Positions 1-64,000 of a stretch of DNA of 64,000 bases are shown piece by piece. Under the pieces are notes generated by a model. It had not been told where the DNA came from. It did not search any database and saw nothing but the letters and a program-made list of their open reading frames with translations. The position numbers and the translations under genes are program-made. Position 1 is the stretch's first letter. Each line of letters opens with the position of its first letter. Where the stretch lies: the NCBI RefSeq assembly GCF_029714305.1, contig NZ_CP121647.1, forward strand, positions 62,001-126,000, read 5' to 3'. This DNA is from Bradyrhizobium sp. CB3481 (GTDB lineage: Bacteria > Pseudomonadota > Alphaproteobacteria > Rhizobiales > Xanthobacteraceae).

Positions 1-50
1 GAACACCTGCGGTGCAAAGAGACCTCGCACCCGATTCGGACGACAAGTGA
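1..50 (+). CDS. rbfA: Ribosome-binding factor A, 3' end only
   Basis: Only the last 15 codons and the TGA stop (48-50) are inside the window; the frame begins at base 3 and ends ...LAPDSDDK. The PAVQRDLAPD-like tail resembles alphaproteobacterial RbfA, which helps mature the 30S subunit. The stop overlaps the truB start as TGATG, the usual rbfA-truB coupling. The identity rests on this short tail and on gene order, so it is an inference. Confidence 0.6.
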   Translation, partial: TPAVQRDLAPDSDDK

Positions 51-1198
51 TGACGATGCCCACCGCCAACCGCGTGATCGCGCAGCAAACCGCCGATTCG
101 CACGACGCTGAAAAAAATATTTTTTCAGGCGTCGAGCAAGGCGAGCGCCGCGCGAACGACGATGGTCGCCGCGCGGACGATAACAATCGCCGAGACAACA
201 ACGATCCGCGCAACAAGCAGCAACGCCAGAACAGTCAGCCGCGGCGCGACAAGCGCGACGTTCACGGCTGGGTCGTTCTCGACAAGCCGATCGGCATGAC
301 CTCGACGCACGCGGTCGCCGTACTCAAGCGCTTGTTCCAGGCCAAGCGCGCCGGCCATGCCGGCACGCTCGATCCGCTGGCCTCCGGCGGCCTGCCGATC
401 GCGCTCGGCGAAGCCACCAAGACGGTGCCGTTTGTGATGGACGGCAAGAAGCGCTACCGCTTCACGGTAGCCTGGGGCGAGGAGCGCGACACCGACGATA
501 CCGAGGGACGCGTGGTCAAGACGAGCGACCTGCGGCCGTCGGCCGAGGCGATCCGGGCACTGCTGCCGCAGTTCACCGGCCTGATCGAGCAGATCCCGCC
601 GCAATATTCCGCCATCAAGGTGCAGGGCGAGCGGGCCTATGACTTGGCGCGCGACGGCGAGACCGTCGAACTGAAGCCGCGCCCGGTCGAGATTCACGAA
701 TTAACCCTTGTAGAACATGGAGATAATGGCCAGTCCGTGTTCGAGGCCGAGTGCGGCAAAGGTACTTATGTAAGGGCGTTGGCCCGCGATATCGGCCGGA
801 TTCTGGGCTGTTTCGGCCATATCTGCGCGTTGCGGCGGACTTTGGTCGGCCCGTTCCGCGAGGCGGACATGATTCCGCTGGAAGAGTTGGAGGCTTTATG
901 CAATAGAGCCGCGTCTGGCGAGGGAAGCCTCGCCGACGCGCTTTTGCCCGTTGAGACCGCGCTGGACGACATCCCGGCACTGGCCGTCACACGGGCTGAT
1001 GCGGCAAGGCTCCATCGGGGCCAGGCCGTTTTGTTGCGCGGACGGGATGCGCCCAATAGTAGCGGCACAGTCTATGTCACGGTGGCAGGCCGGCTTCTGG
1101 CCCTCGCCGAAATTGGCAATGGCGAACTCATCCCCAAGCGCGTGTTCAACCTGACCGGGCTGACTGCCAGCCCCGGTCGCAGCAATGAGAGAGTTTGA
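50..1198 (+). CDS. truB: tRNA pseudouridine(55) synthase TruB
   Basis: Converts U55 to pseudouridine in the T-loop of tRNAs. The catalytic core starts around residue 70 ([19 protein letters not shown]) and contains the [13 protein letters not shown] motif with the nucleophilic Asp, then the [16 protein letters not shown] and [12 protein letters not shown] motifs; a PUA-like C-terminus follows. The protein is 382 residues, longer than the roughly 310 of E. coli, because of a disordered N-terminus rich in Arg, Asn, Asp and Gln (about residues 1-68). ATG at 50 is preferred because it overlaps the rbfA stop; GTG at 47 and ATG at 56 are in-frame alternatives. rpsO starts 2 bases after the stop, which indicates one operon. 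Confidence 0.96.
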
Positions 1199-1200
1199 CG

Positions 1201-1470
1201 ATGTCGATTACCGCCGAACGCAAAGCGGAAGTCATCAAGACGAATGCCACCAAAGCCGGCGACACCGGTTCGCCCGAAGTGCAGGTTGCGATCCTGTCGG
1301 AACGCATCAACAATCTGACGGGCCACTTCAAGACCCACGTGAAAGACAATCATTCACGCCGCGGCCTTCTGAAGCTCGTGTCGACGCGCCGTTCGCTTCT
1401 CGACTACATCAAGAAGAAGGACGAGGCGCGTTACAAGGCCTTGCTCGAAAAGCATAACATTCGTCGTTGA
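1201..1470 (+). CDS. rpsO: 30S ribosomal protein S15
   Basis: An 89-residue protein with the full S15 signature ([33 protein letters not shown]). S15 binds the central domain of 16S rRNA early in 30S assembly. ATG at 1201 is chosen over the in-frame TTG at 1195 because S15 proteins begin MSIT. It lies directly after truB and upstream of pnp, the conserved truB-rpsO-pnp order; in E. coli S15 represses its own translation through the leader, which was not tested here. Confidence 0.98.
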
Positions 1471-1484
1471 TTTGAGCGTACACG

Positions 1485-1507
1485 CGCGCGCAGTTTGCGC
1501 GCGTTTT
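1485..1507 (+). terminator. Probable intrinsic terminator after rpsO
   Basis: An 8-bp perfect GC stem (CGCGCGCA / TGCGCGCG) with a three-base loop is followed by TTTT, 15 bases after the rpsO stop. The T tract is short, so read-through into pnp is possible. Confidence 0.55.
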
Positions 1508-1508
1508 C

Positions 1509-1557
1509 GCATGATCATCCGAAGAAAACGGGCTCCGATTGTCGGAGACGATCATGC
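1509..1557. repeat. Rhizobiales-type intergenic palindrome in the pnp leader
   Basis: An imperfect 49-base palindrome opens with GCATGATC and closes with GATCATGC, with CCGA / TCGG continuing each arm. The GCATGATC...GATCATGC frame is the form I associate with RPE-type palindromes of rhizobia. It would fold as a hairpin in the pnp leader. Confidence 0.55.
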
Positions 1558-1791
1558 GCAAGGGAGCATCATCCGATCAGGATCATGCTCGACAACGTCC
1601 AGCAGCAATCCGGCCGCTGGACAGGGCAAGGTGCCCGTGACTGCCGAGAGGATGGACGCCATCCGAAAGATAAAGACCATGGCAGGATCGCCGGATGCTG
1701 ATCTCCCATTGCGATCAGCATCTCGCCATCTTGCGCATGGTCTTTGTGTTTTTGGGCGCTGCTCTCTCGTGAACCCATGAAAGAAACCGAT
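1558..1791. other. pnp leader, no gene seen
   Basis: This 234-base stretch between the palindrome and pnp holds no convincing gene: short open frames show no family motif. It is probably 5' untranslated RNA of pnp. E. coli pnp has a structured leader cut by RNase III for autoregulation, but no equivalent structure was identified here. Confidence 0.5.
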
Positions 1792-3948
<2,157 letters not shown>

Positions 3949-3968
3949 GGCATCGCTAAAATGTGAAC

Positions 3969-3998
3969 AAGGGGGCGGCCGAACGGCCGCCCTTTTTT
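3969..3998 (+). terminator. Intrinsic terminator of pnp
   Basis: GGGCGGCC - GAAC - GGCCGCCC stem-loop followed by six T, 20-50 bases after the pnp stop. A-rich bases before the stem would extend pairing with the T run. Confidence 0.9.
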
Positions 3999-4177
3999 GT
4001 TGCCCGCCGGGGTTACATTGCCGGGACGGCAGCACCTGTGCGATTACGTCGCAGGTTGATGAGGAGAGAAACGAGACCCGATTCCACCCCTCATCCGTAA
4101 CTTGTCACCCGCAGCGGCCTACGGCGTTCCATCCCAACGCATATTCACAGAGTTCATCTACAGGTAAGGAGAAGTCG

Positions 4178-4924
4178 ATGTCATCCATGTCCCGGCGCCA
4201 TCTGATGTTTGCTGCAACCGGTCTTGCAGCTGCGGTTGCAGCCCCACGTCTCGTCTTTGCGCAGGCGGCCGCTCCTGCCCCGGCGGAGGCCCCGACCGGC
4301 CCCTTCACGCTGCCGGCACTGACCTATCCGACCAATGCGTTCGAGCCCCACATCGACGCCAAGACGATGGAAATCCATCACGGCAAACACCACGCCGCCT
4401 ACGTCGCCAATCTCAACAATGTCGCCAAGACCAACCCGCAGCTTGGGACGGCGAAGATCGAGGACGTGCTCGGCAATCTGAATGCGCTCGACGACAGCAT
4501 CAAATTCACCGTCCGCAACAATCTCGGCGGCCATGCCAACCACACCATGTTCTGGGAGATCATGGGCCCGAACGGCGGCAAGCCTGAAGGCGAAGTGCTC
4601 GCCGCGATCGACCGCGACCTCGGCGGCATGGAAAAATTCCAGAACGACTTTAACGCCGCCGGCGGACGCCAGTTCGGCTCCGGCTGGGTGTTCGTCACCG
4701 TCAACAAGGACGGCAAGCTCGCGATCGAGACCCGGCCGAACCAGGACAATCCGATGATGGACGGCAAACGCGCGTTGATGGGCAACGACGTCTGGGAGCA
4801 CGCCTATTATCTGAACTACCAGAACCGCCGTGCCGATTATCTCAAGGCGTGGTGGAATACGGTGAACTGGGCCAAAATCGCCGAGCGCTATGCGGCAGCA
4901 AAGGCCGGCACGCTCGGCGTGTGA
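4178..4924 (+). CDS. Tat-exported Fe/Mn superoxide dismutase
   Basis: Dismutates superoxide to peroxide and oxygen. The 248 residues start with a twin-arginine signal (SRRHLMFAATGL, residues 5-16; cleavage likely near AQA at 28-30), so the enzyme should act in the periplasm. The SOD fold follows (PALTYPTNAFEPHID), with predicted metal ligands His67 (HHGKHH), His122 (NHTMFWE), Asp204 and His208 (NDVWEHAYYLNY). The sequence does not settle iron versus manganese. The start has a good AAGGAG site. katG and oxyR are next door, so this is an oxidative-stress neighbourhood, though the gene appears to be a single transcription unit. Confidence 0.93.
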   Translation: MSSMSRRHLMFAATGLAAAVAAPRLVFAQAAAPAPAEAPTGPFTLPALTYPTNAFEPHIDAKTMEIHHGKHHAAYVANLNNVAKTNPQLGTAKIEDVLGNLNALDDSIKFTVRNNLGGHANHTMFWEIMGPNGGKPEGEVLAAIDRDLGGMEKFQNDFNAAGGRQFGSGWVFVTVNKDGKLAIETRPNQDNPMMDGKRALMGNDVWEHAYYLNYQNRRADYLKAWWNTVNWAKIAERYAAAKAGTLGV

Positions 4925-4985
4925 GCGCGGGACGGCCGCTTAAGCACGTTGAAATTTGAATTGGTTGCGACCACGAAGAAGGTGC

Positions 4986-5106
4986 GCTCCCTCTCCCGCT
5001 TGCGGGGGAGGGTCGGGGTGGGGGTGTCTCCACGGGCGACACTACCCGAGTGGAGAGAGCCCCCACCCGGCGCTTCGCGCCGACCTCCCCGCAAGCGGGA
5101 GAGGTA
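4986..5106. repeat. Family B inverted repeat (CTCTCCCGCTTGCGGGG type)
   Basis: Two inverted copies of a CTCTCCCGCTTGCGGGGGAG core, followed by a GGGTGGGGG stretch and its complement, face each other and could form one long hairpin. A second locus of the same family lies at 49617-49789 between trpB and trpA. Non-coding and intergenic. Confidence 0.8.
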
Positions 5107-5168
5107 AAGCGCCCGCCTGCGGCCAATCCCATCCAACCAACAATCATCATGCTCCTTAGCCCGAAATC

Positions 5169-5196
5169 AAAAGGGCGGCCCGTGAGGCCGCCCTTT
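5169..5196 (-). terminator. Intrinsic terminator of katG
   Basis: Read on the minus strand: AAAGGGCGGCC - TCAC - GGGCCGCCCTTTT, 18 bases beyond the katG stop. The A and T flanks make it able to work in both directions. Confidence 0.85.
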
Positions 5197-5213
5197 CATT
5201 TAAGCCGTGAGGC

Positions 5214-7409
<2,196 letters not shown>

Positions 7410-7445
7410 CTAAGCAGGCCCATCCATCAGGGGAAGTTGATTTTA

Positions 7446-7484
7446 ATGATCGAACCGATAAGATTGTCTGATAAGATTATCTGA
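7446..7484 (+). other. 12-codon upstream ORF overlapping the oxyR start
   Basis: ATG at 7446 opens a frame of 12 codons (MIEPIRLSDKII) whose TGA overlaps the oxyR ATG as TGATG. A purine-rich AGGGGAAG lies about 10 bases upstream, whereas oxyR itself has no Shine-Dalgarno sequence. This geometry would allow translational coupling. Expression is not shown. Confidence 0.35.
7457..7481. promoter_or_regulatory. Tandem palindromes at katG/oxyR, candidate OxyR site
   Basis: GATAAGATTGTC (7457-7468) and GATAAGATTATC (7470-7481) are near-identical, with 13-base spacing; the second is a palindrome of form GATAA-N2-TTATC. They end 2 bases before the oxyR ATG and lie 90-114 bases upstream of katG. LysR-type tetramers bind such spaced dyads, so this is the best OxyR operator candidate. 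No footprint data were available. Confidence 0.55.
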
Positions 7485-8422
7485 TGTTCCAGATTACGCT
7501 TAGGCAGCTCCGCTATTTCGACGCGCTGGCCCGTCACGGCCATTTCGGGCGCGCGGCCGAGGCCTGTTCCATCTCGCAGCCGGCGCTCTCGATGCAGATC
7601 AAGGAAATGGAGGAGGCCCTGGGCGGCGTGCTGCTGGAACGCGGCGCGCGGCAGGTTTCCCTGACGAAGTTCGGTGAGGAAATCGTCCAGCGGGTCCGTG
7701 ACATCCTGCGATCGGTCGATGAGCTCGGCGATTTCGCCCGCGCCTCACAGGACCGGCTCGCCGGGCGGCTGCGCATCGGCGTGATCCCGACGATCGCGCC
7801 CTATCTGCTGCCGAAAGTGATCGAGAATCTTTCGCGCATGCATCCGGAACTCGACATTCACGTTCGCGAGACCCAGACGCCGCGGCTGATCAAGGAGGTC
7901 ACCGAGGGCCGGCTGGATACCGCGATCGTCGCGCTGCCGGTTTCGCAACCCTCGCTGACCGAGGTCGCGTGCTTTTCGGAGACGTTTCTGCTGGTGCGGC
8001 CGGGCTGGGACGAAGGCACGCCGGTGCCGAGCCACGAAAGCTTGCGCGAAATGCGGCTGCTGCTGCTCGAGGAGGGCCATTGTTTCCGCGACCAGGCGCT
8101 GTCGTTCTGCAACATGCAGTCGTCGCCGCCGCGCGAAGTGCTGGACGCAAGCTCGCTGTCGACCCTCGTTCAGATGGTCGGCGCCGGGATCGGCGTCACC
8201 TTGATTCCGGAAATGGCCGTCGGCGTGGAGACACGATCGGCGTCGGTCTCGGTCGCGCGCTTCAAGAACCCGCAGCCGTCGCGCACCATCGGCATGGTCT
8301 GGCGCAAGACAAGTCCGCTTGCCGGCCAGCTGCTGCAGATCTCCGAAGTGGTCTGCCTCGCGGCGGATGCGTTGCGCGCGCAGCGCGAGGCGAAGTCATC
8401 GTCGCGGAAAGCGCGGACTTGA
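7484..8422 (+). CDS. oxyR: Hydrogen-peroxide sensor OxyR (LysR family)
   Basis: A 312-residue LysR-type regulator: N-terminal winged helix-turn-helix (residues 5-62, TLRQLRYFDALARHGHFGRA) and an effector domain with the two redox cysteines of OxyR at Cys200 and Cys209 (EEGHCFRDQALSFC, matching Cys199/Cys208 of E. coli). Disulfide formation by peroxide would switch on katG, which is divergent. The start fits LysR alignments but has no ribosome-binding site; the tandem palindromes occupy that place and a 12-codon upstream ORF overlaps the ATG. Confidence 0.94.
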   Translation: MFQITLRQLRYFDALARHGHFGRAAEACSISQPALSMQIKEMEEALGGVLLERGARQVSLTKFGEEIVQRVRDILRSVDELGDFARASQDRLAGRLRIGVIPTIAPYLLPKVIENLSRMHPELDIHVRETQTPRLIKEVTEGRLDTAIVALPVSQPSLTEVACFSETFLLVRPGWDEGTPVPSHESLREMRLLLLEEGHCFRDQALSFCNMQSSPPREVLDASSLSTLVQMVGAGIGVTLIPEMAVGVETRSASVSVARFKNPQPSRTIGMVWRKTSPLAGQLLQISEVVCLAADALRAQREAKSSSRKART

Positions 8423-8477
8423 ATCCTTCAGTCCCGCCGTCGAATTCGACAGCCCGAAGAGACCACGAAAGCATCCG

Positions 8478-8931
8478 ATGCCGCAGCCTGTGATCCGCCC
8501 CGCCCGGTCCGACGAGTATGACGAGATCGCGCGCGTCTGGATGAACAGCTGGTGTTCGACTGGGCTGGAAGACGCCAGCGATTCCCTGCTGGCCAAGTTG
8601 CGCACGCGCATCCCGATGGAAGTGGAAAAGGGCTGGAGCCTTTACGTCGCCGACGACGAGGGCGTGCTGGCGGCGATGCTCGCATTGCATGTGTCCGACC
8701 ATTATCTCGACCAGCTGTTCGTCGCGCCCGAATATCAGAGCAGTAGTCTCGGGCGCCGCCTGCTCGCCTTCACGCGGCAACAAATGCCTGACGAGATCTG
8801 GCTGCGCTGCGCGCGGGAATGAAAAGGCGTGGCGCTGGTACGAGCGCGAAGGCTTTATGTTCGAGAAAGAAGAGCTCGAGCCGAAGAACGGTTTCATGAT
8901 GAAATACTATCGATGGCGAAAATCGGCCTGA
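8478..8931 (+). pseudogene. GNAT acetyltransferase broken by a frameshift
   Basis: Two overlapping frames together encode one GNAT domain. The first (8478-8822) runs MPQPVIRPARSDEYDEIARVW to DEIWLRCARE and stops; the second frame then supplies GNEKAWRWYEREGF and a normal end ...YYRWRKSA at 8931. The break sits in an alternating CG run near 8808-8816, where restoring one CG dinucleotide would give LRCARGNEKAWRWYEREGF. The acetyl-CoA loop (QSSSLGRRLL) is in the first part, but the C-terminal strand is cut off. It is either a true slippage mutation or an assembly error. The substrate is unknown. Confidence 0.8.
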
Positions 8932-9011
8932 AAGCCGCAGCGTTGCTTGCGGACGGAGCGCGCACGCTGTAGTTTTTGTCCTTGTCGTCATCAACTGTCT
9001 TCGTTCGGATC

Positions 9012-9842
9012 ATGTTGCGTAACATCACTGCCGCCGTCATCCTCATGTCATGCTTCACGACAGCGGGATGGGCTCAAACCCCTGCAACAAACCCGGCGGC
9101 AGCGCCATCTTCCAAACCTGTGGCGAAAAAGGCGGCGCCGAAGGCCAAGGCCGCCACGAAACCGCCGGTTGCCGAGACCGGCCCTTGCCGGCTTGGCATC
9201 ATTGCGGCGATCGAGGATCGCTTTTCGGTGCAGAAATTCGGGCTCACGGTCTTTGAGACCGAGGTGAGCGCGGTCGCGGTCAACGGATGGGGACTGGACG
9301 ATCTCGCCGTTGCGCGGATACGCGCGGTGACCGGCGCCGATCCGGGGGTAAGGCGGATCGGATATCCAAAAGGCGCGTTCGAGCCCTTCTATAACCCGAC
9401 ATCGCGATTTCTGCCCGATCCTCGCGAGGGCCTTTCGGCGATCGTCAAAAGCATCACGCCGACCGCGAACTGCGAACGATATCTTGTCCTGACCAGATAC
9501 AAGACACAGCTTGCAAACACCAATCTCACACTGGACGGTGTCGGCGTTTATAGCCGCGGACTTGGCTCGGTCCTCAGGCGCGCAGAACTTTTCGCCAATG
9601 TTTCATTGAGTATGCTCGACGGCAGCACCTATGAGAGGATCAACCGCCCGCTCGGGAATTTTGGCGCGAGGCTGGCCCGAGGGCTGCAACTGGGCGAGGA
9701 TCCGCTCACGAAGCTCGATAACTCGGAGTTCCCTGAGCCGGCGGCCGCGGCCGCAGGAAACGCAACGCTTCGCGAGAGGACGCGCGCGCTGATTGCGGCG
9801 CGTCTTGACGAGGTTCTGCCAAGTTATCTCAGCAATGATTGA
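9012..9842 (+). CDS. Exported protein of unknown function
   Basis: I do not recognise a family. The 276-residue product starts with a signal peptide (MLRNITAAVILMSCFTTAGWAQ), then an Ala/Pro/Lys-rich linker (about 23-58) and a globular domain with Cys at about 60 (GPCRLGIIAAIEDRF) and a second Cys in PTANCERYLVL, possibly a disulfide. It is likely periplasmic or envelope-associated. An in-frame start at 8976 would add 12 residues before the signal peptide and is less likely. It stands alone between the broken acetyltransferase and the GST. Confidence 0.75.
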   Translation: MLRNITAAVILMSCFTTAGWAQTPATNPAAAPSSKPVAKKAAPKAKAATKPPVAETGPCRLGIIAAIEDRFSVQKFGLTVFETEVSAVAVNGWGLDDLAVARIRAVTGADPGVRRIGYPKGAFEPFYNPTSRFLPDPREGLSAIVKSITPTANCERYLVLTRYKTQLANTNLTLDGVGVYSRGLGSVLRRAELFANVSLSMLDGSTYERINRPLGNFGARLARGLQLGEDPLTKLDNSEFPEPAAAAAGNATLRERTRALIAARLDEVLPSYLSND

Positions 9843-9920
9843 GCGAGGTCGCTGCAAGCCGACCGGCATGTCGCTTGAACCGCCGCCGCTGCTCGCCCAA
9901 CGCCGATGAAAGGTTTTGCC

Positions 9921-10517
9921 ATGATAAAACTCTATTGGTCGCCCCGCTCGCGCTCGTTCTCCGCAATCTGGCTCTTGGAAGAATCCGGGCTGCCTTATGA
10001 ACGCGTGCTGACCGACATTTCGACCGGCGCGCAGAAGGCGCCGGAATATCTCGCGATCAATCCGATGGGCAAGGTGCCCGCTTTGCAGGACGGCGAGGCT
10101 GCGCTCGGCGAGGCGGCGGCGATCTGCGCCTATATCGCCGACCGCTATCCGGAAACCAATCTCGCGCCTGATGTCACCGATCCGCTGCGGGCGCGTTATC
10201 TGCAGTGGCTGTTTTTCTCACCAAGCTGCATCGAGCCGGCGATCATCCAGATCTACACCAAGCTGGAAGTGCCGCCGAGCACGGCGGCATGGGGCAGCGC
10301 GACCCAGACCTTCGATGTGCTCGACGCCGCGCTGCAGAAAGGCCCCTGGATTCTCGGCGAAAGATTCTCGGCTGCCGACATCACGATCGGCGCCGGGCTG
10401 AACTTTGCGGTGCGGGTATTCAAGATAGTGCCGTCGCGGCCGTCATTCGACGCCTATCTCGATCGCATCGTGTCGCGACCGGCGTTTCAGCGCGCCGAGA
10501 AGATCGCCGCGGGGTGA
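9921..10517 (+). CDS. Glutathione S-transferase family protein
   Basis: A 198-residue cytosolic GST. The thioredoxin-like N-domain starts MIKLYWSPRSRSFSAIWLLEE, with the cis-Pro glutathione-binding motif MGKVPALQDGEAALGEAAAI; a helical C-domain follows (ILGERFSAADITIGAGL). It probably conjugates or reduces electrophiles with glutathione; the substrate cannot be told. ATG at 9921 has an AAAGG site, and fits better than ATG at 9906. Confidence 0.88.
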   Translation: MIKLYWSPRSRSFSAIWLLEESGLPYERVLTDISTGAQKAPEYLAINPMGKVPALQDGEAALGEAAAICAYIADRYPETNLAPDVTDPLRARYLQWLFFSPSCIEPAIIQIYTKLEVPPSTAAWGSATQTFDVLDAALQKGPWILGERFSAADITIGAGLNFAVRVFKIVPSRPSFDAYLDRIVSRPAFQRAEKIAAG

Positions 10518-10520
10518 AAT

Positions 10521-10606
10521 GCGTAGGATGGTGGAGCGAAGCGATACCCATCATCGCTCCGCTTAGGGATTCGATGGGTTTCGCTGCGCTCTACCCATCC
10601 TACGAC
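10521..10606. repeat. Intergenic palindrome, CGTAGGATGG type
   Basis: A long inverted repeat begins CGTAGGATGG and ends CCATCCTACG, with inner arms GAGCGAAGCGATACCCATC / GATGGGTTTCGCTGCGCTC. It lies 3 bases after the GST stop and 13 bases before the fabV stop, between convergent genes, and may act as a two-way terminator structure. Confidence 0.75.
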
Positions 10607-10619
10607 ACTCACCAAGGGC

Positions 10620-11789
10620 TCACGTGACCACGCGGGGATCCACGTCCGCCGCGTAATCGACGCCGTCGATGCCAAAGCCGAACAGGCGAAGAAATTCTCT
10701 CCTGTATTCCGGAAGGTCCGCCAGTTCGCCGAGCGTCTCCGTGGAGAGCAGCGGCCAGCGTCGCGACACCTCCTTCTGAACGTCCGGCGAAAGCTCCCAA
10801 TCATCGACCCGAAGGCGCATCGCGTCGTCAACTTCGGCATTCGGGCCAAGACGCATGCGGAACAGGCGATCGATCTGTTCGATGCAGCCTTCGTGGAGCC
10901 CGAGCTGCTTCATCACCTTGAACAGCACCGTGCCATAGAGCGGCACCACCGGGATCGCCGAGCTCGCTTGCGTCACGACGGCCTTCAGCGCCACCACGCG
11001 GGCGGCGTCCTGGCCGAGTCTGCTGCGGATCTCTTCTGCCTTGCGGTCAAGATCGACCTTGGCGCGACCTAGCGTACCATGCCAGTAGATCGGCCAAGTC
11101 AGTTCGCTGCCGATATAGGTGTAGTTCAGCGTCCGGAAGCCGGGCGCCAGCACACCGGCGTCCGCGAGCTGGTCGATCCAGCGCTTCCAGTCCTCGCCGC
11201 CCATCACCGCGACGGTCGCGGTGGCCTCATCTTCGCTCGCCGGTGCAATGGTGGTCTCATAGACCTCACCGGTTTCGGTGTTGAGGGTCTTGATGTCGAC
11301 GGGAGCGCCGAGCGGCTTGATCGCCGAGCGCCAGGTCTTGCCGGTGACCGGATCGGTGCGGACCGGCGCGGCCATGCTGTAGACCAGCAGGTCGAGCTGT
11401 CCGAACTTTTCACGCACACAGTCGATGAAGGTCTTCTTCAGCTCGTCGGAGAAGGCGTCGCCCTCGAGCGTGAGGGGAGACCGTCCGATCTTCTGCGCCT
11501 CGATCTCGAAGGCGCGGTTGTTGTAGAAGCCGGCGCTGCCTGTCCTGGTCGCTGTGGGCTCGCGCTCCAATGATACGCCGATGGTGTCCGCCCCGCCGGC
11601 GAAAGTCGCAACGATGCGGCTCGCGAGGCCGTACCCCGTCGAACATCCCAGCACGGCGACGCGCTTGGGACATTCCGCAATCGGGCCCTGGTGCAGAACG
11701 TAAGCAATCTGCTCACGGACGTTCGTGGCGCAGCCGGCGGGATGCGCCGTCGTGCAGATGAACCCTCGCACGCGCGGTTCAATAATCAT
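10620..11789 (-). CDS. fabV: FabV-type enoyl-ACP reductase
   Basis: NADH-dependent reduction of trans-2-enoyl thioesters, the last step of fatty acid elongation. The 389 residues begin MIIEPRVRGFICTTAHPAGC, as FabV proteins do, carry the nucleotide-binding motif VAVLGCSTGYGLASRI (45-59), and have the catalytic Tyr235-X8-Lys244 pair (YWHGTLGRAK) at the positions known for FabV. The ATG at 11789 has GGAG 5 bases upstream; GTG at 11795 is an alternative. It follows fabA-fabB on the same strand, a place often taken by fabI in related genomes. FabV enzymes are generally little affected by triclosan. Confidence 0.93.
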   Translation of the reverse strand: MIIEPRVRGFICTTAHPAGCATNVREQIAYVLHQGPIAECPKRVAVLGCSTGYGLASRIVATFAGGADTIGVSLEREPTATRTGSAGFYNNRAFEIEAQKIGRSPLTLEGDAFSDELKKTFIDCVREKFGQLDLLVYSMAAPVRTDPVTGKTWRSAIKPLGAPVDIKTLNTETGEVYETTIAPASEDEATATVAVMGGEDWKRWIDQLADAGVLAPGFRTLNYTYIGSELTWPIYWHGTLGRAKVDLDRKAEEIRSRLGQDAARVVALKAVVTQASSAIPVVPLYGTVLFKVMKQLGLHEGCIEQIDRLFRMRLGPNAEVDDAMRLRVDDWELSPDVQKEVSRRWPLLSTETLGELADLPEYRREFLRLFGFGIDGVDYAADVDPRVVT

Positions 11790-11873
11790 GCCCACTCCGT
11801 TTCGGATTGTTGCAAGGTCACCACCCGCCGCCTGCGAGGCTGTTGCCGCAAACGAGCGATCGCAAAAACCAAA

Positions 11874-13097
11874 TCAAGCGTCCATCCGCTTGAACACCAG
11901 CGTGGCGTTGGTGCCGCCGAAGCCGAAGGAGTTCGACAGCACGGTGCCGAGCTTGGCGTTGTCGATGCGCTTGCGCACGATCGGCATGTCGGCGAAGATA
12001 GGATCGAGCTCGGTGATATGGGCGCTCTCGCAGACGAAACCGTTGTTCATCATCAGCAGCGAATAGATCGCTTCCTGCACGCCGGTGGCGCCGAGCGAGT
12101 GGCCGGTCAGCGCCTTGGTCGCCGAAATCGGCGGGCACTTCTCGCCGGTGCCGAACACTTTTCGAATCGCCTCGATCTCCGGCGGGTCGCCGGCCGGCGT
12201 CGAGGTGGCGTGCGGGTTGATGTAGTCGATCGGCGTCTTCACGGTCGACATCGCCATGCGCATGCAGCGCTCGGCACCCTCGCCCGACGGCGCGACCATG
12301 TCGTAACCGTCTGACGTCGCGCCATAGCCGACCACTTCGGCATAGATGCGCGCGCCGCGCGCCTTGGCGTGCTCGAGCTCTTCCAGCACCACGACGCCGG
12401 CGCCGCCGGCGATGACGAAGCCGTCGCGGCTGATGTCGTAGGGCCGCGAGGCAGTGGCAGGCGTATCGTTGTATTTCGAGGACATCGCGCCCATGGCGTC
12501 GAACAGCACCGACAGCGACCAGTCGAGCTCCTCGCAGCCGCCGGCGAAGATCACGTCCTGCTTGCCGATCTGGATCGTCTCATAGGCGTTGCCGATGCAA
12601 TGGTTCGAGGTCGCGCAGGCCGAGGAGATCGAGTAGTTCACGCCCTTGATCTTGAACCAGGTCGCAAGCGTGGCCGACGCGGTCGACGACATCGCCTTCG
12701 GCACCGCAAACGGTCCGACGCGCTTCGGCCCCTTGGTGCGGGTGATATCGGCGGATTCGACGATGGTGCGCGCGGACGGCCCGCCCGAGCCCATGATGAT
12801 GCCGGTACGGACATCGGATACTTCAGCCGGCGTCAGGCCGGAATCCTGGATCGCCTGCTCCATCGCAACGTGATTCCACGCCGCGCCCTCGCCGAGAAAG
12901 CGCATCGCGCGGCGGTCGATGACGTCGGTCGGATTGAGCGTCGGCGCACCTTGCACCTGCGAACGGAAGCCCATTTCGGCATACTTCGCCGCGCGCGTGA
13001 TTCCGGACTTCGCGTCGTGAAGGCTCGCAAGCACTTCCTGGGTGTTGTTTCCGATGGATGAGACGATCCCCATCCCCGTGATGACAACCCGCTTCAT
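11874..13097 (-). CDS. fabB: 3-oxoacyl-ACP synthase I (FabB)
   Basis: Condensing enzyme that elongates cis-unsaturated acyl-ACP with malonyl-ACP. The 407 residues have the catalytic triad Cys161 ([10 protein letters not shown]), His296 ([11 protein letters not shown]) and His333, plus Lys328 ([15 protein letters not shown]). The start at 13097 ([18 protein letters not shown]) has GAGG 5 bases upstream; the open frame extends further upstream only through the antisense-like frame of fabA. The gene is 59 bases behind fabA and 84 bases ahead of fabV, most likely one operon. Confidence 0.96.
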
Positions 13098-13156
13098 GAC
13101 TGCCTCGCCCTGCCGTTCCGTTGCTTGAGAAATGTGCTGCTGTGTGATCGTGCCGT

Positions 13157-13678
13157 TCAGGCTGGCTCGGTGCCCTGCTTGAACAGTCCGACCTTCAGAT
13201 CCTTGGCGCGATAGATAATCTCGCCATCCATGGAAAGCCAGCCGTCGGCGACGCCGAGCACCAGCTTTGAACGCATCACGCGCTTCATGTCGATGTTGTA
13301 CACAACCTTGCGGGCGTTCGGCAGCACCTGGCCGGAGAACTTCAAATCCCCCAGTCCCAGCGCCCGGCCCCGCCCCTCGCCGCCGATCCAGCCGAGGTAG
13401 AATCCGACCATCTGCCACATTGCGTCCAGGCCGAGACAGCCCGGCATGACAGGGTCATTCTTGAAGTGGCAGCCGAAAAACCACAGGTCGGGCTTCACAT
13501 CGAGCTCTGCCCGAATCAGACCCTTGCCGAACTCGCCGCCATTGTCGTTGATTTCGGTGATGCGATCGAACATCAGCATCGGCGGCAGCGGCAGCTGGGC
13601 ATTGCCCGGGCCGAACATCTCGCCGCGACCGCAGGCCAGCAAATCCTCGTATTCATAACCGCTGCGCCGATCCAGCAT
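13157..13678 (-). CDS. fabA: 3-hydroxydecanoyl-ACP dehydratase/isomerase (FabA)
   Basis: Dehydrates 3-hydroxydecanoyl-ACP and isomerises trans-2- to cis-3-decenoyl-ACP, the branch point to unsaturated fatty acids. The 173-residue hot-dog protein has catalytic His71 ([15 protein letters not shown]) and Asp85 (LGLDAMWQ), and ends in a typical FabA tail. It is first in fabA-fabB-fabV and divergent from the iron regulator irr across 346 bases. Confidence 0.96.
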
Positions 13679-14024
13679 CGTCTTTCAGCCTCTATTTAGA
13701 TGTCCCGATGGAGCGCTTTGTGAGCGAACCGGACCCGTTTCCCTACGGGAACGCTTGTTCCCGCAATTTGGCGCTACTTAGGGTGCTATCGGCCTTTGCC
13801 TCTGCCGAAATCGCATATGTGGTCCGCGCGCTCTGTAACATAGGCATGACGGCCCGGCAAAGCACTGGAACGGGCAAAAACGCCGCTTGTTCCTGCCTAA
13901 CCGCTGCTTGTCCTTGCTTAACCCTGGGCCAGTTCTAGTTGCGAAAAACTTGCATCTACCTGATTTCCTTTTATATTGAGCAAGAATATTGCCCAAGTTA
14001 GCGCGTGTGGTGCCCGAAGTGGAC
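13679..14024. other. fabA/irr divergent control region
   Basis: 346 bases without a convincing gene. It must contain both promoters. A TTGCAT-N16-TATATT promoter candidate for irr is listed separately. I looked for the TTTAGAA-type iron control element bound by Irr and did not find a clear copy. Confidence 0.5.
13950..13977 (+). promoter_or_regulatory. Candidate sigma-70 promoter of irr
   Basis: TTGCAT (13950-13955) and TATATT (13972-13977), separated by 16 bases, lie 47 bases upstream of the irr ATG in an AT-richer patch. Sequence match only. Confidence 0.4.
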
Positions 14025-14516
14025 ATGAACGACCAAGCCTCGCCCCTGAACGACGACGGTATCGATCCGGCCGCCCGTGCCGCCGGACATCAGCCGGCGT
14101 TGACCGGCTGTCCCTGGCACGATGTCAACGAGATGCTGCAGGCCGCGGGTCTTCGGCCCACCCGCCAGCGCATGGCTCTGGGCTGGCTGCTGTTCGGCAA
14201 GGGCGCCCGCCACCTGACCGCGGAAATGCTCTACGAGGAGGCGACACTGGCCAAGGTGCCGGTATCGCTGGCCACCGTCTACAACACCCTCAACCAGCTC
14301 ACCGATGCCGGCCTGCTGCGCCAGGTCTCGGTCGACGGCACCAAGACCTATTTCGACACCAACGTCACCGCGCACCACCACTTCTATCTTGAGAACAACC
14401 ACGAGCTGGTCGACATTCCCGATCCGCATCTGGTGCTGTCGAAGATGCCCGACGTGCCGGAAGGCTACGAGATTTCCCGCGTCGACATGGTCGTGCGGCT
14501 GCGCAAGAAGCGCTAG
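14025..14516 (+). CDS. irr: Iron response regulator Irr (Fur family)
   Basis: Global iron regulator of Rhizobiales that is degraded when it binds haem. The 163 residues equal the length of B. japonicum Irr. It has the haem regulatory motif Cys29-Pro30 (TGCPWHDVNEM), a Fur-type DNA-binding domain (GLRPTRQRMALGWLLF, VPVSLATVYNTLNQL) and the His117-His119 cluster (TAHHHF), the second haem site. ATG at 14025 is chosen for this length match over an earlier in-frame start at 13989. It is divergent from fabA. Confidence 0.96.
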   Translation: MNDQASPLNDDGIDPAARAAGHQPALTGCPWHDVNEMLQAAGLRPTRQRMALGWLLFGKGARHLTAEMLYEEATLAKVPVSLATVYNTLNQLTDAGLLRQVSVDGTKTYFDTNVTAHHHFYLENNHELVDIPDPHLVLSKMPDVPEGYEISRVDMVVRLRKKR

Positions 14517-14517
14517 C

Positions 14518-14637
14518 TGTCGTCCCTGCGAACGCAGGGACCCATAACCACAAATCTATGTTGTGACAGAAGGCGTCTACGCGCGCGCCCCATTGATGGG
14601 CCGCGGCGTATGGGTCCCTGCGTTCGCAGGGACGACA
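14518..14637. repeat. Family A inverted repeat, perfect 29-bp arms
   Basis: Arms 14518-14546 and 14609-14637 are perfect 29-base inverted copies (TGTCGTCCCTGCGAACGCAG onward). Each arm also holds its own palindrome TCCCTGCGAACGCAGGGA. It starts 2 bases after the irr stop and ends just before the convergent SH3 gene. Related copies lie at 16534, 53804 and 63205. Confidence 0.9.
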
Positions 14638-14642
14638 GAAAC

Positions 14643-15170
14643 TCAATCCACCTTCTCGTCGGCGTAGACGCCCCACAGGCGCTGCTGCTCGATCCAGCCG
14701 TCAAAGCCGTTGCCGATCACCCGGCACCAGCCGTTGGCGCATTTCTTGACCTGCGCGACCACCCCGGCCTGCAGGCGGGCCGCCACCGCACTGGTCTTAT
14801 CGGGACGATCATAGATCGATGCCAGCTCGTCCTTGCTCTTCATGGTGACAACCGCGGTGCGGCGACCAGACAGCAGCGAGTGATAGACCCAGCCCTCGGA
14901 TCCCTCGGAATCGCGCACGCGGCGCCAGTTCTCGAATTCGGCGGTGATTTCGACCGGCAGGCCGGAGCGGGTGTAGACCCAGGCGACGTCATTGTCCTTG
15001 GTCGGGCCGGCGCGGACGTTCACATGATCGGATTTGAGACTGACATATCGGGGCACCGGCAGGCCGCTCGAAGTGGTGGCCGAATCCTTGGCCGAAAATC
15101 CCGTGCTGACGGAAGCAAAAAACCAGCACGCCGCCAGCACCGCCACCGAACAGAAACGCCCCAACGCCAT
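14643..15170 (-). CDS. Exported bacterial SH3-domain protein
   Basis: A 175-residue product: signal peptide (MALGRFCSVAVLAACWFFAS) then two SH3-like repeats, VSLKSDHVNVRAGPTKDNDVAW with EGWVYHSLLSGRR, and a second one ending GFDGWIEQQRLWGV. Such proteins often bind cell-wall material; the exact role is unknown. ATG at 15170 has AGGAGG 7 bases upstream, which decides the start against a much longer open frame. It is convergent with irr. Confidence 0.85.
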   Translation of the reverse strand: MALGRFCSVAVLAACWFFASVSTGFSAKDSATTSSGLPVPRYVSLKSDHVNVRAGPTKDNDVAWVYTRSGLPVEITAEFENWRRVRDSEGSEGWVYHSLLSGRRTAVVTMKSKDELASIYDRPDKTSAVAARLQAGVVAQVKKCANGWCRVIGNGFDGWIEQQRLWGVYADEKVD

Positions 15171-15512
15171 CAACTCGCCTCCTGCCAGACAGGTGCAACT
15201 CAAAATCTCCGAGTTGAAACCGCCCGCTACGCCCGAATAACCCCAAACCCCCGTGCCGCGCTTGGTCGCAGCCGGCTTGCGGCGTCCGAGGGGTTCTTGT
15301 CTTGGCCCGGCCTTCTGATAGAGAGGACGGAACGCCAAGAACCAGAACGCCCGAATTTTCTGCCGAAAATCCGAGGCAAGTATTGGGGAACCCAAGGGAC
15401 TTACCTCACGAAACAGCCGGATGCCGGGACCGCGTGGCCACCGCAGTGTCGAACAACCGGGTTAATGAGGCCTGAACGGCGCGCTTTACGTCGTCCCTCA
15501 TGAGAGCTGGAC
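15171..15512. other. Divergent gap between SH3 gene and dehydrogenase
   Basis: 342 bases without a supported gene. The SH3 frame stays open upstream to 15395 but that part has no family likeness. A small inverted repeat CAACTC-N9-GAGTTG lies at 15196-15216, close to the SH3 start. Promoters for both flanking genes must lie here. Confidence 0.45.
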
Positions 15513-16514
15513 ATGTCGGTTAAGAAAAAACCCCTCGTCGTCGTCACTCGCAAGCTGCCGGACTCGATCGAGACGCGGATGCGCGAGCTGTTCGACGCGA
15601 GGTTGAACCTCGACGACACGCCGATGACACCGCAGCAGATTGCCGAAGCCTCCCGCTCGGCCGATGTGCTGGTGCCTACCGTCACCGACATGATCGACGA
15701 GACGATGATCAACCATCCCGACTGCAAGCTGCGCATGATCGCCAATTTCGGCAACGGCGTCGACAATATCGACGTCACGGCGGCGCATGCGCGCGGCATC
15801 ACGGTGACCAACACGCCGAAAGTTCTGACCGAGGACACCGCCGACATGACCATGGCGCTGATACTCGCCGTGCCACGGCGACTGATCGAAGGCGCAACGA
15901 TCCTTCCCGACGGCAAGAACTGGCCGGGCTGGTCCCCGACCTGGATGCTCGGCCATCGCATCGGCGGCAAACGCCTCGGCATTATCGGCATGGGCCGGAT
16001 CGGCCAGGCGGTCGCCCGCCGCGCCCGCGCCTTCGGCCTGCAGATCCACTATCACAACCGCCGCCCCGTGGCCCCCATGATCGCCGAGGAACTCGGGGCG
16101 ACCTATTGGGAAAGCCTCGACCAGATGCTGGCGCGGATGGACATCATCTCGGTGAACTGTCCGCATACGCCGGCGACCTATCATTTGCTGTCGGCGCGGC
16201 GGCTGAAGCTGATCCGCAAGGACGCCTACATCGTCAACACCGCGCGCGGCGGGGTGATCGACGAGGACACGCTGGTCAAGTTGCTGGAAGCCGGCGATGT
16301 CGGCGGCGCCGGGCTCGACGTCTACGAGCACGAGCCCGCGGTGAACCCGAAGCTGGTGCGCCTCGCCAAGGCCGGCAAGGTGACGCTGCTGCCGCATATG
16401 GGCTCGGCCACGATCGAAGGCCGCGTCGAGATGGGCGAGAAGGTGATCATCAACATCAGAACCTTCCTCGACAATCACAAGCCGCCGGACCGCGTGCTGC
16501 CCAGCATGCTGTAA
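15513..16514 (+). CDS. D-2-hydroxyacid dehydrogenase (glyoxylate/hydroxypyruvate reductase type)
   Basis: NAD(P)H-dependent oxidoreductase of 2-keto acids. The 333 residues show the substrate loop ANFGNGVDNIDVTAA, the Rossmann motif LGIIGMGRIGQAVARRARAFG (about 154-174) and the catalytic trio Arg (VNTARGGVIDE), Glu (DVYEHEP) and His (LPHMGSAT). It resembles glyoxylate reductase GyaR more than SerA because it has no ACT domain. The exact substrate is inferred. A family A repeat follows the stop by 20 bases. Confidence 0.9.
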   Translation: MSVKKKPLVVVTRKLPDSIETRMRELFDARLNLDDTPMTPQQIAEASRSADVLVPTVTDMIDETMINHPDCKLRMIANFGNGVDNIDVTAAHARGITVTNTPKVLTEDTADMTMALILAVPRRLIEGATILPDGKNWPGWSPTWMLGHRIGGKRLGIIGMGRIGQAVARRARAFGLQIHYHNRRPVAPMIAEELGATYWESLDQMLARMDIISVNCPHTPATYHLLSARRLKLIRKDAYIVNTARGGVIDEDTLVKLLEAGDVGGAGLDVYEHEPAVNPKLVRLAKAGKVTLLPHMGSATIEGRVEMGEKVIINIRTFLDNHKPPDRVLPSML

Positions 16515-16533
16515 ACGGGATGTCTCAACGAGG

Positions 16534-16664
16534 TCGTCCCTGCGAACGCAGGGACCCATAACCACCGGCCTTTGTGATTACGACAAACTGGCGCTCCAGC
16601 TCTTCCGACAAGCAACATCGGTAGTTATGGGTCCCGGCTCGCGCTCCGCTTGGCCGGGACGACG
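16534..16664. repeat. Family A repeat copy reaching into a LysR gene
   Basis: The left side (TCGTCCCTGCGAACGCAGGG, then ACCCATAACCACCGG) matches the copy at 14518. The right side is the variant TATGGGTCCCGG, then CTCGCGCTCCGCTTGGCCGG, then GACGA, also seen at 53804. Its right part, 16625-16664, is inside the 3' end of the LysR gene and provides its stop codon. Confidence 0.85.
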
Positions 16665-17584
16665 GAGGATTTTTCGCTCTTTCGCCGCTCCTGCCTGCGC
16701 CATTGCGCGACGAACGTCACGAACGCGGCCAGCGCCGGCGGTGGCTGACGCCGGCTCGGGTAATACAGAAACGGCCCCGGAAACGGCGGGCACCAATCGT
16801 CGAGCACGCTGACCAGCGCGCCCGACTTGATGCCGTAACGAACATAGCCCTCGAAGGTCAGCCAGAAGCCGACGCCGTCATGGACGGCGCGTAGCGCAAG
16901 GCCGAGATAGGTCGCGACCAGCTTGGCCGGCGGCGAGACTTTTACGACGCGGCCCGTCTTCTCGAATTCCCAGTCCAGCATCGCGCCGCTGCCGAACCGG
17001 GTGCGGATGCAGGAATGCTCGAGCAGCTCCTTCGGATGTTTCGGGCGGCCGTGCTGCGCGACATATTCGCGCGAGGCCACCACCGCGTAGCGCTGCGGCG
17101 CCCCGAGCGGGACCGCGATCATATCCTGCGCCAGGTGCTCGCCATAGCGCACGCCAGCATCAAAACCCTGGGCCACGATGTCGACGAACGAGCTGTCGCC
17201 GACGATTTCCAGATCGATTTTTGGATGCGCCTGAAGGAACGGCGCGACCATCGGCGCCAGCACCAGATCGATCGCCGGCGGCGGCGCGTTGATGCGCAGC
17301 CGCCCCGACGGCACGGACCGGAGGCCGCGCACCTGGTCCAGCGCCGCGCCGACGTCGGACATCGCGGGCGCAACACGGGCCAACAAAAGCTCGCCGGCTT
17401 CGGTGAGCGCGACGCTGCGCGTGGTGCGGTTCATCAGGCGGACGCCGAGCCGCTCCTCCATGTCGCGCAGGCGCTGGCTGAGGCTCGAGACGGAGACGCC
17501 CTGCTCGGTGGCGGCCCGGCGGAAATTGCGCGTGCGCGCCACGGCAACGAACGCGTCGAGATCGCGGAGATCGAAATCCTTCAT
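16625..17584 (-). CDS. LysR-family transcriptional regulator
   Basis: A 319-residue regulator: helix-turn-helix at residues 5-65 ([35 protein letters not shown]) and a periplasmic-binding-like effector domain. It is divergent from an aldo/keto reductase across 119 bases, so that gene is the likely target. A GTTC-N8-GAAC palindrome is 1 base upstream of the start codon, suggesting self-control. The last residues ([14 protein letters not shown]) and the stop come from an intergenic repeat. The ligand is unknown. Confidence 0.9.
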
Positions 17585-17585
17585 T

Positions 17586-17601
17586 GTTCGATATATTGAA
17601 C
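17586..17601. promoter_or_regulatory. Candidate LysR operator
   Basis: GTTCGATATATTGAAC: perfect 4-base arms around an AT-rich centre, a size typical for LysR dimers. It lies 1 base upstream of the lysR start and 102 bases from the aldo/keto reductase start. Confidence 0.5.
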
Positions 17602-17703
17602 AAGCTATTTCGAATTGTCCAGCTTATCGCGCGGGCGTGGAAGGTTCATATCAGCCTCGTCATTACGGCGGCATCGCCGCCACCGATCACGAGGAGAACC
17701 ACC

Positions 17704-18708
17704 ATGGAAAAGCGCAACCTCGGCAAGACGGGCCCAAGTGTCTCCGCCATCGGCCTCGGCTGCATGGGCATGTCAGACTTTTATGGCCCTGCCGACCGCG
17801 GCGAAAGCATCGCCACCATCCATGCCGCGCTCGATGCCGGCATCACGCTGCTCGATACCGGCGACTTCTACGGCATGGGCCACAATGAGATGTTGATCCG
17901 CGAAGCGCTCGCCTCGCGCAATCGCGACAATCTGCAGATCAGCGTCAAATTCGGCGCGCTGCGCGATCCCGCCAGGAATTGGTCCGCCTATGACAGCCGC
18001 CCGGCGGCGATCAAGAATTTCCTCGCCTATTCGCTGCAGCGGCTCGGCGTCGATGCGATCGACATCTATCGTCCCGCACGGCTCGATCCCGATGTGCCGA
18101 TCGAGGAAACCATCGGTGCGATGGCCGACATGATCAAGGCCGGCTGGATCAGGCATATCGGCCTTTCCGAGGTCGGCTCCGACACCATTCGCCGCGCGCA
18201 CGCCGTGCATCCGATCGTCGATCTGCAGATCGAATATTCGCTGCTCGCGCGCGGCATCGAGAGCGACATCCTGAAGACCTGCCGTGAGCTCGGCATCGGC
18301 ATCACCGCCTACGGCGTATTGGCGCGCGGCCTGATCAGCGGCCACTGGACCAAGGATCGTTCCGCCGCGCAGGATTTCCGCAGCCTTAGCCCGCGCTTTC
18401 AGGGCAGCAATCTTGATGCGAACCTGATGCTCGCTGACTCATTGCGGCGAATTGCCGATGACGTCGGCGCTTCGCCGGCGCAGGCCGCCATCGCCTGGGT
18501 CGCGGCGCAGGGTCGCGATATCGTGCCGCTGGTCGGCGCCCGCCGCCGCGATCGTCTCGCCGAGGCGCTCGGCGCGCTCGATGTCCGGCTGACGCCAGCC
18601 CATCTGGCCGCACTGGCCGAGGCGTTTCCGCCTGGAGCGGCCGCTGGTGCACGCTATCCGGAAGCCCAGCTCGCGCACATGGATAGCGAGAAGCGCATCG
18701 GCCCGTAG
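17704..18708 (+). CDS. Aldo/keto reductase family protein
   Basis: A 334-residue (alpha/beta)8 NADPH-dependent reductase beginning [20 protein letters not shown]. Of the catalytic tetrad, Asp51, Tyr56 ([13 protein letters not shown]) and Lys82 (ISVKFG) are visible, but the usual His (in YYQHRVDP-type motifs) is Ala125 here (IYRPARLDP). The cofactor end ([17 protein letters not shown]) looks normal. The start has GAGGAG 7-8 bases upstream. It is probably controlled by the divergent LysR gene. The substrate is unknown. Confidence 0.9.
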
Positions 18709-18720
18709 CTGAGCGGGGTG

Positions 18721-19524
18721 CTACGCCGCGTGCCCGCTCAGATCGATGATGACAGGCGTATCGCCGTTGAGCGGGTTTTGCGGGTCGCGCGTGTAGCGCA
18801 GCGTTTCGAAACGCATCGCGCGCGCATCGACCATCACGAGCCGGCCGACCAGGCTCTCGCCGAAGCCGACGATTTCGCGGATCGCCTCCAGCGCCATCAT
18901 CGAGCCCAGCATGCCCGCGAGCGCGCCCATCACGCCGGCCTCGGCACAGGCCGGCACGGTGCCGGGCGGCGGCGGTTCGGGAAACAAGCAGCGATAGGTC
19001 GGATTGTAGTGGCCGTCGGCGTCGCGTTCATGCGCCCGGATCGTGGTCAGCGATCCGTCGAACTGGCCGAGCGCCGCCGTGATCAGCGGCTTGCCGGCAA
19101 AGAAGCAGGCATCGGACACGAGATAACGGGTTTCGAAATTGTCGGAGCCGTCGAGCACGAGATCGTAGTCGTCGATCAGCGGCATCACGTTCCCGGCACG
19201 GAGGCGAACGGCGTGAGCCTCGAACTGAACATGGGGGTTGAGCGCGTGAACCGTCTCCGCGGCGCTGTCGACCTTGAGCCGTCCGATATCCGGCGTGGTG
19301 TGAATGACCTGGCGCTGCAGGTTGGACAGCGAGACGACGTCGTCATCGACCACGCCGAGCCGACCGACACCGGCGGCCGCCAGGTACATCAGGACCGGCG
19401 CGCCGAGGCCGCCGGCGCCGATCACCAGCGCAGATGCATCCTTGAGCGCCGCCTGCCCCGGGCCGCCGACGTCGCGCAGCACGATATGGCGGGCGTAACG
19501 TTCGAGTTCGTCATCGGTCAGCAT
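18721..19524 (-). CDS. MoeB/ThiF/HesA-family adenylyltransferase
   Basis: E1-like enzyme that adenylates the C-terminal Gly of a sulfur-carrier protein (MoaD or ThiS type). The 267 residues have the nucleotide motif VIGAGGLGAPVLMYLAAAG, the Arg finger region (SLSNLQRQVIH), Asp in LVLDGSDNFETRYLV and the Cys-containing segment GTVPACAEAGVMG. The zinc CxxC pair of MoeB appears lost: TYRC replaces CxxC and no second pair is seen near the C-terminus. ATG at 19524 starts MLTDDELERYARHIVL as in the family. No carrier protein gene is adjacent. Confidence 0.87.
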   Translation of the reverse strand: MLTDDELERYARHIVLRDVGGPGQAALKDASALVIGAGGLGAPVLMYLAAAGVGRLGVVDDDVVSLSNLQRQVIHTTPDIGRLKVDSAAETVHALNPHVQFEAHAVRLRAGNVMPLIDDYDLVLDGSDNFETRYLVSDACFFAGKPLITAALGQFDGSLTTIRAHERDADGHYNPTYRCLFPEPPPPGTVPACAEAGVMGALAGMLGSMMALEAIREIVGFGESLVGRLVMVDARAMRFETLRYTRDPQNPLNGDTPVIIDLSGHAA

Positions 19525-19554
19525 GGACTTTGTTCCCTGCATCCGCGCTATCGG

Positions 19555-19660
19555 ATCCTCATGGTGAGGAGCGCGTCTTCGCGCGTCTCGAACCATGCGG
19601 CCCGACTCGGGCCTTCATCCTTCGAGACGCGGCCAAAAGGCCGCTCCTCAGGATGAGGAG
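19555..19660. repeat. Family C inverted repeat (ATCCTCATGGTGAGGAG type)
   Basis: Begins ATCCTCATGGTGAGGAGCGC and ends with the complementary GCTCCTCAGGATGAGGA. Inner arms CGCGTCTCGAA / TTCGAGACGCG and CGGCCAAAAGGCCG give a branched hairpin. It sits just upstream of the E1-like gene. Confidence 0.8.
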
Positions 19661-19769
19661 AAACGACCGGCGATCCCCTGAACCGGGGCGCGGTTGTTGC
19701 CGACCAAGCAGATGTGCTTAATTGGCCGCGCGTCAATGATTACGCTCCCCTATTCTGCCGGGATTTGTC

Positions 19770-21149
19770 ATGAGATCGGTGCTTTCGGCAACATTGATGG
19801 TGACGGCCCTGGGCCTAGTCGTTTCCGGTCCTTCGGCGCAGGCGCAGATGACGCCGCCTTCGACGGCCGGAACGAAGCCGAAACCGGTGACGACGGAGCC
19901 GATCCGTCCGGCGGTGCAGAAACCGGAGGACACCGCCAAGGCCCTGAGCCAGGCCGAGCGGCTGGCCCTGCAGTCGGATCTTGCCTGGGTCGGGCAATAT
20001 AACGGCGCCATCACCGGCGACGTCAGCGAGCGCATGGTCAATGCGATCAAGGAATTCCAGAAGTCGCGCGGCGGCAAGCCGACCGGTGTGCTCAATCCGC
20101 AGGAACGCGGCGTCCTTGCCGAAATCGCGAAGAAGAAGCAGGAGAGCGTCGGCTGGAAGGTCGCGACCGATCCCGGCACCGGCGCCCGCCTCGGCATTCC
20201 GACAAAACTGGTGCCGCAGCAGGCCAGCGACGCCAACGGCACCAAATGGAGTTCGCCGAACGGCACGATCCAGGTTCAACTGGCGCGGCGCAAGGAGGCC
20301 GGTCCCACCACGGCCAAGCTTGCCGAGCGCGAGAAGAAGGAGCCGGGGCGCAACGTCGACTACACGGTCGTCAAGCCCGATTTCTTCGTGCTGTCCGGCC
20401 TGCAGGGCCTGAAGAAGTTCTATATCCGCGGCACGTTCAGAGGCGACGAGGTCCGCATCCTCACCATCATGTACGATCAGGCGACCGAGAACACCGTCGA
20501 GCCGGTGGTGATCGCGATGTCGAGCGCCTTCAACGCATTCCCGGCCGCGGCGCAAACGGCCGGGCCGCCGCCGCGCAAGACAGTGGAATACGGCACCGGC
20601 CTCGTCGTCAGCGATGACGGCGCCATCATTGCCGACCGCCAGATCACCGACGGCTGCATCGCGATCGCGATCGCCGGCTTCGGCAATGCCGATCGCATCG
20701 CCGAGGACAAGGCGCACGACCTCGCGCTGCTCCGCATCTACGGCGCGCGCGGGCTGAAAGCACTCGACCTCGCCAAGCCTGCCGCGAAGACGGCGCTCGA
20801 TCTCACCGGCATTGCCGATCCGCAAGTTCAGGGCGGGGGTTCGGCCGTGACCGGCGCCAAGGCTTCGGTAGCCCAGCTCGGCGGCAGCAGCGATATCGCG
20901 CTGACGCCGACGCCGGCGATCGGTTTTTCCGGCGCACCCGCGCAGGACGGCGACGGCAAGTTCGCCGGCGTCGCATTGCTCAAGCCGGTTCAAGTCGCCG
21001 GGCCGGCGACCGACGCCCCGGCGGCGCAGGCGGTGCTGGTGACCGCCGATACGTTGCGTGGCTTCCTCAAGGCGAATGACGTCAATGCGACCGGCGGATC
21101 GACCGATGCCAAGGCGTCCGTGGTTCGCGTGATCTGCGTGAGGAAGTAG
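19770..21149 (+). CDS. Exported peptidoglycan-binding protein with degenerate trypsin-like domain
   Basis: A 459-residue product: signal peptide (1-26, ending SAQAQ), a peptidoglycan-binding-like segment (about 62-125, LSQAERLALQSDLAWVGQYN to GVLNPQERGVLAEI), a middle part, and a C-terminal trypsin-like domain (about 270-455). In the last, Asp317 (AHDLALLRI) and Ser387 (AIGFSGAP) match protease motifs, but where a catalytic His is expected the sequence is IIADRQITDGC. It is therefore probably an inactive protease or one with altered chemistry. Location should be periplasmic. No operon partner. Confidence 0.75.
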   Translation: MRSVLSATLMVTALGLVVSGPSAQAQMTPPSTAGTKPKPVTTEPIRPAVQKPEDTAKALSQAERLALQSDLAWVGQYNGAITGDVSERMVNAIKEFQKSRGGKPTGVLNPQERGVLAEIAKKKQESVGWKVATDPGTGARLGIPTKLVPQQASDANGTKWSSPNGTIQVQLARRKEAGPTTAKLAEREKKEPGRNVDYTVVKPDFFVLSGLQGLKKFYIRGTFRGDEVRILTIMYDQATENTVEPVVIAMSSAFNAFPAAAQTAGPPPRKTVEYGTGLVVSDDGAIIADRQITDGCIAIAIAGFGNADRIAEDKAHDLALLRIYGARGLKALDLAKPAAKTALDLTGIADPQVQGGGSAVTGAKASVAQLGGSSDIALTPTPAIGFSGAPAQDGDGKFAGVALLKPVQVAGPATDAPAAQAVLVTADTLRGFLKANDVNATGGSTDAKASVVRVICVRK

Positions 21150-21155
21150 ACGTTG

Positions 21156-21271
21156 GTGTCCCGGACGCGATGCAGCGTGCAACGCTGCTTCGCAGAGCCG
21201 GGACCTACACTGCGGAACGATGGGCCCCGGCTCTGCAGCGCTTCACTTCGTGCTGCGCTGCGTCCGGGGCG
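21156..21271. repeat. Intergenic inverted repeat, GTCCCGGACGCG type
   Basis: Begins GTCCCGGACGCGATGCAGCG and returns as CGCTGCGTCCGGGGC, with inner arms GCAGAGCCGGGACC / GGCCCCGGCTCTGC. It lies between two convergent genes, so it may serve as a terminator for both. It resembles the long-arm variants of family A. Confidence 0.7.
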
Positions 21272-21286
21272 CGCGCCACCAACAGA

Positions 21287-23404
21287 TCAAGCCGCCTTGA
21301 TATTGTTGAGGAAGGCTTCGACCTCGCCGCGCATCGTCTCCGACTGTTTCGACAATTCGCTGGACGCCTGCAGCACCTGATGGGCGGCTGCCCCGGTATC
21401 GCCGGCCGCCTGCTGAACGCCGACCACATTCGCCGAGATTTCGCTGGTGCCAGCCGCGGCCTGTTGCACGTTGCGGGCGATCTCCTGCGTGGCCGAGCCC
21501 TGCTCCTCGACGGCGCTGGCGATCGCGGACGCGATCTCGTTCATTTCGTTGATCGTCGAGGTGATCCCCTTGATCGCGGTCACGGCCTCGCTCGACGAGT
21601 TCTGGATCGCCGAGATCTGCGCCCCGATCTGCTCGGTCGCCTTGGCGGTCTGCTCGGCAAGGCTCTTGACCTCGGACGCCACCACCGCAAAGCCGCGGCC
21701 CGCCTCGCCGGCGCGCGCAGCCTCGATCGTGGCGTTGAGCGCCAGCAGGTTGGTCTGCGAGGCGATGTCGTTGATGAGTTTTACGACGTCGCCGATGCTG
21801 GCCGCGCCATCATACAGCCCCTGGACGGTAACGTTCGTGCGATCGGCCTCCTCGACGGCTTTCTGCGCGATCGCGGCGGACTGCGCCACCTGCCGGCCGA
21901 TCTCGGTCACCGAGCCCGCCAGTTCCTCCGAGGCCGCCGCGACGGTCTGCACGTTGGTGGAGGCTTCCTCGGTCGCGGCCGCGACCGCGGTCGCCTGGTT
22001 CGAGGCTTCTTCCGCGGTGGCCGTCATCGACGACGCCGTCGCCTGCAGCTCGGTCGAGGCCGACGCCACCGACCGCAGCACGTTCGAAATGCTGTTATCG
22101 AACGCCTGGGTCAGCTCATTGACCCGCGTCGCCCGCGCCATGCGTGCCTTGACTGCCTCTGTTTCCTTGTCGGCGAGCTCCTTGGCCTTGATCATGTTCT
22201 CCTTGAAGATCAGCACCGCCTTCGCCATCAGGCCGAGCTCATCCTTCCTGTCGGTCGCGGGGATAGCGACCGAGTGATCGCCGCCGGCGAGCTTGCCCAT
22301 GGCGCCGACCATCTTGAGGATCGGCGGCACGATCGACCGGTTGGTCAGGTACACGACCGTCGCCGCGATGCCGATGCCGACACCGAGCAGCACCCAGAGC
22401 AGCGTCGCGAGGAAACCTGTCTCGGCAAGGACGGCGTCGCCATCCCGTTTCAGATTGTTCTGCTGCCGTGAAACCATTCCGCCGGCACGCGCGCCGGTGG
22501 CGTCCTTGGCACCGGCAAAGATGTCGAGCAGCTTGTTGGCGCGCGGCGCCGCCTCGTTGGTCAGAAACCACTGCGCCATGTTCCAGCGGTCCGAAGCGCG
22601 GATCTCGAACATCTTCTGCGGCAGCGGCGCAAATTTGGCGCGGGCCGCGATGAGCGCGTCGAAGGCCTTCTGCTGGCCGCCCGTCATCTCGCTGCGCCGC
22701 TTCGCGAGCGCCTCGAACTTTTTCTGATTGAGCGCCCAGAGCTGCTCGAATTCGGTCTTGAAGGCGGCATCCGCCGTCAGCAGATAGGCGCGAATGGCGC
22801 CGATCGCCGAGGCCATGCTGCCGCGCAGATCGGCGAAGTCGATCAAGAGGCTCTTGCGCGCATCCGTCGAGGCAATGCCCCCTTCCTCGTCGATGATCGA
22901 GGTGGCGTTTTGCAGCATCAGCTTCGCGAGCGGCGCAGCTTCAGTGGCGAGCAACTTTGCCGCGGGCTGTTCGTCCAGGGTATGGGCGATCGCTTCCGCC
23001 CTGTCCTGTGCACTGCGCAGCTCGTCGAGCAATAGCTTGGCCTGGCGCCAGTCCGCCTTGTTCTGTTCGGCCGTCCAATGGCCGGAGAGATCGTCCATCC
23101 TGGCGCCGTGGCGCTGCATTTCCTTCCAGAGCATCGCGCGCTCGGTCTTGAACGAATCATTGCCGGTGATCAGCCAGCCCCGCAGCGAGGCCAGCGAAGC
23201 GTAGACCCCGGCGACGACTTCGCTCGCGGTCATGGCGGTCGGCACACGAAGGTTCACTGTGCGGCTGGTGGCCTCGTTCACTTCGCGCACCTTGACGATG
23301 GTCGTACCGACCACCACGGCGAGCAGCGCACAAAGCACGCTGAAGCCAAGAATCAACCGTCCCCGGATATTCAGGTTCACGAGCGTCACGGATTTGATCT
23401 CCAT
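21287..23404 (-). CDS. Methyl-accepting chemotaxis protein
   Basis: A 705-residue chemoreceptor. TM1 at about residues 14-37 ([20 protein letters not shown]), a long helical periplasmic sensor, TM2 at about 330-352 ([20 protein letters not shown]), HAMP to about 405, then a signalling domain with the conserved hairpin tip ([23 protein letters not shown], residues at about 545-570). No CheR/CheB pentapeptide is seen at the C-terminus (ends FLNNIKAA). The ligand is unknown. ATG at 23404 is used; no clear ribosome-binding site. No che genes are adjacent. Confidence 0.93.
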
Positions 23405-23978
23405 CAATGCAATGGCAAAAGTGCCCGGAATTCAATGCATCGAGGGTCAGGCGTTACCGTGAACAAAGGACAAATCGGCAAACCGTACTAGTACGCAGTT
23501 CGCTCACGCCGATTGCGAAATCTCCCGTAAAACAACGGAGCTATGGCAGGCAAATGGAATAATCCGGCGCGCGCAGGGCTGCCGTCAGCTAAGCCCGAAC
23601 CTCGCGCCGGCGCGCGCAAATCCGCCGCCGATGCCGATGGCGTTCCGTCTGCGCGCCAGCACGCCGCACCCGACATCGTTCCATCCTCGTGTAACTGGAA
23701 TGCTGGCTGCGCGATCCCGCCAATGACCCGTCATGCCGTTTTCCCGTTTCTTGTTGTGGTTTCACTGGGCACAAACTGCACCGCGCGGCAGTATTTGCCC
23801 GGATGACCACCATTCCAGAATCGTGCATCATTGCAAGCAGACTGATTCGGACAACCGCGATCCCCTGACCTTTGGATCGGGCTGGGCACGTCTGAACGAG
23901 CGCGTAACTCAGCGTCGCAGAATGCGGCGCGGCTCGTGGCGTAATCCAAATGCCTGAAAGCTATCCAGAGGACCTGAA
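23405..23978. other. 574-base gap before parA, no gene supported
   Basis: Several short open frames occur on both strands (the longest, 23543-23806 plus, 87 codons) but none shows a family motif, a good start or periodic codon use that I can see. The region is less GC-rich than its flanks near 23730-23870. It probably holds the promoters of the chemoreceptor and of parA. Confidence 0.5.
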
Positions 23979-24776
23979 ATGCAGACGATCGTATTGGCCA
24001 CCCAGAAGGGCGGCTCCGGGAAAAGCACGCTTGCCATCAGCCTTGCGCTTGCCGCCATCCGGGCCGGACACAATGTCCGCGTGATCGAAACGGACTCGCA
24101 GGGCACGCTTTCGAACTGGAAGCGCCGGCGCCCCTATGCCGCGCCGATCGTCGAGCCGGTTTACGCCGCCAGGGAGGTCGAACAGCGCCTGCAATCACTT
24201 GCGCGCGAGGGCGTGGCTGTGACAATCGTGGATACCGCCGGCGGTATCACCGCCGCGACCACGTCAGCGATTCGCTATGCCGATTTCTGCCTGATTCCGA
24301 CCCGTCCGAGCATTGCCGACATCGAGGCGACCGCCCCGACGCTCAGCTGCATCAGGGCGTGGAAGAAACCGTTCGCCTATGTCCTGAACCAAGCCCCAAT
24401 CCGGGGCGCGGCGCGCCTCGCCGGCGCGGAGAACCTGCTGAGCGACGAGGCCGCGCTGGATATCGACGATATCGTTGCCCGTCCCATCATCATGATGCGG
24501 AACGATCACCAGGACGCGCTGACGGCCGGCCTCGCCGTCTGCGAATACGCGCCGGGCAGCAAATCCGCCGAGGAAATCCGAGATCTCTGGCAGTGGATCG
24601 AAACGCGGCTCGGCAACGTCGCGGCTGCCGGCGACGAACCGGTCATCGAGAAGAACGCCCCGATCATCGAGAAGTTCGTGGAAAGAGAAAGGCCCACGGG
24701 ACTTCCGTCAGTGGCTGCGCTCACCTCCATCGTGAACGACACCGCGCTATTCCTGAGGGTGCAGGCCCGAAACTGA
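23979..24776 (+). CDS. Orphan ParA/MinD-type ATPase
   Basis: A 265-residue deviant Walker ATPase: Walker A KGGSGKST (residues 10-17) with signature Lys10, switch I/II region VTIVDTAGGITAATTSAI, and the C-terminal VLNQAPIRG nucleotide motif. ParA proteins form ATP-dependent dimers that position DNA or protein complexes. No parB and no parS-like partner is next to it, so this is not the chromosomal parAB locus; cargo positioning (for example chemosensory arrays; a chemoreceptor is the neighbour) or a mobile-element relic are possible. A GAGG site precedes the start. Confidence 0.88.
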   Translation: MQTIVLATQKGGSGKSTLAISLALAAIRAGHNVRVIETDSQGTLSNWKRRRPYAAPIVEPVYAAREVEQRLQSLAREGVAVTIVDTAGGITAATTSAIRYADFCLIPTRPSIADIEATAPTLSCIRAWKKPFAYVLNQAPIRGAARLAGAENLLSDEAALDIDDIVARPIIMMRNDHQDALTAGLAVCEYAPGSKSAEEIRDLWQWIETRLGNVAAAGDEPVIEKNAPIIEKFVERERPTGLPSVAALTSIVNDTALFLRVQARN

Positions 24777-24833
24777 CACCCCCTTCCCGGCGACGCCGTA
24801 GCGAGCTTGTCCGCCGTAGCTTGAAAGAGCAAC

Positions 24834-24881
24834 AGCGGAAGCAATCCAGCCACCAGCGCCGCTGGATTGCTTCGCTCCGCT
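24834..24881. repeat. Inverted repeat between convergent parA and GNAT genes
   Basis: AGCGGAAGCAATCCAGC (24834-24850) pairs with GCTGGATTGCTTCGCTCCGC (24861-24880) apart from a small bulge. It touches the GNAT stop codon (24880-24882). It may be a two-way terminator or a member of the TTCGCT repeat group seen after the tRNA. Confidence 0.6.
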
Positions 24882-25446
24882 ACAGATCCCGGCGCAGCCA
24901 GTTTTTCCGGGTCACGCGCCATCTTTCCGCGCGCGTCTGACCGTTGTGATGGGGAAGCTCGACATAGCCGACGAATTCGGCGCCGGTCTTTTGCTTGACC
25001 CGCCGTGACGCCTCATTGGTTACGGCGTTGCAGACGTGCAGAACGTCGACGCCGAGAACACGGAAGGCAAAATCATTTACGGCCGTGACGGCCTCGGTCA
25101 TCAAGCCTTGATTCCAGTAGCGTTCAGCAAGCCAAAATCCGCGGTTGCCCTTGGGATCGTCGACCCACGGACGCAGGCGGATATTCCCGATCGCCTCGCC
25201 GTCGCCGCCGCGCAGCACCAGCATCCAGTTATAGATCACTTCCCCCGCCGCGACCCGCTCCAACTCCCGCTCAATGAACGTCACCGCACCATCTTCCGGA
25301 TATGGCCAGGGAACGTTCTGTGCGAGATGCTGGATGATGTTCCAGTTGTTGAAATGGCGCTGGATCGCCGGCGCATCCGACAGCGCCAGCGGCCGCAGGA
25401 TGAGTCGCGCCGTCTCGAGCGTCGGGGTTTCGGTTATTTCTGACAT
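24880..25446 (-). CDS. RimJ/RimL-type GNAT acetyltransferase
   Basis: A 188-residue N-acetyltransferase beginning [20 protein letters not shown], the typical RimJ/RimL opening, with the acetyl-CoA region [19 protein letters not shown] and the [12 protein letters not shown] motif near the end. These enzymes acetylate protein N-termini or small molecules; the substrate is unknown. The ATG lies inside the mutM 3' end (13-base overlap), so translation is coupled to mutM. Confidence 0.88.
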
Positions 25447-26315
25447 TTCGGACACCAAAAGGTCGATCGGCCGTTCTGAACGAAGCGCCGCACGATACCG
25501 CTGCAGCCCTTGGTCTGGCACCTCTCGCCCTCGCGGTCATAGACCTGGAACGAGTGCTGGAAATAGCCGAGTTCGCCGGAGGTCAGGCGATGGTCGCTGA
25601 TCGAGGAGCCGCCGGCCTTGATCGCCTGATTGAGCACCGAATGAATTGCGCCGACCAGCCGCCCGGCATGGTCGGTCGGCTCGCCCTTCTTGGTCGCCAG
25701 CGTCGCCGCCAGGCGGCGGGGCGAGAGCTGCGAGCGAAATAGCGCTTCGCAGACATAGATATTGCCGAGACCCGCAACCACGCGTTGGTCGAGCAACGCG
25801 GCCTTCAGGCTGGTCTTCTTGTTGTGGCACGAGCGCGCCAGCATCGCGGCATCGAACTCATTGCCGAGCGGTTCGGGGCCCAGATCCTTCAGCAGCGGCT
25901 CGTCCTCCAGCGCGTTGCGGGCGATGATCTTCATATAGCCGAAGCGGCGCGGGTCGTTGAAGACGATCGAAGCCCCCGATGACATGTGAAACACGACGTG
26001 GTCGTGTGCGCGATCCTCGCTGCGCGGATGATGAAACTGACCGGGCGTCTTGTCATGGCTGCCGTCGAGCACCCGGAACGAGCCGGACATGCCCAGATGC
26101 ATCACCAGAACGTCGCCGGAGCCAAGGTCCGCCATCAGGTATTTGGCGCGGCGGCCGAGACCGGTCACGGTCTGGCCCTCCAGCCGCGTGGTAAAGTCTT
26201 TTTGAAAGGGAAACCGCAAATCCTTGCGCCGGGCTTCCGCCTTGAGGATTTTCGCTCCCTCCATGGCCGGCTGCAGGCCGCGGCGGACGGTCTCGACTTC
26301 GGGCAATTCAGGCAT
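25434..26315 (-). CDS. mutM: Formamidopyrimidine-DNA glycosylase
   Basis: Removes 8-oxoguanine and formamidopyrimidines from DNA and nicks the abasic site. The 293 residues start [10 protein letters not shown], with Pro as the catalytic residue after Met removal and Glu next to it. Other family marks are [18 protein letters not shown], the helix-two-turn-helix [18 protein letters not shown] and a C-terminal zinc finger (Cys-X4-Cys-X16-Cys-X2-Cys, ending CPKCQK). ATG at 26315 is fixed by the family N-terminus. Divergent from ubiE, 79 bases apart. Confidence 0.97.
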
Positions 26316-26394
26316 ACAGGCATTCACCTTATGGAGGTGACGTGATAGCGCCATTGCGCCGGGCGCGCTATGGTCCGGTAGTGGAGTACATGTA

Positions 26395-27156
26395 ATGGTT
26401 CGGCCGGAGCAAACCACCCATTTTGGCTTCAGGGACGTGCCCCTGGGGGATAAACAGACGCTGGTGAACGACGTGTTTCACAGCGTGGCATCCCGCTACG
26501 ACCTGATGAACGATCTGATGTCGGCGGGCCTGCACAGGGTCTGGAAGGACATCATGATCACGGCGCTCAACCCGCCGAAAAACGATGCGCCGTTTGCGCT
26601 GCTCGACGTCGCCGGCGGCACCGGCGACATCGCCTTCCGTGCAGCCGAGGCCTCCGGCTTCGGCTTCCAGGCCACCGTCTGCGACATCAACAGCGACATG
26701 CTCGAGGTCGGCCGCAACCGCGCGCTGGCCCGGCATCTCGACCACCAGGTCTCCTTTGTCGAGGGTAACGCCGAGGCGCTCGCCTTTCCCGACCGCTCGT
26801 TCGACGCCTACACCATCGCGTTCGGCATTCGTAACGTGCCGCGGATCGATGCGGCGCTGGCCGAGGCCTATCGCGTGTTGCGGCCGGGCAGCCGCTTTCT
26901 CTGTCTGGAATTCTCCGCTGTCGACGTGCCCGGGCTGGATTGGCTGTACGACCAGTTCTCCTTCAAGGTGATCCCGCCGCTCGGCCGCGCCGTGACCGGC
27001 GACGCGGAATCCTATCAATATCTCGTCGAATCGATTCGGAAATTCCCCCGGCCGAACGTGTTTGCCGGGATGATCCAGAACGCCGGCTTTTCGCGGGTGA
27101 AGTGGCAGAGCCTGTCCGGCGGCATCGTCGCGTTGCATTCGGGCTGGCGTTTGTGA
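26395..27156 (+). CDS. ubiE: Ubiquinone/menaquinone C-methyltransferase UbiE
   Basis: SAM-dependent C-methylation of the benzoquinol ring in ubiquinone synthesis. The 253 residues contain the UbiE N-signature ([23 protein letters not shown]), SAM motif [17 protein letters not shown] and the second signature [20 protein letters not shown]. The stop overlaps the ubiB GTG start as GTGA, so the two are co-translated. Confidence 0.97.
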
Positions 27157-28727
27157 TCTCTGCGGCGACCCACATCGCGCGGCTGGTCCGCGCCGCTTAC
27201 GTGTTCGCGCGCGAGGGCGTGTTCGGCGTCGTCGACCCCAGCCTGGTCCCGCCACCCGGGCAACTCGCGCTACGCCTGGCGCGGCTGATCGAACGGCCCG
27301 GCGCCAAGGTCGGCCCACGCCTGTCGCGCGCGTTGACGCGCCTTGGCCCGGCCTACCTCAAGCTCGGGCAGTTTCTCGCCACCCGTCCGGACGTAGTCGG
27401 CGTCGCGATGGCGCGCGATCTGGAAAGCCTGCAGGACCGGCTGCCGCCGTTCTCGCATAGCGAAGCCGAGGCTGTGATCGCCGCCTCACTGGAACGCCCG
27501 CTCGCAAAGGCCTTTGTCAGCCTTGGACCTGCGGTCGCCGCGGCCTCGATCGCACAAGTGCATCGCGGCGAGGTCGAGCGCAACGGCGTCCACGTGCCGG
27601 TCGCCGTCAAGGTGCTCCGGCCAAATGTCTCCTCACGCTTTCGCCGCGACCTCTCCGATTTCTTCTTTGTCGCGCACAATGCCGAAGCGCATTCGGCCGA
27701 GGCACGGCGGCTGCGGCTGATCGAGGTCATCAACACCATGTCGCGCTCGGTCGCGATGGAGATGGACCTGCGGCTCGAGGCCGCCGCGCTGTCGGAGATG
27801 GCGGAGAACACGCGCGACGATCCGGACTTCCGCGTGCCCACCGTCGACTGGGACCGTACCACACATAACGTGCTGACGATGGAGTGGATCGACGGCATTG
27901 CGCTGAACGACCACGCCCGCCTTGCCGCGGCGCAGGTCGATCTGCCCGACCTCGGCCGCAAGGTGATCCAGAGTTTTCTGCGCCACGCGCTGCGCGACGG
28001 CTTCTTCCACGCCGACATGCATCCCGGCAATCTGTTTCTCGACGATGCCGGCCGGCTTGTCGCGGTCGATTTCGGCATCATGGGCCGGCTTGGGCTGAAG
28101 GAGCGGCGCTTCCTGGCCGAAATTCTGCTTGGCTTCATCACCCGCGATTATCGCCGCGTCGCCGAGGTGCATTTCGAGGCCGGTTATGTGCCGGGCCACC
28201 ATTCGGTGGAGAATTTCGCGCAAGCCATCCGCGCCATCGGCGAGCCGATCCACAACCGCACCGCCGAAGAAATCTCGATGGCGAAGCTGCTGACGCTGCT
28301 GCTCGAGGTCACCGGGCTGTTCGACATGCAGACCCGGCCTGAATTGATCCTGCTGCAAAAGACCATGGTGGTGGTCGAAGGCGTGGCGCGCGGCTTCGAC
28401 CCCAAGCTCGATATCTGGAAGGTCGCCGATCCCGTGGTGCGGGAATGGATCGAGCGCAATCTCGGCCCGCTCGGGCGGGTTCAGGGGGCGATGTCCGGCG
28501 CGGGCGAACTCGGCCGCGTGGCGGCGAGCCTGCCCGCGATCGCCTCACGGGCGGTTGCCGTGGTCGAGCACATGGAGAAGATGACCCGGGAGGGCATCAC
28601 GCTGTCGCCGGAGACGATTGCAGCCCTGGGCCGCGCCGAGGGCCGCAAGAGCCGCTGGCGAACGGTGGCGCTGTGGATCATCGCGGCGACCTTTATTGGA
28701 ATTTTGATCGCCATCCGCCAGCTATGA
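27153..28727 (+). CDS. ubiB: Ubiquinone biosynthesis accessory ATPase UbiB
   Basis: ABC1/ADCK-type atypical kinase needed for ubiquinone synthesis. The 524 residues show the KxGQ motif ([12 protein letters not shown]), the Ala-rich nucleotide loop (AAASIAQVH), [19 protein letters not shown] and two C-terminal transmembrane helices (the last [16 protein letters not shown]). GTG at 27153 overlapping the ubiE stop is the likely start, as the Rossmann-free N-terminus begins [12 protein letters not shown]; the frame is open further upstream inside ubiE. The start of the coaBC operator overlaps the ubiB stop. Confidence 0.95.
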
Positions 28728-28764
28728 TTGCAATGATAGCACGAGATTGCTATCATTGATAGCA
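28720..28764. promoter_or_regulatory. FitA-like operator upstream of coaBC
   Basis: Half-sites TGATAGCA at 28734-28741 and 28757-28764, TGCTATCA at 28748-28755, and a weaker AGCTATGA at 28720-28727. The central pair belongs to a perfect inverted repeat with 11-base arms, CAATGATAGCA (28731-28741) and TGCTATCATTG (28748-28758), around CGAGAT. It ends 21 bases before the coaBC ATG, just ahead of its GGAGGG site. From memory, TGCTATCA/TGATAGCA is the half-site bound by the gonococcal FitAB complex. The protein encoded downstream starts with a FitA-like domain, so autoregulation is the obvious reading. Confidence 0.7.
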
Positions 28765-28785
28765 TATCTTGCCGGAGGGCCCACC

Positions 28786-30225
28786 ATGGCCAGCCTGACC
28801 ATCCGAAAACTCGACGACGGCATCAAGTCCTACCTGCGGCTGCGCTCGGCCAAGAATGGCCGTTCGGTCGAGGAAGAGGTCCGGGTGATCCTGCGCGAAT
28901 ATTGCGAGGGCAGCCCGGCGCCGGCCGCACCGTTGGCCGCAGCGCCCGCTGCAGCAGACCGGGCAGGCGCCGAGCGCACGAACGTGGCCGGACAAGCCAG
29001 CGTCACCCTGATCATCGGCGGCGGCATTGCCGCTTTCAAATCGCTGGAGCTGATCCGGCGGCTGAAGGAGCGGCATGTCGATGTCCGCTGCGTGCTGACG
29101 AAGGCCGCACAGCAGTTCGTTACGCCGCTCTCCGCCAGCGCGCTGTCGCACGAACGCGTCTACACCGACCTGTTCGATCCCGGCAGCGAATTCGACGCCG
29201 GCCATATCCGGCTCGCGCGCGAATGCGATCTGATCGTGGTGGCGCCGGCGACCGCCGACCTGATGGCAAAGATGGCGAACGGCCATGCCGACGATCTCGC
29301 CAGCGCCATTCTCTTGGCGGCCGACCGGCCGATCCTGCTGGCGCCGGCGATGAACCCCTTGATGTGGAACAACGCCGCCACGCGCCGCAACGTGATGCAG
29401 CTCCGCCGCGACGGCGTCCACATGATCGGCCCCAATGCCGGCGAGATGGCCGAGTCCAACGAAGCCGGCGTCGGACGGATGTCCGAAGCGGTCGAAATCG
29501 CGGCCGCCGCCATCGACATTCTCCGCCCGCCGCGGCCGCGGCCGCTGCTGGGCAAGCGCGTGCTGATCACGGCTGGGCCAACCCATGAGGCGATCGACCC
29601 TGTGCGCTATATCGCCAACCGCTCCTCCGGCAAGCAGGGATTTGCCATCGCCGCCGCCGCGCAGGCCGCGGGCGCCGACGTAACGCTGGTCACCGGTCCC
29701 GTCGAGCTGCGCGATCCCACTGGCGTGACCGTCATCCGCGTCGAATCGGCGCGCGACATGCTGCACCGGGTCGAGGCCGCGCTGCCGGCCGACATCGCGG
29801 TCTTTGCCGCCGCGGTCGCCGATTGGCGCGTGGCCAATGAAGGCGAGCAGAAGCTGAAAAAGACCTCCGGCGGCACGCCGCAGCTCGCATTGGTGGAAAA
29901 CCCCGACATTTTAGCGACGATCTCGAAGCTGAAGGACAAGCGCCCGCCGCTGGTGATCGGCTTTGCCGCCGAGACCGAGCATCTGATCGACAACGCCAAG
30001 GCCAAGATCGCACGCAAGGGCTGCGACTGGATCGTCGCCAACGACGTCTCGCCCGCAACAGGCGTGATGGGCGGCGACCGCAACACCGTTCATTTGCTGA
30101 CGCGCGACGGCGAAGAGATCGGTGTTGATTCCTGGCCCGTGATGACCAAGGAACAAGTCGCAGCCGAACTGGTGGCGAAGATCGCCGAGGCTCTAGCGAA
30201 CAAGGCCGTGGAGAAGAATTCGTGA
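28786..30225 (+). CDS. coaBC: CoaBC with N-terminal FitA-like ribbon-helix-helix domain
   Basis: Couples cysteine to 4'-phosphopantothenate and decarboxylates the product on the way to coenzyme A. In the 479 residues, 1-40 ([20 protein letters not shown] and [12 protein letters not shown]) match a FitA-type antitoxin DNA-binding domain; 41-70 is an Ala/Pro linker; 71-250 is the CoaC flavoprotein with His140 (AGHIRLAR) and Asn190 ([10 protein letters not shown]); 255 onward is CoaB ([20 protein letters not shown]). The ACGDxGxGRM motif of E. coli CoaC reads [11 protein letters not shown], so its Cys is absent. The start has GGAGGG 6 bases upstream. dut overlaps by 4 bases. No PIN toxin gene is nearby. 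Confidence 0.94.
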
Positions 30226-30680
30226 GCGAAAGCGTGAAAGTCGAGGTCTGCCAACTGCCGCATGGCGAAGGCCTCGCCTTGCCGGCCTATCAGAGCGCTC
30301 ACGCCGCCGGGCTCGATCTGCTCGCCGCCGTTCCCGCTGATACGCCGCTGATCCTGTCGCCCGGAAAGCACGCGATGGTGCCGACCGGCCTCACGATCGC
30401 GCTGCCCAGGGGTTTTGAGGCGCAGGTGCGGCCGCGCTCCGGGCTTGCCGCCAAGCACGGCGTCACGGTGCTGAACTCGCCGGGCACGGTGGACGCCGAT
30501 TACCGCGGCGAGATCAACGTGCTCTTGATCAATCATGGCGATGCACCGTTCCCGATCCGGCGCGGCGAACGCATCGCGCAGATGGTGATCGCGCCGGTCG
30601 TGCAGGCAGAGCTCGTTCAGGTCGCATCGCTGTCATCGACGGCACGCGGCAGCGGCGGTTTTGGCTCGACCGGGCGCTGA
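30222..30680 (+). CDS. dut: dUTP diphosphatase
   Basis: Hydrolyses dUTP to dUMP, which keeps uracil out of DNA and feeds dTMP synthesis. The 152-residue trimeric-type enzyme has all five motifs: [43 protein letters not shown] and [13 protein letters not shown] at 30222 overlaps the coaBC stop (GTGA), the conserved coaBC-dut coupling. Confidence 0.97.
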
Positions 30681-30953
30681 TCGGCGCCAATTTTGTCCGC
30701 TGAAACCGTGAGTGGTCCGATTTTTTCACAGCCTACCCACGTTCACGATCTGGACTCTTACCCCTCGAGTCTCGCTCGGGATACTCTCGCTTCGATTCGT
30801 GTGAGCACGACCGGTAAAGTGGGGTCCTGTTTTGGGTCCGGGCGCGCTCAATCCTCATTCGGCGCACAATCTCAACGCCAAACCGCTCATTTTTTGGCGG
30901 GATTATGCGCTGGGGGTAGTGCCGGGCCTGCAGTCGCGTAGTTGGGGCAAATA

Positions 30954-33470
30954 ATGTCGGGCGTAGCCGCTGCGATGCGTCGAACCCTGCTGTCGTGCAC
31001 CTCACTGGCGCGCCACGGCATGATTGCGCTCGCCACCCTCTCCGCATCGCCGGAACCCGCCGCGGCGGCCGAGCTGTCGATCGGGCAGACGATTTCGACC
31101 CTATTCAACCTCAATCACCAGGAATTCGCGGCGCTGACAACGGCGCTATCGCTGCTCGGCTTCACCGTGCTGGCCGCGATCCTGCTGATGCGAACCCGCA
31201 TTCGGGCCACCCAAACGGAACTCAACCTCCGCCAAGACATCACCGACCTGCAGGCGCAGGCCGACCGGCTCCGCGCGCTGCTGTTCGCCGAGCCCCAGGT
31301 CCTGATCGCCTGGGCCGCCGGCGACAACCGGCCCCAGATCAGCGGCGATACCTCGCTCCTGATCTCGCAGGACGCGCTGGCGAGTTCGCCGCAGCGGATC
31401 CTGGCCTTTGGAACCTGGCTGCCGCCGGAACCGGCGCTGCAGATGGATCATGCGGTCGACGCACTGCGCGAGGTCGGCGAGGGCTTTCTGCTCAATCTTT
31501 CGACCTCCAACGGCCGCGCCATCGAGGCGATGGGCCGCGCCATCGGCGGCCAAGCCATTGTCAGGATTCGCGAACTCGGCGGCTTGCGCCGCGAGCTTGC
31601 CGAATCCAATCTCCGCTACAGGACCCTGCTGGAGGAGACCGAGCTGTTGCGCAACTTCGCCGCCGCGGCGCCATGGCCGATCTGGGCCAAGAGCGCCGAA
31701 GGCAATCTGCGTTACGCCAACACGGCCTATGTCCGCGCGACAGAGGGCAGGAGCGTCGCGGATACGATCCACCGCAACCTCGAACTGCTCGAGAACGATC
31801 AGCGCGCCGAGATGAACCGGGTGCTGAACGATAATGCCAGCTTCAGCGCGCGGCTGCCGATCGTGGTCGGCGGCGAGCGGCGCATTTACGACATTCAGAC
31901 GCTCAAGCTCAGCGGCGGCACTGCCGGTATCGCCATCGACGCCGGCGAGGCCGCGCAGTTGCGTGATGCCATGGAGCGGATGGTGGAAGCCCATCGCCGT
32001 ACCCTCGACCAATTGTCATCAGGGGTCGCCGTGTTCGACGGCCAGCGCCGGCTCGCGTTCTACAACGAGTCCTACCGGCGGCTTTGGGGCCTCGATCAGG
32101 CTTTCCTCGATTCCAATCCCGACGATTCAAGCGTGCTCGACCGGCTGCGGGCGGCGCGCAAGCTGCCCGAACAGCCCGACTTCCGCGCCTGGAAGGCCAA
32201 GCTGCACGAGGCCTACCGCGCCGTCGAACCGGCGACCTACACCTGGTTCCTGCCGGACGGCCGCGCGCTGAGCGTCGTCACCACACCGAACCTCGAAGGC
32301 GGCGTCACCTACCTGTTCGACAATGTCACCGAGAGCCTCGATCTCGCGCGCCGCTACGACCGCCTGACCCGGGTGCAGCACGAAACGCTCGACAATCTGG
32401 CCGAAGCCGTCGCGGTGTTCGGCAGCAACGGCCGCGTCGAGCTGTTCAATCCGGCTTTCGCCAAGATGTGGAAGCTACCGGCGGAATCGCTCAAAGAGCA
32501 GCCGCACATCGAGACCGTGGAAGCCTGGTGCAAGCCGCTGTTCGACGACGCGCTGACCTGGCGAGCGCTGCGCGAGGCCATCACGGGTATAGAAAACCGG
32601 GCGCAGGTGGCGCTCAAGCTCGAGCGCAAGGACGGCAGCGTGCTTGACTGCATGACCATGCCGCTGCCCGACGGCGCGACGCTGCTGACCTTCCAGGACA
32701 TCACCGACACCGAAAATGTCGAGCGGGCGTTGCGCGAGCGCAACGAGGCGCTCGAGGCCGCCGACCAGATGAAGGTGGATTTCGTCCACCACGTGTCATA
32801 CGAGCTGCGCGCGCCGCTCACCACCATCATCGGCTTTGCGCATTTCCTCAGCGATCCCTCGACCGGCCCGCTAACGCCGAAGCAGGCCGAGTATCTCGAC
32901 TACGTCACCAAATCGACCAACGCGCTGCTGGCGCTCACCAACAACATCCTCGATCTCGCCACCATCGACGCCGGCGCCATGAAGCTCGAGCTGGGCCCGG
33001 TCAACATCGAGAAGGCGATCCAGGCCGCCGCCGAAGGCATTCAGGACCGCCTAGCCACCGACCGCATCGAGCTCAAGATCGACATCGATCCCAATATCGG
33101 CAACTTCACCGGCGACGAGCGGCGCGTCGTGCAGGTGCTCTATAATCTGCTCGCCAACGCCGTCGGCTTCTCGCCGCACGATGCAGCGGTCACGATCAGC
33201 GCGCGGCGGACCGAGCATCGCGTGATCTTCACCGTCAGCGATTGCGGCCCCGGCATTCCGGCCGAGGTGAAAGACAAGGTGTTCGACTGGTTCGAAAGCC
33301 ACTCGCACGGCTCGCGGCACCGCGGCGCCGGCCTCGGCCTGTCACTGGTACGCTCCTTCGTCGAGCTGCATGGCGGCAAGGTGCGGGTCGATTCCGTGGT
33401 CGGCAAGGGCACCTCCGTCACCTGCGACTTCCCGGTCGACCAGAACGCGCATCGCAACGCCGCCGAATGA
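30954..33470 (+). CDS. divL: DivL-like cell-cycle sensor with Tyr in place of phospho-His
   Basis: Membrane histidine-kinase-like protein of 838 residues. A TM helix lies at about 55-80, several PAS-like segments span 210-600, and a dimerisation domain carries the box VSYELRAPLTTIIGF with Tyr616 where kinases have His. That exchange marks DivL of alphaproteobacteria, which controls CckA-CtrA together with DivK. The ATP domain is intact (LLANAVGFSP, DCGPGIP, GAGLGLSLV). ATG at 30954 is used. It overlaps the tsaE fusion by 4 bases. The name rests on the Tyr and on domain order. Confidence 0.85.
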   Translation: MSGVAAAMRRTLLSCTSLARHGMIALATLSASPEPAAAAELSIGQTISTLFNLNHQEFAALTTALSLLGFTVLAAILLMRTRIRATQTELNLRQDITDLQAQADRLRALLFAEPQVLIAWAAGDNRPQISGDTSLLISQDALASSPQRILAFGTWLPPEPALQMDHAVDALREVGEGFLLNLSTSNGRAIEAMGRAIGGQAIVRIRELGGLRRELAESNLRYRTLLEETELLRNFAAAAPWPIWAKSAEGNLRYANTAYVRATEGRSVADTIHRNLELLENDQRAEMNRVLNDNASFSARLPIVVGGERRIYDIQTLKLSGGTAGIAIDAGEAAQLRDAMERMVEAHRRTLDQLSSGVAVFDGQRRLAFYNESYRRLWGLDQAFLDSNPDDSSVLDRLRAARKLPEQPDFRAWKAKLHEAYRAVEPATYTWFLPDGRALSVVTTPNLEGGVTYLFDNVTESLDLARRYDRLTRVQHETLDNLAEAVAVFGSNGRVELFNPAFAKMWKLPAESLKEQPHIETVEAWCKPLFDDALTWRALREAITGIENRAQVALKLERKDGSVLDCMTMPLPDGATLLTFQDITDTENVERALRERNEALEAADQMKVDFVHHVSYELRAPLTTIIGFAHFLSDPSTGPLTPKQAEYLDYVTKSTNALLALTNNILDLATIDAGAMKLELGPVNIEKAIQAAAEGIQDRLATDRIELKIDIDPNIGNFTGDERRVVQVLYNLLANAVGFSPHDAAVTISARRTEHRVIFTVSDCGPGIPAEVKDKVFDWFESHSHGSRHRGAGLGLSLVRSFVELHGGKVRVDSVVGKGTSVTCDFPVDQNAHRNAAE

Positions 33471-34987
33471 CCGAACCTGCGACATTTACGGTGGCGCTCG
33501 CGAACGAGACGGCCACCGCGCATCTGATGGCCGACCTCGCGCTGCTGGTCAGTCCGGGCGACGTGATCACGCTCTCGGGCGATCTCGGCGCCGGCAAGAC
33601 CGCGGCGGCGCGCGCGATGATCCGCTATCTCGCCGGCGATCCCACGCTGGAAGTGCCGAGCCCGACCTTCACGCTGGCGCAGAGCTACGAGCAGCCGTTT
33701 CCGATTGTCCACGCCGACCTCTACCGCATCAATGATGCGAGCGAACTGGAGGAAATCGGGTTGTCGCCGCTGCCGGAGGGCGCGCTGGCGCTGATCGAAT
33801 GGCCGGAGCGTGCGCCGGATGCACTGCCCGAAAATCGCATCGACATCGCCTTCAGCCACCGTCCCGCGCTCGGCTCCACCGCACGCGCCGCCGAAATCAC
33901 CGGCCATGGCAAGGCGGCCGTGCAGGTGGCGCGGCTCGAGGCGTTGCGCAAACTTCTCGTTCAAGCCGGCTTCCTCACCGCCGAACGCGAGCGCATGCCC
34001 GGCGATGCCTCGACGCGCTCCTACGCACGGCTGGTCGGCAAGGACGGCACATCGATCCTGATGAACTCGCCGCGCCGCCCGGACGGGCCGGCGATCTATG
34101 ACGGGAAATCCTACAGCGCGGCTGTGCATCTCGCCGAGGACGTCAAGCCGTTCGTCGCCATCGACAATGGCCTGCGTGCGCACGGCTTCTCGGCGCCGGC
34201 GATCCGCCATGCCGACATCGACGCCGGCTTCCTGATAACAGAGGATTTCGGGAGCGCCGCCGTTGTCGAGGGCGATCCGCCGCAGCCGATCGTGGAATGC
34301 TACGAAGCCGCCACCGACATGCTGGCGGAGCTGCATCGCAAGCCGCTGCCCGAAACAGTGCCGCTGGCGCCGCAGCTCACCTACGATATCCCGGTCTATG
34401 GTATCGATGCATGGCTGGTCGAGATGGGCTTGATGCTCGAATGGTATCTGCCGGATCGCGGCGCGGAAGTGAGCCAAGAGCGGCGCGACGAGTTCGTCAC
34501 GATGTGGCGGACGCTACTGGAGAAGCCGGCGGCGGCGCCGCGCACCTGGGTGATGCGGGACTTTCACTCGCCCAACATCATCTGGCTCGCCGAGCGCACG
34601 GGGATCCTGCGCGTCGGCATCATCGACTTCCAGGACGCCGTGCTGGGGCCTGCTGCCTACGATCTGGTGTCGCTGTTGCAGGATGCGCGGATCGACGTGC
34701 CCGAACAGCTCGAGCTGGCGCTTCTGACCCGCTACATCAAGGCGCGCCGCGCAACCGATAGCGAATTCGATCCGGCCAGCTTTGCCGAGCTCTACGCCAT
34801 CATGTCGGCGCAGCGGAATACGCGCCTGCTCGGCACCTTTGCCCGGCTCAACCGGCGCGACGGCAAGCCGCAATATCTGCGCCACCAGCCGCGGATCTGG
34901 ACCTATCTGAACCGCTCGCTGGCCCATCCGGCGCTGGCGGCGTTTCGCACATGGTACGCCGCCAACGTACCGCCGCCGGTTCCCTGA
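33467..34987 (+). CDS. TsaE-AmgK fusion: t6A ATPase plus cell-wall sugar kinase
   Basis: A 506-residue bifunctional protein. Residues 1-155 are TsaE (Walker A GDLGAGKT at 38-45; SPTFTLAQSY; HADLYRI), the ATPase of the complex making t6A37 in tRNA. Residues about 165-500 are an aminoglycoside-phosphotransferase-fold kinase (TWVMRDFHSPNIIWL, GIIDFQDAVLGPAAYDL) like AmgK, which phosphorylates MurNAc/GlcNAc at C1 in wall recycling. murU, the next enzyme of that pathway, follows in the same direction, which supports the kinase role. The ATG overlaps the divL stop (ATGA). Confidence 0.9.
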   Translation: MTEPATFTVALANETATAHLMADLALLVSPGDVITLSGDLGAGKTAAARAMIRYLAGDPTLEVPSPTFTLAQSYEQPFPIVHADLYRINDASELEEIGLSPLPEGALALIEWPERAPDALPENRIDIAFSHRPALGSTARAAEITGHGKAAVQVARLEALRKLLVQAGFLTAERERMPGDASTRSYARLVGKDGTSILMNSPRRPDGPAIYDGKSYSAAVHLAEDVKPFVAIDNGLRAHGFSAPAIRHADIDAGFLITEDFGSAAVVEGDPPQPIVECYEAATDMLAELHRKPLPETVPLAPQLTYDIPVYGIDAWLVEMGLMLEWYLPDRGAEVSQERRDEFVTMWRTLLEKPAAAPRTWVMRDFHSPNIIWLAERTGILRVGIIDFQDAVLGPAAYDLVSLLQDARIDVPEQLELALLTRYIKARRATDSEFDPASFAELYAIMSAQRNTRLLGTFARLNRRDGKPQYLRHQPRIWTYLNRSLAHPALAAFRTWYAANVPPPVP

Positions 34988-35077
34988 TTTACCTCCTGTT
35001 AGCCACCCCGCCCTTAATCTCGAACTGATCCATGCTGGACAGGCATGGCACAGCCGATTTGAAGCGGGAACACAGCC

Positions 35078-35401
35078 ATGGCGGGAGCGGAACGGCGCCG
35101 GGGAGATCGGGTCGTATTTGAGCGCGGCTTTGCGGCGCACATGATGGGCATCGATGGCACCTGGCGGCGCGACTGCGTGATGGAGGACGTCTCCGAGACC
35201 GGCGCCAAGCTGACGGTCGAAGGCTCGGTCGAAGGCCTGCACCTGAAGGAATTCTTCCTGCTGCTGTCGTCCACGGGCCTCGCCTATCGCCGCTGCGAAC
35301 TGGCCTGGGTCAATGGTGACCAGATCGGCGTCAACTTCCTGAGGCAGGGTGACAAGAAAAAGAAGGCGGCCAAGCGCGGGGCCGAGGACGCCAACGCCTG
35401 A
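35078..35401 (+). CDS. PilZ-domain protein
   Basis: A 107-residue single-domain protein with an Arg-rich N-motif (ERRRGDR, residues 5-11) and DVSETGAKL, the two PilZ signatures for cyclic-di-GMP binding, followed by a beta-barrel and a Lys-rich tail (KKKKAAKRG). It lies between the amgK-like and murU genes, so it may couple c-di-GMP to envelope or cell-cycle control; that is inference. Confidence 0.78.
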   Translation: MAGAERRRGDRVVFERGFAAHMMGIDGTWRRDCVMEDVSETGAKLTVEGSVEGLHLKEFFLLLSSTGLAYRRCELAWVNGDQIGVNFLRQGDKKKKAAKRGAEDANA

Positions 35402-35530
35402 CGTTGGCACAAAAGCGGCTGTCGTACGGCCGTCACATGCAGCAACTATGGCCTCCCAGTCACTGCAATAGGCTATTCGCCGTGGTATGATCCGCGGCGC
35501 GATTTGAATGATTGGAAAGAACGCTAGGGA

Positions 35531-36253
35531 ATGCCCGTTACGCCCACCAAAGCCATGGTCCTTGCCGCCGGTCTCGGTCTGCGCATGCGCCCCCTGACCG
35601 ACCACATGCCAAAACCGCTGGTGCGCGTCGCCGGTCAGCCGCTGCTCGACCACGTGCTGGACAAGCTCGCCGGCGCCGGCGTCAGCGAGGCCGTGGTCAA
35701 CGTGCATTATCTGCCCGACCAGATCATTGAGCATACCGCGAGCCGGACCTGGCCCCGCGTCATCATCTCCGACGAGCGCGACGAGGTGCTCGGCACCGGC
35801 GGCGCGGTGGTGAAGGCACTGCCGCTGCTCGGCAAGGAGCCGTTCTTCCATCTCAACGCCGACACGATGTGGATCGATGGCGTGCGGCCCAATCTGATGC
35901 GCCTTGCGGAGGCCTTCGATCCGGCGCGGATGGACATCCTGCTGTTGATGGCGCCGACCACGAGCAGCATCGGCTATGCCGGCCGCGGCGACTACGGAAT
36001 GCTGCCAGACGGCGCGCTGCGCAAGCGCAGGGAACACCAAGTGGTGCCGTTCGTCTATGCCGGCGCCGCGATCATGTCGCCCGCGCTGTTTACCGATGCA
36101 CCCGCCGGCGAATTCTCGCTGACCAAGATGTTCGATCGCGCCAATGAGCAGGAGCGCCTGTTTGGGCTGCGGCTCGACGGCGTCTGGATGCATGTCGGAA
36201 CCCCCGACGCGGTGCAGGCCGCGGAAGAGGCGTTTTTGGAGAGCGTGGCGTAG
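35531..36253 (+). CDS. murU: N-acetylmuramate-1-phosphate uridylyltransferase MurU
   Basis: Nucleotidyltransferase that makes UDP-MurNAc from MurNAc-1-phosphate, bypassing de novo synthesis. The 240 residues begin with the NTP motif KAMVLAAGLGLRMRPLTDHMPKPL and contain VLGTGGAVVKAL, the metal Asp in HLNADTMW and VWMHVGTPDAV. The call over glucose-1-phosphate thymidylyltransferases rests on the neighbouring AmgK-like kinase. Confidence 0.9.
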   Translation: MPVTPTKAMVLAAGLGLRMRPLTDHMPKPLVRVAGQPLLDHVLDKLAGAGVSEAVVNVHYLPDQIIEHTASRTWPRVIISDERDEVLGTGGAVVKALPLLGKEPFFHLNADTMWIDGVRPNLMRLAEAFDPARMDILLLMAPTTSSIGYAGRGDYGMLPDGALRKRREHQVVPFVYAGAAIMSPALFTDAPAGEFSLTKMFDRANEQERLFGLRLDGVWMHVGTPDAVQAAEEAFLESVA

Positions 36254-36262
36254 CGCCCACGG

Positions 36263-36368
36263 CTGTCATGCCCCGCGAAGGCGGGGCATCCCGTACGCCG
36301 CGGCCTCTCGCTTCGATCACTACTGTCTCTGGAATACTGGATCACCCGCCTTCGCGGGTGATGACAGT
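36263..36368. repeat. Family D inverted repeat (CTGTCATGCCCCGCG type)
   Basis: Begins CTGTCATGCCCCGCGAAGGC and ends GCCTTCGCGGGTGATGACAG, non-coding, 9 bases after murU. A further 180 bases to addB contain no gene. Confidence 0.8.
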
Positions 36369-36552
36369 TGTACGAGGCGGCTGATGCCGGTGAGCCCACA
36401 GGGCCCAGACAAAAAATCTCGAAAACAACCCCATGCACAGTAGAATGGACCCGGACTGCCTTGGCGGTGAGTAGCGGGGACGCCGCCCTCACCCGCATGA
36501 CCTGTCCCTCGTCCCTCCCTATATTGGCGCCTGACCTCGAATCAGGATGCCC

Positions 36553-39500
36553 ATGCGCGTTTTCAGTGTTCCCCTTTCCGTGCCGTTGCTGCGCACCGTC
36601 ATTGCGGCGCTGATTGACGGCCGGCTGGTCGAGGGGTTCGAGACGCGGAAGGACCCGCTCAATCTGGCGCGCGCCACGCTCTATCTGCCGACCCGGCGCG
36701 CCGGGCGACTGGCGCGGGAAATCTTTCTCGACGAACTGAAGACCGATGCTGCGATCCTGCCGCGCATCGTCGCGCTCGGCGACATCGACGAGGACGAACT
36801 GGCGTTTGCGGAAGGCGCCGAGCAATTCAGCGGCGTAGCCCCGCTCGACATTCCGCCGCGGCTCGGCGAGCTGGAGCGGCGGCTGACGCTGGCGCATCTG
36901 GTGGCGGCATGGGCAAAGACCCCGGTGTCGGCGCCGCTGGTGGTCGGCGGCCCAGCCTCGACGCTAGCGCTGGCCGGCGACCTGGCGCGGCTGATGGACG
37001 ATATGGTGACGCGCGGCGTTGCCTGGGAAGCGCTCGACAGGCTGGTGCCCGACCAGTTCGATAAATACTGGCAGCACTCGCTGGAGTTTCTGCGCATCGC
37101 GCGCAAGGCATGGCCGGAGCACTTGAAAGAAATCGGCCGGATCGAACCCGCCGAGCGGCGCGACCGCCTGATCGAGGCGGAAGCCGCGCGGCTGACCGCG
37201 CATCACGAGGGGCCGGTGGTGGCGGCGGGCTCGACCGGCTCGATGCCGGCGACTGCAAAATTTCTCAACGCCGTGGCCCGCCTGAAGCAGGGTGCGGTGG
37301 TGCTGCCTGGCCTCGACACCGATCTCGACGAAGAATCCTGGCAGGCGATCGGCGGCGAGCGGGACGCGCAGGGCAAGTTCGTCACCCAACCCTCCTCCAA
37401 CCATCCGCAATTTGCGATGCATGGCCTCTTGGACCGGTTCGGCATCAAGCGCAGCGACGTCGAGATCCTCGGACTACCGGCGCCGCATGGGCGCGAGATG
37501 CTGATGTCGGAGACGATGCGGCCGTCGGCCGCGACCGAGCAATGGCATGACCGGCTGGCGCAGGCAGATGTTGCAGCAAAGATTGCCGGCGGCATGGAGA
37601 AGCTTACCGTCGTCGAAGCGCCGAGCTCGGAGATGGAGGCGCTGGCCATCGCGGTGGCGATGCGCGAGGCGCGGCACCTCGGCAAATCGGCCGCGCTGGT
37701 GACGCCGGATCGCGCGCTGGCGCGGCGGGTGATGGCGGCGCTGACGCGCTGGAATCTCGCATTCAACGATTCCGGTGGTGACGCGCTGATGGATACGCCA
37801 AGCGGCGTCTTCGCCCGCTTGGCCTCGGAAGCTGCCACGAAAGGGCTGGAGCCGCCGACCCTGCTTGCGCTCTTGAAGCATCCGCTGTTTCGGCTCGGCG
37901 GCGCCCATGGTGCGTTCAAACGTGCGGTTGAGGTTCTCGAACTGGCGCTGCTACGCGGCACCCGGCCGCAGGCGGGAACGGCCGGCCTGGCACGCGACTT
38001 CGGTCGTTTCCGCGTCGAGCTCAAAAAGCTCCGAAGCCATGAGACATCCTCGCTGCACGCCGCCGAACCGCGGGCGAAGTTGAGAGACGAGGAGCTCGAC
38101 CAGGCGCAAGCGTTGATCGCGTTGTTGCAGAAGGCGCTGGAGCCGCTCGAAATCATGGGCAGTTCAAAGCCGTTCGATTTCGCCGAGCTGGCGCAGCGCC
38201 ACCGCGAAACGCTGATCGCATTGTCATCTGACCAGAACGGCGTTGTCGCCGTCTTCGAGGACGCACAAGGCGCCGCGCTGGCTGCTGCCTTCGATGACCT
38301 CCTGGCCGAGCAAAAGCCGAGCGGGCTGATGGTTCAGCCCGGCGATTACCCTGATGTGTTCCAGACCGCCTATGCCGACCGCATCGTGCGACGGCCGGAA
38401 TTGGCGAACGCACAGCTTCAGATCTACGGCCAGCTCGAAGCGCGGCTGACCGAATCCGACCGCGTCATTCTCGGCGGGCTGGTCGAAGGCGTATGGCCGC
38501 CGGCGCCGCGGGTCGATCCCTGGCTGAGCCGGCCGATGCGCCATGAACTCGGCCTCGACCTGCCGGAGCGACGCATCGGCCTTTCCGCGCACGACTTTGC
38601 GCAACTGCTCGGAACGGAAGATGTGATCCTGACCCACGCCGCCAAGGTCGGCGGCGCGCCGGCGGTCGCCTCGCGCTTCCTGCACCGGCTGGAGGCGGTG
38701 GCCGGCGAAGCGCGCTGGGATGAAGCGAAAAAGGCTGGAGAAAAGTACGTCCGATTCGCGGAAGAGCTGGACCAGCCCGACGACGTCAAACCGATCGAGC
38801 AACCCGCGCCAAAACCGCCGGTCGCGACGCGGCCGACAAAACTGTCGGTCACGGCGATCGAGGACTGGCTGCGCGATCCCTATACGATCTACGCGAAATA
38901 TATTTTGCACCTCGATCCGCTCGACCCCGTCGATATGCCGCTGTCGGCGGCCGACCGCGGCTCGGCGATCCACGACGCGCTCGGGGAATTCACGCAGGAA
39001 TTCGCCGACGCACTTCCTCCGCAGCCGGCGCTGGTGCTGCGCCGGATCGGCGAAAAATATTTCGCGCCGCTGATGGAGCGCCCCGAGGCGCGCGCGCTGT
39101 GGTGGCCGCGGTTTCAGCGCATCGCCGCTTGGTTTGCCGATTGGGAGCTGGCGCGGCGCGACAACATCGAAAAGATCGCCGCCGAGATCAGGGGCGAGAT
39201 CAAGATCCCGCTCGATGGCGAGCGCATCTTCACGCTGTCGGCGCGTGCCGACCGGATCGAGCAGCGCCACGACGGCCGCTTTGCGATCCTCGATTACAAG
39301 ACCGGCCAGCCGCCGACCGGCAAGCAGGTGCGAATGGGCCTGTCGCCGCAACTGACGCTGGAGGCCGCGATCCTGCGCGAGGGCGGCTTTGAGAATATCC
39401 ACGCCGGCTCCTCCGTCGGCGAGCTCGTCTATGTCAGGCTCAGCGGCAACAATCCGCCTGGGGAGCAACGGACGCTGGAGCTGAAGATCAGGAACAACGA

Positions 39501-39699
39501 CACGCCGCAGCCGCCGGACGAGGCGGCCGATTACGCCCTTGAGCAACTCGAAGCCCTGATCCGCAAGTTCGAGATCGAGGAGACCGCCTACACGTCGCTG
39601 AATCTCTCCATGTGGTCGAACCGCTACGGCGCCTATGACGATCTCGCCCGCATCAAGGAGTGGTCGGCGGCCGGCGGCTTGGGGATCGAGGAATGGTGA
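36553..39699 (+). CDS. addB: Double-strand break repair protein AddB (alphaproteobacterial type)
   Basis: Second subunit of the AddAB helicase-nuclease that processes DNA ends for RecA-dependent repair. The 1048 residues begin MRVFSVPLSVPLLRTVIAAL; the helicase-like half carries LPTRRAGR in place of a Walker A, and the C-terminal nuclease has AADRGSAIHDAL and ILDYKTGQPP (at about 911). The expected iron-sulfur cysteines of Bacillus AddB are not apparent. ATG at 36553 has AGGA upstream; ATG at 36547 is possible. It overlaps addA. Confidence 0.93.
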   Translation: MRVFSVPLSVPLLRTVIAALIDGRLVEGFETRKDPLNLARATLYLPTRRAGRLAREIFLDELKTDAAILPRIVALGDIDEDELAFAEGAEQFSGVAPLDIPPRLGELERRLTLAHLVAAWAKTPVSAPLVVGGPASTLALAGDLARLMDDMVTRGVAWEALDRLVPDQFDKYWQHSLEFLRIARKAWPEHLKEIGRIEPAERRDRLIEAEAARLTAHHEGPVVAAGSTGSMPATAKFLNAVARLKQGAVVLPGLDTDLDEESWQAIGGERDAQGKFVTQPSSNHPQFAMHGLLDRFGIKRSDVEILGLPAPHGREMLMSETMRPSAATEQWHDRLAQADVAAKIAGGMEKLTVVEAPSSEMEALAIAVAMREARHLGKSAALVTPDRALARRVMAALTRWNLAFNDSGGDALMDTPSGVFARLASEAATKGLEPPTLLALLKHPLFRLGGAHGAFKRAVEVLELALLRGTRPQAGTAGLARDFGRFRVELKKLRSHETSSLHAAEPRAKLRDEELDQAQALIALLQKALEPLEIMGSSKPFDFAELAQRHRETLIALSSDQNGVVAVFEDAQGAALAAAFDDLLAEQKPSGLMVQPGDYPDVFQTAYADRIVRRPELANAQLQIYGQLEARLTESDRVILGGLVEGVWPPAPRVDPWLSRPMRHELGLDLPERRIGLSAHDFAQLLGTEDVILTHAAKVGGAPAVASRFLHRLEAVAGEARWDEAKKAGEKYVRFAEELDQPDDVKPIEQPAPKPPVATRPTKLSVTAIEDWLRDPYTIYAKYILHLDPLDPVDMPLSAADRGSAIHDALGEFTQEFADALPPQPALVLRRIGEKYFAPLMERPEARALWWPRFQRIAAWFADWELARRDNIEKIAAEIRGEIKIPLDGERIFTLSARADRIEQRHDGRFAILDYKTGQPPTGKQVRMGLSPQLTLEAAILREGGFENIHAGSSVGELVYVRLSGNNPPGEQRTLELKIRNNDTPQPPDEAADYALEQLEALIRKFEIEETAYTSLNLSMWSNRYGAYDDLARIKEWSAAGGLGIEEW

Positions 39700-42600
39700 A
39701 GGCTGCCCGCACCATTCCCGATGCCGTTCGCGCCACGCAGGCGCGCGCATCCGACCCTGCGGCTTCCGCCTTCGTCTCGGCGAATGCCGGCTCGGGCAAG
39801 ACGCACGTGCTGGTGCAGCGGGTGATCCGCTTGCTGCTCGACGGCGTCGCGCCGGAAAAGATCCTCTGCATCACCTTTACCAAGGCCGCAGCCGCCAATA
39901 TGGCGGAGCGCGTCTTCACCACGCTTGGCCACTGGGTGACGCTCGACGACGACGCACTGGATGCGGCGATCCGCGAGGCCGGCATTGCCCATGTCGGCGC
40001 ACGCCTGCGCAAGTCGGCGCGCAAACTGTTTGCCTGCGCGTTGGAAACGCCGGGCGGGCTGAAGGTGCAGACCATCCACGCCCTGTGCACGCGGCTGCTG
40101 CAGCAATTCCCGTTCGAGGCCAACGTGCCGGCGCGCTTTGCCGTGCTCGACGAGCGCGACCAGAACGAGATGATGGAGCGCGCCAATCTCGCGGTTTTTC
40201 TCGAGGCATCGCGTCATCCCGACAGCCCGACCGGCCGTGCGCTGATGACGGCGATGGCGAGCGCCGCCGACGTCACCTTCAAGGACGTGGTGCGCGAGGC
40301 CTGCCTCAGCCGCGATCACTTCATGGCCTGGACCGACGCCGCCGGGAGCGCGCAGGCAGCGGCCGCGCAGATTTCGGCAGCGCTCGGCGTATCCCCGGGC
40401 GATCGCCTCGAAGATGTCGAGCGCGACATCATCGAGGGGCCGAACCTGCCGCGCGACCGGTGGGCCGAGATTGCGCTGGTTCTGCAGATCGGCAGCAAGT
40501 CCGACCAGGACCAGGCGGCGCGGCTGCGCGAGGCGTTGGTGTTCAGCGGCGCCGCGCAGGTCGATCAATATCTCCTGCTGTTCCTCACCGAAGCCGATCG
40601 CACACCGCGCAAATCGGTGGTGACGAAAAAATTCTGCGACAACAATCCGGCCATCGGCAGGCTGATTGAATCGGAAGCCCGGCGTATCGTGCCGCTGATC
40701 GAACGCCGCCGCGCCCTGGTGGCGCGCGACCGCACCGAGGCGCTGCTCTACATCGCGACATCAGCGGCGGCGAACTATCGCCGCGAAAAGCAGGAGCGCG
40801 GCCTGCTCGACTATGACGATTTGATCGACAAGACGCTGGAAATGCTCGATCGCGTCTCCTCGGGCTGGGTGCATTACAAGCTCGATCGCGGCGTCGATCA
40901 TGTGCTGATCGACGAGGCGCAGGACACCAGCCCCCGGCAATGGGACATCGTCGCGCACATCATCTCCGAATTCACCTCGGGCGCGGGCGCGCGCGACGGC
41001 ATCGTGCGCACGGTGTTCGCGGTCGGCGATGAGAAGCAGTCGATCTTCTCGTTCCAGGGCGCCGCCCCCCGCGAGTTCGACCTGCGCCGCCGCGCATTGC
41101 AGCGGAAGTTCGAGGGCGCCGGGCTGAAGTTCGATCCGGTGTCGTTCAATTACTCTTTCCGCTCGGGACCGGCGATCCTCCACGCGGTCGATCAGGTGTT
41201 TCGCGAGCAGGACATCTACCGCAGCATTCACGCGGTCGATATCGGCAACCCGATCCATCACGCGCTCGCCGATGCCGGGCCGAGCCAGATCGATCTCTGG
41301 GACCTGGCGGAAGCCGACGACCGGCAGGACATTGAAGGCTGGCGCGCACCGTTCGACGGCGTTGCCGCGACCAGCCCCGAAGTGAAGCTCGCCCGGCGCA
41401 TCCAGGCCGAGATCAAGACGCTGGTCGGCAGCCGCGTGATGACCGGAGCCAAGGGTGATCGCCGGCCGCTGCGCTATGGCGACATGCTGGTCCTGGTGCG
41501 GCGGCGCGGCAACGCGTTCGATGCCGTGATCCAGGCGCTGAAGCATGCCGGCATTCCCGTTGCCGGCGCCGACCGCCTCAAGCTGACCGAGCATATCGCC
41601 ATCATCGACCTCATGAACCTTGCGGACGCGCTGCTGCTGCCGCAGGACGATCTGGCGCTGGCGGTGGCGTTGAAGAGCCCGCTGTTCGGGCTCGGCGATG
41701 ATGACCTGTTCAAGATTGCCTGGGACCGCAAGGGATCGCTGCGCGCCGCCTTGAGCGCACGCGCCGCAACCGACGGCCGGCTGCGCGACGCGCTGTGGCG
41801 GCTCGAACAGTGCGAGAGGCGTTTCGCCAGTGAGACGCCGTTTGCGTTCTATGCCTGGCTGCTTGGCGGCGATGGCGGCCGCGCGCGCATCCTGCGTCGG
41901 CTCGGCCATGAGGCCAACGACGCGCTCGACGAGTTTCTCGAGCTGGCGCTGAGCTATGAGCGCAAGGCGCCGGCCTCGCTACAGGGCTTTATGGCCTGGC
42001 TGCGTACCGCCGATCTCGAAGTGAAGCGCGACATGGAAATCTCGCGCGACGAGGTTCGCGTCATGACCGTGCATGGCGCCAAGGGGCTGGAGGCGTCCGT
42101 CGTGTTCCTGGTGGATACCACGACCTCGCCATCGGATACGCAGCGCCTGAAGCTGATCAACCTGCGGCAGGGCAATGGCGATCCGCACGCGCCAGGCGTT
42201 GTCGTCTGGGCCGGCCGCAAGGCCGAGGACCCGCCGGCTGTCGTCACAGCGCGCGCGGCGATGATCGGCGATACCGAGGATGAATACCGCCGCCTGCTCT
42301 ATGTCGCGATGACGCGCGCGGCCGACCGCCTGATCGTCGGCGGCTGCCTGCCCGGCAACATGAAGAGCGTTCGCCCGCTGTCCTGGTACGACCTGATCAC
42401 CAGGGGGATCGAGGGATCCGGCCTGCAGCTTCAGGAGATCGAGACCACTGCTGGCCGGGTGAAGCGCTATACGCGGGTGGAGGATGCCGCGTCGTCGGCA
42501 ACGGCGCCGGCGACGGCGGTGTCCCCGCCGGCCCCGATCGCGCTGCCCAACTGGCTGCTGACCCCGGCGCAACCGGAAACTGCCCCGGAAAGCCTGCTGC

Positions 42601-43193
42601 GGCCCTCCGACCCCGCAGATAGCGGCGCGTACCCGGTACGGACGTCCGAATCGCTGCTGCAACGCGCCCGTGCTTTGCAGCGCGGCACGCTGGTGCACCG
42701 CCTCCTGCAATCGCTGCCCGACGTCGCCGCCGAACGCCGCCGCGAGGCCGCGCTGACTTACCTCGCCCGCAACGCCGACGGCTGGAACGAGGAGGAGCGG
42801 CAGGCGCTGGCGGGCAGCACGCTGGCCCTGATCGCGGACCCGCGATTCGCGCCCGTTTTCGCGCCCGGCAGCCGGGCCGAGGTCTCCATCGTCGGACGCC
42901 TGGACCGGCCGGGCGGACGTCCGGCCCTCGTGTCCGGGCAGATCGACCGCCTCGTCGTCACCGAAAGCGAGGTTTTGATCGTCGATTTCAAGACCAACCA
43001 CGCCCCGCCGAGCGACCCTGCGGAGGCACCGCGGGGCTATGTCCGCCAGCTCGCGCTGTACCGGGCGGTGCTTTCGAAGCTTTATCCCCAGCATGCCATC
43101 CGCGCCGCGCTGCTGTGGACAGAAAGCTCTGAATTAATGGAGATTTCCGCGCCCGCGCTGCAGGCCGAGCTGGCATCCATCATCTCGGCGTGA
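39693..43193 (+). CDS. addA: Double-strand break repair helicase-nuclease AddA
   Basis: UvrD-family 3'-to-5' helicase with a C-terminal nuclease. The 1166 residues have Walker A NAGSGKTHVL (31-40), motif Ia CITFTKAAAANMAERV, motif II VLIDEAQDTSPRQW (near 401), motif III VGDEKQSIFSFQGA, motif V VMTVHGAKGLEASVVF, motif VI YVAMTRAADRLIV, and the nuclease motif IVDFKTNHAPP near 1095. The ATG overlaps the addB stop by 7 bases. trxA follows after 105 bases. Confidence 0.97.
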   Translation: MVKAARTIPDAVRATQARASDPAASAFVSANAGSGKTHVLVQRVIRLLLDGVAPEKILCITFTKAAAANMAERVFTTLGHWVTLDDDALDAAIREAGIAHVGARLRKSARKLFACALETPGGLKVQTIHALCTRLLQQFPFEANVPARFAVLDERDQNEMMERANLAVFLEASRHPDSPTGRALMTAMASAADVTFKDVVREACLSRDHFMAWTDAAGSAQAAAAQISAALGVSPGDRLEDVERDIIEGPNLPRDRWAEIALVLQIGSKSDQDQAARLREALVFSGAAQVDQYLLLFLTEADRTPRKSVVTKKFCDNNPAIGRLIESEARRIVPLIERRRALVARDRTEALLYIATSAAANYRREKQERGLLDYDDLIDKTLEMLDRVSSGWVHYKLDRGVDHVLIDEAQDTSPRQWDIVAHIISEFTSGAGARDGIVRTVFAVGDEKQSIFSFQGAAPREFDLRRRALQRKFEGAGLKFDPVSFNYSFRSGPAILHAVDQVFREQDIYRSIHAVDIGNPIHHALADAGPSQIDLWDLAEADDRQDIEGWRAPFDGVAATSPEVKLARRIQAEIKTLVGSRVMTGAKGDRRPLRYGDMLVLVRRRGNAFDAVIQALKHAGIPVAGADRLKLTEHIAIIDLMNLADALLLPQDDLALAVALKSPLFGLGDDDLFKIAWDRKGSLRAALSARAATDGRLRDALWRLEQCERRFASETPFAFYAWLLGGDGGRARILRRLGHEANDALDEFLELALSYERKAPASLQGFMAWLRTADLEVKRDMEISRDEVRVMTVHGAKGLEASVVFLVDTTTSPSDTQRLKLINLRQGNGDPHAPGVVVWAGRKAEDPPAVVTARAAMIGDTEDEYRRLLYVAMTRAADRLIVGGCLPGNMKSVRPLSWYDLITRGIEGSGLQLQEIETTAGRVKRYTRVEDAASSATAPATAVSPPAPIALPNWLLTPAQPETAPESLLRPSDPADSGAYPVRTSESLLQRARALQRGTLVHRLLQSLPDVAAERRREAALTYLARNADGWNEEERQALAGSTLALIADPRFAPVFAPGSRAEVSIVGRLDRPGGRPALVSGQIDRLVVTESEVLIVDFKTNHAPPSDPAEAPRGYVRQLALYRAVLSKLYPQHAIRAALLWTESSELMEISAPALQAELASIISA

Positions 43194-43298
43194 CCGCGCT
43201 TGACCCGGCAGGGTCGCGTTCATAGGTTTGCCACATCATCCCAGGGCGCGATTCTTAGGGCCGCGCCCTTTCATTTCTAACCGAACGAGGTAATTCCG

Positions 43299-43619
43299 AT
43301 GGCCGTTGGCAAGGTTTCTGACGCCGATTTCGAAGCCGAAGTGCTCAAGGCGACCGGGCCGGTGGTCGTCGACTTCTGGGCCGAATGGTGCGGTCCGTGC
43401 CGCATGATCGCCCCTGCCCTCGACGAGATCTCCGGCGCCATGGGCGACAAGGTCAAGATCGTCAAGCTGAACGTCGACGAGAGCCCGAAGACCGCCTCGA
43501 AATACGGCGTGATGTCGATTCCGACCCTGATGATCTTCAAGGGCGGCGAGATGGCCTCCCGCCAGGTCGGCGCGGCGCCGAAGGCGAAGCTGCAGCAGTG
43601 GATCACCGCGGCGGTCTGA
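43299..43619 (+). CDS. trxA: Thioredoxin
   Basis: Small cytosolic disulfide reductase (106 residues) with the WCGPC active site (Cys31, Cys34) and cis-Pro loop SIPTLMIF. It reduces ribonucleotide reductase, peroxidases and other targets. Its place after addA is common in rhizobia. An intrinsic terminator follows. Confidence 0.97.
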   Translation: MAVGKVSDADFEAEVLKATGPVVVDFWAEWCGPCRMIAPALDEISGAMGDKVKIVKLNVDESPKTASKYGVMSIPTLMIFKGGEMASRQVGAAPKAKLQQWITAAV

Positions 43620-43643
43620 TCGCCTGAACAATTATTTCTTCGG

Positions 43644-43668
43644 ACGGCCGGCGAATAGCCGGCCGTTT
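43644..43668 (+). terminator. Intrinsic terminator of trxA
   Basis: Perfect 9-base stem ACGGCCGGC - GAATA - GCCGGCCGT, then TT and a mixed tail. The T tract is weak. Confidence 0.6.
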
Positions 43669-43681
43669 GCGTTGAGACGGC

Positions 43682-44761
43682 ATGTCTCGCGTTGAAGAAG
43701 CTCTGAGTGCTCCACCAAAGGCGCGCCGGCGCCTTGCCCCGCTCGCCGCGATGGAGGCACGCTCGGTCGACGAAATCCCGAAGGGTGCGGAATGGCAGTA
43801 CGAGCCGAAATGGGATGGCTTTCGCTGCCTGATGTCCCGCCGCGGCGGAATCGTCGATCTCCGCTCCAAATCCGGCGAGGATCTCGCCCGCTATTTTCCC
43901 GAACTGATCCAGGCCGCGCTGGCGCTAAAGGCACGCGAATTCGTGCTCGACGGCGAAATCGTCGTGCCGCACGGAAAATCATTTTCGTTCGACGACCTGC
44001 TGCAGCGGATTCATCCCGCCGCGAGCCGGGTCAAGAAATTGTCGCAGGAAACGCCGGCGCTGTTTCTCGCGTTCGATCTCTTGGCGTCAGCCGCGGACAA
44101 CAAGCTCGCCGCATCTGCCTTGCGCCAGCGCCGTCCCGCGCTGGAGGCCTTTGCCAAGACGCAGTTCAAATCGCAGAAAACGTTTCGTCTCTCGCCGGCC
44201 ACGACAAACTATGCGACCGCGCAAAAATGGCTGAAGCAGGCCGGCGGCGGCTCGGACGGCGTGATCGCCAAGCGCCTCGACCTGCCCTATCAGGCCGGCA
44301 ACCGCGATGGCATGCAGAAGATCAAGAAATTCCGCAGCGCCGATTGCGTGGTCGGCGGCTTCCGCTACGCCACCAACAAGATCGCGAACCGCAAGGTCGT
44401 CGGCTCGCTGCTGCTCGGCCTCTATGACGACGAGGGACGCCTGCATCACGTCGGCTTCACTTCCGCGATCAAGCAGGCGGACAAGCCGGCGCTGACGGAC
44501 AAGCTCGAGCCGCTGATCGCGCCGCCAGGCTTCACGGGCAATGCGCCGGGCGGGCCGAGCCGGTGGTCGACCGATCGCTCGGCCAAGTGGTGTCCGCTCA
44601 AACCCAAGCTCGTGATCGAGGTCTGCTACGACCATTTCAGCGGCGAGCGCTTCCGCCACGGCACGTCCATCCTGCGCTGGCGACCCGACAAGGCGCCGCG
44701 GCAATGCCGTTTCGATCAACTCAAGCAGAAGGCCGCGGACCCGATGAAGCTGTTGAAGTGA
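43682..44761 (+). CDS. ATP-dependent DNA ligase, LigC/LigD ligase-domain type
   Basis: Seals nicks using ATP. The 359 residues have the nucleotidyltransferase motif with Lys43 (YEPKWDGFRC), motif III VLDGEIVVP, motif IV SDGVIAKRLD and motif V NRDGMQKIKKF, then an OB-fold (KLVIEVCYDHFSGERFRHGT). No polymerase or phosphoesterase domain is fused and no ku gene is adjacent, so it is a stand-alone accessory ligase, perhaps used in base-excision repair. It starts right after the trxA terminator. Confidence 0.9.
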   Translation: MSRVEEALSAPPKARRRLAPLAAMEARSVDEIPKGAEWQYEPKWDGFRCLMSRRGGIVDLRSKSGEDLARYFPELIQAALALKAREFVLDGEIVVPHGKSFSFDDLLQRIHPAASRVKKLSQETPALFLAFDLLASAADNKLAASALRQRRPALEAFAKTQFKSQKTFRLSPATTNYATAQKWLKQAGGGSDGVIAKRLDLPYQAGNRDGMQKIKKFRSADCVVGGFRYATNKIANRKVVGSLLLGLYDDEGRLHHVGFTSAIKQADKPALTDKLEPLIAPPGFTGNAPGGPSRWSTDRSAKWCPLKPKLVIEVCYDHFSGERFRHGTSILRWRPDKAPRQCRFDQLKQKAADPMKLLK

Positions 44762-44899
44762 ACCACCACAGCTTCCGCCTCAATGCGCGACGCAGGCGGA
44801 ACTATTGCGCTGCACACACGCGCCTAATCCGCAAATTGCCAGGAACCGGCCCCGCAACAGGCAGTTGACCGCGAAACTGCCGTTTTTGAGGAGGCGCGC

Positions 44900-45361
44900 A
44901 TGACCAACCCCAAATCGACCGCGCAGATCGCCGGTCACCCCATCCATCCCATGCTGATTCCATTTCCCGTCGCCTGTTTCGTGCTGGCGTTTGTTTCCGA
45001 TATCGCGTTCTGGAGAACGTCGAACGACTTCTGGGCCAGCGCTTCGCTGTGGCTGCTCGGCATCGGCCTGATCATGGCCGCGCTCGCCGCCATCGTCGGC
45101 GTGATCGACCTGTTCGGCGACAACCGCATCCGCAACCTCAACGATGCCTGGCTGCACGCCGGCGGCAACGTCATTGCGGTGCTGATACAGCTCTACAACT
45201 GGTATTTGCGCTACACCGACGGAACGTCTGCCATCATCCCAACAGGTCTGGTGCTGTCGTTCATCGTCGTACTCATCCTGCTCTTCACCGGCTGGAAGGG
45301 CTGGGAGATGGTTTATCGCGAGCATGTCGGCGTCTCCGATGAGACCCCTGTGACGCACTGA
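44900..45361 (+). CDS. DUF2231 membrane protein
   Basis: A 153-residue inner-membrane protein with four predicted TM helices (around PFPVACFVLAFVSDIAF, WLLGIGLIMAALAAIVGVI, GGNVIAVLIQLYNWYL, GLVLSFIVVLILLFTGWKG) and the DUF2231 start GHPIHPMLIPFPVACF. The conserved His pair near the N-terminus suggests a metal or haem site, but the function is unknown. Confidence 0.82.
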   Translation: MTNPKSTAQIAGHPIHPMLIPFPVACFVLAFVSDIAFWRTSNDFWASASLWLLGIGLIMAALAAIVGVIDLFGDNRIRNLNDAWLHAGGNVIAVLIQLYNWYLRYTDGTSAIIPTGLVLSFIVVLILLFTGWKGWEMVYREHVGVSDETPVTH

Positions 45362-45377
45362 TACGACGCGATGGCGG

Positions 45378-46118
45378 CTACCTGACCCATCCCGTCTCGA
45401 GTGCGGAAGCGAATTCGGCGTTGCCATTGCGGCGCGCCAATGCCGCCATCGCCTGGTTATCGTAGGCCACATGCCGGAACGTCACACGCCAGCTTCCCGC
45501 CACCAGTTCGAGAACCGCGTAGCGGGCGTCGGGCGTACCGGCCTCGATCAGATGCGGGAATGGAACGCTGTAGGAAAAGCCGGGGCTGCCGACGCTGCCG
45601 GGATTGACCACCAAGCGCCCGTCGCTGAGTCTGACCGCGCGCGCGACGTGGGTATGGGCGCACAGAATCAGCGGCTGCGAAATGCCTTCCGCCTGTTTCT
45701 CGATCGCTTCCCGCGGCGACATTTTGACCGACCCGTCCGGCATCACCGTCTCCAGCCAGTAGACGTTGTCGTCCGCAGGCGTGGCGTGGCAGAGAAAGAC
45801 CTGATCGCGAAATATCCGCGTCGATGGCACCGTGCGCAGCCAGTCGAGATGGCCGGCGTCGAGCTGCGCATGAGCCGGCCGGTCCCATGAGCCCATCTTC
45901 TCCGGCGGCCGATCGATCAGCCAGCGATCATGATTGCCGAGCACGTGAGCCGCGTCGAGCGCCATCAGCGCATCCATCGCGCGGCGGGCGTCGAGCGGGC
46001 CGCTCGCCATGTCGCCGAGATTGACGATCTCGCTAATGCCCTGCGCGCGGATATCGGCGAGCACGGCTTCCAACGCGAGATAATTTCCGTGCACATCGGC
46101 TATGGCGGCAAAACGCAT
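45378..46118 (-). CDS. Calcineurin-like metallophosphoesterase (YfcE/MJ0936 type)
   Basis: A 246-residue two-metal phosphodiesterase. Metal-binding motifs are ADVHGN (Asp8, His10), NLGDMASG, LGNHDRW, FLCHATP and CAHTHVARAV, followed by VNPGSVGSPG. Probably cytosolic; the substrate is unknown. It is convergent with the DUF2231 gene with only 16 bases between stops. Confidence 0.9.
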   Translation of the reverse strand: MRFAAIADVHGNYLALEAVLADIRAQGISEIVNLGDMASGPLDARRAMDALMALDAAHVLGNHDRWLIDRPPEKMGSWDRPAHAQLDAGHLDWLRTVPSTRIFRDQVFLCHATPADDNVYWLETVMPDGSVKMSPREAIEKQAEGISQPLILCAHTHVARAVRLSDGRLVVNPGSVGSPGFSYSVPFPHLIEAGTPDARYAVLELVAGSWRVTFRHVAYDNQAMAALARRNGNAEFASALETGWVR

Positions 46119-46325
46119 TTCGGATTTCCAGTGGTCAGGTACTTACCCCGCAAGAACGGTGCTAGGCCCGTCTACCTCATTTGGGTGAAGCCGGCCCGCA
46201 ACATTCGCCTTTGGTTCTAATGTGAATCATGGGTTCCGACTCGCAGCGTGCGGATAGCTTGGCTAGACTTTGCAACAGACCGGGGCTGGCGAATTCATAA
46301 GCAATCGATATTTCTTCCCGGGCGG

Positions 46326-46347
46326 CCGCTGGAAGCAATTCCAGCGG
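46326..46347. repeat. Perfect hairpin downstream of folC
   Basis: CCGCTGGAA - GCAA - TTCCAGCGG, a 9-bp stem with a GCAA tetraloop, 21 bases beyond the folC stop. Its T-rich flank (TCATTTAATTTTT) is on the plus strand, which is the wrong side for a folC terminator. The rest of 46119-46368 shows no gene. Confidence 0.6.
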
Positions 46348-46368
46348 TCATTTAATTTTTGCCTGATG

Positions 46369-47709
46369 TCAGCCTGGCGGCGTGCCGTTGATGTCGAGCA
46401 CATGGCCGGCGAGATAGAGCGAGCCGGTAATCAGAATCCGCGGCGGTGCTTCGTAAGCGAGGCGCGAGAGCGCGTGCAGCGCCGCTTCGACACTTGCAGC
46501 ATTTTCCACGCGCATGCCGAGCGCGCGCGCCGCATCCGCCAGCTGGTCGGGCGACATTGCGTTGTCGCGGCCCGGGATCGGCACCGCGATGATGTGGCGC
46601 GTCAGCCCGGCGAAATTGGCGAGAAACGCGCCGGCATCCTTGTTCGCCATCATGCCCGCGATCACCACCAGCGGACGCGACACCCGTTCTTCGAGATCGC
46701 CGAGCGCGGCGGCGGCAACGCGCCCGCCTTCGGCGTTGTGCCCGCCGTCGAGCCAGATCTCGCAGCCCTTCGGCCCCTGGTCGATCAGCGCGCCGGCGAC
46801 CAGCCGCTGCATCCGCGCCGGCCATTCGGCATTGATGATGCCGGCCTCGAACGCCGCCATTCCGATCCTGAACGTCTCGATCGCGCGCAGCGTCGCAATC
46901 GCAAGGCCGGCATTGTCGAACTGATGGCGGCCGAACAGTTTTGGCGCGGCGAGGTCCATCAGCCCGCGCTCGTCCTGATAGACCAGCCGCCCGCGTTCGA
47001 CACCGACATGCCAATGCTGGCCGGCCGCATGCAGCGGGGCGCGCATGCGCGCTGCCTGCGCCTCAATCACCGACATCACCTCCATCGCCTGCTCCGCTGA
47101 GATCACCGGCGCACCGCGCTTGATGACCGCAGCCTTCTCGCCGGCGATGGCGGTCAGCGAACTGCCGAGAAACTCGGTGTGGTCCATGCTGATGGGTGAG
47201 ATGACGGTTGCAGCCGGCCGCTCGATGACGTTGGTGGCGTCCAGCCGGCCGCCGAGGCCGGTCTCCAGCAGCACGATATCGGCCTCATGCTCCGCGAACA
47301 GGCAAAACGCCGCCGCGGTCTCGATCTCGAAGATCGTGATCGGCTCGCCTTGATTGACCGCTTCGCAATTCTCCAGCACGCGGCGCAGCTCCGCGTCCTC
47401 AACCAGCCGGCCGCCGCCTTTTGCGCCGATGCGAAAGCACTCGTTGATCCTGACCAGGTAGGGCGAGGTATAGACGTGCACGGCAAGGCCCGCAGCCTCC
47501 AGGATCGCGCGCAAGTACGCGATCGTGGAGCCCTTGCCGTTGGTGCCGGCGACATGGATCACCGGTGGCAGCGTCCGCTCGGGATGATCAAGACACGCCA
47601 GGAGACGGTGCATGCGATCGAGGCTGAGATCGATCCGCTTCGGATGCAGCGCAGACAGCCGCGCGATCAATTCACCGAGCGGATGGGATCTGGCGGCGGG
47701 CAGGTTCAC
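46369..47709 (-). CDS. folC: Dihydrofolate/folylpolyglutamate synthase
   Basis: Adds glutamate to dihydropteroate and then to folates, using ATP. The 446 residues contain the P-loop [57 protein letters not shown] and the C-domain [14 protein letters not shown] at 47709 overlaps the accD stop by 3 bases, giving accD-folC coupling as in many bacteria. Confidence 0.95.
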
Positions 47710-48647
47710 GCGTGGGGCGCAGCCGGCACGGCTTCCGGCGCCGAGACGATTTGCGCGGGATCCGTGACCTGCGGCGAAGGCTTTGAGGCAGTTTCGAGCG
47801 CCGGCGATTTGGTCAGGAGCCGGCAGAGCCGCGCCAGCGTCGGACGCATCTCGTGGCGGTGCACCACCATGTCGACCATGCCGTGGTCGAGCAGATATTC
47901 GGCGCGCTGGAATCCTTCCGGCAGCTTCTCGCGGATGGTCTGCTCGATCACGCGCGCGCCGGCGAAGCCGATCAGCGCGCCCGGCTCGGCGATATGGACG
48001 TCGCCCAGCATGGCGTAGGAGGCGGTGACGCCGCCGGTGGTCGGATTGGTCAGCACCACGATGTAGGGCAGCTTCGCCTCGCGCAGCATCTGCACGCCGA
48101 CGGTGGTCCGCGGCATCTGCATCAGCGACAAAATGCCTTCCTGCATCCGCGCGCCGCCGGAGGCGGCGAACATGATGAAGGGCGATTTCTTTTCGAGCGC
48201 GAGTTCAAGCCCGCGCACGATCGCCTCGCCTGCGGCCATGCCGAGCGAGCCGCCCATGAAATCGAAATCCTGCACCGCGATGACGACGCCCATGCCTTCG
48301 AGCTTGCCAAAGCCGACCTTGATCGCGTCGTTCATCCCGGTCTTGGCGCGGGCATCCTTGATGCGATCGACATATTTGCGCTCGTCGCGAAACTTCAGCG
48401 GATCGGCCGTCACCTCGGGCAGCGCGATGTCGTACCAGGTCTCGCCATCGAAGATCGACTTCAGCCGCGCCGTCGCGCCCATGCGCATGTGGTAGTTCGA
48501 GCCGGGGATGACGAACTGATTGGCCTCGACGTCCTTGTAGAATACGAGCTGCCCGGAATCCGGACACTTGATCCACAGGTTCTCCGGCGTCTCGCGCCGC
48601 AGCATGTTGCGGATCTTCGGCCGGACGACGTTGGTGAGCCAATTCAT
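47706..48647 (-). CDS. accD: Acetyl-CoA carboxylase carboxyltransferase subunit beta
   Basis: Half of the carboxyltransferase that makes malonyl-CoA. The 313 residues have the crotonase-like core ([50 protein letters not shown]). The N-terminal zinc ribbon of E. coli AccD (four Cys) is degenerate: [10 protein letters not shown] and [11 protein letters not shown] keep only one Cys. The Pro/Ala-rich tail is extra. It lies between trpA and folC. Confidence 0.96.
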
Positions 48648-48730
48648 GGTTCGCTCCGAAATGCGGCTAAACGCATTAACTGAAGATATGGCGATCCGGA
48701 CCTAGCCCGGCAAGCCGCCCCAATTGTGGC

Positions 48731-49567
48731 CTATTCGGCCGCCTGTTTCGCGCCCCGCACGCCCTGCGCCAGCGCGGCCACCAGATCGGCCACGGCGCCC
48801 ACGGTCTTGGCGGTCGCGCGCCCCTCGGCGTCGAGGCTGCCGCGGAGCGCATCGACCAGCGCGGTGCCGACCACGGCGCCATTGGCATTTTCCGCAATCG
48901 CCCGCGCCGCCTCCGGGGTGCGGATGCCGAAGCCGACGCAGACCGGCAGCTTGGTATGCCGCTTGATGCGCGCCACCGCATCGCCGACGGCCGTCGAGTC
49001 GGCCGCGGCCGCGCCGGTGATGCCGGTGATGGAGACGTAATAGACGAAGCCAGAGGTGTTCGCGAGCACGGCCGGCAGGCGCTTGTCGTCGGTGGTCGGC
49101 GTCGCCAGACGGATGAAATTGAGCCCGGCCTTCATCGCCGGCAGGCAGAGTTCATCGTCCTCCTCCGGCGGCAGGTCGACGATGATCAACCCGTCAACGC
49201 CGGCGGCCTTGGCATCGGCGAGGAATTTGTCGACGCCGTAGATGTAGATCGGATTGTAATAGCCCATCAGCACCAGCGGCGTTAAGTCGTCGTCCTGGCG
49301 GAAGCCGCGGACCATCTCCAGCGTCTTCTTCAGCGTCATGCCGGCCTTCAGTGCGCGCAGGCCGGCCGCCTGGATCGAGGGCCCGTCCGCCATCGGATCG
49401 GTAAAGGGCATGCCGATCTCGATGATGTCGGCGCCGGCCTTGGGCAACGCCTTGACGATGTCGAGCGATGTCTTGGGATCGGGATCGCCGGCCATCACGA
49501 AGGTGACGAAGGCGGAGCGGCCCTGCTTCTTCAGTTCGGCGAAACGCGCGTCGATACGGGTGGTCAT
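48731..49567 (-). CDS. trpA: Tryptophan synthase alpha chain
   Basis: Cleaves indole-3-glycerol phosphate to indole, which is channelled to TrpB. The 278 residues have catalytic Glu in [17 protein letters not shown] and Asp in VDLPPEEDD, plus the phosphate loop [12 protein letters not shown] at 49567 ([16 protein letters not shown]) is chosen because the frame further upstream runs through a repeat. It is separated from trpB by 241 bases filled mostly by that family B repeat. Confidence 0.97.
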
Positions 49568-49616
49568 GATGCAATCCTTGCGGCGCTGTGCCTCTTTCCG
49601 ATATTTGCGCTCGCTG

Positions 49617-49789
49617 ACGCACCCCCACCCCAGCCCTCCCCCGCAAGCGGGAGAGGGAGCAGAGCTTGCCGCGTCGACATACCGTTCGACAAAACTGGAC
49701 GATACGCGCGCGAGCATCGTGCCACGACACCGGTCGATCCCCTCTCCCGCTTGCGGGGGAGGGTTAGGGTGGGGGCTCTCTCCCCGGGC
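49617..49789. repeat. Family B inverted repeat inside the trpB-trpA gap
   Basis: Left side ACCCCAGCCCTCCCCCGCAA, then GCGGGAGAGGG; right side CCCTCTCCCGCTTGCGGGGG, then AGGGTTAGGGTGGGGG. The arms are about 35 bases and would form a strong hairpin in the trpBA message. It is the same family as 4986-5106. Confidence 0.85.
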
Positions 49790-49808
49790 TGGATGCAAGC
49801 GATCATCG

Positions 49809-51025
<1,217 letters not shown>

Positions 51026-51029
<4 letters not shown>

Positions 51030-51685
51030 CGGACCATCAATTCTTCGGTGGCGCGTGCAGCGCGAATGAAATGGCGGATCAGCTCGGGATCCTTGACGCC
51101 GGGCGAGCTTTCGACGCCGGAGGACACGTCAACGCCGCCGGCGCGGGTGACGCTGACAGCCTCGGCGACGTTGCCGGCGGTGAGGCCGCCCGAGACCATG
51201 AAGGGCAATTTGAGATCGAGCTTTTCCAGGACGTGCCAGTCGAACACCGCCCCGAGCCCGCCGGGACGGGTGGCGCCCTTTGGCGCGCGGGCGTCGAACA
51301 GGATGCGGTCGGCCACGCTGGCATAGCCGGGCAGCGCCGCGAGATCGGCCGACGTCTCGACCGCGATCACCTTCATGACCGACAGCGCGAACTTCGCCTT
51401 GATGTCGCGCACCCGCGCGGTGGTTTCCTTGCCGTGTAGCTGCAACAAATCCGGCCGCAGCGTCTCGACGATGTTTTCAAGCGTGGCGTCGTCGGCATCG
51501 ACCGTCAGCGCCACCTTGGTCGCGCGGCCCTTGGCCTGCTTGCCCAGCTCGCGCGCGACCTCGAGGCTGAGATGGCGCGGCGAGGGCGGAAAGAACACGA
51601 AGCCCACCATGTCGGCGCCGGCCGAGAGCGCTACCTCGAGCGTCTCACGCGTGGACAGGCCGCAAATTTTGACGAGCAGGGACAT
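51026..51685 (-). CDS. trpF: Phosphoribosylanthranilate isomerase
   Basis: Third step of tryptophan synthesis, an Amadori rearrangement. The 219-residue TIM barrel has catalytic Cys in [25 protein letters not shown] and [13 protein letters not shown] with the catalytic Asp region. First gene of trpF-trpB-trpA; lapA lies upstream. Confidence 0.96.
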
Positions 51686-51774
51686 GGTCTCTCAGGGGCG
51701 GATCTTCCGGCCGCCATTTCAGGCCGTCATTTCAGGCCGTCTTGGCACATTGGAACAAGCTGACGGGGCGGGTT

Positions 51775-52167
51775 CTACAACGTCGCGCCCTGCTTGTCTC
51801 GCCCGGCGGCCCCATAGAAGCCGTACTGGGAGGGCGCCGGCAGCCGCTGCTGGTCGGTCCGGGAAACCGCCGCCGCGGCCCGCAAATCGGCCGCTTCGGC
51901 CCTGGCCCGGCGGGCATCGGCCTCATGGTGGCGCGCCGCCCGCCGCCAATGGCGCTGCCGGAACCAGGTCGCGATACCGCCCGCGGCGACTCCCAGAATG
52001 GCCACCGAAATGATCACGGCAAACAGCGGCATCGAGACCGCGATCGCCGGATCGGCCGCATTGAAGGGGTCGAACGACACCGTCACGAAATGCCGGTTGG
52101 CGACCGCGAAGACGATGAAGATCAGCCCCAGGGGGATGACGACCAGTGCCGTGAAGAACTTTCGCAT
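51775..52167 (-). CDS. LapA-domain inner-membrane protein
   Basis: A 130-residue protein with two predicted TM helices (MRKFFTALVVIPLGLIFIVF and SMPLFAVIISVAILGVAAGG) around VANRHFVTVSFDPF, the LapA motif, then a charged coiled-coil tail. LapA with LapB helps set lipopolysaccharide levels in enterics; here no lapB is adjacent. ATG at 52167 has GAGAG 6 bases upstream. It follows ihfB, as lapA does in enterics. Confidence 0.8.
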   Translation of the reverse strand: MRKFFTALVVIPLGLIFIVFAVANRHFVTVSFDPFNAADPAIAVSMPLFAVIISVAILGVAAGGIATWFRQRHWRRAARHHEADARRARAEAADLRAAAAVSRTDQQRLPAPSQYGFYGAAGRDKQGATL

Positions 52168-52245
52168 GACCATCTCTCGCAGGTGATGGAGAAAGGCGGG
52201 CACGAGGCCCGCAACACGGCTACAACTAATCTAACCAAAAAATGC

Positions 52246-52551
52246 TTACGCGCCGGCCTCGGGGGAACCGTTGTCGCGGTTCAGCCGCTCGCGCATTTCC
52301 TTGCCCGTCTTGAAGAACGGGACGCTCTTCTGGTCGACCGGCACATGCGCGCCGGTGCGTGGATTGCGGCCGGCACGCGCCGGACGATGCTTGACCGAGA
52401 AGGCGCCGAAACCGCGCAGCTCGACACGGTCGCCGCGCGCCAGCGCTGCCACGATCTCGTCGAGGATCGCGTTCACAATGTTCTCCACATCCCGCTGATA
52501 GAGGTGCGGGTTGTGCTCGGCGATGCGCTGAACAAGTTCGGATTTGATCAT
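52246..52551 (-). CDS. ihfB: Integration host factor subunit beta
   Basis: A 101-residue DNA-bending protein ([37 protein letters not shown] with the beta-arm Pro; GRNPRTG). It forms a heterodimer with IhfA and acts in recombination, replication and sigma-54 promoters. The position downstream of rpsA-sppA and upstream of lapA is typical. Confidence 0.96.
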
Positions 52552-52722
52552 CGAAGTTGGGATCCGGGGTCGTGCGGATATCCATTTCCGTGAAAATGCC
52601 TTGAACTGTCAAGACGCTAAATCACTTTTGGGCAACGCGAAATGACCTGACAGGCGCCCCGGAACGGGTTTGTGACGCCACCCGCAGTGCGGGAAAATGT
52701 GGCTGACAGCAGCCGGTGCGGC

Positions 52723-53694
52723 TCAGTTGGGCGCAGACGGGCGCCACAATGCCAGCATGCCGTCGAGGGAGAGCTGATCGACGGCCTGCACTGCGCCGAT
52801 CTGACGCGCGATGGAACTCAAGCCGAGCGCATCAAGCGCCATGGAGGTCGCCGTGCGCAGGAATGTCAGGTCGCCGAACTGCGGATTCAGCTTGTAATCG
52901 CGCACCGGAAGATCGCTTTTGATCTTTTTCTCGGCGACCAGCCATGCAACGGCGGCTTTTTCATCGCCAAGCTGATCGACGAGCTTCAGTTCGACCGCCT
53001 GGCGGCCGGTGAAGACGCGCCCGTCCGCGACCTTCTCCAAAAGCGCCTCATCCATGGCGCGCCGTTCCTTCACCAGGCCGCGGAACCAGGCGTAGGAGTC
53101 CTTTACCAGCGCATCGATCGCGGCGCGTGCCTCCGGACTGGTCGGCTCAAACCCGTTCGGCGCAGCCTTCAATGGCGAGGATTTCACCTCCTCGACCTTC
53201 ACGCCGACGGTCTTCAATAGCTCGCTGAAGTTCGGAAACTGAAATAGCACGCCGATCGAGCCGACCAGCGAGCTCTGCCGCGCGACGATTTGATCGGCGG
53301 CGAGCGCTGCGATGTAGCCGCCCGACGCGGCGAGGCCCTCGACCACGACGACCACCGGCTTCTTCGCCTTCAGCCGCACCAGCGCGTCATAGAGCTGCTC
53401 AGAACCGGCGGTGGTGCCGCCAGGCGAATTGATGTGCACGATGACGGCGACATGGCTCGACTTCTCCAGCCGCTCCAGCGCCTCGACGCGTTGCTGGTCG
53501 CTGCGGATCAGCCCCTCGATATTGACGCGCGCGATTGACCCGGCCGATGTCAGCGCGGCGGGGCCGCTCCTGGTCGCAATCGCGCCAAAGGTGACGATCG
53601 CCGCGATCGTCACGAGACCCGCCACCAGGCGCCAGAAGGTCAGCTTGCGGCGAATCCTGCGGCGATCGACGATCACGTCCGAATCGAGCGACAT
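52723..53694 (-). CDS. sppA: Signal peptide peptidase SppA (short form)
   Basis: Inner-membrane serine protease that clears cleaved signal peptides. The 323 residues have one TM helix (about 19-41), the nucleophile Ser124 (EGLAASGGYIAA), the general base Lys176 (KSSPLKAAPN) and HINSPGGTTAGSEQLYDAL. ATG at 53694 (MSLDSDVIVDRRRIRRK) has TGGAGA 7 bases upstream. Confidence 0.93.
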   Translation of the reverse strand: MSLDSDVIVDRRRIRRKLTFWRLVAGLVTIAAIVTFGAIATRSGPAALTSAGSIARVNIEGLIRSDQQRVEALERLEKSSHVAVIVHINSPGGTTAGSEQLYDALVRLKAKKPVVVVVEGLAASGGYIAALAADQIVARQSSLVGSIGVLFQFPNFSELLKTVGVKVEEVKSSPLKAAPNGFEPTSPEARAAIDALVKDSYAWFRGLVKERRAMDEALLEKVADGRVFTGRQAVELKLVDQLGDEKAAVAWLVAEKKIKSDLPVRDYKLNPQFGDLTFLRTATSMALDALGLSSIARQIGAVQAVDQLSLDGMLALWRPSAPN

Positions 53695-53803
53695 CGAATT
53701 TCTCCAAGAAAACAGATCAGCGCGTTTTGCGCTCATAGCGTCAACGGCGCGTTATCTGATTACATCAATTGCGGCGCAATTTGAAGAAAACATGGCTTCG
53801 TAT

Positions 53804-53936
53804 TGTCGTCCCCGCGAAGGCGGGGACCCATAACCACCGGCGCTGGTTTTTGGATTCGATGGAGCTCCAGCCCTGCGAAATACAGTCCGCCGGTGGTTAT
53901 GGGTCCCGGATCGCGCTTCGCTTGTCCGGGACGACA
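53804..53936. repeat. Family A repeat copy between rpsA and sppA
   Basis: Begins TGTCGTCCCCGCGAAGGCGG, continues GGACCCATAACCACCGGCG, and ends GGTTATGGGTCCCGG ... GTCCGGGACGACA. Both arms share the family A ends. It fills most of the 305-base gap between sppA and rpsA, which also holds the rpsA terminator and no gene. Confidence 0.85.
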
Positions 53937-53945
53937 GAAGAAACA

Positions 53946-53972
53946 AAAAGGCCCCGGTCGAAACCGGGGCCT
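53946..53972 (-). terminator. Intrinsic terminator of rpsA
   Basis: Minus strand: AGGCCCCGG - TTTCG - ACCGGGGCCT, then TTTTTG. Strong stem and T run, starting 27 bases after the rpsA stop, so sppA needs its own promoter or read-through. Confidence 0.85.
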
Positions 53973-53999
53973 GATGTCGCAGATAGATAAGCTGAAAGC

Positions 54000-55703
54000 T
54001 TACTTCTCGCGGTTCTTGAGCGCGGTGCCGAGAATGTCGCCCAGCGTCGCGCCCGAATCGGAGGAGCCGTACTGCGCGATGGCTTCCTTCTCTTCGGCTA
54101 CTTCCAGCGCCTTGATCGAGACCTGCACCTTGCGGGCCTTCTTGTCGAACTGGATCACGCGCGCATCGACCTTCTCGCCGACGGCGAAGCGTTCGGCGCG
54201 CTGATCGTTGCGGTCACGGGCGAGCTCGGAGCGCTTGATGAAGGTGGTGAAGTCGGTGCCCGAGATCTTCACCTCGATGCCGGCTTCCTTCACTTCGAGC
54301 ACTTCGCAAGTGACGACCGCGCCCTTCTTGACATCGCCGGGCTCGGCGAAGGGATCGCCTTCGAGCTGCTTGACGCCGAGCGAGATGCGCTCCTTCTCGA
54401 CATCGACGTCGAGCACCACGGCCTTGACCATGTCACCCTTCTTGAAGTTGTCGATGACCTGTTCACCCGGCAGCTTCCAGTCGAGGTCGGACAGATGCAC
54501 CATGCCGTCGACATCGCCATCGAGGCCGAGGAACAGACCGAACTCAGTCTTGTTCTTGACTTCGCCTTCGACAGTCGAACCGACCGGGAACTTCTCGACG
54601 AAGACTTCCCAGGGGTTGCGCATGGTCTGCTTGAGGCCGAGCGAGATGCGGCGCTTGACCGAATCCACCTCGAGAACCTGCACTTCGACTTCCTGCGAGG
54701 TCGAGACGATCTTGCCGGGGTGCATGTTCTTCTTGGTCCACGACATCTCCGAGACGTGGATCAGGCCTTCGATGCCCGGCTCCAGTTCGACGAACGCGCC
54801 GTAGTCGGTGATGTTGGTGACACGGCCGGTGAAGCGCGCGTTCAGTGGGTACTTCGCCTCGATGCCCTGCCACGGATCGTCCAGCAGCTGCTTCATGCCG
54901 AGCGAGATGCGGTGGGTCTCGTGGTTGATCTTGATGATCTTGACCTTCACGGTCTGGCCGATGGTCAGCACCTCGGTCGGGTGGTTGACCCGGCGCCAGG
55001 CGATATCGGTGACGTGGAGCAGGCCGTCGATGCCGCCGAGATCAACGAACGCACCGTAATCGGTGATGTTCTTGACCACGCCGTCGATCACCTGGCCTTC
55101 TTCGAGGTTCTGCACCAGCTCCTGGCGCTGCTCGGCGCGGGTCTCTTCGAGAACCGTGCGGCGCGACACCACGATGTTGCCGCGGCGGCGATCCATCTTG
55201 AGGATCTGGAACGGCTGCGAGTTGTTCATCAGCGGCGCGACGTCGCGGATCGGACGGATGTCGACCTGCGAGCGCGGCAGGAAGGCAACGGCGCCGTCGA
55301 GATCGACAGTAAAGCCGCCCTTGACCTGGTTGAAGATGACGCCGTGAACCTTCTCGTTGTTCTGGAACGCCTTCTCCAGCTTGCCCCAGCTCTCCTCGCG
55401 GCGCGCCTTGTCGCGCGACAGCACGGCTTCACCGAGCGCATTTTCGATCCGGTCGAGGAACACCTCGACTTCGTCGCCGACCTTGAGATCGCTTTCACGG
55501 CCGGGGCCGGCGAATTCGCGCAGCGCGACGCGGCCCTCGGTCTTCAGGCCGACGTCGATGACGGCCATGTCCTTTTCAATTGCAACCACCTTGCCCTTGA
55601 TGACGGAGCTTTCCTGCAGATTGCCGCCGGCAAAGGACTCGTCCAGCATCGCAGCAAAATCGTCACGGGTAGGATTATAGGAAGCAGCGGTAATCGAAGC
55701 CAT
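54000..55703 (-). CDS. rpsA: 30S ribosomal protein S1
   Basis: Binds mRNA to the 30S subunit during initiation. The 567 residues contain six S1 repeats, for example [57 protein letters not shown] and [18 protein letters not shown]. Length matches alphaproteobacterial S1. GGAGA precedes the ATG by 4 bases. cmk is upstream but the 713-base gap is unusually long for the cmk-rpsA pair. Confidence 0.98.
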
Positions 55704-56195
55704 TTGTTCTCCAATGCGGGATACTTGCCGGCCGTTCGGGTTAAAGGGCGCATCGCGCGTGAAGGGTCAGGGGTCCGCAAACCCTGACGACCGCGTTTGC
55801 GGAGGAGCGCAAAAGCGGGCCGGCAGCATGCCTGCACGTTCGATACGTATTGATTTATCCGGAGCCTGAAACGAGCTTGTCGACTTCAGCAGCCTGGAGC
55901 GGGCTTTCCTCCAATGACGGCGGAGGTTCAAACCTGCCAGCCGGCCCGCTCGGACAGCCCTGATCTCATCGATGGCGGCCCGGATGGCCGTGGATATAGC
56001 CCCAAGGGCCATTTTCGGCAAGCGAAAATGCCTCGATTTACGGGCTCTTAAGGCTGACGGACCCTCATCGCCGGGCCTCCCGTTCAACGCCTTGTTGACC
56101 GCATGGCGCGAAAGGTCGCTCTCCCTCGCGGGATGGAACCTGACCTTAAGCCGGCCGCCTTACAGGATCGCCCGCTCAAAACCAGGGGGCCGCCC
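55704..56195. other. rpsA upstream region, possible leader
   Basis: 492 bases without a gene. An inverted repeat GTCAGGG-N9-CCCTGAC lies at 55766-55788, 63-85 bases upstream of the rpsA ATG, and could fold in the mRNA leader. A second short hairpin, ATTTTCGGCAAGCGAAAAT, lies at 56011-56029. S1 autoregulates through its leader in E. coli; whether these do so is unknown. Confidence 0.4.
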
Positions 56196-56366
56196 ATGAA
56201 GAGCCTGATCGCTCTGACCGCCATCGCCATCTTTACCGTCACCGCGGCTGTCGCCGGCAAGCCGCCTGCATTTGCGACCGACAAGGCGATTGCCGCCGCC
56301 AAATCGAACCCTGTCATGATGGCCGAGCAGCAATTGCCGTTCGAGCGTGGGCGCTCGAAGAACTGA
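56196..56366 (+). CDS. Small exported protein, unknown function
   Basis: A 56-residue open frame with a clear signal peptide (MKSLIALTAIAIFTVTAAVA, cleavage near AVAG) and a short mature part (PPAFATDKAIAAAKSNPVMM). I do not recognise a family. It is on the plus strand inside the cmk-rpsA gap, against the direction of both neighbours. The ribosome-binding site is weak (GGGGG about 7 bases upstream). Confidence 0.45.
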   Translation: MKSLIALTAIAIFTVTAAVAGKPPAFATDKAIAAAKSNPVMMAEQQLPFERGRSKN

Positions 56367-56416
56367 CCCTGAAGATTTCTGCTGCGATGCCGGCTGCGAG
56401 CGGATCGGCATAAAAC

Positions 56417-57046
56417 TCACCGCCCGGCGCGGACCGCCTCGACGATGGCAATCGCGGCGCGCACGCCGGCCTCGATGTCGAGATTGGTATTATCGAGAAT
56501 ATGGGCATCCGCCGCCGCCTTGAGCGGGGCGGCCGCGCGGTTCTTGTCCCGTTCATCGCGCTTGAGGATGTCGGCAAGCACCGCCGCCTCGTCGGCCTCC
56601 TCGCCGCGGGCGCGGGCTTCCAAAGTCCGGCGGTGGGCCCGCACCTGCGGATCGGCCACGACGAAGATCTTCACATCGGCATCCGGGCAGATGATAGTGC
56701 CGATGTCGCGCCCATCGAGCACCGCGCCGGGCGGATCGGCCGCAAACTGGCGCTGAAAGTTGACGAGAGCTTCGCGCACTTTCGGGATTGCCGACACTAC
56801 CGATGCGGCATCACCGATGCGCTGCGTCTTAAGTTCGGGATGGCCGAACTTTTCGGGATCGAGCTCCATCGCAATCGCAACCGCCCGCGCCTCGTCGGTC
56901 AGCTCAAACCCCTGGTCGAGCAGCGCCTTCGCCACCGCGCGGTAGATCACGCCAGTGTCGAGATGGCGGTAGCCGTAATGATGGGCGAGGCGTTTGCCGA
57001 GCGTCCCCTTGCCGGATGCCGCCGGCCCGTCGATGGCGATGATCAT
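56417..57046 (-). CDS. cmk: Cytidylate kinase
   Basis: Phosphorylates CMP and dCMP with ATP. The 209 residues start [20 protein letters not shown] (P-loop) and have [17 protein letters not shown] and a LID region with RD(E)RD repeats ([15 protein letters not shown]). ATG at 57046 is used; an ATG three codons earlier (57055) is equally possible. It is divergent from the TctC-like gene. Confidence 0.95.
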
Positions 57047-57114
57047 GGAAGCCATGTGCGACAGACCGGGATGATGGTCAAGGGCGCGGCCAAGGATGGT
57101 CGGCCAGGATCGTC

Positions 57115-57140
57115 GGCCTTGAACGGTGGCCTTGAACGGT
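57115..57140. repeat. 13-base tandem repeat upstream of cmk
   Basis: GGCCTTGAACGGT occurs twice in tandem (57115-57127, 57128-57140), followed by a partial GGCCTTGG. It lies in the 235-base cmk/tctC gap, which has no gene. Confidence 0.75.
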
Positions 57141-57281
57141 GGCCTTGGCCGGGATGCCGCCGCAGGATGGACGCATCCCAGATGCGTCCAAATGTTCCTC
57201 GCCCTCGCCACAAGCCGGCTCTAGTCTGAAGCAAGCCCGAAAAATCCACCAAGCAAACAAGCACCGGCGGGGAGGGTTACG

Positions 57282-58271
57282 ATGAGCGCGATTTCACGGC
57301 GTCGTTTTATCGGTAGCGCAGCAGCCGCTTCGGCCATCCCGCTGCTCGGGACTTCGGCGAAGGCGCAGTCCGACTGGCCGACCAAGCCGATCAAGATCAT
57401 CGCCGGCTACCCGGCCGGAGGGCAGACCGATTTGTTCGCGCGAACCTATGGCGAATATATCCGGATCGAGACCGGCCAGAACGTGGTGGTGGAAAACAAG
57501 GCCGGCGCTTCGGGATCGGTCGCCGCAGTGGAAGCCAAGCGCGCCGCGCCCGATGGCTACACGCTGATGTTCACCATCGCGACGACGATGATCATGAACC
57601 GCGTTCTGATCAAGGATATCCCTTACGATCCCGAAAAGGATTTTGTCCTCGTCTCGATCATGCCGGCGGGCAGCCTGCCGTTCGTTGTCGCCGAGAAGAC
57701 AGGTGCAAAAACGCTCGCCGAATTTGTTGCCTATGCCAAGAAGGCCGAGAAGGTCAACGTCGGCACCTATGGCGCAGGCTCCTACGCGCACATGGCGGTC
57801 GCCGAAATGAACAAGCAGTATGGTCTCAAGATGGAAGCGGTCCATTATCGCGGCGAAGCGCCGATGTGGACCGACCTTGCCGGCGGATTCATCGATGGCG
57901 CGCACGGCAGCTATTCCGCCGCGTTGTCGGTGCTGCAGAGCGGCCGCGGCCGTGCGGTCGCCGTCTCGCGCAAGCGCATGTCGACCTTGCCGAACGTCCC
58001 GTCCTTTGCCGAGCAGGGCACGACATCGCCGATTTTCAAGCTGACCGGATTCCAGTGCTGCGCCGTGCCCACGGGTACGCCGGCGGCGATCGTTCAGAAG
58101 CTGTCGAAACTGCTCGTCGCCGGCGGCAAGACCGAAAAGGTGCTGCAGCTCATGAAGTCATTCGGCGTCGACGATACCGCGATGACCTTCGAGGAGACGC
58201 AGAAGCTCTACAAGGAGGAATCGCCGATCTGGCTTGAAGCCGTGACTAGCCTTGGGCTAGCGCCGTCCTGA
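57282..58271 (+). CDS. Tripartite tricarboxylate transporter (Bug/TctC) binding protein
   Basis: Periplasmic solute-binding protein of 329 residues with a twin-arginine-like signal (SRRRFIGSAAAASA, residues 5-18). The Bug fold is shown by WPTKPIKIIAGYPAGGQTDLFAR, VENKAGASGSVAA, PDGYTLMFT and PNVPSFAEQG. It should bind an organic acid, but no tctAB membrane genes are present, so it is an orphan. It lies on the plus strand between aroA and cmk, which are usually adjacent. Confidence 0.92.
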   Translation: MSAISRRRFIGSAAAASAIPLLGTSAKAQSDWPTKPIKIIAGYPAGGQTDLFARTYGEYIRIETGQNVVVENKAGASGSVAAVEAKRAAPDGYTLMFTIATTMIMNRVLIKDIPYDPEKDFVLVSIMPAGSLPFVVAEKTGAKTLAEFVAYAKKAEKVNVGTYGAGSYAHMAVAEMNKQYGLKMEAVHYRGEAPMWTDLAGGFIDGAHGSYSAALSVLQSGRGRAVAVSRKRMSTLPNVPSFAEQGTTSPIFKLTGFQCCAVPTGTPAAIVQKLSKLLVAGGKTEKVLQLMKSFGVDDTAMTFEETQKLYKEESPIWLEAVTSLGLAPS

Positions 58272-58287
58272 AGCGCGCGGGCCTTCT

Positions 58288-59625
58288 TTACGCAAACTCC
58301 GCGCCCAGCGAACGCATCATCGGAATGAAATCCGGGAAGCTGGTGGCGATGAAGGTGGTGTCGTCGACCTTGACCGGCTTGTCGGCGGCGAGCCCCATCA
58401 CCAGTGCCGACATCGCGATGCGGTGATCCATGTGGGTGGCGACGAGGCCGCCGCCCGGCACATGCCCGTGGCCCTCGACGATCAGATCGTCGCCGTCGAT
58501 CGCGACCTTGACGCCGTTGACCCGCAGCATGGCGGCGGTCGCCTCCAGGCGATCGGATTCCTTGACGCGCAATTCCTGCAGGCCGCGCATGATCGTGGTG
58601 CCCTCGGCGAAGGCGGCGGCGACCGCCAGCACCAGATACTCGTCGATCATCGACGGCGCGCGCTCCGGCGGCACCTCGACGCCGCGCAGCTTCGAGGCGC
58701 GCACGCGCAAGGCGGCCATCGGCTCGCCGGCATCGCCGCGGACGTCGCTCTCCTCGATCGAAGCGCCCATCTCGCGCAGCGTCGTGAACAGGCCGGTGCG
58801 CAGCGGATTGGTCATCACATCGGAGAAGGTTACGTCGGAGCCCTCGACGATCAGCGCCGCCACGATCGGGAATGCCGCGGACGACGGATCGGCCGGCACG
58901 ACGACGTTGGCGCCATGCAGCTCGGGCTCGCCCGTCAGCGTAATCTTGCGGCCGTGGGCACCTTCTTTGACTGAGACGATCTCGGCGCCGAAATGTTTCA
59001 GCATCAGCTCGGTATGGTCGCGGCTGGCCTCCTGCTCGATGACCGTGGTGACGCCCGGTGCGGCCAATCCGGCCAGCAGCACCGCCGACTTGATCTGGGC
59101 CGAGGCCACCGGGGTCCGGTAAAGGATCGGCACCGGCTCGCGCGCGCCGTGCAGCGTCAGCGGCAGGCGGCCGCCCTCCCGGGCTTCGCCAGTCCTGGCG
59201 CCCATCAATTCGAGGGGATCGAGGATCCGCCGCATCGGGCGGGACCGCAGCGAGGCGTCGCCATCGAAGACGGCCGTGATCGGACATCCGGCGGCCGCCC
59301 CCATCACCAGCCGGCACCCGGTACCGGAATTGCCGAAATCGAGTGGCGCGGCCGGCTGGGCGAAGCCGCCAACCCCGACACCCCGGACCTGCCAGGCGAA
59401 CGGGCCGGTCCGCTCGACCTTGGCGCCCAGCGCCCGCATCGATTTGGCGGTGTTAAGCACGTCTTCGCCCTCGAGAAGCCCCGAAATCCGGGTTTCGCCG
59501 ACCGAAAGCGCCCCCAGAATGAGGGCGCGGTGGGAAATCGACTTGTCGCCGGGAACATGTACTTTGCCGGCCAAGGGGCCGCCGGCACGGGATTCCAACG
59601 GAGTGGGCGTAGCGGAATGGGTCAA
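58288..59625 (-). CDS. aroA: 5-enolpyruvylshikimate-3-phosphate synthase, class II-like
   Basis: Shikimate-pathway enzyme joining PEP and shikimate-3-phosphate. The 445 residues show [51 protein letters not shown] and [11 protein letters not shown]. The overall pattern ([21 protein letters not shown]) is like the CP4-type class II enzymes, but the position of their tolerance-linked Ala (GNAATG) is Gly here. TTG at 59625 ([16 protein letters not shown]) has AGAGGA 9 bases upstream and fits the family start; GTG at 59667 is the longer alternative. Confidence 0.95.
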
Positions 59626-59767
59626 GATCGGGGTCCTCTGCGGGGGCGGCAGTATCACATGGGCCACACGGCGTCACGCGGCGGTCAAATGCCGAAAGCG
59701 CTATTGACACCGGCCTCTCAACTAGCCAAGTGAAGCACCGTTTTTCAGAATTTCCCAGGATTCACAC

Positions 59768-60181
59768 GTGGCCAAATCCGACCTCGGAACCAAGCGCATT
59801 TGCCCGACCACGGGTAAGAAATTCTACGACCTGAATAAGAACCCCGTGATCTCGCCCTATACCGGCGAGGTGGTGCCGATCGCGCCGATTGCGCCGCCCC
59901 GCGGGCGTGGCGAAGCCGCACGCGCCGCCGCAGCGACCACCGCCGCCGACATGCCGGAGCCCGCCGAGGCCGAAGAGTTGGTCTCGCTCGAGGAGGCCGA
60001 CGCCGAGGAGAATACCGGCAAGGTCAAGGCCCAGGTTCCCGAATCGGAGGACGACATCGAAATCGATGAGACCATCGAGGATGATGACGACGACGATTCC
60101 ACCTTCATTCCCGACGAGGAAGAAGGGGACGAAGACGTGACTGACATCATCGGTGATGTCGGAGGTGATGAAGAGACTTGA
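59768..60181 (+). CDS. FYDLN-type acidic protein (TIGR02300)
   Basis: A 137-residue protein whose N-terminus (MAKSDLGTKRICPTTGKKFYDLNKNPVISPYTGEV in pieces: KRICPTTGKKFYDLNKNP) is the conserved TIGR02300 domain of alphaproteobacteria. The rest is highly acidic with runs of Asp/Glu (EDDDDDDSTFIPDEEEGDED). Function unknown. GTG start with AGGA 9 bases upstream. It is divergent from aroA and lies upstream of tRNA-Ala. Confidence 0.88.
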   Translation: MAKSDLGTKRICPTTGKKFYDLNKNPVISPYTGEVVPIAPIAPPRGRGEAARAAAATTAADMPEPAEAEELVSLEEADAEENTGKVKAQVPESEDDIEIDETIEDDDDDDSTFIPDEEEGDEDVTDIIGDVGGDEET

Positions 60182-60276
60182 GATCGGCCCTGATCTGTGA
60201 TCAAGGGTGCTGCCGCACGAGTCGCCCAAGGCTCGGCGGCCGGGGATAGCCCACCATCCCCGATCGGACGTGTTAA

Positions 60277-60351
<75 letters not shown>

Positions 60352-60352
<1 letters not shown>

Positions 60353-60425
60353 GCCTTCGCTTGCTTCGCAAGCTACGGCTCGGCAAGCCACGCCGTGCCC
60401 TCTCGTAGCGAAGCAAGCGAAGGCT
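60352..60425. repeat. Perfect 18-bp inverted repeat at the tRNA 3' end
   Basis: AGCCTTCGCTTGCTTCGC (60352-60369) and GCGAAGCAAGCGAAGGCT (60408-60425) are exact complements around 38 bases. The left arm begins on the final A of the tRNA CCA. It could be a processing or termination structure or an inserted palindrome. The remaining bases to 60526 show no gene. Confidence 0.85.
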
Positions 60426-60526
60426 GCCGCGGCGTAGCCCGAAGGGCGAAGCCGGGCTCTTTCCGCGAAGACTCGTTTTGCAAGTCACGGGCGGTGCCGT
60501 AGATTTAATGGCGGAGGCGATCCGCC

Positions 60527-60763
60527 ATGAAATACGTCTACATTCTCGAAAGTCTCGACTCCCTGCATTTCTATGTCGGCATTACCGACGACCTGCGCGC
60601 GCGATTGGCGAAGCACAACGCCGGCGAGGTCCCGCACACATCAAAGCACGGGCCATGGCGAATAAAGACCTACGTAGCGTTTCGTGACGCAGCGCAGGCT
60701 GTCGCGTTCGAAAGATATCTGAAGTCGGCGTCCGGCCGCGCCTTCGCCAAGAAGCGCCTCTGA
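60527..60763 (+). CDS. GIY-YIG nuclease-domain protein
   Basis: A 78-residue single-domain protein with the GIY-YIG core: YVYILES as the first strand, YVGITDDLRARLAKHNAG with catalytic Arg, and Glu in AFERYLKSASGRAFAKKRL. It belongs to the small UPF0213/YhbQ group, which may act in DNA repair or be inactive. Here it stands alone after the tRNA. Confidence 0.85.
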   Translation: MKYVYILESLDSLHFYVGITDDLRARLAKHNAGEVPHTSKHGPWRIKTYVAFRDAAQAVAFERYLKSASGRAFAKKRL

Positions 60764-60778
60764 CCCGTCACCGCCCCT

Positions 60779-61237
60779 CTATTCCCCCAACACCGCATTC
60801 AACCGGTCGCGCAGCGCGACGATTTCGTTCTTCATCGCGACCAGTTCGCCGACCGAACAATCCGACGCCGCAAGGATCGACTGCGGCACGGCGCGGGCTT
60901 TTTCCCTGAGCGCCTCGCCCCTGGCGGTCAGCGCGATCAGCACCTGCCGCTCGTCCTCGGTGCTACGTGTTCGCTTGATCAGCTCGGCCGCCTCCAGCCG
61001 CTTGAGCAGCGGCGTCAGCGTGCCGGAATCCAGGAACAGCCGCTCGCCGATATCTTTCACCGGCACGCCGTCGCGCTCCCACAGCACCAGCATGACAAGA
61101 TATTGCGGGTAAGTTAGCCCGAGCCTGTCCAGCAGCGGCTTGTAGACGCGGTTGAACGCATGCGCGGTGGAATACACCGCAAAGCAGATCTGATTGTCGA
61201 GCCGCAGCGGAAAGTCCGCCGAAGATTTCTTGGCCAT
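60779..61237 (-). CDS. ohrR: Organic-hydroperoxide sensor OhrR (MarR family)
   Basis: A 152-residue MarR-type repressor with the peroxide-reactive Cys18 (LRLDNQICFAVYSTAHAF) and a winged helix (YPQYLVMLVLWERDGVPVKD, SGTLTPLLKRLEAAELI). Oxidation by organic peroxide releases DNA. It is divergent from ohr, and two ATTGCAT-type palindromes lie between. ATG at 61237 gives the family N-terminus. Confidence 0.93.
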   Translation of the reverse strand: MAKKSSADFPLRLDNQICFAVYSTAHAFNRVYKPLLDRLGLTYPQYLVMLVLWERDGVPVKDIGERLFLDSGTLTPLLKRLEAAELIKRTRSTEDERQVLIALTARGEALREKARAVPQSILAASDCSVGELVAMKNEIVALRDRLNAVLGE

Positions 61238-61298
61238 CACGACCTCGTTAGCAGGCGCCCTTCGGGACCTGATCTGGCGATCTAAGCAATTGATTTCA

Positions 61299-61310
61299 AT
61301 TGCATACAAT
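61299..61310. promoter_or_regulatory. OhrR operator candidate 1
   Basis: ATTGCATACAAT, a near-perfect palindrome, 62 bases upstream of ohrR and in an AT-rich patch. It resembles the ATTGCATGCAAT site 54 bases away. Confidence 0.6.
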
Positions 61311-61352
61311 CAAATTGCGCCGTCCGCAATAATTTATGTTGCGCACAATCTA

Positions 61353-61364
61353 ATTGCATGCAAT
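61353..61364. promoter_or_regulatory. OhrR operator candidate 2
   Basis: ATTGCATGCAAT, a perfect 12-base palindrome, 38 bases upstream of the ohr ATG. A possible ohr promoter TTGCGC-N16-CAATAC (61339-61366) would overlap it. Confidence 0.65.
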
Positions 61365-61401
61365 ACATCCCCCATCAAAACGGCAACCAAGGGAGACCGA
61401 C

Positions 61402-61827
61402 ATGTCCGTGAACGTGCTCTACAAGACCAGCGCCCAGGCCACCGGCGGCCGCGACGGCCATGCTGCGACCCTCGATGGCGCGCTCGACGTCAAGCTCACC
61501 ACCCCGAAGGAGCTGGGCGGCGGCGGTGGTGCGGGCAACAATCCCGAGCAGCTGTTCGCGGCGGGCTATGCCGCCTGCTTCATCGGCGCGATGAAGTTCG
61601 TTGCTTCTCAGGGCGGCCCGAAGGTTCCGGCGGACGCCACCGTGACCTCCACCGTCGGCATCGGCCCGCGCTCGGAGGGCGGCTTTGGCCTCGACGTCGA
61701 ACTCGCCGTGTCGCTGCCCGGCGTTGCCAAGGCGGACGCCGAAGCGCTGGTCGCGAAGGCGCACCAGGTGTGCCCCTATTCCAACGCCACGCGCGGCAAT
61801 GTGGATGTGCGCCTGACGGTCGTCTGA
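61402..61827 (+). CDS. ohr: Organic hydroperoxide resistance protein Ohr
   Basis: Thiol peroxidase of the OsmC family that reduces organic peroxides. The 141 residues have the two catalytic cysteines Cys59 ([10 protein letters not shown]) and Cys124 ([13 protein letters not shown]) and the Arg/Glu region (LLxx-type [10 protein letters not shown]). ATG at 61402 has GGGAG 7 bases upstream. Divergent from its repressor ohrR. Confidence 0.96.
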
Positions 61828-61840
61828 CGACCTGATCCGG

Positions 61841-61870
61841 ACGGCCCGCCGTGGATACCGGCGGGCCGTT
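61841..61870 (+). terminator. Probable terminator of ohr
   Basis: Perfect 11-base stem ACGGCCCGCCG - TGGATAC - CGGCGGGCCGT followed by TT only; 13 bases after the ohr stop. Strong hairpin, weak T tract. Confidence 0.5.
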
Positions 61871-62001
61871 CGCCCCGCGGAATTTTTCGCGCGTGCTACG
61901 GCAGCCGCGTCATGCGCCTGTGCGCGCGACGCCATTGCTGCCGCGCCTGAAGACCGCTAGCTCAGGACTTCCATTCCCCATCCTGAGCGAAGGCTTTCTC
62001 C

Positions 62002-63198
62002 ATGAGTTCTACCGGCGCGATGACCGGCCTGCGCGTGATCGATCTGACGCGCGTGCTCGGCGGCCCCTATTGCACGCAAATCCTCGCCGACCATGGCGCC
62101 GACGTCATCAAGGTCGAACCGCCGGCCGGCGACGAGGTGCGCGACTGGGGTCCTCCCTTCCACGAGGAGGACGCGGCCTATTTCGTCGGCATCAACCGCA
62201 ACAAGCGCTCCGTCGGGCTCGACCTGTCGTCCGAGGGTGGGCGCGCGGTTCTCCTGAAGATGCTGGAGACGGCGGACGTCCTGATCGAGAATTTCAAGCC
62301 GGGCACGCTCGACAAATGGGGCATCGGCAACGAGGTGTTGCGCGCGAAATTCCCGCGGCTGGTGCATTGCCGGATCTCCGGCTTCGGCGCCGACGGCCCG
62401 CGCGGCGGCAATCCCGGCTATGACGCGATCATCCAGGCCATGACCGGCATGATCGCCGCGACCGGCTCGCCGGAAAGCGGCCCGATGCGGATCGGCGTTC
62501 CCCTCGTCGATATCACCACCGGGCTTTATGCGGCGATCGGCATTTTGATGGCGCTGTCGGAGCGGCAGCGTTCCGGTTTGGGACAGTTTCTCGAAACCAC
62601 GCTGTACGAGACCGGCCTTGCGATCATGCACCCGCACACCGCGAACTATTTCATGCATGGCAAGCCGCCTTCGCTCACCGGCAACGAGCATCCGAACCTC
62701 GTTCCGTACGCGATCTTCCCGACCAAGACCGACAACATCTTCATCGGCGTCGGCAATGACGGCACCTTCCGTAAGCTGGCCAAAGAGATCGGCAAGCCTG
62801 AGCTCGGCACCGATCCGCGCTTTGCGCGCAACAAGGACCGCATCGCCAACCGCGAGGCACTGCGCGCCGAGCTTGCCGCCGTGTTCAGCCAGCACGAGGC
62901 TGAGCCGCTCTGCAATCGCCTGCTGGCGGCGGGCCTGCCGGCCGGCCCGGTGCAGAAGATCGACCAGGCGCTGACCAATCCGCATACGCTGCACCGCGGC
63001 GACATCATCTCGAAGGATTGGTACAAGGGCGTCGCCTCGCCGATCCGGATGGATCGGACCAAGCCGAGCCTGCGGCGGACGCCGCCGAAATTCAGCCAGC
63101 ACACCTCGGAAGTGCTGGGCGAGTTCGGCTATTCCAAGAGCGAGATCGAGGCGCTGGTCGCCAAGGGCGCGGTCTGCGGCACCGAGCGCAAGCGGTAA
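62002..63198 (+). CDS. CaiB/BaiF-family (class III) CoA transferase
   Basis: A 398-residue enzyme that moves CoA between carboxylic acids. The formyl-CoA transferase fold is shown by GLRVIDLTRVLGGPYCTQIL, DVLIENFKPGTLDKWG, and the catalytic Asp170 (GVPLVDITTGLYAA). Substrate unknown. The tail (FGYSKSEIEALVAKGAV) is typical. It stands alone between ohr and the ugp genes. Confidence 0.93.
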   Translation: MSSTGAMTGLRVIDLTRVLGGPYCTQILADHGADVIKVEPPAGDEVRDWGPPFHEEDAAYFVGINRNKRSVGLDLSSEGGRAVLLKMLETADVLIENFKPGTLDKWGIGNEVLRAKFPRLVHCRISGFGADGPRGGNPGYDAIIQAMTGMIAATGSPESGPMRIGVPLVDITTGLYAAIGILMALSERQRSGLGQFLETTLYETGLAIMHPHTANYFMHGKPPSLTGNEHPNLVPYAIFPTKTDNIFIGVGNDGTFRKLAKEIGKPELGTDPRFARNKDRIANREALRAELAAVFSQHEAEPLCNRLLAAGLPAGPVQKIDQALTNPHTLHRGDIISKDWYKGVASPIRMDRTKPSLRRTPPKFSQHTSEVLGEFGYSKSEIEALVAKGAVCGTERKR

Positions 63199-63204
63199 AG
63201 GTAG

Positions 63205-63321
63205 TCGCCCCTGCGAACGCAGGGGCCCATACGCCGCGGCTTCGCTTGGGGCACAAGTGATGGCCGCCCTTCTGCAACCACACACGACTGTGGTTATGGG
63301 CCCCTGCGTTCGCAGGGGCGA
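63205..63321. repeat. Family A inverted repeat, perfect 27-bp arms
   Basis: TCGCCCCTGCGAACGCAGGG, then GCCCATA (63205-63231), is exactly complementary to 63295-63321. Compared with the copy at 14518, T-to-C and A-to-G changes in one arm are matched by the complementary changes in the other. Confidence 0.9.
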
Positions 63322-63468
63322 CGGAGTGTTGTGGCCTTCGCCTATTTTCCAGCTTCCCTCCGCGCCCGCTTCCCCAATACCTTGCTTTCGCTTATACGGT
63401 CATTTGCACGTCATCCGGCGCTGTTATCGCGCGAAACGAAGGTGACGACCTTAACCCGGAGGGATTCC

Positions 63469-64000
63469 ATGGCATTTCGACAATTCGGCGCAGCAGCGGC
63501 AGTGGGTGTTGCGCTGGCGCTTGCAACGCCGGCCCACGCTGCGATCGAGATCCAGTGGTGGCACGCCATGACCGGCGGCAACAACGACGTCGTCAACAGG
63601 CTCGCCGAAGAATTCAACGCCAGCCAGTCCGATTACAAGGTCGTGCCGACCTACAAGGGTACCTACCCGGACACCATGAACGCCGGCATCGCTGCGTTCC
63701 GCGCCGGCAACGCGCCGCACATCATGCAGGTGTTCGAAGTCGGTACCGCCACGATGATGAGCGCGACTGGCGCCATCAAGCCGGTCTATCAGCTCATGAA
63801 AGACGCCGGCGAGCCATTCGACCCAAAGGCCTACCTGCCGACCATCACCGGCTACTACTCGACCTCCAAGGGCGAGATGCTGTCCTTTCCCTTCAATTCA
63901 TCCTCGATGGTGATGTGGATCAACAAGGACGAGCTGAAGAAGGCCGGGATCGCCGAAATTCCGAAGACCTGGCCGGAAGTGTTCGAGGCCGCCAAGAAGC
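63469..64000 (+). CDS. ugpB: Glycerol-3-phosphate ABC transporter binding protein UgpB, 5' part
   Basis: Open frame running off the window end, 177 codons seen. Signal peptide MAFRQFGAAAAVGVALALAT (ending AHA), then IEIQWWHAMTGGNNDVVNRL, the WWHAM opening of UgpB, and YKGTYPDTMNAGIAAFRAG, IMQVFEVGTATMM. It should bind sn-glycerol-3-phosphate or phosphodiesters in the periplasm for UgpAEC. The ATG has CGGAGGG 5 bases upstream. Confidence 0.92.
   Translation, partial: MAFRQFGAAAAVGVALALATPAHAAIEIQWWHAMTGGNNDVVNRLAEEFNASQSDYKVVPTYKGTYPDTMNAGIAAFRAGNAPHIMQVFEVGTATMMSATGAIKPVYQLMKDAGEPFDPKAYLPTITGYYSTSKGEMLSFPFNSSSMVMWINKDELKKAGIAEIPKTWPEVFEAAKK

Follow-up and report, generated by a model that had tools for sequence, protein, structure and literature searches.

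BirA and NadR bind DNA through folds other than the ribbon-helix-helix (RHH). Both are described as metabolic enzymes that double as transcription factors (PMC8249747), and trifunctional PutA is described as a bifunctional flavoenzyme that carries an N-terminal RHH domain and acts as the autogenous repressor of its own regulon (PMC5293562, PMC8249747). The RHH-CoaBC protein considered here resembles PutA in being a flavoenzyme with an N-terminal RHH DNA-binding domain but differs from it in that the enzyme serves CoA synthesis, the RHH domain is FitA-like and relatives carry a toxin-antitoxin operon at the same place; furthermore, CoaBC has no known substrate switch. It differs from ordinary CoaBC, the bifunctional PPCDC/PPCS enzyme (TIGR00521), in the addition of the N-terminal DNA-binding domain and a predicted operator.

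The other point of comparison is FitAB of Neisseria gonorrhoeae (structures 2bsq and 2h1o). The Neisseria FitAB operator consists of TGCTATCA/TGATAGCA-type half-sites with N12 spacing; a literature search turned up no publication giving a FitA operator sequence. Half-sites of this type lie upstream of coaBC and the RHH domain is shared, whereas in the window (the whole 64-kb stretch of DNA analysed) no PIN toxin gene stands beside the RHH domain, the gene order being ubiB - RHH-coaBC - dut, the C-terminal toxin-binding tail of the antitoxin is replaced by an Ala/Pro-rich linker, and the half-sites are spaced 1-6-1 rather than N12. Judged by its domains, RHH-CoaBC is a CoaBC with a FitA-family domain, outside the toxin-antitoxin systems. 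In sequence, the locus has the layout of a trigger enzyme, namely a DNA-binding domain on an enzyme and sites at that enzyme's own promoter, and we assign a probability of about 0.8 to the reading that CoaBC is an antitoxin-derived, PutA-like 'trigger enzyme' that represses its own coaBC-dut promoter. Searches of the open-access literature yielded no paper joining CoaBC with a ribbon-helix-helix or with Bradyrhizobium and none on phosphopantothenoylcysteine decarboxylase with a DNA-binding domain and autoregulation; a search for CoaBC and antitoxin returned only titles on unrelated topics.

Domain structure of the fused gene

The fusion gene occupies 28786..30225 on the + strand, begins with an ATG at 28786 and encodes 479 aa. 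About 70 extra residues precede the CoaBC enzyme domains. The enzyme part consists of a CoaC flavoprotein domain (residues 73-237, 29002..29496, +; PF02441, 103.8 bits) and a CoaB ligase domain (residues 255-438, 29548..30099, +; PF04127, 239.6 bits), both above their cut-offs, and the protein gives a full match to TIGR00521 (398.8 bits against a cut-off of 219.7, NCBIfam), as is the case for a member of the CoaBC family. The gene ubiB lies upstream (27129..28727, +, start approximate), and dut, which encodes dUTPase, lies downstream (30222..30680, +). Because the GTG start of dut overlaps the coaBC stop, the two genes are probably co-transcribed.

The first-pass annotation of this DNA had recognised a FitA-like RHH domain at the N-terminus of CoaBC, and a profile search agreed: residues 2-38 (28789..28899, +) matched the Pfam profile PF22513, FitA-like_RHH (54.4 bits; cut-off 27). 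The FitA chains 2h1o and 2bsq in the PDB aligned weakly with residues 2-41 (E = 0.034 and 0.037, respectively), and NCBIfam gave no antitoxin name to the CoaBC N-terminus, nor to the separate FitA of a relative (locus L194). An AlphaFold monomer model (29 fused sequences) showed helices at residues 11-24 and 28-40, a very-low-confidence linker at 44-68 and the CoaC fold, but the RHH strand was absent and confidence in the RHH region was modest; since that strand has no partner in a monomer, the claim of an RHH fold leans mainly on the profile match. The linker between the RHH and CoaC domains (28906..28998, +) is variable and probably disordered (pLDDT < 50 for residues 44-68), and 61-91 residues precede the core in fused CoaBC proteins. 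In-frame TTG and GTG codons are present within the linker. A coaBC start at one of these codons, downstream of the RHH domain, is disfavoured by the fact that the RHH codons look selected, and a minor second start there may exist.

Distribution of the fusion

Among 98 genomes sampled from the same genus, the fusion was found in one piece in 95 and in two contig pieces in 2, and it was cut by a contig end in the remaining one. Beyond the genus, at least 82 of the 149 genomes of the family sample (7 same-genus) matched from residue 1 or 2, an undercount as evidenced by G109, which is fused although its match starts at residue 45. In the order sample, at least 4 genomes of another family (f24) matched from residue 1, and two further fused genomes belong to family f16; fused forms occur in three families. 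Among the matches listed from another collection, the named relatives comprised 11 loci, 10 from Bradyrhizobium and 1 from a Rhodopseudomonas MAG, all 11 having an open frame of 471-487 aa with the RHH domain at its start and TGMNNKCA half-sites upstream. When residues 1-60 were compared with 5.8 billion proteins, there were 1706 matches among CoaBC-length proteins, and each of the 120 listed carried PF22513 and one or both CoaBC domains.

For classification, 218 locus records were reduced to 207 genomes without duplicates; the sampled loci had been chosen from search listings and are non-random. CoaBC was fused in 103 genomes, 11 had separate fitA and fitB, 1 had fitA with another PIN gene, 4 had fitB or a remnant and 88 had none of these. 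Duplicate removal precedes the tallies of 12 separate-fitA and 4 fitB-remnant genomes, and it took five records from the 88-genome class, which includes two genomes with other N-terminal extensions (G304 and G441).

Predicted operator upstream of coaBC

Four predicted half-sites form an array that begins at the ubiB stop and reads TGATTGCA-a-TGATAGCA-cgagat-TGCTATCA-t-TGATAGCA (28725-28764). Half-site 1 (28725..28732, +), whose TGA is the ubiB stop codon, fits TGMNNKCA; half-site 2 (28734..28741, +) is an exact copy of TGATAGCA; half-site 3 (28748..28755, - strand) is the same sequence reversed and reads TGCTATCA on the + strand; and half-site 4 (28757..28764, +), again TGATAGCA, makes a perfect 8-1-8 palindrome with half-site 3. 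The whole predicted operator (28717..28772) is an imperfect inverted repeat with 25-nt arms 6 nt apart (28717-28741 and 28748-28772, 80% complementary), and the perfect 11-bp inverted repeat noticed earlier can be read directly off the sequence at 28731-28741 and 28748-28758. The repeated FitA-type half-sites that had been described upstream of the start are likewise present: the 64 kb contain three exact copies of TGATAGCA, all at the operator, with 0.67 expected, and three or more copies occurred in 2 of 100 shuffles of the window.

Aligned upstream regions of relatives bore out the expectation of conserved sites in front of coaBC and defined the conserved unit as an 8-bp self-complementary TGMNNKCA, usually arranged as 8-1-8-N5/6-8-1-8. 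Across 108 RHH-bearing loci (5 with a separate fitA, the final fused set being 103), successive half-sites mostly started 9, 13 or 14 bp apart, and TGATTGCA was the commonest set of half-site letters (94 occurrences). The spacing of 6, 6 and 1 given by the first-pass annotation has to be corrected to 1, 6 and 1, as the conserved first site of the relatives is TGATTGCA at 28725-28732. The earlier figure seems to have been based on AGCTATGA (28720-28727) as the first half-site.

Origin from a fitAB operon

A separate fitA stands upstream of coaBC in 12 genomes from four families (f1, f16, f24 and f35), mostly with a PIN gene, and in 11 of these, all except G485, that fitA is itself preceded by ubiB; a further check found ubiB upstream in 9 of 9 loci of relatives. 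Pfam recovered both FitA and PIN in L194, L215 and L224; for L188 and L213, it recovered one of these domains. The fitB and coaBC frames apparently overlap, by ATGA in L194, L215, L142 and L141 and by GTGA in L223 and L224, so that coaBC would be the third gene of a toxin-antitoxin operon there. Various steps of decay are also represented. In L142, fitA precedes a fitB whose middle is largely missing; L189 and L190 have kept fitB and lost the RHH part of fitA; and in G419 (L072) the operator persists together with a truncated PIN gene, fitA having been lost along with the first half of fitB. Locus L141 is classed as 'FitB only', the stretch examined beginning inside fitA. L213 contains a pair of fitA-like genes together with a different PIN gene, and a stretch in the linker of the fused CoaBC of G445 (L137), '..EILALGRRPER..', resembles by eye '..EILEFGRRLQR..' from the tail of L213's second FitA.

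The proposal that an antitoxin lost its PIN toxin, joined the next gene and kept its operator is matched by relatives that show the order ubiB-fitA-fitB-coaBC accompanied by FitA-type half-sites, the decay steps and the fused forms. Loss of the toxin and of the antitoxin tail in several lineages, with the FitA RHH joined to CoaBC by a variable linker, is supported by these sequence comparisons, which together document the fusion, the operator and their origin. A tree built from 83 CoaBC cores called for 6 changes of the fused state, at least 4 of them forced by well supported branches, counts that could rise since 16 partly read family loci, all lacking RHH and fitAB, are outside the tree. Because the change count does not distinguish gains from losses, several fusions are likely rather than proved.

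Signs that the RHH domain is in use

One alternative is that the RHH domain and the operator are relics of a harmless chance fusion and regulate nothing. In favour of this, some lineages have a weak or incomplete operator, with no strict half-site pair in 9 of the 103 fused loci. The coding sequence of the domain tells a different story. In 630 genus pairs, single-difference RHH codons were synonymous in 7255 cases and non-synonymous in 1557, and differences at codon positions 1, 2 and 3 numbered 3529, 1442 and 9125, respectively, so that by their third-position bias the RHH codons look selected. T5 and R7 were invariant in 103 of 103 fused loci. A valine in the DNA-binding strand of FitA is described as contacting a thymine (PMC3325190), and we infer that T5 and R7 of CoaBC occupy such DNA-contact positions. 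Upstream, the letters of the half-sites turn over among relatives while the TG....CA pattern and the spacing persist. In addition, the fusion was read in 97 of the 98 genus genomes, with the last one cut at a contig end, and the tree holds at least four changes of state. Taken with these observations, the relic explanation appears very improbable, and we favour a domain that is in use.

Co-occurrence of the RHH domain and the half-sites

Of the 103 fused genomes, 94 had a strict half-site pair within 300 bp upstream, among them all 36 of the genus sample, as against none of the 88 genomes lacking both RHH and fitAB remnants. These counts are not independent rows because the sampled genomes are related, and a Fisher test on them exaggerates the association; a phylogenetic pair test could draw on no more than 5 pairs on supported branches, of which on average 3.4 pointed the same way and 1.0 the opposite way (median p = 0.375). 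Shuffled sequences gave a strict pair in a mean of 0.08 of 103 loci and at most 2. The full strict four-site array was found in 37 of 103 fused loci (19 of 36 in the genus). At least two half-sites lay within 300 bp in all 103 fused loci (shuffled mean 9.4, at most 19) and two in 3 of the 88 genomes without RHH or remnants. Two observations had been named in advance as damaging to the fusion-and-operator proposal. The first, a domain without the palindromes, was therefore not encountered; the second, palindromes without the domain, was encountered in one sampled RHH-less genome, G419, where they lie inside a decayed fitAB.

The array also overlaps a predicted sigma-70-like promoter, TTGCAA-17-TATCAT (28728..28756, +; 1 found, 0.1 expected in shuffles), whose -35 begins in half-site 1 and whose -10 begins in half-site 3. 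The palindromes could accordingly be promoter elements, or the sites of another regulator, with the RHH domain serving enzyme assembly. Both hexamers lie inside the array, a loose TTGCAN-16/17-TA...T pattern, chosen post hoc, fits 33 of 36 genus loci, and in 35 of 59 fused loci the ubiB stop codon marks the exact start of a TGMNNKCA half-site; since half-site 1 coincides with that stop in many loci and also holds the -35, its conservation may partly have other causes. What tells against this explanation is that the pairs follow the domain rather than the enzyme gene: the 88 genomes without RHH or remnants have none before coaBC, L189 and L190, which lost the RHH part and kept fitB, have no half-sites between ubiB and coaBC, and 6 of the 12 separate-fitA genomes have a strict pair. 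Of the other six, 5 have only one to three half-sites (a single one can be chance) and 1 has none, which counts against the preferred reading. Another FitA as the true binder of the sites is unlikely, because PF22513 at E <= 0.001 found no match in the genome other than CoaBC (150 of 197 first-look candidates scored). We regard promoter elements or a foreign regulator as very improbable, and binding by CoaBC itself as the preferred reading.

Paired sites elsewhere in the genome

The pattern TGMNNKCA-N-TGMNNKCA occurs 15 times in the 8.04-Mb genome, 2 of them at the coaBC operator. The least probable of the readings gives RHH-CoaBC a wider regulon with many targets. The 13 other paired sites exceed the 2 found with a reversed control pattern, but not one of them is accompanied by a third half-site within 60 bp, compared with four half-sites at coaBC, and their surroundings have 55-69% G+C, compared with 50% at coaBC. 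The location of most other pairs in long open frames is uninformative, as the coaBC operator lies in one as well.

Proposed mechanism of autorepression

The combination of a FitA RHH head and FitA-type sites upstream means that CoaBC probably switches off its own gene, and direct autorepression is well supported by the layout, with the predicted operator over the promoter and CoaBC the one FitA-like RHH protein detected among the candidates scored in the genome. Neighbouring subunits would pair their RHH domains into dimers, and one dimer would occupy each 8-bp TGMNNKCA half-site; the four half-sites would be filled co-operatively and RNA polymerase kept off the covered promoter, such that transcription of coaBC, and with it dut, would drop as CoaBC protein builds up. 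Mycobacterial CoaBC is described as a tetrahedral dodecamer in which CoaC trimers form the vertices and CoaB dimers the edges, and its CoaB activity as inhibited by CoA thioesters (PMC7794376). If the same dodecamer forms here, twelve RHH chains on flexible linkers could make six dimers, and four sites need fewer. By analogy, this suggests direct autorepression by a dodecamer with room for metabolite control; tuning of repression by substrate or flavin, as raised in the first-pass annotation, is speculation.

More tentatively, and with somewhat less than an even chance of being right as a whole, a toxin-antitoxin operon may have repeatedly captured coaBC as its third cistron; with the toxin then lost, its autoregulatory circuit would have been inherited by a dodecameric, multivalent self-repressor through which the CoA pool sets enzyme synthesis. 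Should autorepression by CoaBC hold, a CoA-pathway enzyme would directly control its own transcription in root-nodule bacteria and their relatives, with an origin that can still be read, and a way into the control of CoaBC abundance would be open. Because a single order offers separate fitAB operons, stages of their decay, the fusion and a rival fusion to another DNA-binding domain side by side, the fate of domesticated toxin-antitoxin modules becomes testable by ordinary biochemistry.

A second DNA-binding fusion

The rival fusion is that of L073 (G304, family f16), whose CoaBC carries at its N-terminus an XRE-type helix-turn-helix (PF01381, 26.3 bits, cut-off 23). The best PDB match of its N-terminus was an XRE-family regulator (E = 0.00042), and a protein database search with residues 1-72 returned 11 proteins, all with PF01381 and both CoaBC domains. 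The gene is preceded by GGATATATCC repeats, with two copies of GGATATATCCA just upstream. Judged from these matches, the XRE domain is a separate addition to CoaBC, so that two unrelated DNA-binding domains have been joined to the same end of the enzyme, and the XRE form stands nearer to BirA and NadR than RHH-CoaBC does. That a second fusion arose separately may reflect recurrent selection for autogenous control of coaBC in these bacteria. Locus L079, taken by eye for a second XRE-CoaBC type, had no helix-turn-helix in Pfam and nothing convincing in the PDB; its N-terminus is common to 2 proteins, the query's own included, and may represent a third type of N-terminal fusion.

Variant arrangements at coaBC loci

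CoaBC of one related genome (locus L073) carries an N-terminal XRE helix-turn-helix domain and is preceded by two GGATATATCCA repeats (arrangement at L073:1220-1310 and 1303-2733), and a protein database search returned 11 relatives. At a second locus, L079, CoaBC (1489-2910, minus strand) has a 70-residue N-terminal extension of a different kind, which appeared HTH-like by eye, a resemblance that received no support in a Pfam search; short repeats lie upstream of the gene. Among the matches listed for the RHH domain, database annotation placed RHH, CoaBC and dUTPase domains on a single 623-aa chain (P0015), a domain content that reads as if coaBC had also been joined to dut.

The distance between operator and gene also varied, with half-site pairs situated 105 to 291 bp upstream of coaBC at L030, L048, L100 and L111 versus the usual ~60 bp. 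The additional DNA between the operator and the start codon at these four loci looked small-repeat-like by eye.

Separate antitoxin and toxin genes were found upstream of coaBC at L213, where a pair of FitA-like genes precedes a PIN gene that belongs to a different type. At L189 and L190, the antitoxin genes preceding fitB have lost the RHH domain, the tail and the toxin being retained, and a scan of the ubiB-coaBC interval detected no TGMNNKCA sites at either locus.

A terminator-like stem-loop within the ubiB 3' end (window 28669-28688; 0.2 expected from shuffled sequences) is probably a chance occurrence.
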